Shown piece after piece: positions 1 through 64,000 of a stretch of 64,000 nucleotides of DNA. Both the position numbers and the translations under genes were made by a program. A model generated the notes under the pieces. The model made no database searches. It was not told the origin of the DNA and saw only the letters and a list, made by a program, of their open reading frames with translations. Position 1 is the first letter of the stretch, and the number at the start of each line of letters is the position of its first letter. Origin of the DNA: Desulfocarbo indianensis (GTDB lineage Bacteria > Desulfobacterota > Desulfarculia > Desulfarculales > Desulfarculaceae). The stretch lies in the NCBI GenBank assembly GCA_001184205.1, contig LBMP01000003.1, forward strand, positions 372,001 to 436,000, read 5' to 3'.

Positions 1-904
1 GGGCGCGGGGCGCGATGGCCTGGCCCCGGCTCCGGCTGGCGGTTATCACCAGCACCGCGATGGGTGCCAGATAGGGCAGCATGTTGAGGAACTGGGACGG
101 TATGGGCACGCCCACCGCCTGCAAACGGAATCCCAGGGCCTGCACCGCCCCGTAGAGCCAGGCCCCCAAGAGCGCCTTGCCCGGGTCCCAACGGGCGAAG
201 ATCACCACCGCCAAGGCTATCCAGCCGCTGCCCGAGGTCATGCCTTCCACCCAGGAGGGCGTCTGCACCAGGGGCAGGAAAGCGCCTCCCGCCCCGGCCA
301 GCGCCCCGCCGGCGATCACCGCCCCATAGCGCACCAGGGCCACGGGCGCGCCCAGGCTGTCGGCGGTTTCCGGGCTCTCCCCGGCCGCCCGCACCAAGAG
401 CCCCGGCCGGGTGTGTTGCAGAAAAAACCAGACCAAGGGCGCCAGCAGAATGCCGCCATAGGTCAGCGGATCGTGCTTGAAGAATATGCCGCCCACGTAG
501 GGCAGGTCGGCCAGCCAGGGCAAGGCCTCCGGGTAGAAAAGATCGAACACGGGCTGCCCCAGCACCCCCTTGCCCAGCATGGTGCTGAGCCCGCTGCCCA
601 AGAGCACCAGGGCCAGACCGCTGACGATCTGATTGCCCTTGAGGGTGATGGTGAAGGCCGCGTGCAGGAGCCCCATGATCCCGCCCACGGCCATGGCCGC
701 GGCCAGCCCGGCCAGGGGGGAATGAAGGTCCAGGGTGACCATGACCGCGCTGACGCAGCCCATGATCATGATTCCCTCCAGGCCTATGTTGAGCACCCCC
801 GACCTTTCGGTGATGATCTCCCCCAAGGCCGCCAGCAGCACCGGCGTGCCCGCGGCCACGCCGGCGGCCAGGATGTTGGGCAGCAGACCCCACAGCGCAT
901 CCAT
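1..904 (-). CDS. ABC transporter permease, BmpA-associated (YufQ type), 3' end outside window
   Basis: This is an integral membrane permease of the nucleoside/simple-sugar ABC family that works with a BMP-type binding protein. The N-terminus (MDALWGLLPNILAAG) leads into the conserved segment around GEIITERSGVLNIGLEGIM, at about residues 28-46, which is diagnostic for this permease family. Several hydrophobic spans follow. The gene starts at ATG 904, four bases after the stop of the upstream permease, so the two are translationally linked. It is the last gene of a minus-strand operon of binding protein, double ATPase, permease 1 and permease 2. The C-terminus lies beyond base 1, so about 300 codons are visible. 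The substrate cannot be told from sequence; purine nucleosides are the usual one. Confidence 0.9.
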   Translation of the reverse strand, partial: MDALWGLLPNILAAGVAAGTPVLLAALGEIITERSGVLNIGLEGIMIMGCVSAVMVTLDLHSPLAGLAAAMAVGGIMGLLHAAFTITLKGNQIVSGLALVLLGSGLSTMLGKGVLGQPVFDLFYPEALPWLADLPYVGGIFFKHDPLTYGGILLAPLVWFFLQHTRPGLLVRAAGESPETADSLGAPVALVRYGAVIAGGALAGAGGAFLPLVQTPSWVEGMTSGSGWIALAVVIFARWDPGKALLGAWLYGAVQALGFRLQAVGVPIPSQFLNMLPYLAPIAVLVITASRSRGQAIAPRA

Positions 905-908
905 GCTT

Positions 909-1928
909 TCAGGCCCCTTTCCCGGCGCGTTTCAGCGCGTTCAGCCGCAAGGGTTCGAAGGCGATCATGGAAAGAAGCGCCACGCCCTCTATCACGGTGA
1001 CCAGGGCGCTGGGCAGCCCCATGAACTGCATGTAATAGCCCGCCACCTGGAGCCCGGCCAACAGAAACCCCGCCACCAGAATGCCGGCCAAATCCAGCCT
1101 GGCCAGCCAGGCCGCCATGAACACCGTCATGGTGAAAAAGGGCGTGGTCCCGTCCTGCAGGCGGTGCACCGCCCCGGATACCTCCAGCATGCCGCCGGCG
1201 CCGGCCAGCCCCCCGCTGAGCAGCATGACCAGCAACACGCTCCGTTTATAATCGATGCCCGCGGTGCGGGCGGCGCGGGGGTTGTCCCCGCAGGCCCTGA
1301 TGCGATAACCCCACACGGAGTTGTTAAGAAAAAAGTGGCACAGGGCGGCGAAGATCAATAGCGCCACCAGACCCAGGTGCACGCGGGTGCCCGGAAAAAT
1401 CACCGGCAACTGGGCGGCCGCCGCGAACTCCGTGGTTTCCGGCACGTTGGAGCCCAGCGCCTGCCAGGGACCATACACCAGATAGCCGACCCACAAGCCC
1501 ACCACGTAGTTCAGGAGGAGGGTGGTGACGATCTCGTTGATGCCCAGCCGGGCCCGCAGCAGGCCGCACAGGGCGGCCAGCAGCCCGCCGCCCATAAAGC
1601 CGGCCACCAGCATCAAGGGCAGCAGCGCCACCGCGGGCAGCGTGTCCAAATACAAGGCCAGGCCGGTGGCGCAGAAAGCGCCGAACATGAACTGCCCTTC
1701 CACGCCTATGTTCCAGAGCTTGAGCCGGGCCGCCATGGCCACCCCCAAGGCGCCCATGCCCAAGGGCACCGCCTGCACCAGGGTTTCGGAAAGGCCGTGC
1801 CAGCTCAGGAAGACCTTGGAGAAGGCCTGGGTATAAACGGAAAAAGCATCGTGCCCGGCCATGGCCATGAGAAGCCAGCCGGCGGCCAAGGCGATGAAAA
1901 TCGCCAGGGGATATATCAAGCCGGGCAA
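909..1928 (-). CDS. ABC transporter permease, BmpA-associated (YufP type)
   Basis: This is the first of the two permeases of the BMP-type importer and has 339 residues with about eight to ten hydrophobic spans. The motif KLWNIGVEGQFMFGAFCATG at about residues 70-89 is the family hallmark (WNIGxEGQ), and the stretch GINEIVTTLLLNYV is also typical. The start is a TTG at 1928; no ATG lies in frame between it and the end of the ATPase gene, and starting here leaves a hydrophobic first span intact. The gene lies 48 bp downstream of the ATPase and 4 bp upstream of the second permease. Confidence 0.9.
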   Translation of the reverse strand: MPGLIYPLAIFIALAAGWLLMAMAGHDAFSVYTQAFSKVFLSWHGLSETLVQAVPLGMGALGVAMAARLKLWNIGVEGQFMFGAFCATGLALYLDTLPAVALLPLMLVAGFMGGGLLAALCGLLRARLGINEIVTTLLLNYVVGLWVGYLVYGPWQALGSNVPETTEFAAAAQLPVIFPGTRVHLGLVALLIFAALCHFFLNNSVWGYRIRACGDNPRAARTAGIDYKRSVLLVMLLSGGLAGAGGMLEVSGAVHRLQDGTTPFFTMTVFMAAWLARLDLAGILVAGFLLAGLQVAGYYMQFMGLPSALVTVIEGVALLSMIAFEPLRLNALKRAGKGA

Positions 1929-1976
1929 AACGCCTCCAGCTCCGGAAGGGAGGCCGTCGCGGGTCGGGGTCCCATC

Positions 1977-3503
1977 TCAGGCCTCCCCGAAACCGGCGCC
2001 GGCCATCAGCCGCCCTATGTGTTGGGCGTCCTGATCCCCTCTGAAAAAGGGCGGACTGAGCCTGCCGCGAAACATGACGTGCAAGCGGTCCGACACGGCT
2101 TGCAGCTCTTCCAAATCCTCGGAGATGAGCACGATGCCCACCCCCGCCGCCCGCAGTTTCATCAGTTCGGACCGCATTAGGGCCATGCCCTGGATGTCCA
2201 GGCCCCGCGAGGGGTTCACCGCCACCAAAAGCCGCACCTCCGCGTCCAATTCCCTGCCGATGATGAGCCGTTGCAGATTGCCGCCGGAGAGCAGGCTCAC
2301 GGGTGCCTCCAGGCCGGCGATCTTGATGCCGTACTTGGCGATTATGCGCTCGGTCTTCTGCCGCGCCCGTTGGCGGCTCATCAGGCCCAGGCGGGCAAAG
2401 GGCGGCTGGCTATGGCGTTTGAGCGCCACGTTGTCGCAGGCTCCCAGCCCTGGGCAGAGGCCCTGGCCCAAGCGGTCGCCGGGCACATAGGCCACCCCCC
2501 GCCGGATGAACTCCCCGGGAGAGGGCTGGGGCATGGCGCGGCCAGCCAGGGTGAGCCGGCCTTCGGCCGGCCGGTGCAGGCCGATGAGGAGTTCGGCCAG
2601 CGCGTCCTGGCCGTTGCCGGATACCCCGGCAATACCCGTTATCTCGCCGGCGAAGGCCTCCAGGCTCACGCTCTGCAAACCGCAGGAAAAACCGTCCGCT
2701 TGCAAGGCAACCTTATCCAGCCAAAGCACCCGCTCCCCGCGCGGACCCGGAGTTTTGCGGGAACGGGCGCTCTGCCAGGCGTCCCAGGCCCTGCCGAACA
2801 TTAGCTCGGCCAGGGTCTCCTGGCCGGCGCGGCGGGAGGAGAGCGTTTCCACGGTGCGGCCCCGGCGCATCACGGTGATGCGGTCCGAGAATCCCAGCAC
2901 CTCGCTCAGCTTGTGGGTAATGAAGATAATGGTGAGCCCCTGCCGGCACATGGCCCGGAAAAGGGAAAACAGCTCCTCGGTCTCGCCAGGGGTCAGGACC
3001 GCGGTGGGCTCGTCCAATATCAGCACCTCGGCCCCGCCCAAAAGCGCCTTGGCTATCTCCACCTTCTGGGCCTGGCCCACCGAGAGATCGGCCACCTTGG
3101 CCGCGGGCGGCACCCCGAAGCCGTAGCGCTCCAGGAGCCTCTCCGCCGCGCGCTGCATGGCGCGGCGGCTGATCAGCAGGCCCGACTTGGCCAGGGCCAG
3201 GTTTTCGGCCACCGTGAAGCTGGGGATCAGACGGAAGTGCTGATGCACCATGCCGATGCCCGCCGAACGGGCGTCGCGGGGGGAGCCGATATTTACGCGC
3301 CTGCCGTCCACCTGGATTTCTCCCGCGTCGGCCCGGTAAATGCCGGCCAGAATATTCATGAGCGTGGTCTTGCCCGCGCCGTTTTGGCCCAATAGGCTGT
3401 GGACCTCGCCGGCCGCGACCTTGAGGGTCGCGCCGTTTACGGCCATGAGACCGGCGAAGGATTTTCGCATCCCCCGCATGCTCACCGTGGGTTCCTGGGC
3501 CAT
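1977..3503 (-). CDS. ABC transporter ATP-binding protein with two ATPase domains (YufO/RbsA type)
   Basis: This protein powers the BMP-type importer and carries two nucleotide-binding domains in one chain of 508 residues. The first domain has a good Walker A (GQNGAGKTT, about residues 38-46), the signature LSVGQAQKVEIAKAL and Walker B (VLILDEPTAVL). The second has the degenerate Walker A GVSGNGQD, the signature LLSGGNLQRLIIGREL and VNPSRGLD in place of a normal Walker B, as is usual in this family, so only one site is likely to be fully catalytic. I chose ATG 3503 because the homologous region begins there; the reading frame stays open 42 codons further upstream, but that part resembles nothing. 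Confidence 0.92.
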   Translation of the reverse strand: MAQEPTVSMRGMRKSFAGLMAVNGATLKVAAGEVHSLLGQNGAGKTTLMNILAGIYRADAGEIQVDGRRVNIGSPRDARSAGIGMVHQHFRLIPSFTVAENLALAKSGLLISRRAMQRAAERLLERYGFGVPPAAKVADLSVGQAQKVEIAKALLGGAEVLILDEPTAVLTPGETEELFSLFRAMCRQGLTIIFITHKLSEVLGFSDRITVMRRGRTVETLSSRRAGQETLAELMFGRAWDAWQSARSRKTPGPRGERVLWLDKVALQADGFSCGLQSVSLEAFAGEITGIAGVSGNGQDALAELLIGLHRPAEGRLTLAGRAMPQPSPGEFIRRGVAYVPGDRLGQGLCPGLGACDNVALKRHSQPPFARLGLMSRQRARQKTERIIAKYGIKIAGLEAPVSLLSGGNLQRLIIGRELDAEVRLLVAVNPSRGLDIQGMALMRSELMKLRAAGVGIVLISEDLEELQAVSDRLHVMFRGRLSPPFFRGDQDAQHIGRLMAGAGFGEA

Positions 3504-3666
3504 GACAACCGTCAGCTTTTTACGAATATCAAAAATAGCCCGCGGGCAAGCCGGGGCGCTCACCAAGACGCCATCGCCCGTGCCTTGAAACCAAGGAACC
3601 GGCGGGCAGGTGTCCGCTCGGCGCAACAAGCGCTTTCCTTAAAGAGATAGGTTGCGATGACAGCGC

Positions 3667-3698
3667 GGCCGGCCCGGCCTTTCCCGGCCGAGCCGGCC
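3667..3698 (-). terminator. GC-rich hairpin between binding-protein and ATPase genes
   Basis: Two 13-base arms (3667-3679 and 3686-3698) pair with one mismatch around a six-base loop, just after the stop of the binding-protein gene on the minus strand. There is no T-run. It sits where an attenuator or 3'-end stabiliser would let the binding protein be made in excess over the membrane parts. Confidence 0.5.
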
Positions 3699-3719
3699 CG
3701 CGTCTGGGATCACGCCGAT

Positions 3720-4814
3720 CTAGGGAAGAATACCCTTGACGTACCAGTCAACCTTGCGCAGTTCGTCATCGCTGAGGGACTTGCCCTCGGGCACCCGCAG
3801 CTTGCCCTGGTTGTCGTAGATGGGTCCCTTGAAAACCGGTTCCCCGGCCAGGAGCTTGGCCTTGTACTCCTCCACGATCTTGATCTTGTCGGCCGGGATG
3901 AAATCGGCATAGGGCGCCATGGAAACCACGCCGTCCTGGAGACCGCCCCAGTAGGCGCTGGGCTTGAAGGTCCCCTCGTGGATAGCCTTCAGGGTGGGCT
4001 CGTAATAGCCGTCCCAGGTCCAGATGATGCCGGTGAGAACCGCCTTGGGAGCGAAGCGGCTCATGTCGGTGTTGCGGCCGATGCTGTAGACGCCCTTGCT
4101 CTGGGCGGCCTGGTGGATGGCCGGGGTGTTGGTGTCGTGGCCCAAAACGTCCGCGCCCACGTCCACCAGGCTTAAGGCCGCTTCCCGCTCCTTGGCGGGA
4201 TTGAACCAGGTATTGATCCAGATGACCTTGAGCTCGGCCTTGGGGTTCACCTGCTGGGCCCCCAGCAGGAAGGCGTTGACGTCCAGGATGCCCACGTTGA
4301 TGGGGTTGCCGCCCACGTAACCCAGCTTGTTGGTCTTGGTCATCAGGCCCGCCAGCACGCCGGCCAGGTAGTTGGCTTCGAAGGTCTTGCCGAAGTAGGA
4401 GCCCACGTTATCGGCCACCACGCTGCCGGTGCTGTTCAGGAAATAAACCTCGGGATATTTTTCCGCGACCTTGAGGGTGGTCTTTTGATAATCGTAGCTG
4501 GTGCACACGATCACCTTGTAGCCCTCTTTCACCAGGTCGGTGAGCACCCTTTCGGCGTTGGAATCCTTGGGCACGTTCTCGATGCCCTTGGTCTGCACGA
4601 AACCGAGCTTCTCCTCCACCTTTTTGCGCGCCTGGTCGTGGCTGTATATCCAGCCGTAGTCTCCGATGTTATAGGCATAGACAAAGGCGACCTTCATCTT
4701 TTTGCCATCTTCCGCCTTTACTGTGGAGGCCAAGGCGGCCGGGACCGAGACAACCAATGAAAGCAGCAGGAGGGCCAAAGTCAGCTTTTTGAGCAGGGGT
4801 AGGCAACGAGGCAT
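3720..4814 (-). CDS. BMP family ABC transporter substrate-binding protein
   Basis: This is the solute-binding protein of the importer, with 364 residues and an N-terminal signal peptide (MPRCLPLLKKLTLALLLLSL, cleavage near ALAS at about residue 30). There is no lipobox cysteine, so it should be a free periplasmic protein. The phrases KVAFVYAYNIGDYGW, VLTDLVKEGYKVIV, GVLAGLMTKTNKLGYVGG and DVGADVLGHDTNTPAIHQAA are typical of the Med/BMP fold. The ATG at 4814 has a good ribosome site (AAGGAGAT, 7 bases away). It is the first gene of the operon. BMP proteins of this length often bind purine nucleosides, but the ligand is not provable here. Confidence 0.93.
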   Translation of the reverse strand: MPRCLPLLKKLTLALLLLSLVVSVPAALASTVKAEDGKKMKVAFVYAYNIGDYGWIYSHDQARKKVEEKLGFVQTKGIENVPKDSNAERVLTDLVKEGYKVIVCTSYDYQKTTLKVAEKYPEVYFLNSTGSVVADNVGSYFGKTFEANYLAGVLAGLMTKTNKLGYVGGNPINVGILDVNAFLLGAQQVNPKAELKVIWINTWFNPAKEREAALSLVDVGADVLGHDTNTPAIHQAAQSKGVYSIGRNTDMSRFAPKAVLTGIIWTWDGYYEPTLKAIHEGTFKPSAYWGGLQDGVVSMAPYADFIPADKIKIVEEYKAKLLAGEPVFKGPIYDNQGKLRVPEGKSLSDDELRKVDWYVKGILP

Positions 4815-5221
4815 GATGAGTATCTCCTTGGTGGCTGATTGATTCCGATGGTTTCAACTGTCCGGACAAGCATTGACACTTTGAGCCTGAGTGTCAAATA
4901 GTTAAAGTCAATCAATTATTCATGCTTAAATCGTCGCGGACTATGCTTGATTGATCGCTGGCGGGCGGTTGGCTTGGAAAAACCCTGTGAGGTTGGGAGG
5001 ATGGCTTTTGGAGAAGGCGGCAAGCCCTACAGGCGGCAGCCGGGCGCGGGCCGGCAAGCCGCCGCGACCGCCGCCCGGAAATAATACCTTTTCCATAGAG
5101 CTTCGCGGGCCCTGGCGGAACGGCGCGCCGTCCGCCAGCCGGAGGCGGTCCGCCTTGCTTGGCGGCCCCCGCCGGCGCACGGTGGGTGATTATGCGTTAA
5201 GCGAGGGCCGGGGCTTTTCCT
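4815..5221. other. Intergenic region, BMP operon promoter side and pgm 3' side
   Basis: I see no gene in these 407 bases. The part next to the BMP operon (4815-4930) is AT-rich and holds an inverted repeat and probable promoter. The rest is very GC-rich with several overlapping short inverted repeats downstream of pgm. The open frames here have no recognisable protein character. Confidence 0.6.
4873..4897 (-). promoter_or_regulatory. 8-bp inverted repeat upstream of BMP operon, candidate operator
   Basis: TTGACACT (4873-4880) and AGTGTCAA (4890-4897) form a perfect inverted repeat with a 9-base spacer, 59 bp upstream of the binding-protein start. Read on the minus strand, one arm is a perfect -35 hexamer (TTGACA), with AATGCT 17 bases further on as a weak -10, so a protein bound here would cover the promoter. 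The assignment as operator is inference. Confidence 0.45.
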
Positions 5222-6874
5222 TTAAGCCCCCGCCGCCTGAAAGGCCTTGGCCACGATCTCCTTGGCCTCGGCCTGGATGGCTTGCAAATGCTCCCGGCCC
5301 TTGAAGCTCTCCGCGTATATCTTATAGATGTCCTCGGTGCCGGAAGGACGCGCCGCGAACCAGCCGTTTTCGGTCACCACCTTGAGCCCGCCGATTTCCG
5401 CGTTGTTGCCCGGCGCCTTGGTGAGCTTGGCGATGATGGCTTCGCCGGCCAATCGGTCGGCGCTCACCATGTCCGGGGTCAGCTTCTTGAAGGCCGCCTT
5501 TTGGGCCGGGGTGGCCGGCGCGTCCAGGCGCTCGTAAATCGGCGCGCCGAAGCGCTGGGTGAGTTCCTCATAAACCTGGGCCGGGTCCTGGCCCAGCTTG
5601 GCGGTGATTTCCGCGGCCAGGAGGTCCATGATGATGCCGTCCTTGTCCGTGGTCCAGACCGTGCCGTCCTTGCGCAGGAAGGAAGCCCCGGCGCTCTCCT
5701 CGCCGCCGAATCCGTAGGATCCGTCGATGAGGCCGTCCACGAACCATTTGAAGCCCACCGGCACCTCGGAGAGCCTGCGCCCCAGGTGCTTGGCCACCCG
5801 GTCGATCATGGAGCTGGAGACCAGGGTCTTGCCCACCGCGGACTCCTTACGCCACCCCGGCCGGTTCTGGAACAGATACCAAACCGCCACCGCCAGGTAA
5901 TGGTTGGGATTCAAGAGCCCGGCCTCGCGGGTCACTATGCCGTGGCGGTCGTAATCCGGGTCGTTGCCAAAGGCGATATCGAAGCGCTGGCGATGGGAAA
6001 TGAGCCCCGCCATGGCGTAGGGCGAGGAGCAGTCCATGCGGATCTTGCCGTCCTTGTCCACGGTCATGAAGCTGAAGGTGGGGTCCACCGCCGGATTCAC
6101 CACCTCCATATCCAGCTTATAGAGCCGGGCCATGGGCTCCCAAAAGGCGATGCCCGATCCGCCCAAGGGGTCCACCCCGATCTTCAGGCCGGCGGCGGCG
6201 ATGGCCTCCATGTCCAGGATGTTGGCCAGGTCGGCCACGTAGGGGGCCACGTAGTCGTATTCATGCACGGTGGCCGCCTTCAGGGCCCTGGCCAAGGGCA
6301 GGCGGCGCACCTGGTCCACGCCCTGCTCCAGAATCTGGTTGGCCCGGTCCTGGATGGCCTGGGTGGTCTTGGTGTCGGCCGGCCCGCCCGAGGGCGGGTT
6401 GTACTTGAAGCCGCCGTCGCCCGGCGGATTGTGGGAAGGGGTTATGACCACGCCGTCGGCCAGGTGCTCGCCGCGTCCCCTATTGTGGGTGAGGATGGCG
6501 TGGGAAATCACCGGCGTGGGGGTGTAGCCCCGGCCGGCCTGCATCATCACCTCCACCTCGTGCGCCGCGAAAACCTCCAGGGCGGTGCCCAGGGCCGGCT
6601 CGGAAAGGGCGTGGGTGTCCATGCCCATATAAAGGGGGCCGTCGATTTTATTTGAGCGGCGGTGCTCGCAAATGGCTTGGCTTATGGCCAGGATGTGGTT
6701 TTCGTTGAAGCTCTGCTCCGTGGACGAACCGCGATGGCCGCTGGTGCCGAAGCTCACCCGCTGGGCCGCATCAGAGGGGTCGGGGCGCAACACATAGTAA
6801 TCGCTAACCAATCGCGGCACATTCACCAAGAGGGAACGGGGGGCGGGCTTGCCAGCCAGCTCGTGCACTGCCAT
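5222..6874 (-). CDS. pgm: Phosphoglucomutase, alpha-D-glucose phosphate-specific
   Basis: This enzyme interconverts glucose 1-phosphate and glucose 6-phosphate, linking glycogen, trehalose and cell-envelope sugar synthesis to central metabolism. At 550 residues it matches the E. coli Pgm length (546). The substrate/phosphoserine loop [20 protein letters not shown] (about residues 139-158), the metal loop [10 protein letters not shown], the sugar-binding [10 protein letters not shown] and the phosphate-binding [13 protein letters not shown] are all intact. The start is ATG 6874, preceded by AAAGGAGG; the frame is open ten codons more, but the family begins at [11 protein letters not shown]. 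It appears to be transcribed alone, with about 390 bp of leader space shared with a divergent kinase gene. Confidence 0.97.
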
Positions 6875-7265
6875 GAAGAAGCCTCCTTTATGGTTTTCTT
6901 CCACTTGCTTGCTCTAAAGCATAGCAAAGCCGGCGGCCCATAACCATAGCGCAAACATCGCCGGCCGCAGGGTCTCCCTGCCCCGCCCCGCCAGGCTCGG
7001 ACCGCTTCTTGAATCAACCGCTTGCACCGCTTTCCGCACCAGGGGCCAAGAAGCAAAAAAACGCTGCGACCGGTCCATTCTCCGGCGCTTTTTCACGCCC
7101 GCCCACCCCGGCCGGGCCGCCAAGTGACCCACCGCCTTGCCCTGGCGGCCGGCCATGTGCTAACATCCGTGAAATCGCTACATCGCAGCTACCAGGTTTC
7201 ACCCCCTCAGCACGAAAAAACATCTCTGAAACCAAGGATGATTGTAATTTCGGAATAAGGGGATC
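6875..7265. other. Divergent intergenic region between pgm and histidine kinase
   Basis: These 391 bases must hold the promoters of both pgm (minus) and the kinase-regulator pair (plus). I find no clean -35/-10 pair; on the minus strand TATGCT near 6920 could be a pgm -10. The short open frames on both strands are low-complexity proline- and arginine-rich products of GC-rich DNA and I do not call them. Confidence 0.5.
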
Positions 7266-8864
7266 GTGACGGAACCGCAAGCAAAGGTTCTTGCCGACGC
7301 CAGGTTGGAAAGCGCGCTGGCGCTATACCCGCCAGAGGCATCGCCAGCTTACCTGGCTTTTCTGGACTGGCTGGAAGCAGAGGCCGACGAATTGATAGAC
7401 GAGTGGGTGCTCCGCCTCTCCCGCCTTTCGCCCAGCTACACCAAACGCCCCACCAGCGAACTTTATCTGACGGTCAACGAGGCCTTTCGAGCCAACCAGG
7501 AGGTGCTGCTCACCGGCAAGCTGGACCGCATCAAAGCCTTTATAAACTACATCACTGAGATGCGCCTCCACTCCGGCTTTCCGCTCTCCGACGTGCAGGG
7601 CGCTTTCGAGCTGTTCCGCCTCATCGTGGTCGACCGCCTGCTGGAGCCGGATTTGGCGCACCTGCTGCCGGCCTGCCTCAAACCCATGAACCAGTGCCTG
7701 GCCTTCACCATCCACCGCTTTTCGGACCGCTTCCAGCAGATGGCCGAGCGGCGCATCCGCTCCCACGCCCAGGGCCTGGAGCGCACGGTGCGCATCCAGA
7801 TCGCGGAATTGGCCGAGAGCGAGCAACGCTACAAGACCCTGGTCAACGAAATCGACGACGGCTACTTCATCGTGCAGGGGGAACGGGTGGCCTTTGCCAA
7901 CGACGCCTTCTGCCGCATGCACGGCCTTGAGCCGGCAAGCCTCTCCGGCCGTCCCTTCAGCGATTTCGTGACCCCCGATTTCCGCCCCCAGGTCATGAAG
8001 GCCCTGCGCAACGCCTTCGCCGAGCGCTCCCAGGGCGGGCAGATGGAATACACCCGCTCCGGCTGCCAGCCCGTGGACGCGCCCACCGAGATGAAATACA
8101 AGGTGGTGGAACTGGGCCAGGTGCCGGTCACCATCGGCATCTGCCGCGACATCAGCGGCAGGGTGGCCATGGAGAACCGGCTGCGGGAAAACGAGCGCAT
8201 GGCCTACGTGGGCCAGGTGGCGGCCTCGCTCTCCCATGAAATCCGCAACCCGCTTTCCACCTGCACCCTGAACATGATGATCCTGCAGGAAAAGCTGCAA
8301 CTGGACGGCTTCGACCGCCGCCGCCTGGAAATGACGGTGCACGAGCTGACCCGCCTGGACGGCATCCTGCATCAGCTCCTGGACATGGCCCGGCCCATGA
8401 GCATCGTGCCGGCCCCGGTGAACCTGGCGCAATTGGCCAGGGAATGCGTGGACCTCTTGACCGACCGCGTCAAGGACGCCGGCGTCGAGGTGCGCCAGCG
8501 CCATCCTCCCGATTTGCCCCTGGTGGAGGCCGACATGGGCAAGATCGAGCAGGCGCTCCTCAATCTCATGCTCAACGCCCTGGAGAGCCTTACCCGCGGC
8601 GGGCGCGTCACCATCTGGACCCGTGAGGTGCGCTCCCTCGGCGGCCGCTGGGTGGAGTTGGGCGTGCACGACAACGGCGAGGGCGTGGCCCCCCAGGTGC
8701 AGGAGCACCTCTTCACCCCCTTCTATACCAAGAAGAGCCGGGGCACCGGCCTGGGGCTCAGCATCGTGCAGCGCATAATAGAGGGCCACGGCGGTTCGGT
8801 GGCGGTCAAGGGACGCCACGGCATCGGCGTGGCCTTTATCTTGAGGCTGCCATGCCGGCCCTGA
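7266..8864 (+). CDS. Cytosolic sensor histidine kinase with RsbRD_N-like and PAS domains
   Basis: This is the sensor of a two-component pair and has 532 residues and no membrane span. Residues about 35-150 resemble the RsbRD N-terminal helical sensor fold. Residues about 185-300 are a PAS domain (NEIDDGYFIVQGERVAFAND). The H box is SLSHEIRNPLS with His324, the N box is NLMLNALESL (Asn437), and the G boxes are HDNGEGV and SRGTGLGLSIV. The start is GTG 7266 with AAGGGGATC just upstream. The gene overlaps the response-regulator gene by 13 bases. A sigma-54 promoter for a transporter operon lies just beyond the regulator gene, so the signal sensed is probably the transported acid or its CoA ester, but this is inference. 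Confidence 0.93.
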   Translation: MTEPQAKVLADARLESALALYPPEASPAYLAFLDWLEAEADELIDEWVLRLSRLSPSYTKRPTSELYLTVNEAFRANQEVLLTGKLDRIKAFINYITEMRLHSGFPLSDVQGAFELFRLIVVDRLLEPDLAHLLPACLKPMNQCLAFTIHRFSDRFQQMAERRIRSHAQGLERTVRIQIAELAESEQRYKTLVNEIDDGYFIVQGERVAFANDAFCRMHGLEPASLSGRPFSDFVTPDFRPQVMKALRNAFAERSQGGQMEYTRSGCQPVDAPTEMKYKVVELGQVPVTIGICRDISGRVAMENRLRENERMAYVGQVAASLSHEIRNPLSTCTLNMMILQEKLQLDGFDRRRLEMTVHELTRLDGILHQLLDMARPMSIVPAPVNLAQLARECVDLLTDRVKDAGVEVRQRHPPDLPLVEADMGKIEQALLNLMLNALESLTRGGRVTIWTREVRSLGGRWVELGVHDNGEGVAPQVQEHLFTPFYTKKSRGTGLGLSIVQRIIEGHGGSVAVKGRHGIGVAFILRLPCRP

Positions 8865-10213
8865 AGCGCATCCTGCTGGTGGAAGACGACGACTCCCTGC
8901 GCGAGTCCCTGGAGATGTTCCTCAGCGAACGCGGCTACGAGGTCTCCGCCGCCGCCACCGGCGAGAAGGGCCTGGCCATGTGGCGCCAGCTCAAGCCGGC
9001 GGTGATAATCCTGGACGTCAAGCTGCCGGATATCTCCGGTTTGGAGATTCTCCCCCGCATCGCCAGCCAGGACTCCGAGGCCAAGGTGATCGTGATAACC
9101 GCGTTTCACGACATGGAGACCACCATCGAGGCCATGCGCCTGGGGGCCTACGATTACATCCAAAAGCCCTTCAACGTGCCCGACCTGGACCGGGTGATCG
9201 CAAAAGCCCTGCACATCGCCGCCGCCACCCTGGCCCACCAGCCGCTGATAGATAAGCCCCTGGCCCAGGACGCGCGCCGGCGGATCATAGGCGACACCGC
9301 GGAGATTAACTCCATTTTCAAGACCATCGGCCTGCTTTCGCGCAACCGGGCCACGGTGTTGATCACCGGCGAAACCGGCGGCGGCAAGGAGCTGATCGCC
9401 AGGGTGATCCACGATTCCTCCCAGGACAAGCACCAGCCCTTCGTAACCGTGGACTGCACCACCTTGGTGGACAACCTCATGGAGTCTGAGCTTTTCGGCC
9501 ACGAGCGCGGCGCCTTCACCGGCGCGGTGGAAAACAAAAAAGGGCGCCTGGAGCTGGCCGGCCAGGGCACCATCTTTTTCGACGAGGTGGGGGAGCTGCC
9601 TCTCGCCCTCCAGGCCAAACTGCTGCGTTTTCTGGAAAACCGCGAGTTCACCCGGGTGGGGGGCATCCAGGTGCAGCGTTCGCAGGCGCGCATCGTGGCC
9701 GCCACCAACCGCAATCTGGAGGACTTGGCCAGCGCCGGCCGCTTCCGCCGGGATTTGCTTTTCCGGCTCAAGGTGGTGACCATCAAGGTGCCGCCCCTGC
9801 GCGAACGCATCAGCGACCTGCCCAAGCTGGTGCGCTATTTCCTGGCGCAGATAAACCAGGAAATGGACCTCAGCGTGGACCGGGTGGAGGACAAGGCCAT
9901 GGAGCGGCTGGCCGCCTACCAGTGGCCGGGCAACGTGCGCGAACTGCGCAACGTGCTGACCAAGGCGGCCATCGACTCCCGGGGCCCGGTGCTCCTGGCC
10001 GAGGTGGTGGCCGAGGCGCTGGCCGCCTCCCTGCCCGAACCCGAAGCCAGCAGCCCCAGCCTGGTGACTCTGGAGGAGGTGGAGCACCGGCACATCCTTT
10101 TCGCCCTCAACGAAAACGATTGGAACATCTCGGCCACCGCCCGGGTGCTGGGCATTTCCCGCCCCACCCTGCGCAAGCGCATGTCCCATTACAGTCTGTA
10201 CCGCAAAGCCTGA
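8852..10213 (+). CDS. Sigma-54-dependent response regulator, NtrC family
   Basis: This 453-residue activator has three domains in order. The receiver has the acidic pocket at 11-14, phospho-acceptor Asp55 in LDVKLPD and Lys105 in YIQKPFN. The AAA+ domain has Walker A GETGGGKE (173-180), the sigma-54 contact loop GAFTGA (220-225), and FFDEVGELP as Walker B. A Fis-type helix-turn-helix sits at the C-terminus (NISATARVLGISRPTLRKRM). Phosphorylated by the adjacent kinase, it should drive sigma-54 RNA polymerase at the -24/-12 site 152 bp downstream of its own stop. All residues needed for activation are present. The ATG at 8852 lies inside the kinase gene, so the pair is co-translated. Confidence 0.96.
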   Translation: MPALKRILLVEDDDSLRESLEMFLSERGYEVSAAATGEKGLAMWRQLKPAVIILDVKLPDISGLEILPRIASQDSEAKVIVITAFHDMETTIEAMRLGAYDYIQKPFNVPDLDRVIAKALHIAAATLAHQPLIDKPLAQDARRRIIGDTAEINSIFKTIGLLSRNRATVLITGETGGGKELIARVIHDSSQDKHQPFVTVDCTTLVDNLMESELFGHERGAFTGAVENKKGRLELAGQGTIFFDEVGELPLALQAKLLRFLENREFTRVGGIQVQRSQARIVAATNRNLEDLASAGRFRRDLLFRLKVVTIKVPPLRERISDLPKLVRYFLAQINQEMDLSVDRVEDKAMERLAAYQWPGNVRELRNVLTKAAIDSRGPVLLAEVVAEALAASLPEPEASSPSLVTLEEVEHRHILFALNENDWNISATARVLGISRPTLRKRMSHYSLYRKA

Positions 10214-10364
10214 GCGGGCGACGGCTGTAAAGGTTCTTTCCAGGGCCTTTCCAGTTTTGCTTGCCGGCCAGGCCTTCCGCCCTATATCCGCCGCGCCCGT
10301 CCCTTTTCGATAACCTCCCATAACTTTGAGGCTTTGCGCCGAACTTTCACCGATGGCGAAGCGA

Positions 10365-10380
10365 TGGCACCCATCTTGCT
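10365..10380 (+). promoter_or_regulatory. Sigma-54 (-24/-12) promoter of the transporter operon
   Basis: TGGCAC, five bases (CCATC), then TTGCT gives a near-perfect sigma-54 promoter: the invariant GG (10366-10367) and GC (10378-10379) are exactly 12 bases apart. Transcription should start near 10391. It lies between the sigma-54 activator gene and the small Fis-like gene and LivK-type operon. I could not identify a clear activator-binding palindrome in 10214-10364; repeated CTTTCC motifs occur at about 10240-10255. Confidence 0.85.
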
Positions 10381-10418
10381 CTTTCTCGCCGGCAGCCGCT
10401 AACCCGGGAGTCCTGGCA

Positions 10419-10616
10419 GTGTCGCATATCCAACCGCTGAGCGTCATACGCAAAAGCCACGTTGAAAAAGTCATGCGTCATGCCAAGGGCGACCTGGAAG
10501 AAGCCAGTCAGATCCTGGGCGTCGCCGTGGAGGAACTCCGCCAATTTCTGATCGCTAACGACATGTATGCGGTTCAGGATTCTTCTGGCCCCCTCGCAAC
10601 CTTTGAGGAGGAGTGA
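10419..10616 (+). CDS. Small free-standing Fis-type helix-turn-helix protein
   Basis: This 65-residue protein resembles a lone C-terminal Fis domain of an NtrC regulator: the core HVEKVMRHAKGDLEEASQIL, then GVAVEELRQFL, aligns by eye with the HTH of the regulator encoded just upstream (residues about 405-450). The acidic tail ends ATFEEE. The frame is open back to 10326, but the sigma-54 promoter and its predicted start site (about 10391) lie inside that extension, so the GTG at 10419, preceded by GGGAG, is the better start. It is the first gene of the operon, 3 bp before the binding-protein gene. Its recognition helix lacks the usual basic residues, so DNA binding is not certain. Confidence 0.7.
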   Translation: MSHIQPLSVIRKSHVEKVMRHAKGDLEEASQILGVAVEELRQFLIANDMYAVQDSSGPLATFEEE

Positions 10617-10619
10617 AAA

Positions 10620-11909
10620 ATGAAGAAAAAGACGTTGCTGCTGCTGGTGGTCGCGGCGTTCCTGGCCGGCGCGAGCATGTTCGGCCTCACCACGCCGGCC
10701 CGGGCGGCCGAGCCCATAGTGCTGGGCGCCCCGCTGTCAACCGCCTTCCTCTACGGCTGGGACGCCGAGCGGGCCATGGCCCTGGCGGTGGAGGAGATCA
10801 ACGCCGCCGGCGGGGTCAAGGTGGGCGATGCCAAGCGGCCGCTCAAGCTGGAGGTCATCGACACCCGCGACCTGGAGCCCGGCGTGCCGGTATCCGAGGC
10901 CCTCATGGGCGTTGAAAAGCTGATCCTGGAGAAAAAGGCCGATTTCATCGTGGGCGGCCCGGTGCGCTCCGAGGCGGCCCTGGCGGCCATGGCCTTGCTC
11001 TCCAAGCATAAAAAGATTTCCATCCTCACCACCGGAGCCCTGACCCCCAAGTACCACGCCATGGTGGGCCAGAATCCCGAAAAATTCAAATACCTCTTCC
11101 GCATCTCCGGCGAAGCCAAGTGGATGGTGCTGGGCGAACTGGTGCCCTGCCTCATGGACATCGGCAAGCAGTTCAAGCTGGACAAGCTCTACATCATGGT
11201 GCAGGACGTGGCCCACGCCCGGGCCGGCGGCGGCCTCCTGAAAAAGGTGATGTCGGGCAAGGGCTGGAAGGTGCTGGCCGATCCGGTGATCTTCCCCACC
11301 GGCACCACCGATTTTTCCATGGCCCTTTTGGACGCCAAGAAAAAGGGCGCCCAGGTGATCCTCATCTGGATGGACATGCCCGAGACCTCCATCCTGCTCA
11401 AGCAGTGGTACGACCTGCAAGTGCCGGCCCTGCCCTTCGGCACCATCATCGCCGCGGCCGAGCAGCCCGGCTTCTGGCAGGCCACCGACGGCAAGGGCCA
11501 GTTCTGCCTGGCCAACGTGGTGAACGCCGGCAACGCGCCCAGCAAGGCCACCGACTGGACCATGAAGTTCGTCAACGCCTATGAAAAGAAATACGGTCTG
11601 GAGCCCGAAGGCTACGGCACTTCCAGTTCCTACATGGCGGTCTACGTTCTCAAGGACGCCATTGAGCGCGCCGGTTCCCTGGACCCGGACAAGGTGGTGG
11701 AGGCCCTCAAGAAGACCGACCTCATGGGAGTCTACGGGCGCATCCGCTTCGATCCCAAGAACAACCAGATCATCCCCAGCCTGGACCCCATGGAAGGCGC
11801 GGTGGGCACCGTGTTCCAATGGCAGGCCGGCAAGCGGGTGGTGGTGTTCCCGCCCAAGATCGCCACTGGCGAGATTCTGCTGCCGCCCTGGATGAAGCCC
11901 GGAAAGTAG
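10620..11909 (+). CDS. LivK-type ABC transporter substrate-binding protein
   Basis: This periplasmic binding protein of the hydrophobic amino acid/carboxylate uptake family has 429 residues. The signal peptide is MKKKTLLLLVVAAFLAGASM with cleavage after ARA at about residue 30. The type I periplasmic fold is shown by EPIVLGAPLS, ALAVEEINAAGGV and FIVGGPVRSEAALA. The ribosome site GAGGAG is strong. It follows the small Fis-like gene by 3 bp and is the presumed second gene of the sigma-54 operon. Such proteins bind branched-chain amino acids, amides, benzoate-like or other carboxylates; the acyl-CoA ligase downstream argues for an organic acid rather than an amino acid. Confidence 0.92.
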   Translation: MKKKTLLLLVVAAFLAGASMFGLTTPARAAEPIVLGAPLSTAFLYGWDAERAMALAVEEINAAGGVKVGDAKRPLKLEVIDTRDLEPGVPVSEALMGVEKLILEKKADFIVGGPVRSEAALAAMALLSKHKKISILTTGALTPKYHAMVGQNPEKFKYLFRISGEAKWMVLGELVPCLMDIGKQFKLDKLYIMVQDVAHARAGGGLLKKVMSGKGWKVLADPVIFPTGTTDFSMALLDAKKKGAQVILIWMDMPETSILLKQWYDLQVPALPFGTIIAAAEQPGFWQATDGKGQFCLANVVNAGNAPSKATDWTMKFVNAYEKKYGLEPEGYGTSSSYMAVYVLKDAIERAGSLDPDKVVEALKKTDLMGVYGRIRFDPKNNQIIPSLDPMEGAVGTVFQWQAGKRVVVFPPKIATGEILLPPWMKPGK

Positions 11910-11938
11910 CGCTTGGCGACCTAACTCATAGCAACGCA

Positions 11939-11977
11939 GGCCGCGCCGGGAGGCGCGAGGCGCCCCCCGGCCCGGCC
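11939..11977 (+). terminator. Strong hairpin between binding-protein and permease genes
   Basis: Arms 11939-11956 and 11960-11977 pair at 16 of 18 positions around a GAG loop, 30 bp after the binding-protein stop and 23 bp before the first permease. No T-run follows. As in the BMP operon, this could stabilise or attenuate the message so that the binding protein is made in excess. Confidence 0.55.
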
Positions 11978-11999
11978 GCTGGCATGCGAAAAGGCGACC

Positions 12000-12866
12000 A
12001 TGGACATTCTGATATACGGCATTATCAACAGCGCCACCTTGGCATTGATGGCCATGGGCTTCACCCTGGTCTACGGGGTGAGCCGTCTGCCCAATTTCGC
12101 CCACGGCGCGCTCTACGTGCTGGCCGGCTACATCAGCTGGCTGCTGCTCAATGAGCTGGGAGTGCCTTACCTGCTGGCCGGGCTCATCGCCCTGGCCCTG
12201 GTGGCCGCGGTGGGGGGGGCCATGTACCAGCTCATCCTGGTGCGCATCCGGGGCATGGCCATCAGCGAGATCATCGCCTCTTACGCCATAGGCCTGGCCA
12301 TCCTGGAAGGCCTGCGCTGGGGGGGGCTCAAGGGCGGCACCTTCTCCCTGGATCCCTTTGTGGAAGGCAGCGTCATCATCCTGGGCGTCGCCGTGGACTG
12401 GCAGCGCGTGGTGGTGGTGGGCCTGGGCGTGGTGCTGGTGGGCCTTCTGTGGGTGTTCGTCAACCAGACCCGGCTGGGCCTGGCCTTGAAGGGCATGGCC
12501 CAGGACGAGCGCGCCGCCCTGACCCTGGGCATCGACTCCGACCGCATGGCGGTGGCCTCCATGGCCCTGGGCTCCTTGTCCGCGGCGGTGGCGGCGCTGA
12601 TCATCCTGCCTTTAGGCAGCATCGTGGTGGAGGCCGGCTACCACGTCCTCATCATGGCGGTGGCCGTGTGCATCGTGGGGGGCCTGGGTTCCTGGACCGG
12701 AGCCCTTCTGGCCGCCTTTGTCATAGGCTTCGCCCAGATTCTCACCGTGGCCTATCTGGGCGCCCACTACCAGGTGGTGGTGGCCCTCATGGCCATCATC
12801 GTCACCCTGATCCTGCGGCCCAGCGGCATTTTCGGCCGCCAGAAGGAACTGGAGGAGCGGGTATGA
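12000..12866 (+). CDS. LivH-type ABC transporter permease
   Basis: This inner-membrane permease has 288 residues and about eight spans. The N-terminal MGFTLVYGVSRLPNFAHGAL is characteristic of LivH (usually GLTLIYGVxxxxNFAHG), and the loop TRLGLALKGMAQDERAALTLGID is the conserved coupling segment that contacts the ATPase. It pairs with the LivM-type permease encoded 25 bp downstream to form the translocation channel. It begins at ATG 12000, after the hairpin that separates it from the binding-protein gene. Confidence 0.94.
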   Translation: MDILIYGIINSATLALMAMGFTLVYGVSRLPNFAHGALYVLAGYISWLLLNELGVPYLLAGLIALALVAAVGGAMYQLILVRIRGMAISEIIASYAIGLAILEGLRWGGLKGGTFSLDPFVEGSVIILGVAVDWQRVVVVGLGVVLVGLLWVFVNQTRLGLALKGMAQDERAALTLGIDSDRMAVASMALGSLSAAVAALIILPLGSIVVEAGYHVLIMAVAVCIVGGLGSWTGALLAAFVIGFAQILTVAYLGAHYQVVVALMAIIVTLILRPSGIFGRQKELEERV

Positions 12867-12891
12867 GCACCATTCGGAGAAAGGCATAAAA

Positions 12892-13914
12892 ATGGCCCGC
12901 GAACGGGAAGGCATGCGCAAGGAGCGCCTGGACCGCGGCATCAAAGTGCGTTCGGACGGGGTGTACTCCATCAGTTCATGGCGGGAGATGTCCTTTCTGC
13001 TGGCCCCTAGGCTGCTTCTGATCCTGGGGCTTTTGATAATGCCGCTGGTCCTGGTGCCGGCGCCCTACTGGCAGAAGGTGCTCATCATCGTCTGCATCTA
13101 CGCATTCTTGGCCCTGGGCTTCGATTTTCTGGCCCACTTCGTGGGGCTGGTTTCCCTGGGGGGAGCCCTGTACATCGGGGTGGGGGCCTACGTGACCGCG
13201 TTTTTCAACGTGTATCTGGGTCTGCCCATCTGGCTGTGCATCCCGCTGGCCACTATCTTGGGCGGCGGGCTTTGCACCCTGCTTCTTTGGCCCTGCCTGC
13301 CGTTGCGGGGGGTTTATTTCGCCATCGTGAGCCTCATGTTCCCGCTTTTGTCCGCGCGGCTGATCGAGGCCCTGGACGTTTTCGGGGGCACCGACGGCAT
13401 CATGGGCCTGGACGGCTTCTCCAACAGCTGGTGGGAGATGTACGTCTTGATCTCCTTCATGCTGATCGCCCTTTTCGCCCTGCGCCGGCTGGTCAACGCC
13501 GACATGGGCCTCATCTTCAGGGGCGTGAAGGACAACGACCAGGCGGTGAAAGCCAGCGGCATCAGCATCACCTTTTATAAGGCGGTGGGGGTGTTCATAG
13601 CCTCCAGCCTGGGCTGCTTCGGCGGCGCTTGCCTGGCCCACATCTACATGTGGGCGGGCATCAGCCAGTTCGCCCTGGATTTTTCCATCATCCCCATCGC
13701 GGCCACGGTGGTGGGCGGCGGCGGCACGCTGGCGGGACCGGTGATCGGCTGCCTGATCCTGGTGCCGATCAGCGAGCTTTTGCGCGACTTCGGCACTTTG
13801 CGCATCGCGGTCTACGCCCTGATCCTCATGGGGTTCATCGTATTCAAAAGCGAGGGGTTGATGAGCTTCGGCTCCCGCAAATACAACCAGTTCGAGCACT
13901 GGGTGGAGATTTAG
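12892..13914 (+). CDS. LivM-type ABC transporter permease
   Basis: This is the second channel subunit, with 340 residues. After a hydrophilic stretch of about 35 residues (MAREREGMRKERLD) it has about nine membrane spans, with the LivM hallmark ALGFDFLAHFVGLVSLGGALYIGVGAY at about residues 80-106 and the coupling loop RGVKDNDQAVKASGISITFYK. The N-terminal cytosolic extension is a little longer than usual. The ATG at 12892 follows GGAGAAAGG. The next gene, the first ATPase, starts 3 bp after the stop. Confidence 0.93.
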   Translation: MAREREGMRKERLDRGIKVRSDGVYSISSWREMSFLLAPRLLLILGLLIMPLVLVPAPYWQKVLIIVCIYAFLALGFDFLAHFVGLVSLGGALYIGVGAYVTAFFNVYLGLPIWLCIPLATILGGGLCTLLLWPCLPLRGVYFAIVSLMFPLLSARLIEALDVFGGTDGIMGLDGFSNSWWEMYVLISFMLIALFALRRLVNADMGLIFRGVKDNDQAVKASGISITFYKAVGVFIASSLGCFGGACLAHIYMWAGISQFALDFSIIPIAATVVGGGGTLAGPVIGCLILVPISELLRDFGTLRIAVYALILMGFIVFKSEGLMSFGSRKYNQFEHWVEI

Positions 13915-13917
13915 CAA

Positions 13918-14686
13918 GTGGCCGAGCCCATTCTCAAAGTACGCGACGTGAACAAGGCCTTCGGCGGGGTGCAGGCCCTGGCCGGGGTGAGCTTCGACCT
14001 GATGCCGGGCGACATCTTGGGCGTGATCGGGCCCAACGGCTCGGGCAAGACCACCCTGGTCAACGCCATCACGGGCTTCATCAAAATCGACACCGGCCAG
14101 GTGATCTACAAGGGCCGCGACCTGAAGGGCATGGCGCCCCACCAGATCGCGGACCTGGGACTCACCCGCACCTTCCAGGTCATGCGCCCCTATTTTTCGC
14201 TGCCGGCCTACAAGAATCTGATCGTGCCGCTGTTCTCGCGCCGGGCCCGGCGCACCGGCGGCTGGCGCGGCGGCGGGCGCATGGGCAGCCGCGACACCGT
14301 GGCGGTGGACATCCTGGAAGAAATCGGTTTCGAGCGCGAGTCCTACGTGCCCTACAAGAACGCCTCCAGCCTGCCCACCGGCTACTTGAAGCGCCTGGAA
14401 TTGGCCCGCTGCCTGGCGCTCCGGCCGGAGGTGATCATCTGCGACGAGGTGTTCTCGGGCCTTTCCATGAGCGAGATGGCCTCCATGGTGCCGCTCATGG
14501 AAAAGCTCCAGATGGAGGGCGTGACCCTCATCATGGTGGAGCACCGCCTGCGCGAGCTGTTCCGCCTGGCCGGACGGGTGCTGGTGATGAACTTCGGGTC
14601 CAAGATCGCCGAGGGCACCCCGGACGAGGTGATGGAAAACAAGGAGGTCAAGGAGGCCTACTTCGGCTCCGAGGAGGTGTTCAGCT

Positions 14687-14694
<8 letters not shown>
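13918..14694 (+). CDS. LivG-type ABC transporter ATP-binding protein with unusual signature motif
   Basis: This is the first of two ATPase subunits, with 258 residues. Walker A is intact (GPNGSGKTT, about residues 39-47), and the switch histidine is present in MVEHRL. The ABC signature is unusual: LPTGYLKRLELARCLA replaces the LSYGQQRRLEIARALA normally seen in LivG, so the key Gly is kept but Ser is Thr and Gln is Tyr. Walker B reads VIICDEVFSGL, with Val for the usual Pro after Asp-Glu. An arginine/glycine-rich insertion (SRRARRTGGWRGGGR) is also unusual. The start is GTG 13918. The next gene overlaps it by 8 bases. Confidence 0.92.
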
Positions 14695-15433
<739 letters not shown>

Positions 15434-15436
15434 AAT

Positions 15437-17101
15437 ATGCAGCCAGAACTCACGTACAGCCGCTTCCTTCGCGCCGCCGGGCAATACGCCGAGCGGACGG
15501 CCCTGGTGTTCCTGGGCCAGCGCTTCTCCTACCGCAAGCTGGCCGAAATGGTGGACCGCTTCGCCACCGGCCTTGCCCGCCGGGGGCTGAAGAAAGGCGA
15601 CCGCCTGCTGGTCTATCTGACCAACAGCCCCCAGCTCATCATCGCCTGGCTGGCGGCCCAGCGCATCGGCGTGGTGGTGGTGCTGGTCTCGCCCATCTAT
15701 ACCAGCCACGAGATAAGCTACATGGCCTCCGACTCCGGGGCCAAGGCCATCGTCTGCCACGACACCAACTACGGCTACGTCCGCGAGGTGCTGAAGGATA
15801 GCCCGCTGGAGACGGTGATCGTCACCCGCCTGCTGGATTTGGTCTCGCCGCTCAAGCGCTCGGTGGCCACCCTGTTCGACAAGGCCCCCACCGGCACCGT
15901 CATGGGCGGGCCGGAAACGGTGTGGTTCAAAAAGATGCTCGCCGCCCCGCCGGAGCCGCCCCAGGTGGAGTTGGACCCGGTGAAGGACCTCTCCTACATC
16001 CTTTACACCGGCGGCACCACCGGCTTCCCCAAGGGAGTGCCCGGCAACCACTGGGGCCATTGCTCCTACGTGGCCGACATTGAAAACGAGGTGCTGAACG
16101 GCTTCGTGCAGCCGGGCGAGGACAGCTATATAGCCATCAATCCCCTGTTCCACATCATGGCCTTGGGCCTGTTCATGGCCCTGGGCCTGAACCTGGGCAA
16201 CACCACCGTCCTCATGCCCCAACCCCACGTGGACGCCATCCTGGAGGCGATCCAACGCCACGGGGTGCGCTGGATGCTGGGGGTGCCGGCCCTCTACCGC
16301 ATGATGCTGGAGAACGACCGCCAGCATTTCTACGACCTCTCCTCCCTCAGGTATTGCTACTGCGGCGGCGACGTGCTGCCCCGGGAGGTGCTGGCCCGCT
16401 GGAAAGAGCGGGTGGGCGTGCCGATCTACCAGGTCTACGGCTCCACCGAGGCCGGTCACGTCACCTACAGCCGCATCGCCGACGGCGAGCCCGCGCCCAT
16501 GAGCATCGGCCAGCCGCTGCCATCCCGCCGGGTGCTCCTGGTGGAGCCGGGCTGCCTCAAACCGGCGCAGCCCGGCGAGTTGGGCGAGCTCCTGGTGACC
16601 AGCGACCACGCCATGAAGGAATACCTCAACAAACCCGACGAAACGGCCCGGGCCTTTGTCAAGCTGGACAGCCAAATCTATTACCGCACCGGCGATTTTC
16701 TGAAGCTGGGCGAAGACGGCCAGCTCTTTTACGTGGAACGCTCGGCCGACATACTCAAACACAAGGGCTACCGGGTTTCGGCTTCCGAGATCGAAGCCGT
16801 GCTCCAGGACCACCCGGTGGTGGTGGGGGCCTGCGTGGTGGGGGTGCCGGATAAAAAGGTGGGCGAGCGCATCAAGGCCATCGTGGTGATGAAGGAAGAC
16901 GCCAAGGGCGTGGGCGCCACCGAATTGATCCGCTTCTGCCGCGAGCGCCTGGCCTCGTACAAGGTGCCCAGCTATATCGAATTCCGCGACATGCTGCCCA
17001 AGAGCAAGGTGGGAAAACTTCTGCGGCGCGAAATCCGCGACGAGGAGCGTCGGCGCCTGGAAAAAGAAAAACGGGCCGGCGCGGCCCCCGCCAAGGAGTA
17101 A
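15437..17101 (+). CDS. AMP-dependent acyl-CoA ligase (organic acid activating)
   Basis: This member of the ANL superfamily activates a carboxylic acid to its CoA thioester through an acyl-AMP, and has 554 residues. The P-loop is TGGTTGFPKG (181-190), the adenine motif is YQVYGSTEAGH, the hinge region is RTGDFLKLGEDG, and the C-terminal lysine lies in KSKVGKLLRRE. The lengths and motifs fit long-chain, aryl or cyclohexanecarboxyl ligases equally. It sits directly after the LivKHMGF-type importer, so the likely role is to trap the imported acid as CoA ester. The C-terminal tail (EKEKRAGAAPAKE) is a lysine/alanine extension. Confidence 0.93.
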   Translation: MQPELTYSRFLRAAGQYAERTALVFLGQRFSYRKLAEMVDRFATGLARRGLKKGDRLLVYLTNSPQLIIAWLAAQRIGVVVVLVSPIYTSHEISYMASDSGAKAIVCHDTNYGYVREVLKDSPLETVIVTRLLDLVSPLKRSVATLFDKAPTGTVMGGPETVWFKKMLAAPPEPPQVELDPVKDLSYILYTGGTTGFPKGVPGNHWGHCSYVADIENEVLNGFVQPGEDSYIAINPLFHIMALGLFMALGLNLGNTTVLMPQPHVDAILEAIQRHGVRWMLGVPALYRMMLENDRQHFYDLSSLRYCYCGGDVLPREVLARWKERVGVPIYQVYGSTEAGHVTYSRIADGEPAPMSIGQPLPSRRVLLVEPGCLKPAQPGELGELLVTSDHAMKEYLNKPDETARAFVKLDSQIYYRTGDFLKLGEDGQLFYVERSADILKHKGYRVSASEIEAVLQDHPVVVGACVVGVPDKKVGERIKAIVVMKEDAKGVGATELIRFCRERLASYKVPSYIEFRDMLPKSKVGKLLRREIRDEERRRLEKEKRAGAAPAKE

Positions 17102-17107
17102 GTGAAC

Positions 17108-17692
17108 ATGGAATTGACCGACGCCATCAAGGGACGCCGCAGCGTGCGCGCCTTTGCGGACACGCCGGTGAGCGAGGCCGACCTGGCCGCCATCGTGGAG
17201 GCGGCCACCTGGGCCCCCAGCCCCCTGCACCTGCAACCCTGGTCCTTTGTCATCATCAAGTCGCCCCAGGCCAAGGCCGAGGTGCTGCAAAGCTGCCAGC
17301 AGGCCAAGCAAGGGGTGTTGGAGGCCGGCGGGCCGGAATGGGTGAAGAAGTACGGCTTCGACTTCCTGGAGCAGGCCCCGGTGCTTGTCGCCGTGTTCTA
17401 CGATGCCAAGAAAGGCGGCCTGGGACCATATTTCAACCAGCCCCACGGCGCCCTGCAGGCTGCCTCCGCCGCCGTGCAGAACCTGATGCTGGCCGCCTGG
17501 GAGCGGGGCCTGGGCAGCCTGTGGCTCACGTTTTTCGATCCGGCGCTGGCGGCCAAGGCCCTGGGCGCGCCGGAGGGGCTGGGCCTGGCCGGCATCATGC
17601 CCCTGGGCAGACCGGCGGTGGAAAGCAAGGCCCCGCCGCGCAAGCAGGCCAAGGTCTTCATTGACCGCTATGGCGAGCCGCCCGCGGGTTAG
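17108..17692 (+). CDS. Nitroreductase family FMN oxidoreductase
   Basis: This 194-residue flavoprotein of the nitroreductase fold shows the FMN-phosphate motif IKGRRSVRAFADTPV at the N-terminus, the second arginine/serine-rich site WAPSPLHLQPW, and the C-terminal GIMPLGRP. The ATG at 17108 has AAGGAG eight bases upstream; the GTG six bases earlier is too close to that site. It is the last gene of the sigma-54 operon. The family reduces nitro groups, quinones, enones or activated rings. Next to a CoA ligase it may act on the CoA-bound product, but that is inference. Confidence 0.88.
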   Translation: MELTDAIKGRRSVRAFADTPVSEADLAAIVEAATWAPSPLHLQPWSFVIIKSPQAKAEVLQSCQQAKQGVLEAGGPEWVKKYGFDFLEQAPVLVAVFYDAKKGGLGPYFNQPHGALQAASAAVQNLMLAAWERGLGSLWLTFFDPALAAKALGAPEGLGLAGIMPLGRPAVESKAPPRKQAKVFIDRYGEPPAG

Positions 17693-17807
17693 CCTGGTTC
17701 GGCTGGCCTGCAATCATTGCATAACCAACCCAGAGGACTTGCCCCGGCTGCTTACGGAAACATATAAAAGCGACCCGCCCCCTTCGCGCCAGAAGCGAGC
17801 AGAGCCC

Positions 17808-18008
17808 ATGCCTCTCATTTCGGCCATAGATCACGGGACCGAGCCCAGACGCCAGGAGGAGGCGTTTGCCCAGGCCCATCTGACCAAGTTCACCATTTGG
17901 GGCAGCGAGGCCAAGCAAAAACTGGTGACCCGCAGCGGCAAGAGCGGCCGGATTTATCTGCCCGCCAGTTGGGTGGGCAAGACGGTGATGGTGGTCAAGG
18001 TGGACTGA
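17808..18008 (+). CDS. Small DUF2080-like (AbrB/SpoVT-like) protein
   Basis: This is a 66-residue hypothetical protein. The C-terminal half (KLVTRSGKSGRIYLPASWVG followed by KTVMVVKVD) resembles the DUF2080 family and the swapped-hairpin AbrB fold of antitoxin-type regulators, in which a strand-loop NSGRIYLPxxWxGKxV is typical. DUF2080 proteins are best known from archaea and transposons. There is no neighbouring toxin gene. ATG 17808 is the likely start; the frame is open to 17661, but that part overlaps the nitroreductase end and looks random. No strong ribosome site is seen. Confidence 0.6.
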   Translation: MPLISAIDHGTEPRRQEEAFAQAHLTKFTIWGSEAKQKLVTRSGKSGRIYLPASWVGKTVMVVKVD

Positions 18009-18139
18009 AGGCCAGGAGAGGGACGGCCTGAAGCCGGCGCTGACGCGCGGCAAAAGCAATGTTTGGCTGACGGGCGTTGGCGAGGCCGGGCTTGCTGGGG
18101 GGGCCGGGGAAGTTGCCCTGGTTTGTGTTCATGACGGGA

Positions 18140-18170
18140 GGAGCCTCTCCAAGCAGTTTGGAGAGGCTCC
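18140..18170. terminator. Perfect 13-bp stem-loop between convergent genes
   Basis: GGAGCCTCTCCAA (18140-18152) and TTGGAGAGGCTCC (18158-18170) pair perfectly around GCAGT. It lies between the plus-strand small gene (ends 18008) and the minus-strand lipoprotein gene (ends 18200), so it can serve both. There is no T-run on either side, so it may act as a message-end stabiliser or a Rho-assisted terminator. Confidence 0.65.
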
Positions 18171-18199
18171 GCATTGCATTGAAACCGGTCTAATAGGTT

Positions 18200-18652
18200 C
18201 TAGCCGTTTAGAAGCTTGCTGGCCGCTTTTTCATAGGCCGCCTTGAGGTCGGCCAGAGCGTCCTCCAGTTTCTGCTTGGCTGCTTCATAGGTTTCGCCGC
18301 TGGCCTTTTTCAGGTCCCCATAACAGCGATTGACCGTTTCCTCCTTCATGCGCAGTTCTTCTTTGATTTCCTTCCACTCTTGGGAGGCCTTGTCGCCGGC
18401 CTTGGCCATGTGCTCGTCGACTTTTTCCTGGAGCTGCTCCACGTTGGCCTTCAAGGAATCCCAGTGCTGGCCGGCCTCCTTTACGAACTTTTCCTTTTGC
18501 TCCTTGGTGTATTGCACGGCCGTGTCCACGGCTTGGGCGGCGTCCTTTTTCACGTCCTTGGCCGTGGTATCGCCATTGTCGCCGCAGGCGGCGGCCAGGG
18601 CGAAGACGAACATGATCACGGTCAGGAACAGGAGCCTGCTTTTAAAAGTCAT
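18200..18652 (-). CDS. Small lysine/glutamate-rich coiled-coil lipoprotein
   Basis: This is a 150-residue protein of unknown function. The signal peptide is MTFKSRLLFLTVIMFVFALAAACG, with a lipobox LAAAC giving a lipidated Cys23. The rest is almost entirely helical, alanine-, lysine- and glutamate-rich heptads, and resembles apolipoprotein- or YtxH-like stress proteins. One further cysteine is present (CYGDLKK). It lies beside a DUF1328 membrane protein gene on the same strand, with the envelope as common theme. Confidence 0.8.
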   Translation of the reverse strand: MTFKSRLLFLTVIMFVFALAAACGDNGDTTAKDVKKDAAQAVDTAVQYTKEQKEKFVKEAGQHWDSLKANVEQLQEKVDEHMAKAGDKASQEWKEIKEELRMKEETVNRCYGDLKKASGETYEAAKQKLEDALADLKAAYEKAASKLLNG

Positions 18653-18778
18653 CAGTAATCCTTTCTTTTTGTTTGGCGCATGTCATGGAAAATAAAAAGG
18701 GAGGACAGGCTGGCTCGCGACCCGGCCGAAGCCGGCGGCGCCGCCAACTTGAATCTCCTTTTATCAGTTAATCGGCTT

Positions 18779-18961
18779 CTATCTGAGGCGGGGCCTTCTC
18801 CTTCCGCCCAGCAAACCAGCGATCAAGGCAATCAGGAACAAGCCGATAAACACCCAGAACAGTATTTGAGCGATGCTGGCCGTGGCCGCGGCAAAGCCGG
18901 TGAAGCCCAGGGCCCCGGCCACCACGGCCACGATGAAGAAGATCAGCGCCCATTTAAGCAT
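18779..18961 (-). CDS. DUF1328 small membrane protein (YtjA type)
   Basis: This 60-residue protein has two membrane spans. [20 protein letters not shown] then [20 protein letters not shown] match the DUF1328/YtjA family, with a basic tail GGRRRPRLR. The function is unknown; relatives are often found in stress-response neighbourhoods. ATG 18961 follows GAGGAG, and the start further upstream at 19054 is rejected because that part is not conserved. Confidence 0.85.
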
Positions 18962-19143
18962 TAAAATGCTCCTCGCATTGATATTGGCGATTTCGCTGGC
19001 GCCGCTCACGGCGAGCCGCGCGGGCCCACCAGCGGCCGACAATCTATTGTTCATTAATTACAGCAAACTATCAGAGCAAGGGAAATAGGCGTTGCTGGTA
19101 TAATCAGCTAAGAAAAAACCTGGCATGGGGCGCGCCAAGGTGG

Positions 19144-20058
19144 TCAGGAGAACAAAAATCCCACGATATAGCGCCCCGCCACCCACAAGAGAATGACGGC
19201 CAGCATCACCTTGATGTAGCTGGCCGGCACGAATTTTTGACAGCGCGCGCCCAGGTACATGCCGCACACGCCGCCCAGGCCGAACAGCGCGCCCAAGAGC
19301 CAGTCCGGCGCGACCCGCATGGAGCCGTAAAGAGGCGCCACCAATTGATAAAACCCCACGCCCGCCACCGAGGTGATGAAGGTGCCCATGAGCGCCGCCC
19401 CAGCCACCGTGTGCACGGGGAGGCCGTAAATGGCCACGAAAAACGGGGCGATGATGGCTCCGCCCCCAATGCCGTACACCCCGCCGATAACCCCCACCGT
19501 GAGCGACAACAGGAAGATGCCTTTGGTTCCGCAGGAATAGTCCTGGTCCTGAAAGCGGTAGGCCAGGCGGGACAGGTTGAACTCCAGAATCTTGACCCTG
19601 AACTCGCCAACGTTGTTGGCCGCGGGCTTGCCGGCGGCCTGGGCGGAGCGGGCCGCGCGCCGGGCCTTGAACACGTCCATGACCAGGCGGACACCGATAT
19701 AGAGAAGCACGCAGCCCACGAAGGCCTTGAACGGCTTGGGATCGGGCAGCCAATGCAGGCGGATGAAGCCCCCCGCCAGCACGCCGGGCAAGGTGCCGGC
19801 CACCACCACCCAGGTAAGCGGCCAGACCATGCGGCCTTCTTTTAAATAGCGGTAAACCCCGCTGGGTATGGCCACGATGTTGTAGACCAAATTGGTGGGG
19901 CTCACCGCCGGGCTCACAAAGCCCAGGAAGCTCATCTGGAAGGGAAGCAAAACAAAAGCGCCGCTCACCCCGGCCATGGAGGTGAAAAACGACACCACGA
20001 AAGCCACCACGGGCGGCAGCCAGACAAAGGTTTCAACTCCCGAGGCTGGAAATAACAT
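19144..20058 (-). CDS. TauE/SafE family sulfite or organosulfonate exporter
   Basis: This membrane protein has 304 residues and about eight spans. The repeated family motif is visible twice: GVSGAFVLLPFQMSFLGF with PTNLVYNI near the N-terminus, and GIGGGAIIAPFFVAIYGLPV in the second half. A central hydrophilic loop (residues about 115-155, KARRAARSAQAAGKPAANN) is longer than usual. The family exports small sulfur anions; in a sulfur-metabolising organism sulfite or a sulfonate is plausible. ATG 20058 has GGGAG seven bases upstream. It is transcribed alone. Confidence 0.88.
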   Translation of the reverse strand: MLFPASGVETFVWLPPVVAFVVSFFTSMAGVSGAFVLLPFQMSFLGFVSPAVSPTNLVYNIVAIPSGVYRYLKEGRMVWPLTWVVVAGTLPGVLAGGFIRLHWLPDPKPFKAFVGCVLLYIGVRLVMDVFKARRAARSAQAAGKPAANNVGEFRVKILEFNLSRLAYRFQDQDYSCGTKGIFLLSLTVGVIGGVYGIGGGAIIAPFFVAIYGLPVHTVAGAALMGTFITSVAGVGFYQLVAPLYGSMRVAPDWLLGALFGLGGVCGMYLGARCQKFVPASYIKVMLAVILLWVAGRYIVGFLFS

Positions 20059-20252
20059 GTGACTCCCGCCTGATCTGCGTTGGTTAGCCGCCCCCCAACC
20101 CTGCCCAGCAATCGTATGCTGAAGTTTGGCATACTTTCCATATGAAATACATAGGGTAAACCCCTCAATCAGCCAAGCTCAGGCCGCCAAGCGAGCTCAG
20201 AAAAGACCCTCACGCGTCTTCACTGAGCCCGGCAAAGCCCGTGAGGGACTCC

Positions 20253-21062
20253 TCACCACAACTTGTTGCTTTCCGTGACATGGATGCCCAATTCCGCCAG
20301 TTTGCCGCGCACCGCCGCCAAGTCGGCGGCATTGCGGAAGCTGTATTGCATGGCCTTGGGCCGCAATTGGATTTTCAAGCCCTGGCTGCGGGGGTGGTGC
20401 GAGGCTTGCATAATATCAGTTAACGGTATCGTATAGTTAAAGTAGCTTTGCATGATCTGCTTTAAGTCCCGCGACCGGCTGATCCCCTCCAGCGCCCGCC
20501 TGACCAATTCGCCGCCCTTTAGCCACAGCCAGCGTCTTTTGGCGTGGGCGTCGCCGGGCAAGGCCTCCAAAACGCTGACCAAGGTGGATTCGCCCGCGTG
20601 ACTTTTCACGTCCGCGGGGCCCAGCATCAAAAGCAACAGCCTGCGATCAGTCAGGATCAGGGCGTTTTCCCCGTCGCGCACCACGGCCTTGCCCATGACC
20701 TCGGTGGTGCCGTCCTGCAACAGGTTTTTCCAGCCGCTGGCCACCTGCATGATGGGCGCGGCCAGGGCCACGATCTTTTCCTCCGGCGATACGGCCAGCT
20801 CGGCCTGATAGGCCGGGCGGAATTCCTCGGTGACCGGCGCGCCCAGGGCGTTGTGCTCAAAGGTGGCATAATCCTGACGCCTGGCGCGGCTGCCCCGCCA
20901 ATAGGAAATCACGCGCAGCGCCGCGATAAAGGCCAGGAAAACCGCCGCGCCGGCAATAACCGCCACCGGCAGTTGCAAATAAATAAGAAAACCCAGGCAG
21001 GCCGCCAGCATGACGATGGTGCTGGCCAGGCCCAGAAGCCCCGAGGTCTTGCGTGAAATCAT
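20253..21062 (-). CDS. Uncharacterised membrane protein with two N-terminal spans
   Basis: I do not recognise the family. The 269-residue protein has two membrane spans at residues 6-27 and 30-48, then a cytosolic domain of about 210 residues. A segment GENALILTDRRLLLLMLG resembles the strand pattern of bacterial PH-like domains (VLTxRRLI), and this is the only hint of fold. ATG 21062 is preceded by GAGAGGAAC. It begins 28 bp after the rarA stop and is probably co-transcribed with rarA and the patatin gene. The frame is open 73 codons upstream inside rarA, but that part is low-complexity. Confidence 0.65.
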   Translation of the reverse strand: MISRKTSGLLGLASTIVMLAACLGFLIYLQLPVAVIAGAAVFLAFIAALRVISYWRGSRARRQDYATFEHNALGAPVTEEFRPAYQAELAVSPEEKIVALAAPIMQVASGWKNLLQDGTTEVMGKAVVRDGENALILTDRRLLLLMLGPADVKSHAGESTLVSVLEALPGDAHAKRRWLWLKGGELVRRALEGISRSRDLKQIMQSYFNYTIPLTDIMQASHHPRSQGLKIQLRPKAMQYSFRNAADLAAVRGKLAELGIHVTESNKLW

Positions 21063-21090
21063 GGCAGTTCCTCTCCCGCCCCGGCCCGGT

Positions 21091-22467
21091 TCAAGACGGC
21101 TGTTCTTCCGCTTTGCCTTGGGCGCGCAGCCTGGCTTTGGCTTGTTCCAGGTGGCGCAGGCGTTCCAGAAAAACCTTTTCCCGGCCCCGGTCGGTGGGGC
21201 GGTAGTAGCGTTTGCCCCTGAGCCGTTGCGGCAGGTATTCCTGGCCCACCACCGCGTCCTGGTAGTCGTGGGCGTATTCATAACCCTTTGCGTAGCCCAG
21301 CTCTTTCATGAGCTTGGTGGGCGCGTTGCGGGCGTGCAAGGGCGCCTCCAGGTGCCCCAGGGCATGGATATCGGCTTTCACCGCCGCTTCCGCCGTGTAC
21401 AGGGCGTTGCTTTTGGGCGCGCAGGCCAGATAAACCGCGGCTTGGGCCAGGGCCAGAGCGCCCTCGGGCATTCCCAGGAGGTCGAAGGCGCTTAAGGCCG
21501 CGGTGCATTGATTCAGGGCGAAAGGATCGGCCATGCCCACGTCCTCGGAAGCGAAACGAATCATGCGGCGCAGCAGGTAGTGGGGCTCCTCGCCGGCTTC
21601 CAGCATGCGGTAAAGCCAATACAGGGCCGCGTCCGGGTCGGAGGCCCTTAGGGATTTGTGCAAGGCGCTGATCAGGTTGTAATGCTCCTCGCGGTCCTTG
21701 TCGTAGCGCAGGGCCCGTTTGCCCACCGCTTCCTCGGCCTGGGCCAGGTCAATGAGGCGGACGCCGCCCGCGGCCAGGGGCGAGGCCTGCACCGCCACCT
21801 CCAGGGCCCCCAAAAGCCGGCGGGCGTCGCCAAAGGCGGTGGCGATGAGATGCTCGCGGGCTTGCGGGGTCAGCTCCACCTTGGCCAGCCCCAGGCCCCG
21901 CTCGGGATCGCTCAAGGCGCGCTCCAGTATCTTGCCCAGGTCCTCCTCGGAAAGCGGGTGCAGAACCAGCACCCGCAGCCGGGAAAGCAAGGCGGGTATT
22001 ATCTCGAAGCTGGGGTTTTCCGTGGTGGCGCCCAAGAGGATCAGCACTCCGCTTTCGGCGTGGGGCAAGAGCGCGTCCTGCTGGGCCTTGTTGAAACGAT
22101 GAATCTCGTCCACGAAAAGCACGGTGCGCCGGCCCTGTTTCAGCTTGCCCCTGGCCTCCTCCACCACGCGCCTTATATCGGCCACTCCGGAAAGCACCGC
22201 GGAAAACTCCACGAAGTCCGCGTTCCATTGCTGGGCCAGCAGCCGGGCCAAGGTGGTCTTGCCGGTTCCCGGCGGCCCCCAAAACACCATGGAGCTGGGC
22301 TGGCCCGCGGCCAGGAGGCGGTTGAGGGCCCTGCCCTCGCCCAAAATCTGCTCCTGGCCCACGTATTCGGCCAAGGTGGCCGGGCGCAAACGGTCGGCCA
22401 GCGGCGCGTGCGCCGCCGGGGAAGCCGCCCGCTTGAGGTCTGCTTCTTGTTGATCGAATAATTTCAA
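21091..22467 (-). CDS. rarA: Replication-associated recombination ATPase RarA (MgsA)
   Basis: This AAA+ clamp-loader-like ATPase acts at stalled replication forks and has 458 residues. Walker A is [17 protein letters not shown] (about residues 61-77), Walker B is [20 protein letters not shown], sensor 1 is [14 protein letters not shown], and the C-terminal tetramerisation part contains [19 protein letters not shown] and the conserved [10 protein letters not shown]. The start is TTG 22467 with GGAGAC upstream. It follows the patatin gene by 4 bp. Confidence 0.96.
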
Positions 22468-22471
22468 CCGG

Positions 22472-23401
22472 CTAGTCTCCGTTCAGCCAGTCGCGCAGGC
22501 GCTGACGCAAGGTGGGGGGACGGCACAGCTCCATTATTTCGGGCAGCGCCTTTTGGGCGGCCTCGGCCCCCAAATCCATGATTTCCTCCCCCTTGGCGAA
22601 ATCCAGCCAGTGTATCTGCCCCACCTCGGGGCGCAAGGCCAGCCGCGCCTGGGACATCATTATCTCGCCCATGCGGGCCATCATTATATCACCGGCTCTT
22701 AAATAGGCGTCCAGGGCCTGATGGGGAGGGGTATCCAGGTTGATGTCCCGGTCCACGCCCACCGCCACCACCCTGGCCCCGTGCCGTTTCAAGGCTATTT
22801 CCACCGGAACCAGGCAGGCCACCCCGCCGTCCACCAGATAACGCTCGCCCAGCTTCACCGGCGGCGCGATGCCCGGCACGGAGCAGGAAGCCAGCACCGC
22901 GGTCCTGAGGTCGCCCTGCTCCAGCGCCACCGGGCGGCCGCTTAATAAATCCGTGGCCGCGGCGATAAAGGGAATAACCGTGTGCTCGATACTGGCCTGG
23001 GGCAGAAAGAAATTCACCACGTTTTGAAAATAGCTCTCCCCCATTACCGAGGCTTCCCACAGCAGGGACTTGACCATTTGCCCCTGGCACAGGTAGCGCC
23101 CCAAACGATCACCCAGGCTACGCCAGGATATTTCCTGCTCCTGGGCCACCAGGGCCCTTATCTTGGGATGGTTGGCCAGGCGGGAGCGGGCAAATTCCTT
23201 GACCCTTTGCCGCATGACGCTGGGATGGTTGCCCAGGGCGTAGCCCGCACCGGCCAGAGCGCCGGCGCTGGTTCCGATGATGGCGCTGATCGGAATCCGG
23301 TGCTGGTGCAGCACCTCCACGACCCCCACGTGGGCGAAGCCGCGGGCTCCTCCGCCGCCCAAGGCCAAAGTTATGCCTTGCTTATGCTTGGGGCTGGCCA
23401 T
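22472..23401 (-). CDS. Patatin-like phospholipase (RssA type)
   Basis: This is a Ser-Asp dyad hydrolase of 309 residues. The oxyanion motif is LALGGGGARGFAHVG (residues 12-26), the nucleophile elbow is GTSAG with the serine at about residue 45, and the aspartate is in YLVDGGV. No signal peptide is seen, so it is likely cytosolic and may act on membrane lipids. The gene is first in a unit with rarA. A second patatin-like gene at 37204 is not closely similar. Confidence 0.92.
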   Translation of the reverse strand: MASPKHKQGITLALGGGGARGFAHVGVVEVLHQHRIPISAIIGTSAGALAGAGYALGNHPSVMRQRVKEFARSRLANHPKIRALVAQEQEISWRSLGDRLGRYLCQGQMVKSLLWEASVMGESYFQNVVNFFLPQASIEHTVIPFIAAATDLLSGRPVALEQGDLRTAVLASCSVPGIAPPVKLGERYLVDGGVACLVPVEIALKRHGARVVAVGVDRDINLDTPPHQALDAYLRAGDIMMARMGEIMMSQARLALRPEVGQIHWLDFAKGEEIMDLGAEAAQKALPEIMELCRPPTLRQRLRDWLNGD

Positions 23402-23421
23402 TTTTTAACGCTATGCGCCTC

Positions 23422-23450
23422 TTTACAGACAGAAAAGGCACGGCTATAAT
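23422..23450 (+). promoter_or_regulatory. Sigma-70 promoter of rpsU
   Basis: TTTACA (23422-23427), a 17-base spacer and a perfect TATAAT (23445-23450) form an excellent housekeeping promoter. Transcription would start near 23457, giving a leader of about 110 bases before rpsU that contains AT-rich palindromic stretches (23500-23525). Confidence 0.8.
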
Positions 23451-23568
23451 AATCGTTCGCGAAACAATGCCCGGGTTCGCTATCTTTCCATGGCGCCATT
23501 ATATAACTATTATAGCGCTATTGGAAAACGGCCGACCCTAATCTGGGCTGAAAAGGGAGGTGAAAGGC

Positions 23569-23772
23569 TTGGAAGTCCAGGTTCAGGATAACAACGTGGA
23601 AAAGGCCCTACGGGTCTTGAAGCGCAAGCTGACCAAGGAAGGCGTGTTCCGTCAGCTCAAGGAACGCCGTTGGGCGGAAAAGCCCTCGGACCAAAAACGC
23701 CGCAAGGAGCGGCAGTCCAAACGCCGCCTGCGCCGCCAAATGGCCCGCGCTCGCGCCAGGACCAGCCGCTAG
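23569..23772 (+). CDS. rpsU: 30S ribosomal protein S21
   Basis: This small basic protein of the 30S subunit helps mRNA binding at initiation. It has 67 residues, with the conserved opening MEVQVQDNNVEKALRVLKRK and a highly basic tail. The best start is TTG 23569, eight bases after the Shine-Dalgarno sequence GGGAGGTGA; the GTG at 23560 lies inside that sequence and cannot be used with it. The family starts at the same Met-Glu-Val. The gene stands alone, with its own promoter and a strong terminator. Confidence 0.95.
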   Translation: MEVQVQDNNVEKALRVLKRKLTKEGVFRQLKERRWAEKPSDQKRRKERQSKRRLRRQMARARARTSR

Positions 23773-23796
23773 CCTCCCTTATCCCGAGGACAAACC

Positions 23797-23832
23797 AAAG
23801 CGGCCGCCCCCCCAAGGGGCGGCCGCTTTTTT
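23797..23832 (+). terminator. Rho-independent terminator of rpsU
   Basis: AAAGCGGCCGCCCC (23797-23810) pairs with GGGGCGGCCGCTTT (23816-23829) around a five-base loop and is followed by a T-run to 23832, 25 bases after the rpsU stop. Confidence 0.92.
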
Positions 23833-23917
23833 GCGGGCAAAGCGGGGCGCGCGTCTCGCACTGACATGGCCCCCCCAAAAAAAGTAGGGCCGCTTTTTAG
23901 CTTAGCCTAGAGCTTTT

Positions 23918-24583
23918 TTAGGCGGGCAGCAGCTTTTCCCAGGCGAAAAACCCGAAATACACGCTGAAAGCCAGGAGAAACACCGCGCACACCCCCACCA
24001 CCACCCGGTGCACCTTGTCGGTTATGAAGCGCCGGCCCTTGGCCACCACCGCCGAGACCAGGCTGTACCACACCAGATCGGAACTGACGTGCCCCGCCCA
24101 AAACAGCGCCAACCCCCACCAGCCCAGGCCGCTGGCCATGGCCATGGCGGTGAGGCTAAGGCCCACCGTGGCCCACCACAGGGACCAATAGGGATTGGCC
24201 AGGGAAAGCAGCACGCCGTCGCGCACCGGGCCGGCCGCGGTGGCGGCGCCCTGGTCGAAATCCAGGCGCAGGCCCGGCAGGGAGCGCAGCATGCCCGCGC
24301 CCATCCAAAGCAGAATCACCGCGCCCACCGCCGCGATGAGGCCGGCCACCGTGGGCTTGGTGAGGATGGGACCCAGACCGGCCACCAGGGCGATCAAGAG
24401 CGCGGCCTCCAAGAGGCCGTGGCCCAGGGTTATCAGGGGCCCGGCCTTGAAGCCCTGCCGGGCGGCGTGGGTGATGGTGACCGCCAGCACCGGCCCCGGC
24501 ATCACCGCGCCGGATAGGCCGATGACAAAGGCGGTGCCCAACAGGGCCAGGGGCCCCATGTGAGTCGCTGCGGCGGCTTCCAT
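23918..24583 (-). CDS. LysE family amino acid exporter
   Basis: This 221-residue membrane protein has about six spans. The LysE/RhtB signature GAVMPGPVLAVTITHAARQG near residues 25-44, with GLLEAALLIALVAGLG after it, is clear, and the C-terminal domain has NPYWSLWWATVG. The family exports amino acids or similar metabolites. ATG 24583 has GGAGGG upstream and lies 5 bp after the aminopeptidase stop, so the pair peptidase-plus-exporter may be functional: peptides degraded inside, excess amino acid expelled. That link is inference. Confidence 0.88.
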   Translation of the reverse strand: MEAAAATHMGPLALLGTAFVIGLSGAVMPGPVLAVTITHAARQGFKAGPLITLGHGLLEAALLIALVAGLGPILTKPTVAGLIAAVGAVILLWMGAGMLRSLPGLRLDFDQGAATAAGPVRDGVLLSLANPYWSLWWATVGLSLTAMAMASGLGWWGLALFWAGHVSSDLVWYSLVSAVVAKGRRFITDKVHRVVVGVCAVFLLAFSVYFGFFAWEKLLPA

Positions 24584-24588
24584 GCCCG

Positions 24589-26022
24589 CTAGCCCTCCGG
24601 CGCGGCCAGAAAGGCGGCGAAAGCCTGGCAAGTGCTCCAGATGTCCGCCTTGTGGCTGATCTCAAAGGGTGAATGCATGGAAAGCAGCGCGGGCCCCACG
24701 TCCACGATCTCCATGCCGTAGATGGCCAGAAGCTTGGCGATGGTGCCGCCGCCGCCCTCGTCCACCCTGCCCATGCCGGCGGCCTGCCAGGTCACGCCCG
24801 CGTCGTCCCAGGCCTTGCGCAGCCAGGCCACGTATTCGGCGTTGGCGTCGGAGGCGCCGTACTTGCCGCCGTGGCCGGTGTATTTGGTGAGGGTGACGCC
24901 GTAGCCCATGAAGGCGGCGTTGTTCTTTTCATGCACCTCGGGATAGTCAGGGTCCAGGGCCCCGTTCACGTCGGCGCTCAGGGCCTTGCTGCGGGCCAGG
25001 GCCTGGCCCACCGAGAGATAGCCGGGCTTTTCCTTGGCCTTTTCCATCAACTGGGCGGCCACCATCTCCAGGAAGCGGCTGCTGGCGCTGGTGGAGCCCT
25101 CGGAGCCGATCTCCTCCTTGTCCACGAACAGGCCCAGGCAGGACTTGGCCGGGTTGCTCACGTTCAGAATCGCCTCCACCCCGCAAAAGGCGCTGGCCCG
25201 GTCGTCCTGGCCATAGGCCCCCACCAGGGCGCGGTCCAGGCCCACGTCCCTGGCCGGCCCGGCGGGCACGATCTCCAGTTCGGCGCTGATGAGGTCGGCC
25301 TCCTTGAGGCCGTGCTTCTTGTCCAGGTATTGCAGCACCGCCAGCTTCACCAGGTCGCCGCCCTCTTCCGCCTCCAGGGGCAGGCCGGCCAATAGGACGT
25401 TCATGCGCTCGGCCTCGAAGGCCTCGTTGAGCTTTTTCTCGCCCTGGACCTTGCGGCTGAGATGGGGCAGCAGATCCAGCACGGTGAACACCGGATCGTC
25501 GGGCTTCTCCCCCCAATCGATGACCACCGTCTTGCCTTCGGCGGTGCACACCACGCCGTGAATGGCCAAGGGGCGGGCGAACCACTGGTATTTTTTGATG
25601 CCGCCGTAATAGTGGGTCTTGAGGAAGGCCAGCTCCAGGTTTTCAAAGAGCGGATGCATCTTCAGGTCCAGGCGCGGGGCGTCGATATGCGCACCGATGA
25701 GCCTGAAGCCCTGGCTGGGCTTCTGGCGGCCCAACACTCCCAAGGCGATGGCCTTGTTCTGGAACACCACGTAAAACTTGGAGCCGGCGGCCTTGCTCTT
25801 GATGTCCTTGAAGCCCTTTTTCTCGGCCATGGCCCTGATGGTCTCCACGGCCAGGCGCTCGGTCTTGGCGTTGTCCAGGAAATCCTTGTAGCGCTCGGCC
25901 AGGGCGAAGATTTCCTTGCGCTCCTTGGCCGTGGCCTTGGCCCATACCGCCTTTTTAGGCAGGGTGAGTTTTTCGTTCAGTTCCTCGAGCTGCTTTTTGG
26001 TCAGCTTGGCCATTTGATTCAT
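24589..26022 (-). CDS. M18 family aminopeptidase
   Basis: This di-zinc metalloaminopeptidase removes N-terminal residues, often acidic ones, from peptides, and has 477 residues. Metal and catalytic motifs are GAHIDAPRLDLKM (His-Asp, about residue 111), DDRASAFCG, the catalytic Glu pair in FVDKEEIGSEG, and the terminal His in LLSMHSPFEI. It is cytosolic, with no signal peptide. The start at ATG 26022 follows GGAGCAG; an ATG three codons later is possible. It lies in a long minus-strand run. Confidence 0.94.
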   Translation of the reverse strand: MNQMAKLTKKQLEELNEKLTLPKKAVWAKATAKERKEIFALAERYKDFLDNAKTERLAVETIRAMAEKKGFKDIKSKAAGSKFYVVFQNKAIALGVLGRQKPSQGFRLIGAHIDAPRLDLKMHPLFENLELAFLKTHYYGGIKKYQWFARPLAIHGVVCTAEGKTVVIDWGEKPDDPVFTVLDLLPHLSRKVQGEKKLNEAFEAERMNVLLAGLPLEAEEGGDLVKLAVLQYLDKKHGLKEADLISAELEIVPAGPARDVGLDRALVGAYGQDDRASAFCGVEAILNVSNPAKSCLGLFVDKEEIGSEGSTSASSRFLEMVAAQLMEKAKEKPGYLSVGQALARSKALSADVNGALDPDYPEVHEKNNAAFMGYGVTLTKYTGHGGKYGASDANAEYVAWLRKAWDDAGVTWQAAGMGRVDEGGGGTIAKLLAIYGMEIVDVGPALLSMHSPFEISHKADIWSTCQAFAAFLAAPEG

Positions 26023-26135
26023 CTGCTCCGGCTGTGATTCTGGCGAATAAGATAATCTTTAATCTTCTGGCACGGGCGGCGGTCTTTTTCAACCTTTATC
26101 CGCGCCCCATGCCCTGGGGTTGATCAGGGGCAGAA

Positions 26136-26450
26136 TCAACGCGAGCCCGAATGAAAAAACCCGTCCATGAACTGGTCCAGGCCCTCTTCCTCGGTTCCCA
26201 TGTCGCTGACCACCTGGAAATAGTCGCTCACCCGCTGGGACTGGTCGCCCGCGTCCAGTTGGGGAAACAGCTCCTTGCCGCGCCGGCCCCGGTAGTATTC
26301 CTGCAACGAGTAGAGGCTGATCTGATACACGCCGGTCCCCAGGGAGGCGGCCTGCAAATCGCCTTTATCAATGGCGCTGATTATCTCCTCCGGCGGGCAG
26401 CCGCAAAGCTCGGCCGCTTCCTCCACCCGGTAGTTGCTCTTGGGGTTCAT
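26136..26450 (-). CDS. Excisionase-like helix-turn-helix protein
   Basis: This small protein has 104 residues. The first 65 residues (NYRVEEAAELCGCPPEEIIS, then AIDKGDLQAASLGTGVYQIS) fit a winged HTH of the MerR/excisionase type: a helix-turn-helix, a GDLQA wing start and a YQISLYSLQEYY helix. The C-terminal 40 residues are acidic and unrecognised. AAGGAG lies eight bases before ATG 26450. There are no phage genes nearby, so this is a host regulator candidate rather than a phage excisionase. Confidence 0.65.
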   Translation of the reverse strand: MNPKSNYRVEEAAELCGCPPEEIISAIDKGDLQAASLGTGVYQISLYSLQEYYRGRRGKELFPQLDAGDQSQRVSDYFQVVSDMGTEEEGLDQFMDGFFHSGSR

Positions 26451-26507
26451 CGCCAGCTCCTTATTGATAGACGCACGAATATCAATTTTACCAGTTAATA
26501 AAGATTA

Positions 26508-27263
26508 TCACCTATCGGCGCGGGCCAAAAGAAAATGTTCCAGATTGCCCTTGGGGCCGGTGATGGGGCTGGGGCAATCGCCCAGGATCGTAAGGCCCAG
26601 CCCGGCCAGATGCCCGGCTATTTTATCCACGCAGGCCTGCCGCACCGCCGCATCGCGCACCACTCCGCCGGAGCCCACCAGCTCCCTGCCGGCCTCGAAC
26701 TGGGGCTTGACCATCACCAGGAGCGATCCTCCCGGCTTTAACCTGGCGGCCAGAGGCGGCGTCACCAGGGTGAGGCTGATGAAGGAGACATCCACCACGA
26801 TGAGATCAAAAGGACCGGGAGCCGAATCCGGGGGCAGATGCCGCACGTTGACCCGCTCGATGCATTCCACCCTGGGGTCCTGCCGCAGCTTCCAGGCCAA
26901 TTGGCCGTAGCCCACGTCCAGGGCGGTCACCCGGGCCGCGCCCCGCTGCAACAGGCAATCGCTGAACCCGCCGGTGCTGGCCCCCACGTCCAGGCATTGC
27001 CAGCCTCGGGGCTCCAGGCCGAAATGCTCCAGGGCCCCGGCCAGCTTGACGCCGCCGCGGGAGACGTATGGATGGTCCGGCCCGGCCAGCTCGATCAGCG
27101 CGCCCTCGGCCACGGCGGCCCCGGCTTTCACGGCCTTGCGTCCGTCCACCTTGACCAGGCCGGCCAGGATGAGGGCCGCCGCCTTGCTGCGGCTGGCAGC
27201 CAGGCCCCGCTCCACCAGGCGCTGGTCCAGCCGCTGGCGCTTGCCCTTGCCCGCCCCGGCCAT
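26508..27263 (-). CDS. tlyA: TlyA family rRNA (cytidine-2'-O)-methyltransferase
   Basis: This 251-residue protein has an N-terminal S4 RNA-binding domain (RLDQRLVERGLAASRSKAAA, about residues 9-70) and a C-terminal FtsJ-like methyltransferase domain with the SAM motif CLDVGASTGGFSDCLLQRGA. The catalytic K-D-K-E set is suggested by SRGGVKL, VVDVSF, VKPQFE and the downstream Glu residues. Relatives 2'-O-methylate rRNA cytidines. I chose ATG 27263; a GTG three codons upstream is equally possible since neither has a clear ribosome site. Its place after dxs is a widely conserved arrangement. Confidence 0.93.
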   Translation of the reverse strand: MAGAGKGKRQRLDQRLVERGLAASRSKAAALILAGLVKVDGRKAVKAGAAVAEGALIELAGPDHPYVSRGGVKLAGALEHFGLEPRGWQCLDVGASTGGFSDCLLQRGAARVTALDVGYGQLAWKLRQDPRVECIERVNVRHLPPDSAPGPFDLIVVDVSFISLTLVTPPLAARLKPGGSLLVMVKPQFEAGRELVGSGGVVRDAAVRQACVDKIAGHLAGLGLTILGDCPSPITGPKGNLEHFLLARADR

Positions 27264-27368
27264 CAGCGGCACCAGGCGGGCGGCCGCGGGTATTGTTGGT
27301 GGGTTATCAGAAGAACATCGCCCATGGTTTCATCCGGCCCGCGCCAGCCTCCCCGGCCCCAGGGCGCC

Positions 27369-29264
27369 TCAGCTTTGGCCCATAAGCTCCGAGGCGGCCG
27401 CGGCCACCGCCTCGGGGTCCAGGCCGTGGGCCTTGCGCAGCTCGGCCTGGGAGCCGTGCTCCACAAAGGTGTTCTGCACCGCGACACAGCGGGTCTTGAC
27501 GCCGGTCTGGCCGCGCCGGGCCAAGGCCTCCAGCACCGCCGAGCCGAAGCCGCCCGCGGCCACGTTTTCCTCCACGGTGACCAGGCAGCCGCACTCCCCG
27601 GCCGCGCCGCAGATCAGCTCCTCGTCCAGGGGCTTCACAAAGCGCGCGTTGATCACGGCGGCTTCCACCCCGCGCTGGGCCAGGGCCTCGGCGGCCTCTT
27701 GGCAAACGTTCACTCCCGCGCCGATGCCGGCCATGACGATGTCCTTGCCCCGGCGGCGCAGCTCGGCCTTGCCCCAGGGCAGGATTTGCAGGGGCTCCTC
27801 CAGGCTCACGCCCAGGCCCTTGCCGCGCGGATAGCGCAGGGCCACCGGCTCGCCCCGCTGCAAGGCGGTGTGGAGCATGTGCCTAAGCTCGTTCTCGTCG
27901 GCGGGGGCCAAAAGATTCAAGCCCGGCACGCAGCGCAGGAAGGATAGATCCAGGAGGCCTTGGTGGGTGGCCCCGTCCTCGCCCACGATGCCGCCCCTGT
28001 CCAGAGCGAAGACCACGGGCAGGCCGGTGAGGCACACGTCGTGCACCACCTGGTCGAAAGCCCTTTGCAGAAAGGTGCTGTAGATGGCCACCACCGGCTT
28101 GAAGCCGGAAACCGCCAGCCCGGCGGCAAAGGTGACCGCGTGCTGCTCGGCGATGCCCACGTCGAAAAAGCGCTGGGGATAGGCCTCGGCGAAGGGCTGC
28201 AGGCCGGTGCCCTCGGGCATGGCCGCCGTGAGGGCTAAAATGCGTTCATCGCTTTGGGCCAGCTCCACCATGGTGCGGCCGAACACCTCGGTGTAGGTGG
28301 GCGGCGCTTGCGGCTGGGGCTCTTTGCTCTTGGGCTTCAGCGCGCCCACCCCGTGGAAATGGGCGGGGTTCTCCTCGGCCGGGGAATAGCCCTTGCCCTT
28401 CTTGGTGAGCACGTGCACCAGGATGGGGCCTTCCAGCTTGGCCACGTAGGAGAAGGTCTCCATCAGGCGGTCCAGGCGGTGGCCGTCCACCGGCCCGATG
28501 TAGTTGAACTTGAACGCCTCGAAAAGCATGCCCGGCGTGGAAAAGGCCTTGAAGGATTCCTCGGAGCGGCGGGCGAAATCCAGGAGGTCCGCGCCGAAGC
28601 CGGGCACCGAGCGGAGAAAGCGCTCCACGTCCTTGCGGAAGGTCTGGTAGGCCTTGCCCGAGAGCGCCCGCGAGAGAAAGGTGCTGATGGCGCCCACGTT
28701 GGGGGCGATGGACATGCCGTTGTCGTTCAGCACCACGATGAGGTCTTCATCCATGTCGCCGGCCTGGTTGAGGCCCTCGTAGGCCAGGCCCGCGGTGAGG
28801 GAACCGTCGCCGATCACCGCGATGACCTTGCCCTCGCCCTTTTGCAGGCGCTTGGCCACGGCCATGCCCAGGGCGGCGGAGATGGAGGTGGAGGAATGGC
28901 CGGTGTCAAAGGAATCAAAGGGGCTCTCCGCCCGGCGGGGGAAGCCGGAGATGCCCTTGTACTGGCGCAGGGTGTGGAACCGGTCGCGGCGGCCGGTGAG
29001 GAGCTTGTGGGCGTAGGTCTGGTGGCCCACGTCCCACACGATCTGGTCCTGGGGGCAATTGAACACGCTGTGCAGGGCCAGGGTCAGCTCCACCACGCCC
29101 AAGCTGGGGGCCAGGTGCCCGCCGCTTTTCTGCACCTGCTCGATGATGCGGGCGCGCAGCTCGCCGGCCAGGGCCTTGAGTTCGTTGATCCCCAACCCCT
29201 TGAGGTCCGCCGGACCATTCACCCGGGCCAGGATAGAGCCGATTTGGGGTGTTTCCTTGTTCAT
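27369..29264 (-). CDS. dxs: 1-deoxy-D-xylulose-5-phosphate synthase
   Basis: This thiamine-diphosphate enzyme condenses pyruvate and glyceraldehyde 3-phosphate in the first step of the methylerythritol phosphate isoprenoid pathway. It has 631 residues. The conserved His is in DVGHQTYAHKLLTGR, the ThDP motif is GDGSLTAGLAYEGLN with VLNDNGMSI, and the second domain has DVGIAEQHAVTFAAGLA and RYPRGKG. ATG 29264 is preceded by AAGGAATC. It directly follows ispA, so precursor supply and chain elongation are made together. Confidence 0.98.
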   Translation of the reverse strand: MNKETPQIGSILARVNGPADLKGLGINELKALAGELRARIIEQVQKSGGHLAPSLGVVELTLALHSVFNCPQDQIVWDVGHQTYAHKLLTGRRDRFHTLRQYKGISGFPRRAESPFDSFDTGHSSTSISAALGMAVAKRLQKGEGKVIAVIGDGSLTAGLAYEGLNQAGDMDEDLIVVLNDNGMSIAPNVGAISTFLSRALSGKAYQTFRKDVERFLRSVPGFGADLLDFARRSEESFKAFSTPGMLFEAFKFNYIGPVDGHRLDRLMETFSYVAKLEGPILVHVLTKKGKGYSPAEENPAHFHGVGALKPKSKEPQPQAPPTYTEVFGRTMVELAQSDERILALTAAMPEGTGLQPFAEAYPQRFFDVGIAEQHAVTFAAGLAVSGFKPVVAIYSTFLQRAFDQVVHDVCLTGLPVVFALDRGGIVGEDGATHQGLLDLSFLRCVPGLNLLAPADENELRHMLHTALQRGEPVALRYPRGKGLGVSLEEPLQILPWGKAELRRRGKDIVMAGIGAGVNVCQEAAEALAQRGVEAAVINARFVKPLDEELICGAAGECGCLVTVEENVAAGGFGSAVLEALARRGQTGVKTRCVAVQNTFVEHGSQAELRKAHGLDPEAVAAAASELMGQS

Positions 29265-29271
29265 GATTCCT

Positions 29272-30159
29272 TTAGTTGGTGCGCTCCATGATATAGCGGG
29301 CGATGAGGATCAAGGGCTCGGCCGGCTCTCCCAGATGCTCCAGGCTCTGGGCGGCCTCCTCCACCAGGCGCAGGCCGGTTTCCCTGGCCGCGGCCGGCCC
29401 CGCCACGCCGGGATAGGTCATTTTGCCCCTGGCCTCGTCCATGCCGGTATCCTTGCCCAAAAGCCGGCTGTCGCCGGTGAGGTCCAGGAGGTCGTCGGCG
29501 ATCTGAAAGGCCAGACCCACCCGGCGTCCGTAGCGGACCATGGCCTCCTCGCCCTTTTCATCGGCGCCGCCCAAAATGGCCCCGCTCCGCGCGGAAGCGG
29601 TGATGAGAGCCCCTGTCTTCATGGCGTGGATGAACTGCACCAGGGCCAGATCGGGCTCCGCGTTCTCGCCGGCCAGGTCGGCCGCCTGGCCGCCCACCAT
29701 GCCTTCGTAGCCCGCGGCCCGCATGACGGCCCGCGCCGCCCGCAGCACCCGCGCGGGGTCCAGTCCCTCGCCGCGGTCCGCATCGCTCAAAAGCACCATG
29801 GCCTGGGTCAGGAGCCCGTCGCCGGCCAGCACGGCCATGCCCTCGCCGAAGACCTTGTGGTTGGTGGGCACGCCCCGGCGGAAATCGTCGTCGTCCATGG
29901 CGGGCAGGTCGTCGTGCACCAGGGAATAGGTGTGCACCATCTCCAGGGCGCAGGCGCAGAACATGGCGTCTTCCAGGCCGCCGCCCACCGCCTCGCAGGC
30001 GGCCAGGCAGAGGATGGGGCGCACCCTTTTGCCGCCCGCGAAGAGGCTGTAGCGCATGGCCTTGAGAATATCGCCGCCCGCCTCGTCGGCCGGCAGCATC
30101 CGGTCCAAGGCCGCGTCCACCAATTCCCGCCGTTCGGCCAGATAGGCCTTGAGGTTCAA
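29272..30159 (-). CDS. ispA: Farnesyl/geranyl diphosphate synthase (polyprenyl synthetase)
   Basis: This trans-prenyltransferase has 295 residues. The two aspartate-rich Mg-binding motifs are HDDLPAMDDDD (about residue 85) and AFQIADDLLDLTGD. The residues before the first motif (CALEMVHTYSLV) fit a short-chain (C10-C15) product. It supplies farnesyl diphosphate for menaquinone side chains, undecaprenyl carriers and hopanoids. It begins with TTG 30159, helped by GGAGGATT at the end of xseB; the xseB stop is one base upstream. Confidence 0.95.
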   Translation of the reverse strand: MNLKAYLAERRELVDAALDRMLPADEAGGDILKAMRYSLFAGGKRVRPILCLAACEAVGGGLEDAMFCACALEMVHTYSLVHDDLPAMDDDDFRRGVPTNHKVFGEGMAVLAGDGLLTQAMVLLSDADRGEGLDPARVLRAARAVMRAAGYEGMVGGQAADLAGENAEPDLALVQFIHAMKTGALITASARSGAILGGADEKGEEAMVRYGRRVGLAFQIADDLLDLTGDSRLLGKDTGMDEARGKMTYPGVAGPAAARETGLRLVEEAAQSLEHLGEPAEPLILIARYIMERTN

Positions 30160-30160
30160 G

Positions 30161-30406
30161 CTAATCCTCCTCGCCGGCCTCGAAGGGTTGGGCCGCGAGG
30201 CGCGATTCCCGATCCTTGAGCAAGATGGTCACCTTTTTCTCGGCGTCGTCCAGGCGGCGTCCGCATGCCTCGGCCAGTTTGACGCCCTCCTCGAAGAGTT
30301 TGAGCGAATCCTCCAACCCCAGCTCCTCACTCTCAAGTTTATCAACTATTTGCTCCAGCCGCTTGAGGCTCTGTTCAAAGCTGGGCTCTTTCTTGGCCGC
30401 CGCCAT
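30161..30406 (-). CDS. xseB: Exodeoxyribonuclease VII small subunit
   Basis: This helical 81-residue subunit shows the family core SFEQSLKRLEQIVDKLESEE then SLKLFEEGVKLAEACGRRLDDAEKKV, which fits XseB of usual length. It binds the large subunit XseA encoded two genes upstream to form the single-strand-specific nuclease. ATG 30406 follows GGGAGGC. The unusual point is that an M23 peptidase gene separates xseA from xseB. Confidence 0.95.
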   Translation of the reverse strand: MAAAKKEPSFEQSLKRLEQIVDKLESEELGLEDSLKLFEEGVKLAEACGRRLDDAEKKVTILLKDRESRLAAQPFEAGEED

Positions 30407-30435
30407 GTCTTTTGCCTCCCTAGTTCCTCGCGGGT

Positions 30436-31311
30436 TTAACGCCCGGCCAGCCGGCGCGCCAGAACCTGGCTAAGGTTGATCCAGGCCAAGGGGTCCACCC
30501 TGGCCCCGCCGATGTGCACGTCGAAATGCAGATGAGGTCCGGTGACCCGGCCGGTCATGCCTATCTGGCCGATCTCCTGGCCCTTGGCCACCATCTGGCC
30601 GTTTTTCACCTTGATGACGTCCAGATGGCGGTAGCCGCTGACGATGCCCTGGCCGTGGTCGATGAGCACCACCTTGCCGCCGAAAAAGCTATCCTGCACC
30701 AAGGCCACCCGGCCGCCGCCGGAGGCCGCCACCGGCGTGCCCTTGGCCCCCCGGAAATCCACGCCGCCGTGGGGGCTGCGCGGCTTGCCGTTCACCACGC
30801 TGCGCCTGCCAAAGGGGCCGGTCACCGTGCCCGGCACCGGCTTGATAAAGCCGTCCCGCCAAAAGCGCTGCGGGGTGACGCGGCCATACACCTGGCGCTG
30901 GGCCCGGAGCTCTTTTTTGTGTCGGCTCAGCTGCTGGGGGGTGAGGCTCATGAACTTGGCGGCCACGGTTATGCGCCTCTCGCCATAGTTGCGGAGCGCC
31001 ACCTCCACCCTGGCCGAGGCCGAGGGCTTGTCGTCGGCGATGACCACCAGCTTGCCGGCGCCGGGCTTGGCCAGAAGATCGGCGGCCACCACCCCCAGGA
31101 AGCAGCCGTCCGCGCCGCGGATCAGCGGCGCATCCTGCCCCAGAAAAACGGCGCGGGCGCTTTTCACCTCCTTGCCCAGGCAGGCGCGCACCAGGGCCGG
31201 CTGGCCCTGACCCAGGGTGGCGGGCTCCACCTGCACCAAGCCGGCCCAGGCCCAGGCCGGCGCGCAGAGCAATAATCCGGTCACAAGCAAGTTGCCAAGG
31301 AGCCGCCTCAA
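30436..31311 (-). CDS. M23 family (LytM-type) metallopeptidase, exported
   Basis: This 291-residue protein has a signal peptide (MRRLLGNLLVTGLLLCAPAW). The C-terminal LytM domain carries the zinc ligands in SPHGGVDFRGAKG (His and Asp) and in GPHLHFDVHIGG (HxH), so it should cut or bind peptidoglycan. The N-terminal 120 residues are an unrecognised beta-rich region. It starts at TTG 31311, overlapping the xseA stop by 3 bases, and ends 29 bp before xseB. No missing catalytic residue is seen, so it may be an active endopeptidase rather than an EnvC/NlpD-like activator. Confidence 0.9.
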   Translation of the reverse strand: MRRLLGNLLVTGLLLCAPAWAWAGLVQVEPATLGQGQPALVRACLGKEVKSARAVFLGQDAPLIRGADGCFLGVVAADLLAKPGAGKLVVIADDKPSASARVEVALRNYGERRITVAAKFMSLTPQQLSRHKKELRAQRQVYGRVTPQRFWRDGFIKPVPGTVTGPFGRRSVVNGKPRSPHGGVDFRGAKGTPVAASGGGRVALVQDSFFGGKVVLIDHGQGIVSGYRHLDVIKVKNGQMVAKGQEIGQIGMTGRVTGPHLHFDVHIGGARVDPLAWINLSQVLARRLAGR

Positions 31312-32672
31312 GATTCCACCTCCCTAACCGTGGCGCGCAAGGCTCCTTCAGCCAAACGCACCCGGATTTGATCGCCTTCTTTCACCTGGCCGGCGCTGGT
31401 CAAAAGCGCGCCGTCCGGCCCCAAGGCCAGGGCGTAGCCCCGGCCCAGCACGGCCAGGGGGCTCAAGGCCCGCAGCCGCCCGCTCAGTTGCTCCAATTGA
31501 TAGCGGCGGCTGGTGACCGCGTTTATGCCGCCCGCCTCCAGGCGATGGCTCAGCCCGCCCAGGCGCGCGCCCATCTGGACCAAGCGCCGGTCCGGCCGGG
31601 CCTGGATCAGCCTTTGCCTGGCTTGCCACAGCCGCCGCGCCAGGCGGTGCTGGGCTTGGCCGGCGGCCGAGCCCGCCCGGGAAAGCAGGTCATCCACCCT
31701 GAGCCTTTTATCGGCCAGGCGGCGGCGGGGATCGCCCAGGCCCCGCGTGAGCGCGTTCAGCTCGGCCCTGCGCCGGGCTATGAAGCGGGCCGCGGCCTGG
31801 GCCAGCCGCGCGCTCAGCCCGCCCAGCCTAGCGGCCAGCTCGGCCTGGGGCTTGACCAACAGCTCGGCCGCCGCCGAAGGGGTGGGCGCGCGCAGATCGG
31901 CCACCAGGTCGCTTATGCTCAGATCGATCTCGTGCCCCACCGCCGAAACCACCGGGATGGGGCAGGCGGCGATGGCCCTGGCCAGGCCCTCGTCGTTGAA
32001 AGCCCACAAATCTTCGGGCGAACCCCCGCCCCTGGTGAGCACGATCACCTCGGGCCAGCCCCAGGCCGCCAGATCGGCCAGGGCGGCTATCATCTGGGCG
32101 GGCGCTTCCGCCCCCTGCACCAATACCGGATAAATTGCCACCTCGACGCCGGCGAAGCGGCGGTGCAACACGTTCAGAAAATCGCGGATGGCCGCGCCGG
32201 TGGGCGAGGTGACCACCGCGATGCGCTTGGGCAGATCGGGCAAGGGCTTCTTGCGCTCGGCCGCGAAGAGTCCCTCCGCCTCCAGCCTCTGCTTTATCTG
32301 CTCAAAGGCCAGGGCCAGGGCGCCGGCGCCCTTGGGCTCCACCGCGTCCACCACCAGCTGCAAGTCGCCCCGAGGGCCGTAAACCGAGACCCGCCCCTGG
32401 CAGAGCACCTTGAGCCCGTCCTCCAGGGAGAAGCGCAGCATGGCCGCCTGATGCCGGAAGAGCACCGCCTTGATGCCGGCCTCGGAATCCTTGAGGGAGA
32501 AATACAAATGCCCCGAACCGGGCCGCCGCAGACCGGAGACCTCGCCCTCCACCCAGACGAAGTCAAAGCGGCTTTCCACCAGCTTCTTGAGCCGGCTCAC
32601 CAGCTCGCGCACGCTAAGCACTTGCCGGCGGCTGAAAAGGTCCAAGGGCTCCAACTTAGCCACCCATACCAA
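31308..32672 (-). CDS. xseA: Exodeoxyribonuclease VII large subunit
   Basis: This 454-residue nuclease subunit has an N-terminal OB fold (SVRELVSRLKKLVESRFDFV, WVEGEVSGLR, GHLYFSLKDSEAGIKAVLF), then the catalytic core with RIAVVTSPTGAAIRDFLNVL, the acidic/glycine motif VIVLTRGGGSPEDLWAFNDE and SAVGHEIDLSISDLVADLRA (catalytic Asp and His). The C-terminal coiled coil rich in RRAEL and LARRLWQARQRL binds XseB. The start is TTG 32672; no ribosome site is evident, and a GTG three codons later is possible. Confidence 0.96.
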   Translation of the reverse strand: MVWVAKLEPLDLFSRRQVLSVRELVSRLKKLVESRFDFVWVEGEVSGLRRPGSGHLYFSLKDSEAGIKAVLFRHQAAMLRFSLEDGLKVLCQGRVSVYGPRGDLQLVVDAVEPKGAGALALAFEQIKQRLEAEGLFAAERKKPLPDLPKRIAVVTSPTGAAIRDFLNVLHRRFAGVEVAIYPVLVQGAEAPAQMIAALADLAAWGWPEVIVLTRGGGSPEDLWAFNDEGLARAIAACPIPVVSAVGHEIDLSISDLVADLRAPTPSAAAELLVKPQAELAARLGGLSARLAQAAARFIARRRAELNALTRGLGDPRRRLADKRLRVDDLLSRAGSAAGQAQHRLARRLWQARQRLIQARPDRRLVQMGARLGGLSHRLEAGGINAVTSRRYQLEQLSGRLRALSPLAVLGRGYALALGPDGALLTSAGQVKEGDQIRVRLAEGALRATVREVES

Positions 32673-32770
32673 CAGCGCGTAATCGCAGAGGATTCAAGAC
32701 GCGGCCCCCGCCGGGGCCTTAGCGGTAAAGCCTAACACAGGCCATAGGCCAGGGCAACCAAACCCGGCCT

Positions 32771-33445
32771 TCAACGCGGCATCACGCGGTAGGAGGATAT
32801 GCTGCCGGATTTGCTCAGGCGTTCGCCCACGGATTGGGCTTGGTCCTGGGAGGAGAACTCGCCCACCAGCACCCGGTGCCAATGGCCCTTGCCCGGAATA
32901 TCCACCGGCTCCACCCTGGCCTGCACCCCTTTGGCGGTGAGCTTAGCCGCCTGTTTTTGAGCGCCGGCCTGGTCCTGGTAGGAAGACAGATGCAGGGTGT
33001 AGCCCTTGGCCGGGGATTTGGCCACGGGCCTGGCCGTCGATTGGGCCGCCGGCTTGGCTTGGGGCGGCGAGGGCCGCGCGGCGCCCAGAACCGTGACCAC
33101 CTCGCCCAGGTTGGCCGCGGGATAATTCTGCTCCGGGTCCCAGGGGTAATCCACCACGCCCCGGGGCGAGGCCGCCTCGTAGACGATCCATTCGCCGCCG
33201 CCCTTCTGGCGCACCGCATAGGAGCCCACCCCGCCCATGGACCTGACCTTGATCTCGGTCTGGATCATCTTGCGGATGGTCTGCTCGGAGACGCCCGCTT
33301 TTTTGAGGGCGATCACCTGATCCACGCTGAGCGCCCCGGCCCCGGCCGGTAAGCCCAGCCCCATTACCGCCAGGATCAACGCCGGAATCCATTGCCACCC
33401 CATGCCCATCCTCCCGTTGCGGAGCTGAAAAACCGGCGGCTTCAT
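32771..33445 (-). CDS. SPOR-domain protein with N-terminal membrane anchor or signal
   Basis: This 224-residue protein has a signal-like hydrophobic segment (WIPALILAVMGLGLPAGAGA, residues 19-38), a helical/HTH-like part (SVDQVIALKKAGVSEQTIRK), a strand-rich part, a proline/alanine linker (PSPPQAKPAAQSTARP), and a C-terminal SPOR domain of about 75 residues (YTLHLSSYQDQAGAQKQA ... HWHRVLVGEFSSQDQA). SPOR domains bind denuded peptidoglycan at the septum. The ATG at 33445 overlaps the upstream stop (TAATG). With the M23 peptidase two genes on, this points to a cell-wall role. Confidence 0.82.
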   Translation of the reverse strand: MKPPVFQLRNGRMGMGWQWIPALILAVMGLGLPAGAGALSVDQVIALKKAGVSEQTIRKMIQTEIKVRSMGGVGSYAVRQKGGGEWIVYEAASPRGVVDYPWDPEQNYPAANLGEVVTVLGAARPSPPQAKPAAQSTARPVAKSPAKGYTLHLSSYQDQAGAQKQAAKLTAKGVQARVEPVDIPGKGHWHRVLVGEFSSQDQAQSVGERLSKSGSISSYRVMPR

Positions 33446-34428
33446 TAATCCATGATAGCAGCCCGGCCGCCCCCGCCGCCATGCTCACGCAGCCATTGCA
33501 GCGCCGCCCGGCCCTCCGGGCATCGCGCGTCCTGGCAGTCCGGATCCGCGTCCAGCCCGTCCGAGGGCCAGGCCCCGCCCTGGAGCGCGGCCATCAGCCG
33601 CGCCTGGCTGGCGTCCATGAGGGAGCTGAGATCGGCCATGTCCGCATCGCTGGCCGGGCGCGGGCTGAGCACCGCGCGCACGTCCATGTCCTGATCGCGC
33701 CAGGTGAGCCAGGCCACATAGGCCGGGCGCAGGGTTTCGCCCAGGAGCCAGCCCAGGTAATTGACCAGGCCGCCGTCCGGCATCGCCAGCCGCCCGCTCC
33801 ACCACCACACATAGGGCAGCCGGGTCACCTCCTTCTGCTGGGAAACCTGGCCCTGGCCCAGAAAGCGGGGATCAGCCTTGACGCCGTAGACTTTTTGCAT
33901 GCTTTTCGCCCACAGGGACCAGCCCGCCTTGGTATCAATGGCCGCCTGCCAGAGCCAGGCGTTTTCCGGCCGCGCCAGCAGGCGGCATTCCAGGCCCCAT
34001 TCGATTTGCTTGTGCTTGAGGCGGTCATGGTTGTACACCCCGCCGGCCAGGGGGTTCACCAACTGGCCGTGGGTGCTCAAATCCAGCAAGGCGTGGGAGG
34101 CCCAGCCCAGGGCAAAGGCCTTTTCCTGGGGGGTGCGGGCCAGCTCCAACAGGGCCCGGCAAAAGGCCCAAGGCTCCACCACGTGCACCAGGGTGGATAT
34201 GCTGGATTCCGCGCCGGGATAATAGCCCGCGTCCGGGGCCAGGGCCCCGGCGTACAGCGCGGGCATGAGGCCCGCCTCGCCCGGCTCCAGCCCCAGGCAC
34301 GGCGCGGCTTGGGGCCACAATTGGCGGGCGAAGATCATATGGCTGAATGGTCCCACGGCCAGGGCTCCCTTGGCCCCCAGGAATAGCAGGGCCAAAGCCA
34401 GAAATATGAACGCCCCCTTGAAGCGCAT
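33445..34428 (-). CDS. Zinc-dependent phospholipase C-like protein, exported
   Basis: This 327-residue protein has a signal peptide (MRFKGAFIFLALALLFLGAK). The segments VGPFSHMIFARQLWP, YAGALAPDAGYYPG, LGWASHALLDLSTHGQLVNP and NHDRLKHKQIEWGLE match the zinc-dependent phospholipase C family (PF00882), with metal-binding His and Asp residues at GALAPDAG, SHALLDLSTH and NHDRLKH. The C-terminal third (from about residue 240) is unlike the family and may be a separate domain. It starts three bases after the RNA methyltransferase stop. Confidence 0.85.
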   Translation of the reverse strand: MRFKGAFIFLALALLFLGAKGALAVGPFSHMIFARQLWPQAAPCLGLEPGEAGLMPALYAGALAPDAGYYPGAESSISTLVHVVEPWAFCRALLELARTPQEKAFALGWASHALLDLSTHGQLVNPLAGGVYNHDRLKHKQIEWGLECRLLARPENAWLWQAAIDTKAGWSLWAKSMQKVYGVKADPRFLGQGQVSQQKEVTRLPYVWWWSGRLAMPDGGLVNYLGWLLGETLRPAYVAWLTWRDQDMDVRAVLSPRPASDADMADLSSLMDASQARLMAALQGGAWPSDGLDADPDCQDARCPEGRAALQWLREHGGGGGRAAIMD

Positions 34429-34431
34429 GTC

Positions 34432-35739
34432 TCAGGGGTCTTCCCTGGTCAACGCCATCACCGTTTCCAGATGGGAGGTATGGGGGAACATGTCGATCAC
34501 CGTCACCCGCTCCGCTTTGTAGCCGTGCTCCAAAAGCTTGGCCGCGTCCCTGGCCAGGGCCGCCGCGTGGCAGGAGACATAGATCACCTTGCGGGGCCTC
34601 AGGGCGGCCAGGTCGCTCATCAAGCCCTTGGCCCCGGCGCGGGGCGGGTCCAGGAGCGCCAGGTCGCAGGTTTCCTTGTCTTTGGCCAATTCACGCAGCG
34701 CCCGCCCGGCCTGGCCGCGCTGGAAAACCACGGATTCGGCCAGACCCTCCAGCTCGGCCTGGGCCCGGCCGGCGGCCACGGCCTGGGCGTCGCCTTCCAC
34801 GGCCAGCACGCCCCAGCCCCGCGCGGCCAGGGGCAGGGAGAAATTGCCCGCGCCGGCGTAGAGGTCCAAGGCCCTGGCCTCGCCCCGAACCTCGCCCGCC
34901 ATTTCCAGGGCAAGGCTGATCAGCAAGGCGTTGGCCGGCCAATTCACCTGGCAAAACACCCCCGGATAGGCGCGCAGGCTGAGATCCTCGCCTTCATAAT
35001 AGACCAGGCCGCCGGCCTGGTCATAGGGCCAAGGCTCCATGCCGCCGTCCAGTTGCAGCCGCACCCCCTGCGCGCCCGCCTCCAGCAGGAGGTCCTTCAG
35101 CGCCATCTCCGTTTCATCGGCTAAAGGCTCGGCCAAGCCCGCCAGGGCCAAGGTCCCCTGGCCCGCCCGGCTGATCAGCTCCAGCCAGGCCAGTTGGGGC
35201 CAGGGCGAAAAATCCCGCCCCGCCAGGGCGGCCAGAAAGGCGTTGATGCCCTCAGCCGCCACCGGGCAATGCTCCACCCTGACCATGTCATGGCTGCCGC
35301 GCGCGAAAAAGCCGATGCCGCCCCGGCCCGCCTGGAAGCGCACCCGGTTGCGATAACCCCACTCCTGGGGCGAGGCCACGGCCTGGGCAGACGGCGCGCC
35401 CAAACGCCTCAGGGCATGGTCCGCCCATTCCTTTTTGGCGGCCAGTTGGGCCTGATAGTTGAGATGCATCAAATCGCAGCCGCCGCATTTGCCGTACAAG
35501 GGGCAGGCGGGCTCGCTCCGCTGCGGGCAAGGCGTGAGCACCTCAAGGGTCTCGGCCTCCAGGTATTGGCGCTTCTCCGCGCTGATGGCCGCGCGCACCT
35601 TTTCGCCGGCCAGCGCCCCCGCCACGAAAACCACCCGGCCGTCCTCGCCCCGGGCCAGGCCCCTGCCGCCGGCGGCCAGGCCGCTGACCCGCAATTCCAG
35701 CTCTTGCGGCTGGGTACTTTTTTGATTCTGCTCGCTCAT
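34432..35739 (-). CDS. RNA m5U methyltransferase, RlmD/RumA (TrmA) family
   Basis: This 435-residue enzyme of the iron-sulfur RNA (uracil-5-)-methyltransferase family has an N-terminal TRAM domain (ELELRVSGLAAGGRGLARGE), the [4Fe-4S] cysteines in LTPCPQRSEPACPLYGKCGGCD, the SAM motif LDLYAGAGNFSLPLAARG, LLDPPRAGAKGL, and the catalytic Cys in VIYVSCHAAALARDA. It likely methylates 23S rRNA uridine (m5U1939 or m5U747) or tRNA; the sequence alone does not decide which. It is divergent from the thioesterase gene and heads the long minus-strand run. Confidence 0.93.
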   Translation of the reverse strand: MSEQNQKSTQPQELELRVSGLAAGGRGLARGEDGRVVFVAGALAGEKVRAAISAEKRQYLEAETLEVLTPCPQRSEPACPLYGKCGGCDLMHLNYQAQLAAKKEWADHALRRLGAPSAQAVASPQEWGYRNRVRFQAGRGGIGFFARGSHDMVRVEHCPVAAEGINAFLAALAGRDFSPWPQLAWLELISRAGQGTLALAGLAEPLADETEMALKDLLLEAGAQGVRLQLDGGMEPWPYDQAGGLVYYEGEDLSLRAYPGVFCQVNWPANALLISLALEMAGEVRGEARALDLYAGAGNFSLPLAARGWGVLAVEGDAQAVAAGRAQAELEGLAESVVFQRGQAGRALRELAKDKETCDLALLDPPRAGAKGLMSDLAALRPRKVIYVSCHAAALARDAAKLLEHGYKAERVTVIDMFPHTSHLETVMALTREDP

Positions 35740-35785
35740 GTTATGCTGTGACCGTTTTTCATTTCATCATACCAAGGAGCCCCCC

Positions 35786-36250
35786 ATGTCCAAGGCGGCG
35801 GAAAAAGAACAAGACGCCATAGCCAAACTCTGGGCCCGCTCCCGCAAGGAGCCGTTCAAGGACATCCTGGGCCTGGAGGTGCTGGAAATATCCCCCGGCT
35901 TCGCCAAGGTGGCCATGCGCTTTCAGCCGGAAATGCAAAATATCTTCGGCATGCTGCATGGCGGGGCCGTTTTCTCGCTCCTGGACGAGGCCTTCCAATT
36001 GGCCTGCAACGCCCATGGCGAGATCGCCGTGGCCTTGCAGCTCAACATCTACTACCTGGCGCCCGCCCAAATGGGGGCCCGGCTCATCGCCGAGGCCAAT
36101 GAATGCAACGCCACCCGCAAGACCGCCCTTTATGACGCCCTAGTCTACCAGGAAGAGGATGGAAAGCGTATCGCCACCGGCCAGGCCATGGCCTATCGTA
36201 AGGGCAAGCCCCTGCCCTTTGACGATGATGGTGAGCTAACAGTTTTTTGA
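35786..36250 (+). CDS. PaaI-type hotdog thioesterase
   Basis: This is a 154-residue acyl-CoA thioesterase of the hotdog fold. The motif NIFGMLHGGAVFSLLDEAFQ (about residues 51-70) is the PaaI/4HBT-like signature, with HGG and a catalytic Asp/Glu in the helix. A C-terminal acidic tail follows. ATG 35786 has AAGGAG five bases upstream. The gene ends in a bidirectional terminator whose stem includes the stop codon. The substrate is unknown; phenylacetyl or other aryl-CoA esters are typical. Confidence 0.9.
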   Translation: MSKAAEKEQDAIAKLWARSRKEPFKDILGLEVLEISPGFAKVAMRFQPEMQNIFGMLHGGAVFSLLDEAFQLACNAHGEIAVALQLNIYYLAPAQMGARLIAEANECNATRKTALYDALVYQEEDGKRIATGQAMAYRKGKPLPFDDDGELTVF

Positions 36251-36272
36251 AAAAGGCCTCCTGGCCTTTTTC
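36249..36272. terminator. Bidirectional rho-independent terminator
   Basis: GAAAAAGGCC (36249-36258) pairs with GGCCTTTTTC (36263-36272) around TCCT, with the stem starting at the stop codon of the thioesterase. U-rich ends form in both directions, so it can also serve the minus-strand sirtuin gene. Confidence 0.85.
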
Positions 36273-36276
36273 AATC

Positions 36277-36310
36277 CCAACTTGGCAAAAGCGTGGTTTT
36301 GCCAAGTTGG
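36277..36310. repeat. Perfect 14-bp inverted repeat at the edge of the dispersed element
   Basis: CCAACTTGGCAAAA (36277-36290) and TTTTGCCAAGTTGG (36297-36310) pair perfectly around GCGTGG. The right arm is also the left end of the dispersed repeat; the left arm is absent from the second copy of that repeat. Confidence 0.75.
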
Positions 36311-36394
36311 ACAATTTGCTTGTTTTTCAAAACCGCGCAAATTGGCGGGCCGTCCATGGCCCGCTTAGCAGGGTGTTTAACAACACCCTGCTAA
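36295..36394. repeat. Dispersed hairpin-rich element, copy 1
   Basis: These 100 bases recur at 48522-48622 with about 90% identity by eye. Within the unit there are three nested inverted repeats: CAATTTGC/GCAAATTG (36312-36319, 36337-36344), GCGGGCC/GGCCCGC (36345-36351, 36358-36364) and TTAGCAGGGTGTT/AACACCCTGCTAA (36365-36377, 36382-36394). It fills the gap between the thioesterase and sirtuin genes, and its right end provides the sirtuin stop codon. There is no coding capacity, so it resembles a REP/MITE-type element. Confidence 0.8.
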
Positions 36395-37158
36395 TCATCT
36401 GAGCCGCCAAGCAAGGCCTCCACCGCCCTGGCCAGGGTCTCCCCGGCCGGGGTGCGCAACACCAGATCGGCCCGGCTGTCCAAATGGGTGGGGTCCCGGT
36501 TGAGGATTATCAGCCCGCCGCCCGCGGCCAGGGTTATCTCCGGCAGTTGCGCCGCCGGGGTGACCGCCAGCGAGGAACCCATCACCAGCATGAGGTCCGC
36601 CTGGGCGGCCAGGCTGGCGGCCCTTTCCAAAAGCTCGCCGTCCAGGGATTGGCCGAAACTGACGGTGCGCGGCTTCAAGGGGCCCTGGCAGCGGGGGCAG
36701 GCGGGCGGCTGGCCGTCGGCCAGGAATCGCTCCAGCAGGTCGGCGGTCCGGGCTTCATGCTCGCCGCAGCTCAGGCAGGCGCTTGCGAACACCCCGCCGT
36801 GCAGCTCCAGCACGTCCTGGGCCGGCACCCCGCCCCGCGCGTGCAAGCCGTCGATATTTTGGGTGATCACCGCGGCCAGCCGGCCCTCGGCGTGCAGGCG
36901 TCCCAGGGCCCGGTGGCCAGGGTTGGGCCGGGCCTCTTGAAAAGCGGGAAAGGTCTCCGCGTAAAAACGCCAGTAGCGCTCCCTGGCCTTGCGGTCGGCC
37001 AGAAACTCCTGGAGCACCGGCGGGCGGAAGCGACTCCACACGCCGCCCGGCGAGCGGTAATCCGGGATGCCGCTTTCGGTGGACATGCCCGCGCCGGTAA
37101 AAGCCACCAAACGGCGCGAACCGCTTAATAACTGCACAAGTCTGCTGAATTCATCCAT
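36391..37158 (-). CDS. SIR2-family NAD-dependent protein deacylase
   Basis: This sirtuin has 255 residues. The NAD motifs are FTGAGMSTESGIPDYRSPGG and TQNIDGLHARGG, with the catalytic His in LELHGG. The zinc site has four cysteines (CLSCGE and CPRCQG). The Arg/Tyr pair that marks desuccinylases (class III) is not obvious, so general deacetylase activity is most likely, for example on acetyl-CoA synthetase-type enzymes. The last codons lie in the dispersed repeat. Confidence 0.94.
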   Translation of the reverse strand: MDEFSRLVQLLSGSRRLVAFTGAGMSTESGIPDYRSPGGVWSRFRPPVLQEFLADRKARERYWRFYAETFPAFQEARPNPGHRALGRLHAEGRLAAVITQNIDGLHARGGVPAQDVLELHGGVFASACLSCGEHEARTADLLERFLADGQPPACPRCQGPLKPRTVSFGQSLDGELLERAASLAAQADLMLVMGSSLAVTPAAQLPEITLAAGGGLIILNRDPTHLDSRADLVLRTPAGETLARAVEALLGGSDD

Positions 37159-37203
37159 GTTTCGTCGCCTTCGGTTGACAGATGCCCCCCCGCTGGTCTA
37201 TGC

Positions 37204-38103
37204 ATGGAGGCCATGAATAATGGAGATGGACATAATACAAATTTACCCTTGGATCAAGCGCCCCGCCCCCTGGTGGCGGTGATGTCCTCCGGGTTTTTCG
37301 GCTTTTTCTCCCATGCCGGCTTTTTGCAGGGCCTGGCCGATCTGGGCTTGCAGCCCGACGCCTACGCCGGCACATCGTCGGGCGCCCTGGTGGCCGCCTT
37401 TGCGGCCGCCGGCATGCCGCCGCTTGATTTGCTGGCCATGTTCCAGCGCTTGCGCAAGGAGCATTTCTGGGACCCGCCCTCGCCGGCCAGGCTGTTCCGT
37501 TTGGTCCTGCGCCGTTTCAAGGGCGAGAGCGGCTATCTGGCCGGGGAGGCTTTCGCGGCGCTCTTGGAGCGCGACCTGCCGGTCAAGCGCTTCGAGGACT
37601 GCCCCAAGCCCTGCCTGGTGGTGGCCCTGGACGCCGTGCGCGGCCGCCGGGTGGTGCTGGACCAGGGCCCCCTGGCGCCGGCGGTGGTGGCCTCTGGCGC
37701 GGTGCCCATAATGTTCCGGGCGGTGCCCCGGGGCGAGGAACTGCTCCTGGACGGCGGCCTGGTGGACAAGGCCCCGGTAATGCCCGCCAAACAGCGCTTT
37801 AACGCGGCCACGCTGGTGGTGCATTGCCTGCCCTCGGAAAGCCTCACCCAGCCTCTTAAGCGCACCCTGGGCCGCAGTTGGGCCCCCTTGCGCCTGCAAG
37901 CCAGGGCCATAGACGCGGCCCGCAGCCAGCATTACGAGGACCAATTGCGGCAAGCCAGGGACTCGGGAACCAATATCTTTGAAATAATAGAGGAAAAACA
38001 GATCAGGCTCGGCCCCCGGCGGCTGGAATTGGGCCCCAGGGCTTTTGAGCAGGCGCGCCGCCGCGTGCTGAGCCTGTATTCGGCGACCAAGCGCGCTTTT
38101 TAA
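37204..38103 (+). CDS. Patatin-like phospholipase
   Basis: This is a 299-residue Ser-Asp hydrolase. The glycine loop is degenerate (VMSSGFFGFFSHAGFL in place of GGGxRG), the nucleophile elbow is GTSSGAL (serine at about residue 61), and the aspartate lies in LLLDGGLVDKAPV. No signal peptide is seen. The weak oxyanion loop is a real difference from the RssA-type protein at 22472. ATG 37204 is used; ATG 37213 is possible but sits too close to the GGAGG between them. It is divergent from the sirtuin gene, 45 bp away. Confidence 0.86.
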   Translation: MEAMNNGDGHNTNLPLDQAPRPLVAVMSSGFFGFFSHAGFLQGLADLGLQPDAYAGTSSGALVAAFAAAGMPPLDLLAMFQRLRKEHFWDPPSPARLFRLVLRRFKGESGYLAGEAFAALLERDLPVKRFEDCPKPCLVVALDAVRGRRVVLDQGPLAPAVVASGAVPIMFRAVPRGEELLLDGGLVDKAPVMPAKQRFNAATLVVHCLPSESLTQPLKRTLGRSWAPLRLQARAIDAARSQHYEDQLRQARDSGTNIFEIIEEKQIRLGPRRLELGPRAFEQARRRVLSLYSATKRAF

Positions 38104-38228
38104 CTTCCAAGATGGGAATTAGCAGATTATTTTTACAATTTCAAACAGTTTCCTTGTGGTATTATTATAAAATCGTTATGGTTCCTTGCTCCTTGTCTCT
38201 TGCGAAACAGGCTCATGAGGGTTGAATA

Positions 38229-39077
38229 ATGCAACAAAGATTCATAAGGGGGATAAGATATCTCCCCACACTGCCCACGGTCTTGGCGCAGATATTGGCC
38301 CTGCTCAACGATGAGAAATCGTCGGCCAGGGACATGGAGCACATCATTACCCACGACCAATCCTTGTCATCCAAAGTGCTCACCGTGGCCAATAGCGCTT
38401 ACTATGGTTTCCGGCACAAAATAGTCACCGTACGACGAGCAGTGGTCGCCCTGGGATACGAGGAAATACGGAATATTTGTTTGGGCGCCAGCCTCATGGG
38501 CTTTCTGCATCCCTCCACTTTCAAGAACAAGCAATACGCCGAGCTTCTCTGGCTGCATTCGGTCTGCGCGGCCGACGCCTCGCGCATCGTGTCCAACGCC
38601 ACCAAATCCTGCGAAACCGATATAGCCTTCACGGCCGGATTGCTGCACGACCTGGGCAAGGTGGTGCTGGCCGCTTTTTTCCCGGAAGAGGTGGACGCCT
38701 TGCGCGACCTCATGGAAAAGGAAAACCTGGGCTACCGCCAGGCCGAGTACGCCCAGGACATGGACCACGCCCAGATCGGCAAGGCCCTTTGCGAATATTG
38801 GGACCTGCCGCCCCAACTGGTGGAGGGCGTGGGCTATCACCACGATATGCATTCCGGCTTGGATTTCTATTCGGTTCCGGCCACGGTCCACGTGGGCGAT
38901 TTCCTGGCCCGTGAATCCCAGCTGGGCGATTCCGGCAACACCGACGAGCCGGAAGTAAAAGAGCGGGCCCTGAAAAAGCTGGGCCTGGAAAACTCCATGC
39001 TGGAGGCCTGCCGCGCCGAGTTGGACGGCCGGCGGGCCAAGATCGTCAGCCTCTGGCAGATGCTTTTGCAATTATAA
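38229..39077 (+). CDS. HDOD-domain signalling protein
   Basis: This 282-residue protein consists of one HDOD domain (a degenerate HD fold without phosphodiesterase activity). Typical segments are LPTLPTVLAQILALLNDEKS, HDQSLSSKVLTVANSAYYGF, TVRRAVVALGYEEIRNICLG and FTAGLLHDLGKVVLAAFFPEE; the last retains the HD pair. In this phylum HDOD proteins act in signalling, motility or c-di-GMP-linked pathways. The region upstream is AT-rich. It stands alone on the plus strand. Confidence 0.9.
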   Translation: MQQRFIRGIRYLPTLPTVLAQILALLNDEKSSARDMEHIITHDQSLSSKVLTVANSAYYGFRHKIVTVRRAVVALGYEEIRNICLGASLMGFLHPSTFKNKQYAELLWLHSVCAADASRIVSNATKSCETDIAFTAGLLHDLGKVVLAAFFPEEVDALRDLMEKENLGYRQAEYAQDMDHAQIGKALCEYWDLPPQLVEGVGYHHDMHSGLDFYSVPATVHVGDFLARESQLGDSGNTDEPEVKERALKKLGLENSMLEACRAELDGRRAKIVSLWQMLLQL

Positions 39078-39130
39078 TCCGGCGGATCATCACGCGGCCC
39101 CAGGGTCGGCAATAAGCGGCCAGTAGGCGC

Positions 39131-39176
39131 TCGGGGGTGGTCGGGGGTGGTCGGGGGTGGTCGGGCGTTCGCCCGA
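39131..39176. repeat. Three G-rich decamer repeats followed by a hairpin
   Basis: TCGGGGGTGG occurs three times in tandem (39131-39160), followed by TCGGGCG TT CGCCCGA (39161-39176), a perfect 7-bp hairpin. The four G-runs could fold as a G-quadruplex on the plus strand. A related CCGGGCGTTCGCCC string recurs at about 39256. The array is in the gap between the HDOD gene and a minus-strand gene. Confidence 0.75.
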
Positions 39177-39292
39177 GACCTCATCCGAGGCGGGCCACGC
39201 ACTCAAAGTTAAGTCTTTTTAAGGGAATGGCGGCCGACCTCGCCCGAGACGTCCGGGCGTTCGCCCCAGGCCGAAGGGGGGACTGGCGGGGG

Positions 39293-39691
39293 TCAGCGGT
39301 CCCGCCGCCGGGATGACAAATCCACCACCTTGCCGCCGCCGTCGTCGTCGCCGTCCGGCTCGTCATCGTCTTCGGCTTCGGCGGGCGCGGTCTCCGCTGG
39401 CCGCGAGGAATCCAGGGAGGGAGGGCCGGCCACCTCCAAATCGGGCCGCACCTGGCCCGCCGGAGCCAGGGGCTCCAGGCGCATGGGTTCGCCGTCCATG
39501 GTGAACTCGCCGCCGTCGATGTATTCGTCGCGCAGAATCCAGGTCACCTCCCGGGCCGGGACCTGCAATATCAAGAGCCGCACTTGCCACCAGCCCGGCT
39601 TGACGTCGGCCGTGATGTCTTCCACCCGGACGTAGACCACGGGGTTGCGGTTGTGATGAATAAGCTTAATGTCGCCAGCGCGAGTGTCCAT
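39293..39691 (-). CDS. Hypothetical protein with acidic C-terminal tail
   Basis: I do not recognise the family. The 132-residue protein has a beta-rich N-terminal half (DIKLIHHNRNPVVYVRVEDI, VKPGWWQVRLLILQVPAREV, TWILRDEYIDGGEFTMDGEP) and an acidic disordered tail (EDDDEPDGDDDGGG) ending in basic residues. The ATG at 39691 is preceded by GGAAGGGG. A longer start at 39793 is rejected because it would run through the start of the divergent methyltransferase gene. No signal peptide is seen. Confidence 0.6.
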   Translation of the reverse strand: MDTRAGDIKLIHHNRNPVVYVRVEDITADVKPGWWQVRLLILQVPAREVTWILRDEYIDGGEFTMDGEPMRLEPLAPAGQVRPDLEVAGPPSLDSSRPAETAPAEAEDDDEPDGDDDGGGKVVDLSSRRRDR

Positions 39692-39694
39692 ATT

Positions 39695-40945
39695 ATGAAT
39701 ACCCCTTCCCGTGGCCCCCAACATAATGAGGGCGCGGATACCTGTCAAGGCAAACCCTGCCCGCCCAATCTGGCCCGCCGGGTGAAACGCCATGCCTGGG
39801 CACCGGCATGGAACTGGTTCGCGGTGTGCGCGCCCGGCCTGGAGGGCCCGCTGTTTCAGGAGATGCGGGCCTTGGGCCTGGAGCCGCTGCCCGCCGAACC
39901 CGATGGCGGCGGGGTGGGGTTTCGCGGCAAGCTGGAAGCCGGCTACCTGGCCAACCTATGGCTGCGCTGCTGCGCCAGGGTGCTATTGCGGCTGGCCGAT
40001 TTCCGGGTGCGCACCTGGGACGACCTGGTGCGCCAGGCCAGGGCAATACCCTGGGAAGTGTTCCTGCCGGCCGGTGCGCCGCTTAGGGTCAAGGTCTCCC
40101 TCAAGGGCTCCAATCTTAAGCACTCCGGCCGGGTGGCCGAGGAGGTGCTGGCGGCCGCCGCCGCCAGCCTGGGGAAGATCGGTCTGGCCCCGCCCGGGCT
40201 CGCCGCGTCCCAGGAGCCCGCCCAGGCGATCATGGTGCGCGGGGTTGACCGGCGCTGCCAGATCAGCCTGGACGCCAGCGGCGAGCATCTGCACAAGAGA
40301 GGCTACCGCCTGGCCGCCGGCAAGGCCCCTTTGCGCGAGGACCTGGCCGCCGCTCTCCTGGCCCTGGCGGGCTACGACGGAAGCCAGCCGTTTCTGGACC
40401 CCATGTGCGGCGCGGGCACCCTGGCCATAGAGGCCGCCCTCCTGGCCCGCGGCCTGCCGGCCCTGGGGGAGGAGCGGGACCTGGCCATGCTGGCCTGGCC
40501 CTGCCACCGCGAGCCCACCTGGCGGCATCTGCGGGAAAAAGCCCTTGCCCAGGCCCTGGCCGCCGCGCCCCAGCCCATCCTGGCCAGGGACGCCCAAACC
40601 AGCGCGATAAAGGCCGCCACGGCCAATGCCCAGCGCGCCGGGGTGGCCGCCGATCTTGCTATAGCCAAAGCGGATTTTTTCCAGACGCCGCCGCCAGCCG
40701 GTCCGCCCGGCCTCTTGGCCATGAATCCGCCCTATGGCAAACGCCTGGGCAGCGTGCGCCAGGCGGGGGAGTTCGCCCAGCGCCTGGGCGCTCACCTGGC
40801 GAGCCATTACCCCGGCTGGCGGGTGGCCGTTATGCTGTATCTGCCGCAATGGCTGGAGGTGCTGGGCTTGCGGGACGCGCGCACCCTGGCGGCTCCCTTT
40901 GGCGGGCTCAAGGTCACCCTGGCCGTGGGCAAGGTCAAAGGCTGA
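39695..40945 (+). CDS. THUMP-domain class I RNA methyltransferase (RlmL N-terminal/TrmN type)
   Basis: This SAM-dependent RNA methyltransferase has about 416 residues. An N-terminal THUMP-like RNA-binding part (FAVCAPGLEGPLFQEMRALG) is followed by a Rossmann domain with DPMCGAGTLAIEAALLARG and the catalytic NPPYGKRLG. The order and length fit the m2G-type methyltransferase family that forms the N-half of RlmL; the C-terminal RlmK half is absent. The start is uncertain: ATG 39695 lies only 3 bp from the start of the divergent gene, and the first 29 residues are unconserved; GTG 39782 is an alternative. Confidence 0.82.
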   Translation: MNTPSRGPQHNEGADTCQGKPCPPNLARRVKRHAWAPAWNWFAVCAPGLEGPLFQEMRALGLEPLPAEPDGGGVGFRGKLEAGYLANLWLRCCARVLLRLADFRVRTWDDLVRQARAIPWEVFLPAGAPLRVKVSLKGSNLKHSGRVAEEVLAAAAASLGKIGLAPPGLAASQEPAQAIMVRGVDRRCQISLDASGEHLHKRGYRLAAGKAPLREDLAAALLALAGYDGSQPFLDPMCGAGTLAIEAALLARGLPALGEERDLAMLAWPCHREPTWRHLREKALAQALAAAPQPILARDAQTSAIKAATANAQRAGVAADLAIAKADFFQTPPPAGPPGLLAMNPPYGKRLGSVRQAGEFAQRLGAHLASHYPGWRVAVMLYLPQWLEVLGLRDARTLAAPFGGLKVTLAVGKVKG

Positions 40946-40949
40946 TCCG

Positions 40950-42449
40950 TTAGGCCAGCTCTTGCAGCAGCGGCTCGATATCCAGATGCTCGGCCAGAAG
41001 ATCGGCCAGGAGGTCGTACTGCTTGTCCTGAAACGCGGCGTAGTCGGCCGTCACCGCCGAGCCGCCGCCGCCGGCCCAGGCCAGCAGAGAGGCGCGCAGG
41101 CCGTCGTTGTCCAGGATGCCGTGCAGATAGGTGCCCACCACCCGGCCGTCCGGGCTCACCTGGCCGTCGTCCAAATCCACCGGCGCGCCCACCCGGCTTT
41201 TCAGACGGAAGGCGGGCCGCTCCTGGCCTTGGGCCGTGGTCTGGCCCATGTGAATCTCATAGCCTTTCAACAGGCCCTCGCTGTTAAAAGGCAAGCCGCC
41301 CCGGCAGCGGGCCTCGGCCTGGGCCGTGGTCTTCTCGGCGGACATCACCGTGTTCACCGGGAGAAGCCCCAAGGCTTCCTCCCTGGCCGGCGGCCCTTCC
41401 ACGCCCAGGGGGTCGTCCACCGATAGCCCCAAAAGCTGATACCCCCCGCACAGCCCCAGCACTCTGCCCCCCAGGGCGTGATAGGCGCGCACCGCCTGGA
41501 ACAGGCCGCTTTTTTTCAGGCCGGCCAGGGCGGCCAGGGTGTTCTTGGTGCCCGGCAGGATCAAAAGATCCAGCCCGGCCAATTGCTCGGGACGTTCCAC
41601 CCAGCTCAGCGCCACCGCCTCTTTTTCGGCGGCCAGGCAATCGGCGTCGGTGTAGTTGGAGATGTGCGACAGCCTCACCACGCCCACCCGCACCCGGCCC
41701 GCGGCCCCGCGCATCTCGCCCCGCTCCAGGGCCACCCCGTCCTCCTGGGGAAGCTGGATGTGCTCGAACTTGGGCAGCACCCCCAGCACCGGTTTTTTGG
41801 TGCGTTGCTCCAGCCATTGCACGCCGTCCACGAACAAGGCGGGATCGCCCCGGAACTTGTTGACGATGACGCCGCTGATGAGCTTTCGCTCGGCCGGAGT
41901 GAGCAAGGAAATGGTGCCGGCCACCTGGGCGAAAACCCCGCCCGCGTCAATGTCGGCCACCAGGGCGCAATGGGCCCCGGCCCGGCGGGCCATGGGCAAA
42001 TTGACCAGGTCGTGTTTTTTAAGATTCATCTCCGCGCAGGAGCCGGCCCCTTCCATGACCACCAAATCGTACCCGCTCTGCAAGCGGCGGAAGGCGGCCA
42101 TGACCTGGCGCAGGAGCTTGGGCTTGAGCGCGTGATAATCCGCGCCCTTGTAATTGCCCAGCACCTTGCCCATGAGCACCACCTGTGAGCCCACCTGGCT
42201 GGTGGGTTTCAGCAGGATGGGGTTCATGTCCACGTGGGGGGGGAGCCCGGCGGCCTGGGCCTGGGTGATCTGGGCCCGGCCCATCTCCAGGCCGTCCGGG
42301 GTGATGCCCGAATTCAAGGCCATGTTCTGGGCCTTGAAGGGCGCCACCCGGATTCCCCGGCGCTTGAACAGGCGGCAGAGCCCGGCGGTGACCACGCTCT
42401 TGCCCACGTGGGAGCCGGTGCCCAGCACCATGAGGGGACGGTACTTCAT
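40950..42449 (-). CDS. cobQ: Cobyric acid synthase
   Basis: This enzyme amidates four side chains of adenosylcobyrinic a,c-diamide in corrinoid synthesis, using glutamine and ATP, and has 499 residues. An N-terminal dethiobiotin-synthetase-like domain has GTGSHVGKSVVTAGLCRLF and the AQNMALNSG motif; the C-terminal class I glutamine amidotransferase domain has the nucleophile in GLCGGYQLLG (Cys near 332) and the His in YLHGILDND. It sits after glyS on the same strand, 22 bp away, with no other cob genes in view. Confidence 0.97.
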   Translation of the reverse strand: MKYRPLMVLGTGSHVGKSVVTAGLCRLFKRRGIRVAPFKAQNMALNSGITPDGLEMGRAQITQAQAAGLPPHVDMNPILLKPTSQVGSQVVLMGKVLGNYKGADYHALKPKLLRQVMAAFRRLQSGYDLVVMEGAGSCAEMNLKKHDLVNLPMARRAGAHCALVADIDAGGVFAQVAGTISLLTPAERKLISGVIVNKFRGDPALFVDGVQWLEQRTKKPVLGVLPKFEHIQLPQEDGVALERGEMRGAAGRVRVGVVRLSHISNYTDADCLAAEKEAVALSWVERPEQLAGLDLLILPGTKNTLAALAGLKKSGLFQAVRAYHALGGRVLGLCGGYQLLGLSVDDPLGVEGPPAREEALGLLPVNTVMSAEKTTAQAEARCRGGLPFNSEGLLKGYEIHMGQTTAQGQERPAFRLKSRVGAPVDLDDGQVSPDGRVVGTYLHGILDNDGLRASLLAWAGGGGSAVTADYAAFQDKQYDLLADLLAEHLDIEPLLQELA

Positions 42450-42471
42450 GGCAGGCCCCGCCTTTCGCCGC

Positions 42472-44550
42472 CTAGGCCAGCTGCAAGTGGGTGAACTCGG
42501 CCACCTGCCGGAACATGCCCGCTATCTCGTTGAGCATGGCCAGGCGGTTGGCGCGCACCTTCTGGTCCAGGTCCATGACCAAAACGTCGTCGAAGAACTT
42601 GTCTATGGGCCCCTTCAGGGCGGAGAGCGCCTGCAGGAAGGCCAGGTACTCGCCCTGGGCGAAACGGCTGCGCGCCTCCTCGGCCAGGGCCTGGAAGGCC
42701 TGGTACAGCTCGCGCTCGGCCGCCTCGGTCATCACCTTCAGGTCGGCGGGCTCGGCGGGAACCTGCTCCGCCTCCTTGCGCAGGATGTTCATCACGCGCT
42801 TCATGCCCACGGCCAGGGGCTTGAACTCGGGCGAGTCCTTGACCTGGGCCAGGGCCAGGGCCCGGGCCTTGGCCGCGGTGAGGTCGTCCAGGCCGGCGGC
42901 CAGCACCGCGTCGGCCACGTCGGTGGGCACCCCGGCTTCGCTTAAAAGACCCTGGCAACGGGCCGCAAAAAAGGCGGTCACCTCTGCCTGCACCTCGGCG
43001 GCCGGCTTGGCCAGCTTATCGGCCAGGTTGGCCAGGGCCGAGGCCAGAAGCTCTCCCAGGGAAAGCTTGATCCCCTTCTCGGTGATGATGCGGATCACTC
43101 CGATGGCGGCGCGGCGCAGGCCATAGGGGTCGGCCGCGCCGGTGGGCGATTGCCCGATGCCGAACATGCCGCAGATGGTGTCCAGGCGGTCGGCCAGGCC
43201 CACGCACACCCCCGCCATGCCCTGGGGCAGCTCCGAGGAGGCGCCGGCGGGCAGATAGTGCTCGCGGATGGCCTGGGCCACTTCCGGGTCCTCGCCGTTA
43301 CGGCGGGCGTATTCCTCGCCCACCACGCCTTGCAGGCTGGGGAACTCGCCAACCATCTCGGTGACCAGGTCGCACTTGGCCAGAAGCGCGGCGCGTTCCA
43401 CCTGGGCCGTCAGGTCCGGGGCGATTTTCCCGGCGATGGCCTTGGCCAGGGTGGTGAAGCGCTCCACCTTCTCGAAGCTGGTGCCCAGCTTGGCGTGATA
43501 GGTGACCTGCTTCAGGTCTTCCAGGCGGTCCATCAGGGGCCGCTTCATGTCCTCGGTGAGGAAAAAGCGGGCGTCGGCCAGGCGGGCGCGCAGCACTTTT
43601 TCATGGCCGGCGGTGACCACGGCCAGGTCCTTGGGCTTGGTGTTGTTCACCGCGATGAATTTATTCAGGAGCCGGCCCTGGGCGTCCTCCAAGGCGAAGT
43701 AGCGCTGATGCTCGCGCATGGCGCTGATGATCACCGCCCGGGGCACCTCCAGGAATTCCTGGTCAAAGGAGCCGCAGCAGGCCACGGGCAGCTCCACCAA
43801 ATCGGTGACCTCCTCCAGGAGTTCCGGGTCGTCCACCAGCTTGCCGCCGCCCACCTGGGCGGTGGTCTCCACCTCCATCTGGGTGAGCGCCCCGCGCTCG
43901 GCCCGCTCGGCCAAGACGTGGGCCTGGCGCAGCTTGTCCAGGTACTCGTCCGGCGAGGCTATCTCGATCTCGGCCGGGGCCATGAAGCGGTGGCCCCGGG
44001 TGGTGCGGCCGCTTTGGATGCCGGCCAGCTCGAAAGGCACCACCTGGCCGTTCAGCATTGCCAGGAACCAATGAATGGGCCGGGCGAAACGGAAGCTCTG
44101 CGAGCCCCAGCGCATGGTCTTGGCAAAGGGTATCTCCGCCACCAACTGCGGCAGAAGCTCGGCCAAGACCTCGGCGGCCGGGCGGCCGGGGATGGTCTTG
44201 CTCACGCCCAAACGCGGGCCCTTGTCCGTGTCGTGTTGGCCCAGGCTCTCCACCGCCACGCCCTGGCTCTTGGCGAAGCCCAGGGCCGCCTTGGTGGGCT
44301 TGCCGTCGGCGTCAAAGGCGCTTTTCACCGGCGGGCCCAGGGCCAGCTCGCTGCGCTCCGGCTGCTCTTCCAGAAGCCCCTTCACCAACAGCGCCAGCCG
44401 CCGGGGCGTGCCCGCGGTCTCCAGGGATTCATAGGTAAGCTCCTGGGCGGCCAGGCGCTTGGCGGCCAGCTCCTTGAGCGAGGCCAGGGCCGGGCGCACG
44501 AAACGGGCCGGCATCTCCTCGCAGCCGATCTCGAAGATCAAGTCCGCCAT
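42472..44550 (-). CDS. glyS: Glycyl-tRNA synthetase beta subunit
   Basis: This is the large subunit of the heterotetrameric glycyl-tRNA synthetase; at 692 residues it has the normal family length. The N-terminus [20 protein letters not shown] is characteristic, followed by the HD-like region EHQRYFALEDAQGRLLNKFI, ADARFFLTEDMKRPL, YARRNGEDPEVAQAI and a C-terminal anticodon-binding helical domain (FFDDVLVMDLDQKVRANRLA). The ATG at 44550 shares its A with the glyQ stop (TGATG), so the two subunits are coupled in translation. Confidence 0.98.
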   Translation of the reverse strand: MADLIFEIGCEEMPARFVRPALASLKELAAKRLAAQELTYESLETAGTPRRLALLVKGLLEEQPERSELALGPPVKSAFDADGKPTKAALGFAKSQGVAVESLGQHDTDKGPRLGVSKTIPGRPAAEVLAELLPQLVAEIPFAKTMRWGSQSFRFARPIHWFLAMLNGQVVPFELAGIQSGRTTRGHRFMAPAEIEIASPDEYLDKLRQAHVLAERAERGALTQMEVETTAQVGGGKLVDDPELLEEVTDLVELPVACCGSFDQEFLEVPRAVIISAMREHQRYFALEDAQGRLLNKFIAVNNTKPKDLAVVTAGHEKVLRARLADARFFLTEDMKRPLMDRLEDLKQVTYHAKLGTSFEKVERFTTLAKAIAGKIAPDLTAQVERAALLAKCDLVTEMVGEFPSLQGVVGEEYARRNGEDPEVAQAIREHYLPAGASSELPQGMAGVCVGLADRLDTICGMFGIGQSPTGAADPYGLRRAAIGVIRIITEKGIKLSLGELLASALANLADKLAKPAAEVQAEVTAFFAARCQGLLSEAGVPTDVADAVLAAGLDDLTAAKARALALAQVKDSPEFKPLAVGMKRVMNILRKEAEQVPAEPADLKVMTEAAERELYQAFQALAEEARSRFAQGEYLAFLQALSALKGPIDKFFDDVLVMDLDQKVRANRLAMLNEIAGMFRQVAEFTHLQLA

Positions 44551-45446
44551 CAGGCCACCTCCTTGTTGAGCAGCGGGTAGCCCATTTGCTCGCGCTGGCT
44601 GCAATAGGCCTCGGCCGCGCGCCGGGCCAGGTCGCGGATGCGGGCGATGTAGGCGGTGCGCTGGGTGACGCTGATGGCGCCGCGCGCCTCCAGGAGGTTG
44701 AAGGTGTGGGAGCATTTCAGGCAGTAGTCATAGCCCGGCAGCACCAGGCCCTGCTCCAGCACGCGCTTGGCCTCGTTCTCGTAGGATTCGAAAAGCCGCC
44801 AGAGCATGTCCACGTCGGCCACCTCGAAGTTGTAGGTGCTGTGCTCCCACTCGCCCCGGTGGTGCACCTGGCCGTAGGTCACGCCCTCGGTCCAGGTCAG
44901 GTCGTAGACGTTGTCCACGCCCTGCAAGTACATGGCGATGCGCTCCAGGCCGTAGGTCAGCTCCACGCTGATGGGGTTGAGATCAATGGAGCCCACCTGC
45001 TGGAAATAGGTGAACTGGGTCACCTCCATGCCGTCCAGCCACACCTCCCAGCCCAGGCCCCAGGCGCCCAGGGTGGGCGATTCCCAGTCGTCCTCCACGA
45101 AGCGGATGTCGTGCTCCAGGGGATCGATGCCAAAGGCCTGGAGCGAATCCAGGTACAGGTCCTGCACGTTCAAGGGCGAGGGCTTCAGGATCACCTGGTA
45201 TTGGTAGTAGGCCTGCAGCCGGTTGGGATTTTCGCCATAGCGGCCGTCGGTGGGCCGGCGCGAAGGTTCGACATAAGCCACCTTCCAGGGCTCCGGGCCC
45301 AGGGAGCGCAGGGTGGTGTGGGGGTTGAAGGTGCCCGCCCCCACCTCCAGATCGTAGGGCTGGGCGATCACGCAGCCTTGGCCCGCCCAATAGGCTTGTA
45401 GGCGCATGATTAAATCCTGAAAACTGAGCTTTTTGTCGGCGGCCAT
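44550..45446 (-). CDS. glyQ: Glycyl-tRNA synthetase alpha subunit
   Basis: This is the class II catalytic subunit that activates glycine, with 298 residues. Motifs seen are [40 protein letters not shown] (motif 1/2), [20 protein letters not shown] and [18 protein letters not shown] (motif 3). It starts at ATG 45446 with AAGGATG upstream, about 200 bp from the divergent signal peptidase gene. Confidence 0.98.
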
Positions 45447-45571
45447 GGCTAAGCATCCTTAATTAGGCTTATCTTGGAAAAATGCATGTTATCACCGCGG
45501 GTGCGGCCTTGCAAACCGTTGTGCGGGCGCTTAAGGCCGCCCGCGCGCCCGCCTCGCCAACGTTAAAAAAC

Positions 45572-45600
45572 TTGCCAGCCCCCCTGCCAGCCGCTATGCT
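45572..45600 (+). promoter_or_regulatory. Candidate sigma-70 promoter of lepB pair
   Basis: TTGCCA (45572-45577), 17 bases, TATGCT (45595-45600) match 5/6 and 4/6 of the consensus and lie 45 bp before the first signal peptidase start. Confidence 0.5.
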
Positions 45601-45645
45601 TGCCGCCTAGCGGGTGGGGCGGTTATCCAACCTTGGAGCAACACT

Positions 45646-46299
45646 TTGATTTTCGGCGGCGAAGAAAAAAAGAAAAAGCCAGCCAAGCCTTTATGGCGGG
45701 ATTACCTGGAGGCGCTGCTCTGGGCCGTGGCCCTGGCCCTCATCATCCGCACTTGGGGCGTGCAGGCTTTTAAGATCCCCTCCGGCTCCATGAAACCCAC
45801 GCTCTTGATCGGCGATCACCTCTTGGTGTCCAAGAGCAGCTACGGCGTCAAATTGCCCTTCAGCGATACGGTGATCATCCCCATAAGCGACCCGCAACGG
45901 GGCGACATCGTGGTGTTCCGCTTTCCCGAAGACCGCGACAAGGATTTCATCAAGCGCATCGTGGCTCTGCCCGGCGAAACCCTGGAAGTGCGCAACAAGC
46001 AGATATTCATCAACGGCCAGCCCTTAAAGGACCCCTGGGGGCATTACGCCGACCGCATAATCCTGCCGCCCGGCGTGCAGCCCCGCGACAATTTCGGCCC
46101 GGTCACCGTGCCGGAGGAACATTACTTCGTGATGGGCGACAACCGCGACCAATCCTATGATTCACGGTTCTGGTTCAACGGCCGGGGCGGTTTCGTGCCC
46201 AGGGAGGACATCCTGGGCCGCGCCTTCATCATATACTGGTCGTGGGAAGACGAGAGCTTCGGCGTGCGCTGGGACCGCATCGGCCATCTGATTCATTAA
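45646..46299 (+). CDS. lepB: Signal peptidase I, first copy
   Basis: This membrane-bound peptidase removes signal peptides from exported proteins and has 217 residues. One N-terminal span follows a lysine-rich start (EEKKKKPAK). The catalytic Ser is in IPSGSMKPTLLIGDHLLV and the catalytic Lys is in FIKRIVALPGE; the C-terminal box is VMGDNRDQSYDSRF. The start is TTG 45646, with TTGGAG about eight bases upstream. A second, related enzyme follows 21 bp after the stop. Confidence 0.96.
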   Translation: MIFGGEEKKKKPAKPLWRDYLEALLWAVALALIIRTWGVQAFKIPSGSMKPTLLIGDHLLVSKSSYGVKLPFSDTVIIPISDPQRGDIVVFRFPEDRDKDFIKRIVALPGETLEVRNKQIFINGQPLKDPWGHYADRIILPPGVQPRDNFGPVTVPEEHYFVMGDNRDQSYDSRFWFNGRGGFVPREDILGRAFIIYWSWEDESFGVRWDRIGHLIH

Positions 46300-46320
46300 C
46301 CTCGCTTGAGGACACAAGAC

Positions 46321-46992
46321 ATGCTGTTCGGTTCGCAAATGTCCGCTAAAGAGCGCAAGCCCTTTTGGCGGGAGACGGCGGAGTCCCTGGGCCTGGCCCT
46401 GGTTTTTTATCTGCTCATCAGCAACTACGTGGTGCAGGCCTACGAGATACCCTCCGGCTCCATGCGGCCCACCCTTTTGGTGGGCGACAAGCTCATCGTG
46501 TCCAAGCTCAACTACGACCTGCCCCTGTTGCCCGGCGAGCTGCGCCTGGGCATGGCCAATGTGCCCCTGCCCTGGTCCAAGGTGTCGCTGGTCAACTTCG
46601 CCGATCCGGCCCGCGGCGACATCATAGTTTTCAAGGACCAGGAGGGCGGCCCCATACCCTTCATCAAGCGCATCATGGGCCTGCCCGGCGAGACCGTGGC
46701 CGTGCGGGGCGCCACGGTGTTCATCAACGGCCGTCCCCTGCATGATTCCTGGGGCCGCTATCTGGGAGCCGCGCCGCGTCCGGATTTCGGTCCGGTCACG
46801 GTGCCGGCGGGCCAGTATTTCGTCATGGGCGACAACCGCAACAATTCCCATGACTCGCGCTTTTGGCACCACGGCAAGGGCGGCTTCGTGCCCCGGCGGG
46901 ACATCATCGGCAAGGCTCTGGTCATCTATTGGCCCGGCAACGACCAGGGTCCGCGCCTGGACTGGAGCCGCTGGGGAACCACGCTGAATTAG
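46321..46992 (+). CDS. lepB: Signal peptidase I, second tandem copy
   Basis: This is a tandem paralogue of 223 residues. The catalytic Ser is in IPSGSMRPTLLVGDKLIV, the Lys is in FIKRIMGLPGE, and the box VMGDNRNNSHDSRF is complete. It differs from the first copy by an insertion of about 15 residues after the serine region (LPLLPGELRLGMANVPLPWS), which may change substrate choice. ATG 46321 follows GAGG; a TTG at 46306 overlaps that site and is less likely. Confidence 0.94.
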   Translation: MLFGSQMSAKERKPFWRETAESLGLALVFYLLISNYVVQAYEIPSGSMRPTLLVGDKLIVSKLNYDLPLLPGELRLGMANVPLPWSKVSLVNFADPARGDIIVFKDQEGGPIPFIKRIMGLPGETVAVRGATVFINGRPLHDSWGRYLGAAPRPDFGPVTVPAGQYFVMGDNRNNSHDSRFWHHGKGGFVPRRDIIGKALVIYWPGNDQGPRLDWSRWGTTLN

Positions 46993-47283
46993 CCCGCAAA
47001 TTTCACTAAGGTCGGGCGTCCGGCCGCGCCATGTGCCCGCCGCCTGCGTTGCCGGCTGCGCCAAGTCGTCGCTGTAGTTACAACTACACCTGCCTCCTTG
47101 TCTTGCCGGTCGCCTTGGCGGCGGCCAACTGGCTGTGCCGGTTGGGGTGACAAATCGCGATCCTTGAATATGAGGCTCGTTTTAAAGCAGCCCACCATGA
47201 TCGACAAATCCGCCATGACCACCCAACCCCCATGAGATATCCGGGCTAGGCTTGGATTTAATTCGCGGCGGGGAACCGCCCGC
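46993..47283. other. Intergenic region with palindromic element, no gene called
   Basis: These 291 bases separate lepB and the convergent amidohydrolase. They hold an imperfect large inverted repeat with an inner palindrome (47054-47126) and a short hairpin GGCGG/CCGCC (47267-47280) just after the amidohydrolase stop. A minus-strand open frame (46989-47222) is present but looks like the translation of the repeat. Confidence 0.5.
47054..47126. repeat. Nested inverted repeat with TGTAGTT/AACTACA core
   Basis: TGTAGTT AC AACTACA (47073-47088) is a near-perfect palindrome, flanked by the imperfect outer arms GGCTGCGCCAAG (47054-47065) and CTTGGCGGCGGCC (47114-47126). The architecture suggests a small dispersed intergenic element; only one copy is in the window. 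Confidence 0.5.
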
Positions 47284-48507
47284 TTACGAGATCAGTTCAA
47301 GAGCCAGTCCGCCGGGGTCGCCCGTCACCGCCGCCTGCAGGATTCCCTTGCCGTCCGCCCCCTCCAAGGGCAGAAACACCAGGGGAGTTGCATAGCCCGG
47401 CGCGATCAAGCCGAAATGATCGGCCAGGCCCAGGGCCTTGGCCCCGCCAATCGTGGCCATGGCCAGCACCGCCTCCGGGTCCAGCTCCGGATAAAGCTCC
47501 AGGAGCAAGCGCATCTCGGCCCACAGCGAGAGGTCCGGCGAGGAGGCCAGGGAATCCGTGCCCAGGGCCAGGTTGACCCCGGCGGCCAGGGCGGCGGGCG
47601 CGTCGGCCACCGCGCCGGTGAGCCCCAGGTTGGAGCGCGGGCACAGGCAAAGGGAAGCCCCGGCCGAAGCCACCGTGGCCAAATCTTTTTTAGCCAGCTG
47701 CACGCCGTGCACCAAAAGAGTCTGCCCGTCCACCGCGCCCAGGGCCATCAAGTGCTCCAACGGGCTGTCTGCCCGCAGGTCCAGCCCGTCCTTGGGCAGC
47801 CCGCGGGCTTGCAGGAAAGCGTCCATGCGGAGTCCCTCCCGGCCCTGGCCGGCGAAAAACTCCATCTCGGCCCGGCTTTCGGCCAGATGCACGCTCAGGG
47901 GCAAGGGGCCGGCCGCGGCCTTTTGCTTCAAGGCCCGCACCCGCCAGGAGGGCACCGAATAGGGCGCGTGCAGGGCCACCGCCTGGGCGCTGAGCAGGCC
48001 GCCCTGCCAGGCAAGGCCGGGCTCCGGCGGCTCGCAGCGCGAGGGGCCGACGGCCTCGAAAAAGCTCACCGAGGAAACGCCGGCCTCGGCCCAGGCCCAG
48101 GCCGCCTTGCCGGTGTTGGTGATATCCCCGGCCAGGGCCGTGCCGCGCCGGGCCGCGAAGCGCGCCGCCCGGCGGGCGGCCTCCTTGGCCCCGTCCCGGT
48201 CATAGCCCGGCCGCGAGTTCACCATTTCCTCTATCCAGCCCATGAAATCGCCCTGGGGCGCGGGCAGTGCGCCGGCCAGGAAGGAAAGCTCCAGATGGGT
48301 GTGGGCGTTGACCAGGCCCGGCAAGAGGAGCCCCTGGCCCAGGTCGTTGCGGCTCATGCCCGCCGGGGGCCGCTGGCACACCTCGCGGACCCGGCCTTCC
48401 TCCACCACCACCCAGGCCCTTTCCAAGAGCCGGCCGGGACCGCACCATACCCAGGCCGCGCCGTGGGCGGTTGGCTTTGCTGACTCTTGCCGGTCGGGAA
48501 TCGTCAT
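47284..48507 (-). CDS. Amidohydrolase-superfamily deaminase (TRZ/ATZ type); candidate aminofutalosine deaminase
   Basis: This metal-dependent hydrolase has 407 residues. The first metal motif is VNAHTHLELSFLAG (HxH), then SVHLAESRAEMEFF, LVHGVQLAKKDL (His) and the Asp in ALGTDSLASSPDLSLWAEMR. An N- and C-terminal composite beta-sandwich flanks the barrel, as in deaminases of this superfamily. A deaminase of this kind (MqnX) is needed between MqnE and MqnC in the futalosine pathway, and both of these lie 6-8 kb away, so this is a candidate; chlorohydrolase-like or guanine-deaminase-like roles are not excluded. ATG 48507 is chosen because the open frame upstream runs into a repeat. Confidence 0.82.
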   Translation of the reverse strand: MTIPDRQESAKPTAHGAAWVWCGPGRLLERAWVVVEEGRVREVCQRPPAGMSRNDLGQGLLLPGLVNAHTHLELSFLAGALPAPQGDFMGWIEEMVNSRPGYDRDGAKEAARRAARFAARRGTALAGDITNTGKAAWAWAEAGVSSVSFFEAVGPSRCEPPEPGLAWQGGLLSAQAVALHAPYSVPSWRVRALKQKAAAGPLPLSVHLAESRAEMEFFAGQGREGLRMDAFLQARGLPKDGLDLRADSPLEHLMALGAVDGQTLLVHGVQLAKKDLATVASAGASLCLCPRSNLGLTGAVADAPAALAAGVNLALGTDSLASSPDLSLWAEMRLLLELYPELDPEAVLAMATIGGAKALGLADHFGLIAPGYATPLVFLPLEGADGKGILQAAVTGDPGGLALELIS

Positions 48508-48521
48508 GAAGCGCCTCGTGA

Positions 48522-48622
48522 GGTTTTGCCAAGCTGGGCAATTTGCTTGTTTTTTCAAAACTGCGCAAATTGGCGGGCCGTCCATGGCCAGCCTAGCAGG
48601 GGGTTTTTCAACGCCCTGCTAA
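48522..48622. repeat. Dispersed hairpin-rich element, copy 2
   Basis: This is the second copy of the element at 36295-36394, in the same orientation, between the amidohydrolase and the EamA transporter genes. It keeps the CAATTTGC/GCAAATTG pair and the AGCAGGG/CCCTGCT stem, but the GCGGGCC/GGCCCGC stem and the loop of the last stem have changed (GGGGGTTTTTC against GGGTGTTTAAC), so it is a diverged copy. Confidence 0.8.
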
Positions 48623-48651
48623 GGCAGCTTAAGTATAAAGCCTTTGCCCCG

Positions 48652-49494
48652 TCAAGCCGGGGCCGGCTTGCGCCGGGCCGCGTAGATTCCCCGGCCGGTC
48701 ACCGCGGCCAGCACCAAAAGGCCGCCCAGGATGGCCCAGGGGCCGGGCGTCTCGCCCACGCCCACCAGCACCCACAAGGGATTCATGATGGGCTCGATGG
48801 TGGTGATGATGATGGCGCCCAGGGCGCTAACGTTTTTAATACCCAGAACGTACAAGTAATAGGCCAGGGCCAGTTGCACCGCGCCCAAAAGGGCCAGGAT
48901 GAGCCAGCTTCGCAGGCTGGGCATGGGGCCGAACATAAAGGGCAGGCAGATAACCGCCGCCAGGAGGTTGCCCAGAATCACGGTTTCAAAGGGCGAGGCG
49001 TCCTTTTGGGCGCGCAGGGACATTACCAAAAGACCGAAACTAATCCCGGAAATCAAACCGCAGACATTGCCCCAAATCCCCAGAGCCGTTACCTCATCTA
49101 AAAAGAAAAGACTCATGCCACCCAAGGCCAGGGCTATGAAAAGCCAGTCCCGCGCCGGGGTGGCCTCGCCCAAGAGCCGGGGGGCCAGCAGCGCCACATA
49201 GATGGGCGCCGTGTATTGCAAAAGAATGGCGTTGGCCGCCGTGGTGAGCTTGGTGGCCAAGACCAGGGATATCACGGCGCCGGCATAGGCCAAGGCCCCG
49301 GCCACCTGCCAGCGGCTCCAGTTGAAGACCGGCTTGCGCCGCAGATATAGCAAAAACGCGGGCACGGCCAGGGCGCTGCGCACGCCGGCGATGGCCATGG
49401 GGTGCCAATCCACCAGCTTTATCAGCACGCCGCCCAGACTCCAAAGCAGGGCGGCGGCCAGCAAAAACCATATGGCTCGCACTTGGGCTTTCAT
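48652..49494 (-). CDS. EamA/DMT family transporter
   Basis: This 281-residue membrane protein has ten spans in two EamA repeats. Repeat 1 ends with LTTAANAILLQYTAPIYVALL, and repeat 2 contains VSALGAIIITTIEPIMNPLWVL, the sequences that mark the family. It exports or imports a metabolite that cannot be inferred from sequence. ATG 49494 has GGGAG upstream; an earlier in-frame start at 49542 has no support. Confidence 0.9.
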   Translation of the reverse strand: MKAQVRAIWFLLAAALLWSLGGVLIKLVDWHPMAIAGVRSALAVPAFLLYLRRKPVFNWSRWQVAGALAYAGAVISLVLATKLTTAANAILLQYTAPIYVALLAPRLLGEATPARDWLFIALALGGMSLFFLDEVTALGIWGNVCGLISGISFGLLVMSLRAQKDASPFETVILGNLLAAVICLPFMFGPMPSLRSWLILALLGAVQLALAYYLYVLGIKNVSALGAIIITTIEPIMNPLWVLVGVGETPGPWAILGGLLVLAAVTGRGIYAARRKPAPA

Positions 49495-49692
49495 GGCTCC
49501 CAAGCATACCCCCTCCCCCGCCGGCGGCCAAGCTCGCCCCAAAGGCCCGCCAAGTTAATCCGGCGGCGGCCTTGACTAATGCCGGTGCAGGCCCCACACT
49601 TCCCACATGTAGATAATCACCTTTCGCAAAAACCTAGGCGCGCCCTGCGGACGGCGATCTTTCGCCTCCAGCGAGCGCGGGGGACAAGGGCC

Positions 49693-50493
49693 ATGCTTCT
49701 CATTGAAGACCTGCAAGTGGAACTGGCGGGCAAGCAGCTCCTCAAGCATATCGACCTGGAAATCAAGCCGGGCGAGACTCACATACTTTTCGGCCCCAAT
49801 GGTTCGGGCAAGACCTCCCTGCTCATGACCCTCATGGGCATGCCGGGCTACAAGGTCACCGCCGGCAAGATCGTTTTCAAGGGCCAGGACATCACCCATA
49901 TGCCCATCCATGAGAGGGCCCAATTGGGCTTGGCCATGGCCTTTCAGCGCCCGCCCACCATCAACGGCCTCAAGACCCGGCAGATGGTTTCCATCTGCGG
50001 CGGCCACCGCGAGCTGGATATCGAGGACATGGCCCGGCAGGTCAACTTCGACGCGTTCCTGGACCGCGACGTCAACGCCGGCCTGAGCGGCGGCGAGATC
50101 AAACGTTCCGAATTGTTGCAGCTCATGGCCCAGGACGCCGACCTGATGCTTTTCGACGAGCCGGAGAGCGGGGTGGATTTGGAGAACATGCATCTGGTGG
50201 GCGAAACCATCGCCCATCTTCTGCAAAAGGACTCCGAGGTGATCTATGGCAACGGCAAGCGTTCCATAGCCGAAAGGCGGCGCGGCCGCGTAAAAATGGG
50301 GCTCATCATAACCCACACCGGCTACATCCTGGACTATCTGGAGGCGGACGCGGGCCACGTGCTTTTCAAGGGAGTGCTCTCCTGCGCCTCCAATCCCAGA
50401 GAGATTCTGCGCTGCATCGGCCAGAACGGCTACGAGGAGTGCGTGGCCTGTATGATGCCCAAGGGCCCCCATCCCCTGGAACACTCCCTCTAG
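49693..50493 (+). CDS. sufC: Fe-S cluster assembly ATPase SufC
   Basis: This ABC-type ATPase works with SufB-type scaffolds in [Fe-S] cluster assembly and has 266 residues. Walker A is GPNGSGKTS, the signature region is GLSGGEIKRSELLQLMAQD (the SufC-type SGGEIKR) and Walker B is LMLFDEPESGVDL; a His lies in IITHTGYIL. The C-terminal 45 residues carry five cysteines (SCASNPREILRCIGQNGYEE plus CVAC), unusual for SufC. It precedes the SufB/D-type gene by 55 bp; no SufD, SufS or SufU gene is in the window. Confidence 0.93.
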   Translation: MLLIEDLQVELAGKQLLKHIDLEIKPGETHILFGPNGSGKTSLLMTLMGMPGYKVTAGKIVFKGQDITHMPIHERAQLGLAMAFQRPPTINGLKTRQMVSICGGHRELDIEDMARQVNFDAFLDRDVNAGLSGGEIKRSELLQLMAQDADLMLFDEPESGVDLENMHLVGETIAHLLQKDSEVIYGNGKRSIAERRRGRVKMGLIITHTGYILDYLEADAGHVLFKGVLSCASNPREILRCIGQNGYEECVACMMPKGPHPLEHSL

Positions 50494-50548
50494 CCCGCGG
50501 CAAGGCTTATCCAAGCCCTGCCCGCTTTTTTCTCAGGAACGAGGTAAT

Positions 50549-51775
50549 ATGCCTGAACAAAGCCAGCTGAAGGAAAAGGCCCAAGCCGCCCGCGACAAAG
50601 CGGCGGCCATTGGCGCTGATTTGGATTTGGGCCAGTACGCCCACTCGGCCCCCCCGCACCAGTTGATGGCCGAAACCGAGCTCTGCGCCCTGCCCGAGGA
50701 CGAGCAGCGCAGCCTGCTCATGGCCGGCGTGGACGTCACCGGCAAAGACCGCGGCGGCACCTTCATCATGAAGGATTCCTCCACGGTGCACTGCTCCACC
50801 AAGCAGGAAGGCATCGAGGTGCTGCCCATCAAGCAGGCCTTGGAGCACCACCCCTGGGTGAGGGACTATTACTGGAAGCTGGCCCAGGTGGACGCGGACA
50901 AGTACACGGCCGCGGCCGAGCTGGATCTGCACGACGGCTACGTGATCCGGGCCCTGCCGGGCAGCAAAACCGTGTATCCCATCCAGGCCTGCCTGTACAT
51001 GGATCAGGACAACATCCAGCAGAACGTGCACAACATAATCATCGCCGAGGAAGGCAGCGAGCTGCACATAATCTCCGGCTGCGCCACCAGCCCCCACCTG
51101 CAAAAGGGCCTCCACGTGGGGATCAGCGAGTTTTTCGTAAAGAAAAACGCCAAGTTGAGCTTCACGATGATCCACAACTGGTCGGAAGGCGTCTCCGTGC
51201 GCCCCCGTTCGGTCACCCAGGTGGAAGAAGGCGGCCTGTTCCTTTCCAACTACGTTTGCATGAAGCCGGTCAATTCCCTGCAGATGTACCCCACCTGCCA
51301 CCTGGTGGGTCCCAACGCGGTGGGCCGCTTTTATTCCATTCTGGTGGGCGACCCCAAAAGCGACATAGACATGGGCGGCAGGGTCATCCTGAATCATCCC
51401 GGCTGCCGGGCCGAGGTGGTGAGCCGGGCCATAACCAATGGCGGCAAGATCATGGCCCGGGGCCATCTGGTGGGCAACGCGCCGGGAATCAAGGCCCATT
51501 TGGAATGCCGGGGCCTTATTCTGCACGGCGGCGCCATGCTGGCCGTGCCCCAGCTGGACGGGTTCGTGGACGGCGTGGAAATGAGCCACGAGGCCGCGGT
51601 GGGCAAGATCGCCCAGGAGGAGATCAACTACCTCATGGCCCGCGGTCTGGACGAGGACCAAGCCACGGCCACCATCGTGCGGGGCTTTTTGTCGGTGGAT
51701 ATTCCGGGCCTGCCCGCCCAGTTGCAGGCCGAAATAGACAAGGCGGTCAACGCCACCGACGCCGAAGGCCTGTAG
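50549..51775 (+). CDS. sufB: SufB/SufD-type Fe-S assembly scaffold
   Basis: This 408-residue beta-helix protein of the SufBD family has the repeated strands ADKYTAAAELDLHDGYVIRA, NIIIAEEGSELHIISGCATS, RVILNHPGCRAEVVSRAITN and the C-terminal MSHEAAVGKIAQEEINYLMA, where the Ser-His-Glu motif lies. The N-terminus is much shorter than E. coli SufB. With SufC it forms the minimal two-gene (SmsCB) system typical of anaerobes and archaea. ATG 50549 follows GAGGT, and the gene ends before a strong terminator. Confidence 0.93.
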   Translation: MPEQSQLKEKAQAARDKAAAIGADLDLGQYAHSAPPHQLMAETELCALPEDEQRSLLMAGVDVTGKDRGGTFIMKDSSTVHCSTKQEGIEVLPIKQALEHHPWVRDYYWKLAQVDADKYTAAAELDLHDGYVIRALPGSKTVYPIQACLYMDQDNIQQNVHNIIIAEEGSELHIISGCATSPHLQKGLHVGISEFFVKKNAKLSFTMIHNWSEGVSVRPRSVTQVEEGGLFLSNYVCMKPVNSLQMYPTCHLVGPNAVGRFYSILVGDPKSDIDMGGRVILNHPGCRAEVVSRAITNGGKIMARGHLVGNAPGIKAHLECRGLILHGGAMLAVPQLDGFVDGVEMSHEAAVGKIAQEEINYLMARGLDEDQATATIVRGFLSVDIPGLPAQLQAEIDKAVNATDAEGL

Positions 51776-51795
51776 TTAGCTCCAAGAATATAGCT

Positions 51796-51836
51796 GAACC
51801 GGCCCGGGCTCCTTGCCGCGGGCCGGTTCGTTTTTT
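51796..51836 (+). terminator. Rho-independent terminator of sufCB
   Basis: GAACCGGCCCG (51796-51806) pairs with CGGGCCGGTTC (51819-51829), and a T-run (GTTTTTTC) follows, 21 bases after the sufB stop. Confidence 0.9.
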
Positions 51837-51896
51837 CTTTTGTCGCGGGTCTAATACCCCGAGGCTTGCTTCGGTATGATTTGGTTCCCGCCGATA

Positions 51897-51916
51897 CCCC
51901 GCAGCAAGCTGCGGGG
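51897..51916. repeat. CCCCGCAGC/GCTGCGGGG hairpin, possible dispersed element
   Basis: A 9-bp perfect hairpin with an AA loop lies just downstream of the kinase gene (minus strand). It is preceded by a degenerate second copy (ATACCCCGAGG ... TTCGGTAT at 51855-51878). The pair suggests a partial dispersed element; on the minus strand the stem could end the kinase message. Confidence 0.5.
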
Positions 51917-51932
51917 AGGTTTATTGATGGCC

Positions 51933-53108
51933 TCACGCCGGCTTTTGCGGAAAATACGAGGGGCGCAAGGGAAGCCGCACGTAAAAACGGGTGCCGGTTT
52001 CCTGGGTCGAGGTGAAGCCGGCCTCTCCTTCCAGATAGCGCTCGCTCAACAAGCGAATGGAATAAGTGCCCAGCCCTCTGCCGGAGCCCTTGGTGGAAAA
52101 GGAACGGTTGAAAACCTGCAACTGATGCTCATGTGGGATAACCTGCGGATTGTGAACCCAAATTTCGATTTGGCCTTCCGTATGCTCCCACCCTATGACC
52201 ACCATGTCGCCCGCCTGGGAGGCCTCCAGGGCGTTCTTGACCATGTTCACCAACACCCGGTTCAGGAGCACCGCGTCGCTTATCAGGCCGATGGACTGGC
52301 TTTGGGGCGCTATTTGCAACAACCTGTCGCGGCACAGGTTATCGCTTTGAAAAGCCTCCACCACCCTCTGCGCCACTTGAGCGGGGTTTATCAGAGAGGG
52401 ATTGGGCTTGAGCCGGTTTGATTCAGCCAGGAGCAGGTCGCGTTGCGCCAGGATTTCCTGCAAAAGAGCATCGGCGGCCAGGCTGAGACGGGTGGAAAGT
52501 TGGGGAACGTGCTCACTGCGGGCGTTTTGCAGTAATTGCACCTGGGAACTCAGCGCTGAAAACGAATTCAAAAGGTCGTGGAAGAATATTCTTTCCAGGG
52601 CCTGCCGCCGCTTTTGATCGCTGATGTCCAATATGGCCAGCACATAGAATTCCAGCCCCTCCACCGAAAAGGGCGAACACCATAAGTACAGGTCAAGACT
52701 TTCATTTCTGCCTGACTTGCTTTGGGTGACCCGGCATTCTCCCGAAGCCCTGGCGCCGGTGCCGATGGACGCCATGATGGCCCCGAAAGCGCCGCATTGG
52801 GAACAATAGGGGGTGGTGCCGCAACCGTGAGGGCTTGCGCCGGCGTGCACGCATTGCAGCAGCTCCCCCGGCCTGGCGCCGGGAATCAAATCTCCCTCTT
52901 GCCTGCCCAAAAATGCCAGCATGGCTTGGTTGGCCATGACCAGCTGCCTGGTGCCCGTCAAGACGCAGACCAGCTCCGGCATGCAGTCCAAAACGCTCTC
53001 CAGAAAAGGAGCGGACTTGACCAAACCGGCCAGGCTGGCGAGTTCCTCGGGCAGTAAGCGTTTTTCTACCGAGTAGCTTTCCGGTATGACAGGTATTATG
53101 TATGCCAC
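51933..53108 (-). CDS. Orphan PAS histidine kinase with cysteine-rich PAS
   Basis: This 391-residue kinase has no membrane span and no neighbouring regulator gene. Residues 35-150 are a PAS-like domain with a cysteine cluster (Cys86, Cys96, Cys102, Cys105) in the stretch GELLQCVHAG, then HGCGTTPYCSQCG, which looks like a metal, heme or Fe-S site. The H box is unusual: FFHDLLNSFSAL (His177) in place of HExxNP. The N box VKNALEAS (Asn292) and G box GSGRGLGTYSIRLLSERYLE are present but diverged. The start is GTG 53108 with AGGGGG upstream. Confidence 0.85.
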   Translation of the reverse strand: MAYIIPVIPESYSVEKRLLPEELASLAGLVKSAPFLESVLDCMPELVCVLTGTRQLVMANQAMLAFLGRQEGDLIPGARPGELLQCVHAGASPHGCGTTPYCSQCGAFGAIMASIGTGARASGECRVTQSKSGRNESLDLYLWCSPFSVEGLEFYVLAILDISDQKRRQALERIFFHDLLNSFSALSSQVQLLQNARSEHVPQLSTRLSLAADALLQEILAQRDLLLAESNRLKPNPSLINPAQVAQRVVEAFQSDNLCRDRLLQIAPQSQSIGLISDAVLLNRVLVNMVKNALEASQAGDMVVIGWEHTEGQIEIWVHNPQVIPHEHQLQVFNRSFSTKGSGRGLGTYSIRLLSERYLEGEAGFTSTQETGTRFYVRLPLRPSYFPQKPA

Positions 53109-53915
53109 CCAACGCCCCCTGTTATTCTCTTGGCGTCATTAATGATCGGAACTGGTAGCGGGGCTGGCTTGGATTATCAATCTTAACATCGCATCTGGAA
53201 CTTTTCGCCAGGATTTTGTGGCCGAGCGCTTTTATGGATAACCATTCGCATTTAATCGGCCAGCTTGACAGCGTCAGAATCATGTTTCATCACGCAAACC
53301 CTGCCCCAATGATCCCGCTAACTTTCGTTTAATGCAAGGAGATCACGCTTGGCGTCAGACCGGAAGACCGGTCCCCCGGCTTTTGTATTGTCCAATGGAA
53401 ATGAGGCCGCCTCAGCGCAATCCCTCACTTCTGAAAAAGTAAAGATGATTTTATAGGGGGGCAGTTAAAGTTTCGTGATGTTTTATTGGCCCGCGCAAAC
53501 TCGCGATCCATGATGATGCCAATTGCTGTCTTAGCGAGATTGAACGCCAAGACTCTTTCATCATGACAGGCTATCCCATGCCGCCAACCGCGGTCTTGCC
53601 GGGAAACGCGGACCGCTCTCCTTACTTGGCTCAAGTTCCTCCATTTGGATATGATCAAGGGCGGCTTTGCGGGTATTACATATGTATTAGCCGCCAGGCA
53701 TTAAAAGCGGCGGCGAGCCACAACGGCTGTAGAATGACATCATCAATAAATCACGGACAATAAAATATAATCTGCCTGTTCATGTATGATGGCGCGAAAC
53801 ATAGACCGACCCATCACAGGTCATTACGCAGGGCAGTTTAATGGCCACGCACAACCTCAAATAAATTATGAGGTTGTGCGCCCAGGCTGGCAAAAGGCCT
53901 TGGTCCGCGATGGCT
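53109..53915. other. AT-richer 800-bp region without recognised gene
   Basis: No convincing gene is seen. The composition is lower in GC than the flanks. The frames at 53425-53658 (minus) and 53563-53763 (plus) overlap each other and match nothing I know. A perfect TATAAT at 53766-53771 lacks a -35. A short hairpin TGAGG/CCTCA lies at 53402-53414. This may be decayed DNA or hold an untranslated RNA. Confidence 0.5.
53848..53880. terminator. 12-bp perfect stem-loop downstream of 53916 gene
   Basis: CGCACAACCTCA (53848-53859) pairs with TGAGGTTGTGCG (53869-53880) around nine bases (AATAAATTA), 35 bp past the stop of the minus-strand gene at 53916. No T-run follows. Confidence 0.65.
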
Positions 53916-54266
53916 TTAGTTGACAGGGACCAGGCGCCAGGCTTTGGACTTGCCGCGAGGTTTTTCCAAGGAGAACTTGTCGCCAGTGGTATAACCGGTA
54001 AGCTCGGTGAAATCGGATATGGTCAGGCGGCCCTTGTTGGTAACCTCATAAATCTTGGGTCCGGACGAGGTTTTGGCGCGTTTGGACTGCTTGATTTGTC
54101 CAGCCTCGACCATGGCCATTTTTAATTGCTGGGCAAATTCGACCGCAGTCATGGGTTTATCTCCCACGGCCAACTTATCGCGTATCTCTTGCTCGGCAAC
54201 GCCGTCATTCACCATCTTCCATAATTTTTTTCGATCGGCCTTGCTCCATCTGGATTTGCGAGCCAT
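53916..54266 (-). CDS. Small basic hypothetical protein
   Basis: This 116-residue lysine-rich protein (16% K) has an N-terminal helical part (WSKADRKKLWKMVNDGVAEQ, then EIRDKLAVGDKPMTAVEFAQ) that resembles a helix-turn-helix, and a C-terminal beta part (KIYEVTNKGRLTISDFTELT, GDKFSLEKPRGKSKAWRLVP). I cannot name the family. AAGGAGAGGC precedes ATG 54266. The upstream 130 bp are AT-rich. A nucleic-acid-binding role is inference from charge and shape. Confidence 0.6.
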   Translation of the reverse strand: MARKSRWSKADRKKLWKMVNDGVAEQEIRDKLAVGDKPMTAVEFAQQLKMAMVEAGQIKQSKRAKTSSGPKIYEVTNKGRLTISDFTELTGYTTGDKFSLEKPRGKSKAWRLVPVN

Positions 54267-54392
54267 TGCCTCTCCTTATATGAAGGTGTAACGCAAAAAC
54301 TATTTATATATATCTAGCTAATACAAGGCGGTCAGTATATTTGCAAGGAAAAAATCGTTTCTTGTAATATTTTTGTAATCTCCACTAAAGCC

Positions 54393-54575
54393 TTAGGACA
54401 GTGAATAGCCTTTCCGTTTTCCACGCCGGCGGTCTTTATAGACGGGCGGCTGGGCCAAAATCAAATCTTCAAACTTTTTTTGGTTTGAAAGACCCATAAC
54501 CCACATGGGGTAATCATCATAGCCGAGATTGATAAGATTTATATGATTTGCTTCGGATGAAAGCCTGGACGGCAT
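54393..54575 (-). CDS. Possible 60-residue protein, unsupported by homology
   Basis: The frame from ATG 54575 encodes 60 residues with balanced composition (INLGYDDYPMWVMGLSNQKK) and a basic tail. No ribosome site is visible and I recognise no family, so it may be chance in an AT-rich stretch. Confidence 0.3.
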   Translation of the reverse strand: MPSRLSSEANHINLINLGYDDYPMWVMGLSNQKKFEDLILAQPPVYKDRRRGKRKGYSLS

Positions 54576-54624
54576 TGGCGAGCGTCGACTCGCATAATGC
54601 GACGGGAGGTTTTTTCATTGGCCG

Positions 54625-55737
54625 TTAAATAATCTTATAGAAAGTGTCTCGCTGAAGAGCTTGATAGCCGAGATCGCCGGCCAGACGCACCATCTCTTCC
54701 CGGCTCAAACGGAAATGCGCCCCCGCCGCGGCCACCACGTTTTCCTCGATCATGGTGGAGCCCAAATCGTCCGCGCCGAACCCCAAGGCGATCTGGGCTA
54801 TCTTGTCGCCTTGGGTCACCCAGGAGGCCTGCACGTGCTGGAAGTTGTCCAGGAACAAACGGGACACCGCCAGCATGCGCAGGTAATCCACCGCCGTGGC
54901 GGGCTCCACCCGGGCCAGGGCGGTGTTGGCCGGCTGAAAGGTCCAAGGTATGAAGGCGGTGAAATGCCCCCCTCCCCTGGCCAGGCTCCGGTCTTGCAAC
55001 TCCCTGAGGCGGGCCAGGTGTTCCACCCGCTCCGCCACGCTTTCCAGGCTGCCGAACATCATGGTGGCGGTGGTTTTCAGGCCCCGCTCATGGGCCAGGG
55101 CCATCACCTCCAGCCATTGGCCGGCGCCGCATTTGCCCGGCGCGATCAAGCGCCGCACCCGGTCCACCAAGATCTCGGCGCCGCCGCCGGGAATGGAACC
55201 CAAGCCGGCCTGGATGAGGCGATCCAGGGCCTCGCCCAGGGATAGCCCGTCAAGGGCGGCCATGTGCACCACCTCGGGCGGCGACAGGCCGTGGATGTTT
55301 ATAGGGTAGTGCGCTTTTATGTGGCGAAACGTCTCGCAGGTCTCCTTGACGCCTATGCTGGGGTGCAGCCCGCCCTGCATCAATATCTGCGTCCCGCCCA
55401 GGGCCAGGGTCTCCTCTATCTTTTGGCCCAGTTCTTCCCGGCTGAGCACGTAGCCGCCCTCCTGCCCCGGCGAACGGAAAAAGGCACAGAAACGGCAGCC
55501 CGAAAGACAGATATTGGTGGTGTTTATATTGCGATCCACCACGTAGGTGACGATCGGCTCGGGGTTATGGCGCAGCCGGGCCCCATGGGCCAGGCGGCCC
55601 AAGTCCAGCAGATCGGCCTCGCTCAGCAGGGCCAGCGCCTGGTTTTCGCTCAAGCGGCGACCCTGGGCGGCCGCCCGCAGGGCATCTTTGAGCTGATCCC
55701 CGGCCGGTTGCCCAGGTTTTGACTGGAGCCTTGCCAC
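54625..55737 (-). CDS. mqnC: Cyclic dehypoxanthinyl futalosine synthase
   Basis: This radical-SAM enzyme cyclises dehypoxanthine futalosine in the futalosine pathway to menaquinone and has 370 residues. The radical-SAM cysteines are in NICLSGCRFCAFFR (CxxxCxxC), the SAM region is TQILMQGGLHPSIG, and the C-terminal part has FFxFIPWTFQPANTAL-like HFTAFIPWTF and DNFQHVQASWVTQGDKIAQI. The GTG at 55737 overlaps the mqnE stop by one base (TAGTG), so the pair is coupled; the open frame upstream inside mqnE is not used. Confidence 0.95.
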   Translation of the reverse strand: MARLQSKPGQPAGDQLKDALRAAAQGRRLSENQALALLSEADLLDLGRLAHGARLRHNPEPIVTYVVDRNINTTNICLSGCRFCAFFRSPGQEGGYVLSREELGQKIEETLALGGTQILMQGGLHPSIGVKETCETFRHIKAHYPINIHGLSPPEVVHMAALDGLSLGEALDRLIQAGLGSIPGGGAEILVDRVRRLIAPGKCGAGQWLEVMALAHERGLKTTATMMFGSLESVAERVEHLARLRELQDRSLARGGGHFTAFIPWTFQPANTALARVEPATAVDYLRMLAVSRLFLDNFQHVQASWVTQGDKIAQIALGFGADDLGSTMIEENVVAAAGAHFRLSREEMVRLAGDLGYQALQRDTFYKII

Positions 55738-56906
55738 TATTCCTCGGTGGAACGATAAAAGCCGTCGCGCCGCACGGGTCGGAAGCCGGCGGCCTCGATC
55801 ATGCCCCGCAGGCGCTCTTCGGATAGGCCGGCCGCGGTGGTGGCGCCGGCCGAATGGGTGATGTTCTCCTTGATGATGGTGCCGTCCAGGTCGTCGGCCC
55901 CGAAATGCAAGGCCACCTGGGCCAGCTTTTCGCCCAGCATCACCCAATAGGCCTTGATGTGGGGGAAATTGTCCAGGAGCAGGCGGGAGGCGGCGATCAC
56001 CCGCAGATCGTCCAGGGCGGTGGTGGAGGGGAGATCCGCCAGCACGGTGTTCTTGGGATGAAAGGCCAGGGGGATGAAGGCGTTGAAGCCGCCGGTCAGG
56101 TCCTGTTGCCGGCGCAGGGCCAAAAGGTGGTCCACCCGGTCCTCCGGGCTCTCGATATGGCCGTAAAGCATGGTGGCGTTGGTGGGGATGCCCAAATCAT
56201 GGGCCTGGCCGCATATTTCCAGCCAACGTTCGCCGGATATCTTCCGGGGACAGATCTGGGCGCGCGTCTTGGGCGCGAAAATCTCGGCCCCGCCGCCCGG
56301 CATGGCCTGCAAGCCCGCCTCGCGCAACCTGGCCAGGGTTTCCCGGCTGCTCGCGCCGGCCATCTTGGCCAAGTGATCTATCTCCACCGGCGTGAAGGCC
56401 TTGAGCGCGGCCCGCGGCCTTTGCCTTTTCACGGTGCGCAGCAGGTCGGTGTAATAGGAAAACGGCAGCTCGGGGTGACAGGAGCCCACGATATGAAACT
56501 CGGTGATGTCCAATTCCGGCTCGTCCGCCGCCAGGGCCGCGATCTCTTCCCTGGACAACGCATAGGCGTCCGCATCTTGGGGATCGCGCCAAAAAGCGCA
56601 AAACGCGCAGCGGTTGACGCATACGTTGGAATAATTCACATGGCGGTTTACCACGTAATACGTGTCCCGCCCGTTCTTGAACAGGCGGGCGGCGTTGGCC
56701 AGGGCGCCCATTGCCATGAAATCCCGGCTCCGCATGAGGGCCAGGCCGTCCTCACGGTCAAGGCGCTGGCCCATGGCCAATTTGGCGGCCACCGGCCGCA
56801 GGGCGGGATCGGAAACCTGGTCCGGGTCCACGGGCAGGGGTGAAAACGGCTGCGGCCCACTGAGGCCCAATCCGGGTGTCTTTTTCTGGGAAGCGGCAAG
56901 AGCCAT
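55737..56906 (-). CDS. mqnE: Aminofutalosine synthase
   Basis: This radical-SAM enzyme adds an adenosyl group to 3-[(1-carboxyvinyl)oxy]benzoate to form aminofutalosine, an early step of the futalosine menaquinone route. It has 389 residues. Markers are NYSNVCVNRCAFCAFWRDPQ (CxxxCxxC cysteines), ITEFHIVGSCHPELPFSYY, KAFTPVEIDHLAK and NATMLYGHIESPEDRV. ATG 56906 is chosen; a GTG at 56942 exists but lies in a palindrome that looks like an operator, so it may not be translated. Confidence 0.95.
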   Translation of the reverse strand: MALAASQKKTPGLGLSGPQPFSPLPVDPDQVSDPALRPVAAKLAMGQRLDREDGLALMRSRDFMAMGALANAARLFKNGRDTYYVVNRHVNYSNVCVNRCAFCAFWRDPQDADAYALSREEIAALAADEPELDITEFHIVGSCHPELPFSYYTDLLRTVKRQRPRAALKAFTPVEIDHLAKMAGASSRETLARLREAGLQAMPGGGAEIFAPKTRAQICPRKISGERWLEICGQAHDLGIPTNATMLYGHIESPEDRVDHLLALRRQQDLTGGFNAFIPLAFHPKNTVLADLPSTTALDDLRVIAASRLLLDNFPHIKAYWVMLGEKLAQVALHFGADDLDGTIIKENITHSAGATTAAGLSEERLRGMIEAAGFRPVRRDGFYRSTEE

Positions 56907-56935
56907 TATCGATTCCGTTTTCTGCTGATCAATGG

Positions 56936-56949
56936 TGACCACCTGGTCA
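56936..56949. promoter_or_regulatory. Palindromic operator candidate, copy 1 (mqnE proximal)
   Basis: TGACCACCTGGTCA is a palindrome of 6-bp arms (TGACCA/TGGTCA) with a two-base centre, 30 bp before the mqnE ATG. It recurs 47 bp away. Confidence 0.65.
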
Positions 56950-56982
56950 TTTATATATCCCCATAAAGGCGGTCTTTCACTG

Positions 56983-56996
56983 TGACCACCTGGTCA
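56983..56996. promoter_or_regulatory. Palindromic operator candidate, copy 2
   Basis: An identical TGACCACCTGGTCA lies 47 bp from copy 1 on the far side of an AT-rich stretch (TATATATCC on the plus strand) that can hold the mqnE -10 element. The pair could be bound by a dimeric repressor such as a GntR/FadR or TetR type, bridging the promoter. Confidence 0.65.
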
Positions 56997-57139
56997 CTAA
57001 TTTTAGCCCAAGCTCAACCGGCAGGCAAGCGCAAATCCCCCCCGCCGCCAGAGCTCGCCGCCGCCAGTAAAAAGCTGTTAAAACCCCTTGGCAAACGATA
57101 GAATATGGCTGCAAAAGCCAATTCATACCGGAACAAGCC

Positions 57140-58744
57140 ATGCCACCTGTGAAAGGAAGCCACGCAACCCCGCCGCGCCTGTTTGGTTTCTACGCCATTG
57201 GCGCCGGCACCACCGCCTTGGGTCTGGGGGTTATGTCGCTCCTGAACATATTCACCCCCATTGGCGAGGTCGCCAACCGCGTCGTCCCGTGGATGACTAA
57301 TATCCATGAGGGAGCCATCGGCCCGCTGGCTCTATATGTTTTGGGCGCGTTGGGCATCTGTGTCTTGCCCGTGATCGGCGTCCACCTGGCCTTGCGCCCG
57401 GTGCGCCGTTACCTGGCCGCGACCCGCACCGGCCTGGCGCCCTCGGAAAAAGTCCAGGTCATGGCCAGGCGCCGGGTGATAAACATGCCTTTTGTTTTCA
57501 CCTCGGTCAGCCTGCTGATGTGGGTGTTGATGCCCACCCTGATAACCTTGGGGCTTCATTGGTGGCTGCAAGAAAGCGATTTTCACACCTCCGTCTTTTT
57601 AGCCACCCGCGCGGCCATGGTGGGCCTCATAGCCAGCACCATTTCTTTTTTCTTTCTGGAAAAACATTCCCGCCAAAACCTGATTCCCTACTTTTTTCCC
57701 GAGGGCCATCTTTCCGCAACCCAAGGCACCACCCGCCTGGGTATATCGCGGCGCATATGGATCATGTATTTGGTGGGCACCCTGGTGCCCATAATCATAT
57801 TGCTGTTCACCTTGATCACCATTCAGTTCAGCGCGGCAGACAGCGCCCTGAGCGCCGCGGAATACGGCCGGGGACTGCTTCTCTTCACCCTGGTGCTTTC
57901 CGGTTACGCCTTTATAAGCGCCTTGCGCCTGAACAGCCTGGTGAGCAGATCGGTGGCCGACCCCCTGCGCCAGATGTTGAGCGTGGTGGACCGCATCCAA
58001 AAAGGCGACTACCAGGCGCGGGTCAAGGTGGTCTGCAACGACGAGATAGGCGAGCTGGGCGACGCGGTGAACGAGATGATCCGCGGCCTGGGGGAAAGGG
58101 AGAAACTGCACAGCGCCTTTGGCAAATACGTCACCCCGGAAATCCGCGACGAGATTCTTTCCGGCCGCATACCCCTGGAGGGCGAGCGCCGCGACGCCAC
58201 CATGATGTTCACCGACCTGCGCGACTTCACCAACTTCGTGGAGAACCACGAGCCCGAGGTGGTCATCGCCGGCATGCGCTCCTACTTCACGGCCATGCAC
58301 CGGGTGATCCGCCAGCACCGGGGGGTGGTGCTGCAATTCGTGGGCGACGAGATCGAGGCCGCCTTCGGGGTTCCCCTGCCCTACCCCGATCACGCGGACC
58401 AGGCCATGCGCGCCGCCCTGGCCATGCGCCAGGCATTGGCCGAATTGAACCGGGAGCGGGCGGCCCAGGGTCTGGAGCCCTTTTCTCACGGGGTGGGCCT
58501 GCATTCGGGGTTGGTGTTGGCCGGCAACAGCGGCTCGGAGGAGCAAAGCGCCTACGCCCTCATCGGAGATACGGTTAACGTGGCCTCCCGCATCCAGGGC
58601 TTGAGCAAGGAGCTGGATTGGGACATCCTGGCCAGCCGGGAAACCATGTCGCGCCTCAGCTTCCCCTGCCCCACCGTGGAGGCGGGCTCGCGTTCCATCA
58701 AGGGCTATTCCAAACCGGTGGCGATCTTAAAGGTGGTGGGATAA
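57140..58744 (+). CDS. Membrane class III adenylate/guanylate cyclase with HAMP domain
   Basis: This 534-residue cyclase has about six N-terminal membrane spans (residues 14-265), then a HAMP linker (VADPLRQMLSVVDRIQKGDY), then the class III catalytic domain (about residues 340-530) with the metal aspartates in MMFTDLRDFTNFVENHEP and LQFVGDEIEAAFGVP. The substrate and transition-state residues appear to be in IGDTVNVASRIQG, which keeps the Asn. It likely makes cAMP in response to a membrane signal. ATG 57140 is used; no strong ribosome site is visible. Confidence 0.92.
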   Translation: MPPVKGSHATPPRLFGFYAIGAGTTALGLGVMSLLNIFTPIGEVANRVVPWMTNIHEGAIGPLALYVLGALGICVLPVIGVHLALRPVRRYLAATRTGLAPSEKVQVMARRRVINMPFVFTSVSLLMWVLMPTLITLGLHWWLQESDFHTSVFLATRAAMVGLIASTISFFFLEKHSRQNLIPYFFPEGHLSATQGTTRLGISRRIWIMYLVGTLVPIIILLFTLITIQFSAADSALSAAEYGRGLLLFTLVLSGYAFISALRLNSLVSRSVADPLRQMLSVVDRIQKGDYQARVKVVCNDEIGELGDAVNEMIRGLGEREKLHSAFGKYVTPEIRDEILSGRIPLEGERRDATMMFTDLRDFTNFVENHEPEVVIAGMRSYFTAMHRVIRQHRGVVLQFVGDEIEAAFGVPLPYPDHADQAMRAALAMRQALAELNRERAAQGLEPFSHGVGLHSGLVLAGNSGSEEQSAYALIGDTVNVASRIQGLSKELDWDILASRETMSRLSFPCPTVEAGSRSIKGYSKPVAILKVVG

Positions 58745-58843
58745 TGACCAGGCCCGCGCCGCACGCAGCCGCGCCGGGCGGGGAGACGCCTCCGCTTTGA
58801 TACCAGCCGATGCCGGGATTACCGCCCCGCCGGCCGGGTCAGG

Positions 58844-59554
58844 CTATTGGGGAGGCCTGGGCGGCGCGCTCAGGGCGGGTTTGCCGTAGGCGGCCAGTTC
58901 CAAGAGCTTGCGCCGCGTGTAACGCCACAAGACGAAAAGCAGGGGAATAATCAAAACCAGGCCCACGCCGGTGAAAGCCAAGAGGTCATAGGCCGCGTGG
59001 GCCATGGCGGCCAAGAGCACCCAGGGCAGCACCGAGGGCAAGAGCTCGGCGCGGCCTTCCAAAAAACGCACCTTGCTGTAGCCATAGCCCCAGATGGCGC
59101 CGCAGGCCAAATGGGCCGGCACCGAAAGCAGGGAGCGGATCACGATCACGCCCAACCCCGCCTTCATGATGTAAAGCAGGTTCTCCAGGGCCGCGAAGCC
59201 CAGGGAGGCGGTCATGGCGTAGATCATGCCGTCAATGGGCTCGTCCACCTCCTTGCGCCGCTTGAGGAGCCACATGGTGAAGAAGGCTTTCCACACCTCC
59301 TCGTTGATGCCCACGAACACGGCCAAGGCGAAAAGCCGGTTAAGGCTTTCTTCCTCTTTAGGGGCCAGGTCGACGGCAACCACGAACCAGGTGTTGAGCG
59401 GACCAGCCACCAAGACCGCCAGGAAACCCGAAGCCAGGCCCACCCATAGCATGGTCTTGAGGGGCTCGGGATGCAGGCGATCGTAGCGGCGGATCAGCGC
59501 CAGCCAGACCGCCGCGCTTAAGGCGCTGGCCATGATGCCCGCGATCAGCAGCAT
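58844..59554 (-). CDS. PrsW family intramembrane metalloprotease
   Basis: This 236-residue protein has about seven spans. The glutamates of the PrsW/CPBP-like fold are in FVGINEEVWKAFFTMWLLKRR, the region EPIDGMIYAMTASLGFAALEN follows, and later His motifs are in PAHLACGAIWGYGY and MAHAAYDLLAF. Bacterial PrsW cleaves an anti-sigma factor in a membrane step; no anti-sigma gene is nearby. ATG 59554 follows ATGAGGGC. Confidence 0.9.
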   Translation of the reverse strand: MLLIAGIMASALSAAVWLALIRRYDRLHPEPLKTMLWVGLASGFLAVLVAGPLNTWFVVAVDLAPKEEESLNRLFALAVFVGINEEVWKAFFTMWLLKRRKEVDEPIDGMIYAMTASLGFAALENLLYIMKAGLGVIVIRSLLSVPAHLACGAIWGYGYSKVRFLEGRAELLPSVLPWVLLAAMAHAAYDLLAFTGVGLVLIIPLLFVLWRYTRRKLLELAAYGKPALSAPPRPPQ

Positions 59555-59579
59555 GCCTAGCCCTCATATCCCATGATGG

Positions 59580-61496
59580 TTAGAGGCTGGCCTTGATGTG
59601 GTTCAGGAGACCGCCCGCCGCCAGCAACTGGCGGTCGCGTTGACTGGCTTCCAGGCGCAGGACCAGATACCTGTCCTCCACCTGGGCCGTGACTTGGCTG
59701 GCGCCGCTTAGGATGGCGCTTTTCAAGCCATGGAAGACCAGCACCGAGCCCTGCTGCAAGCGGTCGTAATCGGCCGGGTCGTCCAACACCAAGGGCACCA
59801 CCCCGAAGTTGATCAGGTTGGCCTTGTGAATGCGGGCAAAGGACTTGGCCAGCTTCACCCGCACCCCCAAATAGCGCGGGGCCAGGGCGGCGTGCTCCCG
59901 GGAGGAGCCCTGGCCGTAGTTTTCGCCGCCCACCACCGCCGCCGGAGCCAGGGCCTGGGCCCGGTCGGCGAACTGGGGATCAAGGGCCGCGAACACGAAG
60001 CGGCTTATGGCCGGCACGTTGGAACGCAAGGGCAGCACCTGACTGCCGGCCGGCATGATGTGGTCGGTGGTGATGTTGTCCTCCACCTTGAGCGCCACGG
60101 TGCAGGACAGTTCCTCGGGCAGGGCGTCAAGCTGGGGGAAAGGCGCGATGTTGGGCCCGCGCAAGACCTCCACCGCCGAGCCCTCGGCCGGGGGAGGCAC
60201 CAGGGCCTCGGGCCGCACCGGCGGGGCCGGCGGCACTTGGGGCAGGGGGCCCAGTCGGCGGGGATCGGCGATATGCCCGGCCAGGGCCGAGGCCACCGCC
60301 ACCTCTGGACCGCAGAGATAGACCTTGTCGTCCTTGGTGCCGGAGCGGCCCGGGAAATTGCGGGGGAAGGTGCGCAGGGAATTGGAGCCCGTGGCCGGGG
60401 CCTGGCTCATGCCGATGCAGCCCAGGCAGCCGGCCTGGTGCAGGCGCGCGCCGGCTTCCAGGAGCGACGCCAAGCCCTCGGCCGCCGCCACCTGGGCCAG
60501 GGCCTGCCTGGAGCCGGGATTGATGGAAAGGCTCACGCCGGGGGCCAGCTTCTTGCCTTGCAGGGCCAGGGCCACGGTCATGAGATCCTCGTAGCCGCTG
60601 CTGGCGCAGGAGCCCACGATCACCTGATCCACCTTCACGCCGCCAAGCTGGGCGGCCGGCACCACGGCGTCCGGGCTGGAGGGCTGGGCCACCAGGGGCT
60701 CCAGCCGCGAGAGGTCGATTTCCTCCAGATGATCGTATGCCGCGCCGGGGTCGGCGCTGAGGGGCGCGTAATCCCGCTCCCGTCCCTGTTGCTTTAAAAA
60801 GGCGCGGGTGCGCTCGTCGGCGGGGAAGATGCTGCCGGTGGCGCCCAACTCCGCGCCCATGTTGGTGATGGCCGCCCGCTGGGCCAGGCCGAGCTTTTCC
60901 ACCCCCGGCCCAAAGTATTCCACCACAAAACCCAAGCCGCCCTTGACGCTCAGGCGGCGCAGCATCTCCAATATCACGTCTTTGGCCCCCACCCAGGGGC
61001 TGAGTTCTCCGCTCAGGCGCACGCCCAAAACCTTGGGGCAGCTCAGGTAGAAGGGATAGCCCGCCATGGCCGCGGCCACGTCCAGGCCGCCCGCGCCCAT
61101 GGCCAGCATGCCCATGCCGCCGCAATGGGGGGTGTGGGAATCCGAGCCCAGGAGGGTGGCCCCCGGACGAGCGAAATTCAGGAGGTGAAGCTGATGACAG
61201 ATGCCGTTGCCCGGCGGCGAGAACCACAAGCCGTAGCGGGCGGCGATGGACCTTAGAAAGCGGTGGTCGTCGGCGTTCTTGAAATCGGTTTGCAAAAGGT
61301 TGTGATCCACATAGGACACGCTGACCTCTGTACGGGTTTTGGACAGGCCCAGTGCCTCGAACTCCAGGGCGGCCAGGGTGCCGGTGGCGTCCTGGGTCAG
61401 GGTCTGGTCTATTTTCAGGGCTATTTCAGCGCCAGGCTGGAAAACGCCCTCCGCCAGATGAGCATCGATGATCTTTTGGGCCTGGGTCCTGGGCAT
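59580..61496 (-). CDS. acnA: Aconitate hydratase
   Basis: This [4Fe-4S] enzyme isomerises citrate and isocitrate and has 638 residues (short bacterial aconitase, about the mitochondrial-like length). Fe-S cysteines are in VGSCASSGYEDL and GCLGCIGMSQAP, the active-site loop includes LGSDSHTPHCGGMGMLAMGA, the linker FPRNFPGRSG is present, and the swivel domain has GGENYGQGSSREHAALAP. ATG 61496 has AAGGAGAC upstream. A proline-rich segment (residues about 410-430) links the domains. Confidence 0.95.
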   Translation of the reverse strand: MPRTQAQKIIDAHLAEGVFQPGAEIALKIDQTLTQDATGTLAALEFEALGLSKTRTEVSVSYVDHNLLQTDFKNADDHRFLRSIAARYGLWFSPPGNGICHQLHLLNFARPGATLLGSDSHTPHCGGMGMLAMGAGGLDVAAAMAGYPFYLSCPKVLGVRLSGELSPWVGAKDVILEMLRRLSVKGGLGFVVEYFGPGVEKLGLAQRAAITNMGAELGATGSIFPADERTRAFLKQQGRERDYAPLSADPGAAYDHLEEIDLSRLEPLVAQPSSPDAVVPAAQLGGVKVDQVIVGSCASSGYEDLMTVALALQGKKLAPGVSLSINPGSRQALAQVAAAEGLASLLEAGARLHQAGCLGCIGMSQAPATGSNSLRTFPRNFPGRSGTKDDKVYLCGPEVAVASALAGHIADPRRLGPLPQVPPAPPVRPEALVPPPAEGSAVEVLRGPNIAPFPQLDALPEELSCTVALKVEDNITTDHIMPAGSQVLPLRSNVPAISRFVFAALDPQFADRAQALAPAAVVGGENYGQGSSREHAALAPRYLGVRVKLAKSFARIHKANLINFGVVPLVLDDPADYDRLQQGSVLVFHGLKSAILSGASQVTAQVEDRYLVLRLEASQRDRQLLAAGGLLNHIKASL

Positions 61497-61698
61497 GGCC
61501 GTCTCCTTAAAGCATGGTCCGATGGTTGAATACCAAGGCAGGCCGCCATTTTATGCGCTAGGCCCCCCGCCCGCAAGCTCCTAAGGACGAGCCTCGGCTG
61601 ACAGAGGCTTTTCCACTTTGGCGGCGGCGCAGAGCCAAGCGTAGGCGGTAGCTGACAACGTCTTTGTTTTACTGAATTATTATCTCGGCGGGGGCTGG

Positions 61699-62079
61699 TC
61701 AGTAGCCCAGGTCGGCCTGGTCCGCCGGCGTCCCGCCCATGATGCCCCAGTTCTGCCGGGGGCTCTCCTGCAGGCAGACGAAAACATTGTCCGGGGTGAG
61801 ACCGGTGTGCCGCATGATCAAGCCGCTGAGTTCCCTCAGCAGGCGGTCCTTAAGTTCGCGGGGGCGGCCCTGAAAGAGCATGACCTCGGCCAGCACGAAG
61901 CGGCTGTCGCGCTCCTCGTGCACGGCCCTGTATTCAGCCGGGGTCTGGTAAACCAGAACCTTGACGCGTATGGGCTGCACGCCCAGCGCCTCGATGATCA
62001 CTTTCCGGGTTTCCTGGGCCAGTTCCCGGCACTTGGCGCCGCCCAGTTCGCTGGGCACATGTAGTATGGTCAGAGGCAA
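61699..62079 (-). CDS. Tautomerase-superfamily protein (MSAD/cis-CaaD type)
   Basis: This 126-residue tautomerase-fold protein is about two beta-alpha-beta units long. In the tautomerase superfamily the catalytic base is the N-terminal proline, so I place the start at TTG 62079, which gives M-P-L-T-I-L; a GGTGGA site lies about four bases upstream. Starts at 62130 or 62148 would bury the proline. The second unit (FVLAEVMLFQGRPRELKDRL then NVFVCLQESPRQNWGIMGG) has a conserved Arg and Trp-Gly pair. Size and pattern are like malonate semialdehyde decarboxylase. Function is not proved. Confidence 0.75.
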   Translation of the reverse strand: MPLTILHVPSELGGAKCRELAQETRKVIIEALGVQPIRVKVLVYQTPAEYRAVHEERDSRFVLAEVMLFQGRPRELKDRLLRELSGLIMRHTGLTPDNVFVCLQESPRQNWGIMGGTPADQADLGY

Positions 62080-62268
62080 GCGATCCACCCAGGCTCTTGG
62101 TTGCGAGCGATTTGGTCCAACATACCGCATCCCTTTTAACTGGTCCACGCTTTTGTCCGGCCGGGAGCCATAGCTTAGTGGTTATAAATAGTTGACCCGC
62201 GCCACCAGGGCGCGGGCCGGGAGTGAGGGAGTTCGGCAGTCAGCCGGTTTGGAGTTTGGGGAGTTTTT

Positions 62269-62565
62269 TTAAGCCGCCTGCACCTGGTGTCTGCTGGCCA
62301 TCTCAGCCCCAGTCTTGCAGTTGCGGCAGGGAATCAAATTCATCTTGAATACGAAAATGGGAAACGGCTCGGCGCCTATGTTGGCCCAGCGGGGCTCGTT
62401 GGCGGTCAGATACCGCTTGGCGCAAGCCTGGGGGGTCAGCTTGAGGTTGCCCGGTTGGTTGGGGCATTCAAAAAGGGCGTCGGGGTTCTTCCTCAACCAG
62501 GCTTCGGTGTCCAGGTAAGGAATCATGGCAGGGGACTTGCCGCGCGACTTGATTCTGCGCCTCAT
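62269..62565 (-). CDS. Small cysteine-containing hypothetical protein
   Basis: This 98-residue protein has four cysteines (FECPNQ, QACAKRY, IPCRNCKTG), spaced like a small zinc-binding domain seen in Desulfobacterota phage-like regulators and hypothetical proteins. The N-terminus MRRRIKSRGKSPAMIPY is basic. ATG 62565 follows AAGGGAGA. I do not know the function. Confidence 0.6.
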   Translation of the reverse strand: MRRRIKSRGKSPAMIPYLDTEAWLRKNPDALFECPNQPGNLKLTPQACAKRYLTANEPRWANIGAEPFPIFVFKMNLIPCRNCKTGAEMASRHQVQAA

Positions 62566-63031
62566 CTTAGAATCTCCCTTGGTCCGGGTTTCTTATGGCT
62601 GAACCCATTGTCTTTCTCAACCATAATGGCAACTCTCGTGCCAAATACCCCACCAAAGTATTCCCCTACCATGATTAGTGGTTATTATTCCTAGAGTTGA
62701 GCATAGGTTAGGTCATTTGAGGCAATATCATGGCCTGCTCCGCCGCTCTTGCCGTCACCCAACCGCCGCCTGTTGAGGCCTTCGCGAATACGTCGACAAT
62801 AATACAGATGTCGTATTTGATGCATTATTATTTTTATTTTCATAATAGTAAGTTACCCGTCTTTTTTTGCAATACCAACCAATATATGTCGCAAACGATA
62901 CAATACCATACAGCTTAGATTTGGCTAAACCCGTGGAATTATTTCCAGCCATACCCTGGCACTCATATTGCTTATTGATTTAGCGGATGGGTGCATCCCC
63001 TACGCGCCTATCAGAGAGTAGAGGGAGGTTT
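62566..63031. other. AT-rich gene-free region upstream of receiver gene
   Basis: The 466 bases are AT-rich in the middle (62800-62930) and hold no convincing gene; two overlapping frames on opposite strands (62730-62918 and 62755-62952) are probably shadows. The stretch AATACGTCGACA ... TGTCGTATT (62786-62816) is an imperfect inverted repeat. The composition suggests a promoter region or foreign DNA. Confidence 0.5.
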
Positions 63032-63397
63032 ATGATCAGGGTCCTGGTGGTGGAAAGCGATCCGTCCCTGGCCTGGCTCTATCGAGAAGAACTCCAAGAC
63101 GCCGGCTTCTCGGTCGGCGTATGCCAAAACCTGACCTCGGCCTTGGCCCGCATGCGCGACAAGCCGGCTCATGTTTTGGTAACCGATCTCAATTCCGTGG
63201 GCGAAAATCCTGATTGCTGGTTACCTAGCCTGCGCGCGGTGTTCAATGGGCCCGTCCTGGCTCTGGGGGAATTGCGCAAGCAATGCCGGGAGGGCATACC
63301 CGTGGTGCCCAAGACCTCTGATTTGGGCCCTCTGATCAAATCACTGCGCGGCCATGCCCTGCGCGCCCGCTGGTACGCGGCGGCCGGCAACTGCTAA
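63032..63397 (+). CDS. Stand-alone receiver-domain protein
   Basis: This 121-residue protein has the response-regulator receiver fold: MIRVLVVESDPSLAWLYREEL, the phospho-acceptor Asp in VLVTDLNSVG and the Lys in IPVVPKTSD. The usual acidic pair is altered to Glu-Ser-Asp. No output domain and no adjacent kinase are seen. ATG 63032 has GAGGGAGG just upstream. Its partner could be one of the orphan kinases, such as that at 51933; this is inference. Confidence 0.8.
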   Translation: MIRVLVVESDPSLAWLYREELQDAGFSVGVCQNLTSALARMRDKPAHVLVTDLNSVGENPDCWLPSLRAVFNGPVLALGELRKQCREGIPVVPKTSDLGPLIKSLRGHALRARWYAAAGNC

Positions 63398-63529
63398 TCG
63401 CCCAACCCGGCCCTCTGCGGCCGGTCTGCAACCCGCTCGACGCGGCCTTACCGTGGAGGGCGGGTTGTGTTATCCTCCTAAGCCGATAGCCTGCAAACTT
63501 GCCTAACGTCACCTTGGGAGGATAGGCGC

Positions 63530-64000
63530 ATGCCCAACAGCAACTTGGAGCCATTACGCCCCGCGGAACTCAGGCGCGGCTTCGACCCCAAAAAAGTCCC
63601 CTTTGAAACCAGCGACCAGGCCGCCTCCTGCCAGGAGCCGGTGGTGGGTCAGGCCAGGGCCAAGGAAGCCCTGGAATTCGGCTTGGCCATGCGCGACATG
63701 GATTATCACGTCTTTGTGGACGGCCCCCAGAACACCGGCAAAACCCACCTGGTGCGCACCTTTGTGGAAAGGATCGCCAAAGAGCAATCCCCGCCGCCGG
63801 ATTGGGTCTATGTGCACAACTTCCGCCAGCCCGACGAGCCGCGCGCCCTGCGCTTCCCCCCGGGAGGCGCCCAGGATTTCGCCCGCGACATGCGCGAACT
63901 GGTGGAAGCCCTGCAAAAGCGCATTCCGGAGATTTTCGAGAGCGAGGAACACGCCCGCCGCAAGGAGGAATTGCAGGCGAGCTTTAAAAAGCGCCGCACG
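63530..64000 (+). CDS. Lon-like ATP-dependent protease, N-terminal part, truncated by window
   Basis: This is the N-terminal part (157 codons) of a Lon-related AAA+ protease. LSY-like LRPAELRRGFDPKKVPFETS, then VVGQARAKEALEFGLAMRDM and the Walker A GPQNTGKTHLVRTF are typical of the Lon-like (AAA_32/LonB-type) group. ATG 63530 follows GGGAGGATAG. The protease domain lies beyond the window edge. Confidence 0.88.
   Translation, partial: MPNSNLEPLRPAELRRGFDPKKVPFETSDQAASCQEPVVGQARAKEALEFGLAMRDMDYHVFVDGPQNTGKTHLVRTFVERIAKEQSPPPDWVYVHNFRQPDEPRALRFPPGGAQDFARDMRELVEALQKRIPEIFESEEHARRKEELQASFKKRRT

Follow-up and report, generated by a model that had tools for sequence, protein, structure and literature searches.

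A five-hairpin MITE with several end types in Desulfocarbo indianensis and other Desulfobacterota

Introduction

What is the structured non-coding repeat that lies between two converging genes of Desulfocarbo indianensis, and how did it come to be there? The window, i.e. the whole stretch of 64,000 nucleotides analyzed here, carries a hotdog thioesterase gene (4HBT, Pfam PF03061; 35786..36250, plus strand) that is convergent with a sirtuin gene (SIR2, Pfam PF02146; 36391..37158, minus strand). An earlier model reading of the letters alone (the original prediction) had pointed to a non-coding repeat at 36295-36394 that is 90% identical to 48522-48622, and BLAST bears this out. By its length, terminal repeats, target duplications, copy number and empty sites the element is a MITE, and among the known miniature transposons it seems to represent a variant not described before. 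MITEs, whose length stays below about 300-600 bp, are usually viewed as decayed scraps of a single insertion sequence, bound to its ends and short-lived. In the present family it is the internal structure that outlives both sequence and ends, the stems being rewritten by paired changes while the loops stay.

Results

Structure and insertion of the window copy

The repeat noticed originally is the right two thirds of an element that starts 55 bp earlier. The complete copy (copy 1, with the type i ends described below) occupies 151 bp at 36240..36390 on the plus strand, and lies between direct CTAA repeats at 36236..36239 and 36391..36394. Since CTAA is not palindromic, this direct repeat is a target-site duplication, as the original prediction had advised looking for, and not a part of the inverted repeats; CTAA/CTAG duplications are also present at other copies. 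Alignments of other copies in the same genome span 36236 to 36394, the other full-length copies there are 81-93% identical, and a covariance model scores copy 1 at 134 bits. The element is non-coding and carries no transposase reading frame. Copy 2 (48522..48618, plus strand) is 5'-truncated: it starts in the 3' arm of hairpin B, reaches the right end and is followed by CTAA at 48619-48622; it is 90% identical to positions 56-155 of the 161-base BLAST query.

Where three nested inverted repeats had been proposed, the element has five hairpins one after another (A to E), all given here on the plus strand. The first four are defined by sequence, fold and covariation (helices 1 to 4): hairpin A (36247..36274; TTGAAAAAGGCC-TCCT-GGCCTTTTTCAA), bordered on both sides by A- and T-tracts in the window copy; hairpin B (36277..36310; loop GCGTGG); hairpin C (36312..36344); and hairpin D (36345..36364; GCGGGCC-GTCCAT-GGCCCGC), which has the most conserved loop. 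Hairpin E (36365..36394; TTAGCAGGGTGTT....AACACCCTGCTAA) is defined by sequence and fold. The terminal inverted repeats of the window-genome element are CAGGKTGTTGAAAAA, and the two outer hairpins each hold terminal repeat together with its reverse complement, hairpin A the inner part of the left repeat and hairpin E the entire right repeat plus the right CTAA. The fold of 36295-36394 has a z of -5.8 against shuffles, none of 200 shuffles being as good.

Insertion at this site is demonstrated by the target duplications and by orthologous junctions that lack the element. The last codons and the stop of the thioesterase (36248-36250) now lie within the element, which supplies that stop. When the window flanks are rejoined the gene reads GAG CTA ATC ATC TGA. 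The original prediction had the element providing the stop codon of the sirtuin gene instead; this TAG (the complement of 36391-36393) sits inside the right CTAA duplication and is unmoved on rejoining, so that only insertion at a gene 3' end, and not the identity of the gene that acquired an element stop, is upheld for the window copy. The convergent thioesterase-sirtuin pair occurs without the element in four genomes of genus g4 (G010, G012, G017, G018) and in Dethiosulfatarculus sandiegensis (G002), and the thioesterase orthologues terminate short of the element junction. Outside the element the copies have nothing in common, which excludes a paralogous duplication of the flanks.

Family size and distribution

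The large genomic family anticipated by the original prediction is present: BLAST places the element at 17 distinct sites of the genome it comes from, with nearly complete copies at 8, and a covariance model (R1, built from 41 copies) finds 13 copies there. Applied to 63 genomes of the class, with no more than 54 candidates scored per genome so that the counts are lower bounds, the model detected the element in 10 genomes, all Desulfarculales, in at least 344 copies altogether, with at least 24 in the single-contig genome G003 and some members in D. sandiegensis and in Desulfarculus groundwater assemblies. It found no match in class families outside the order Desulfarculales. Genus g4, represented by eight genomes (G004, G008, G010, G012, G014, G017, G018, G019), yielded zero copies even though its family includes heavily loaded genomes. 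Searching 395 genomes across the phylum added ten further genomes from four other families (best E-values 6e-11 to 2e-20), ruling out a family confined to Desulfarculales. These distant copies keep the A-B-C-D-E order with differing stem sequences, and in most of them ends like CAGGATGTTGAAAAAG go with CTAA or CTAG duplications.

Most phylum-wide copies measure 150-153 bp, type iv elements 159 bp and type iii elements mostly 207-211 bp. The hairpin order is fixed in every aligned full copy, and only the loops gain optional hairpins. One such extra hairpin, GGGGTCCCC-stem-GGGGTG, is found in the hairpin D loop at L099, L100, L103, L107, L143, L166 and L261 (in L261 in the hairpin B loop too), and spans different genomes and end types.

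Several further observations were made during these searches. In G005 the element stands twice in tandem (L076:1273-1531, two adjacent model matches), and in G003 two facing end motifs lie within 41 bp (C1:1210931-1210971; GAGGCTGCTGCACGGGGCA ... TGCCCCGTGCAGCAGCCTC), apparently a coreless solo hairpin that carries both terminal repeats. A cobalamin riboswitch (Rfam, 99 bits; L276:734-915) lies about 130 bases from one element copy. No copies were found in viral contigs. Two clostridial metagenome assemblies were set aside, having only the hairpin B motif in common and in a different context; likewise, the hairpin TTTGGCAAAAGCGTGGTTTTGCCACG in uncultured Clostridia (L147, L160, L164) stands in a different repeat context, and its likeness to hairpin B is taken as chance. 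Pattern matches resembling lone ends at L043 and L047 apparently fall in coding regions of histidine-kinase type, as read from the sequence, and are regarded as chance similarity.

Four kinds of ends around one core

Each kind of target duplication has its own terminal repeats around the homologous hairpin core. Type i (window genome, G020 and the distant families; ends CAGGNTGTTGAAAAA) uses a 4-bp YTAR target. Its duplications are CTAA/CTAA or CTAG/CTAG in the window genome and at 9 of 19 phylum-wide copies (exact at 10 of 19 including a CTAT pair; shuffled expectation 4.6), many being imperfect, and in 18 of these 19 the ends are complementary at 9-11 of 12 positions. Type ii (G002; ends TGCTGACAAAG / CAGGCTGTTGACAAA) duplicates a hairpin-like stretch: 9 of 13 copies lie between two copies of a 13-33 bp sequence (1.7% for shuffled pairs), mostly a hairpin resembling an intrinsic terminator, which makes them natural cases of whole-terminator duplication. 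Type iii (G003, G007, G011, G015; ends GAGRSTGCYGCACGG) has a 5-bp duplication that is exact at 25 of 46 unique elements or, counted per strand, at 49 of 82 versus 0.76 by shuffling. Type iv (G007; ends TACCAAnTTGCGATCAAA) has a TNA duplication, exact in 17 of 18; its end motif has 342 matches in G007, where it probably exists in many copies. Types iii and iv coexist in that genome.

Candidate transposase partners

Matches to three transposase Pfams (PF01609, PF13751 and PF05598) were limited to G002 and one PF05598 fragment in G007. PF01609 and PF13751 gave no match in the own genome, G003, G007, G011, G015 or G020, nor did PF05598 (DUF772) in the own genome (G000), G003, G011 or G020, and no DDE_Tnp_1, DDE_Tnp_1_6 or DUF772 genes were found in the 333 contigs of the window genome or in G003. 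As G003 is a single contig, its partner has been lost or is of another family. We found no intact autonomous partner, and an IS1182-type remnant with matching ends in G002 only. This remnant (L168), two parts of which match NCBIfam IS1182 (E 4e-36 and 5e-26), has ends CAGGCTGTTGACAAAGTCC and CAGATTGCTGACAAACC that match those of type ii, and it too lies between duplicate copies of a terminator hairpin. L175 is an IS1182/IS5-type gene with an internal stop, whose CAGGCTGTTGAAAAAG ends adjoin CTAG and are similar to type i. From these sequence matches, the partner of the window copy would presumably be an IS1182/IS5-type transposase. At L261:1769-2009 in G007 a fragment of an IS1182/IS5-type transposase gene has a type iv element within it or at its edge.

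Pairing and covariation

Among 41 aligned sequences 34 of 44 pairs have changed on both sides, and double-change cells number 272 versus 87 in shuffled alignments and 28-91 with the pairing slid, the pairs having been selected on the same alignment that was used for counting. G-U pairs are scarce. In fifteen lineage representatives they make up 13 of 681 pairs when the plus strand is folded and 11 of 677 for the minus strand, with folding energies that total -1070 (plus) and -1097 (minus) kcal/mol; the distant copies have 13 of 877 and 25 of 899 on the two strands. Departures from Watson-Crick pairing within copies comprise 26 G-T and 30 A-C. The hairpin D loop, RTCCAT, is nearly invariant, and RRCGYG in the hairpin B loop is kept in most Desulfarculales lineages.

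Discussion

Could the hairpins be kept for a role as RNA, or for ending transcripts? An RNA role, as a structured non-coding RNA or a regulatory element whose mobility is incidental, would fit the conserved RTCCAT and RRCGYG loops and the strong covariation. A selected transcribed RNA favors G-U pairs on its own strand, yet G-U stands at about 2% on either strand, the folding energies of the strands are nearly equal, and so are the G-T and A-C deviations. Such near-absence of G-U without strand bias indicates that the palindromes matter as DNA, either as selected hairpins or through copying from arm to arm; arm-to-arm copying alone is insufficient because the loops would not be kept. Searches of Rfam at gathering and loose thresholds gave nothing at any family's threshold (the best, YenS, at 34 of the 80 bits needed, is taken as chance), in line with the original prediction's failure to recognize the type, and the position relative to genes is not constant in type iii. 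We consider selection as RNA quite improbable. The placement of the window copy between convergent genes and the A- and T-tracts on either side of hairpin A would suit a bidirectional transcription terminator or mRNA 3' stabilizer kept for that function, but hairpin A lacks such tracts in G003-type elements, and in G002 the terminator pre-exists and then becomes duplicated. By a rough open-reading-frame method, type iii elements have 16 tandem, 6 divergent and 5 convergent pairs of neighbors; these mixed orientations, without bias to convergent or 3' sites, show no general rule of gene-3'-end targeting for type iii and give no hint of termination as a kept function, which leaves this explanation improbable.

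How the ends came to differ is a closer question. Gradual co-evolution within one transposase lineage, with no exchange of ends between systems, would account for the similar ends of types i and ii (TGTTGAAAAA / TGTTGACAAA) and for IS1182-related transposases. Against it, the ends of types iii and iv are unrelated and their duplications are 5 bp versus the 3-bp TNA around the same core, and both types are present in one genome, G007. As the length of a target duplication mirrors transposase geometry, an exchange of ends between systems is simpler than the gradual drift of one transposase; we hold drift to be a serious but unlikely alternative, and the core has probably been handed between several transposase systems. 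Spread by a REP-associated tyrosine transposase, as for REP/BIME-type elements, would agree with palindromic, extragenic repeats of high copy number. To our knowledge, however, Y1 transposition makes no target duplications, which are present here, and the TnpA_REP (RAYT) partner suggested by the original prediction is missing, there being no Y1 transposase gene (PF01797) in the own genome, G003 or G020; this origin is extremely improbable.

We thus favor, with considerable confidence, a non-autonomous MITE of about 150-210 bp with a five-hairpin body, moved in trans by DDE transposases that would act at its terminal repeats. Its body is a fixed run of five DNA hairpins with almost perfect pairing: A and E, on the outside, embed the terminal repeats, and B, C and D between them have conserved loops. 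The hairpins are presumably kept as DNA, the likeliest reason being that a folded single strand or a cruciform would present double-stranded ends. Because hairpins A and E hold the terminal repeat with its reverse complement, one strand on its own could fold to give double-stranded ends, and this would account for end hairpins that track the terminal repeat in each of the types. This single-strand route is nonetheless something we judge unlikely. Also speculative, and rather doubtful at present, is the thought that the element is a transposon satellite, in which the body itself is the conserved functional part: folding as single-stranded DNA, it would make both terminal repeats double-stranded for any transposase available, could recruit unrelated transposases through renewal of its end hairpins, and would thereby persist phylum-wide. 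Rewritten stems, loops that stay and four kinds of target duplication on one core together point to DNA hairpins that are either under selection or copied in concert within a non-coding parasite. The family offers a concrete system for studying the role of palindromes in small transposons.

Comparison with known systems

We found no published description of the element, and no paper on MITEs in Desulfarculus, in the open-access literature searched (subscription journals and ISfinder lying outside this scope). REP/BIME sequences with their RAYT (PMC2817692) are likewise extragenic palindromes in many copies, but the REP unit is a single short imperfect palindrome, whereas the present unit is five hairpins in 151 bp with terminal repeats and target duplications, in a genome without RAYT. 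The BOX elements of pneumococci (PMC3049150) are likewise interspersed, structured and modular, and they too have terminal repeats and target duplications. They differ in phylum and sequence and follow a boxA-boxB(n)-boxC plan with a variable number of boxB units; in our element there is no boxB-like tandem repetition but five fixed, different hairpins, with covariation and a near-absence of G-U.

IS1272 and TnSha1 of the IS1182 family target terminator hairpins (PMC4923244), as do the type ii elements of G002 and the IS1182-type remnant that shares their ends. Those insertions delete part of the hairpin without duplication, whereas here the hairpin is duplicated and the five-hairpin elements carry no transposase. 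Ends matching those of an IS1182-type gene are established for type ii in G002; for type i there is similarity only (L175). The closest parallel is with bacterial MITEs of IS origin such as Nezha, Chunjie, QMITEs and MITEAba12 (reviewed in PMC10969869), which are likewise under 300 bp, non-coding, bounded by terminal inverted repeats and target duplications, present in many copies and presumably mobilized in trans. What sets the present element apart from them is one core with at least four end/target types, built of five adjacent DNA hairpins that have been kept phylum-wide with double changes.
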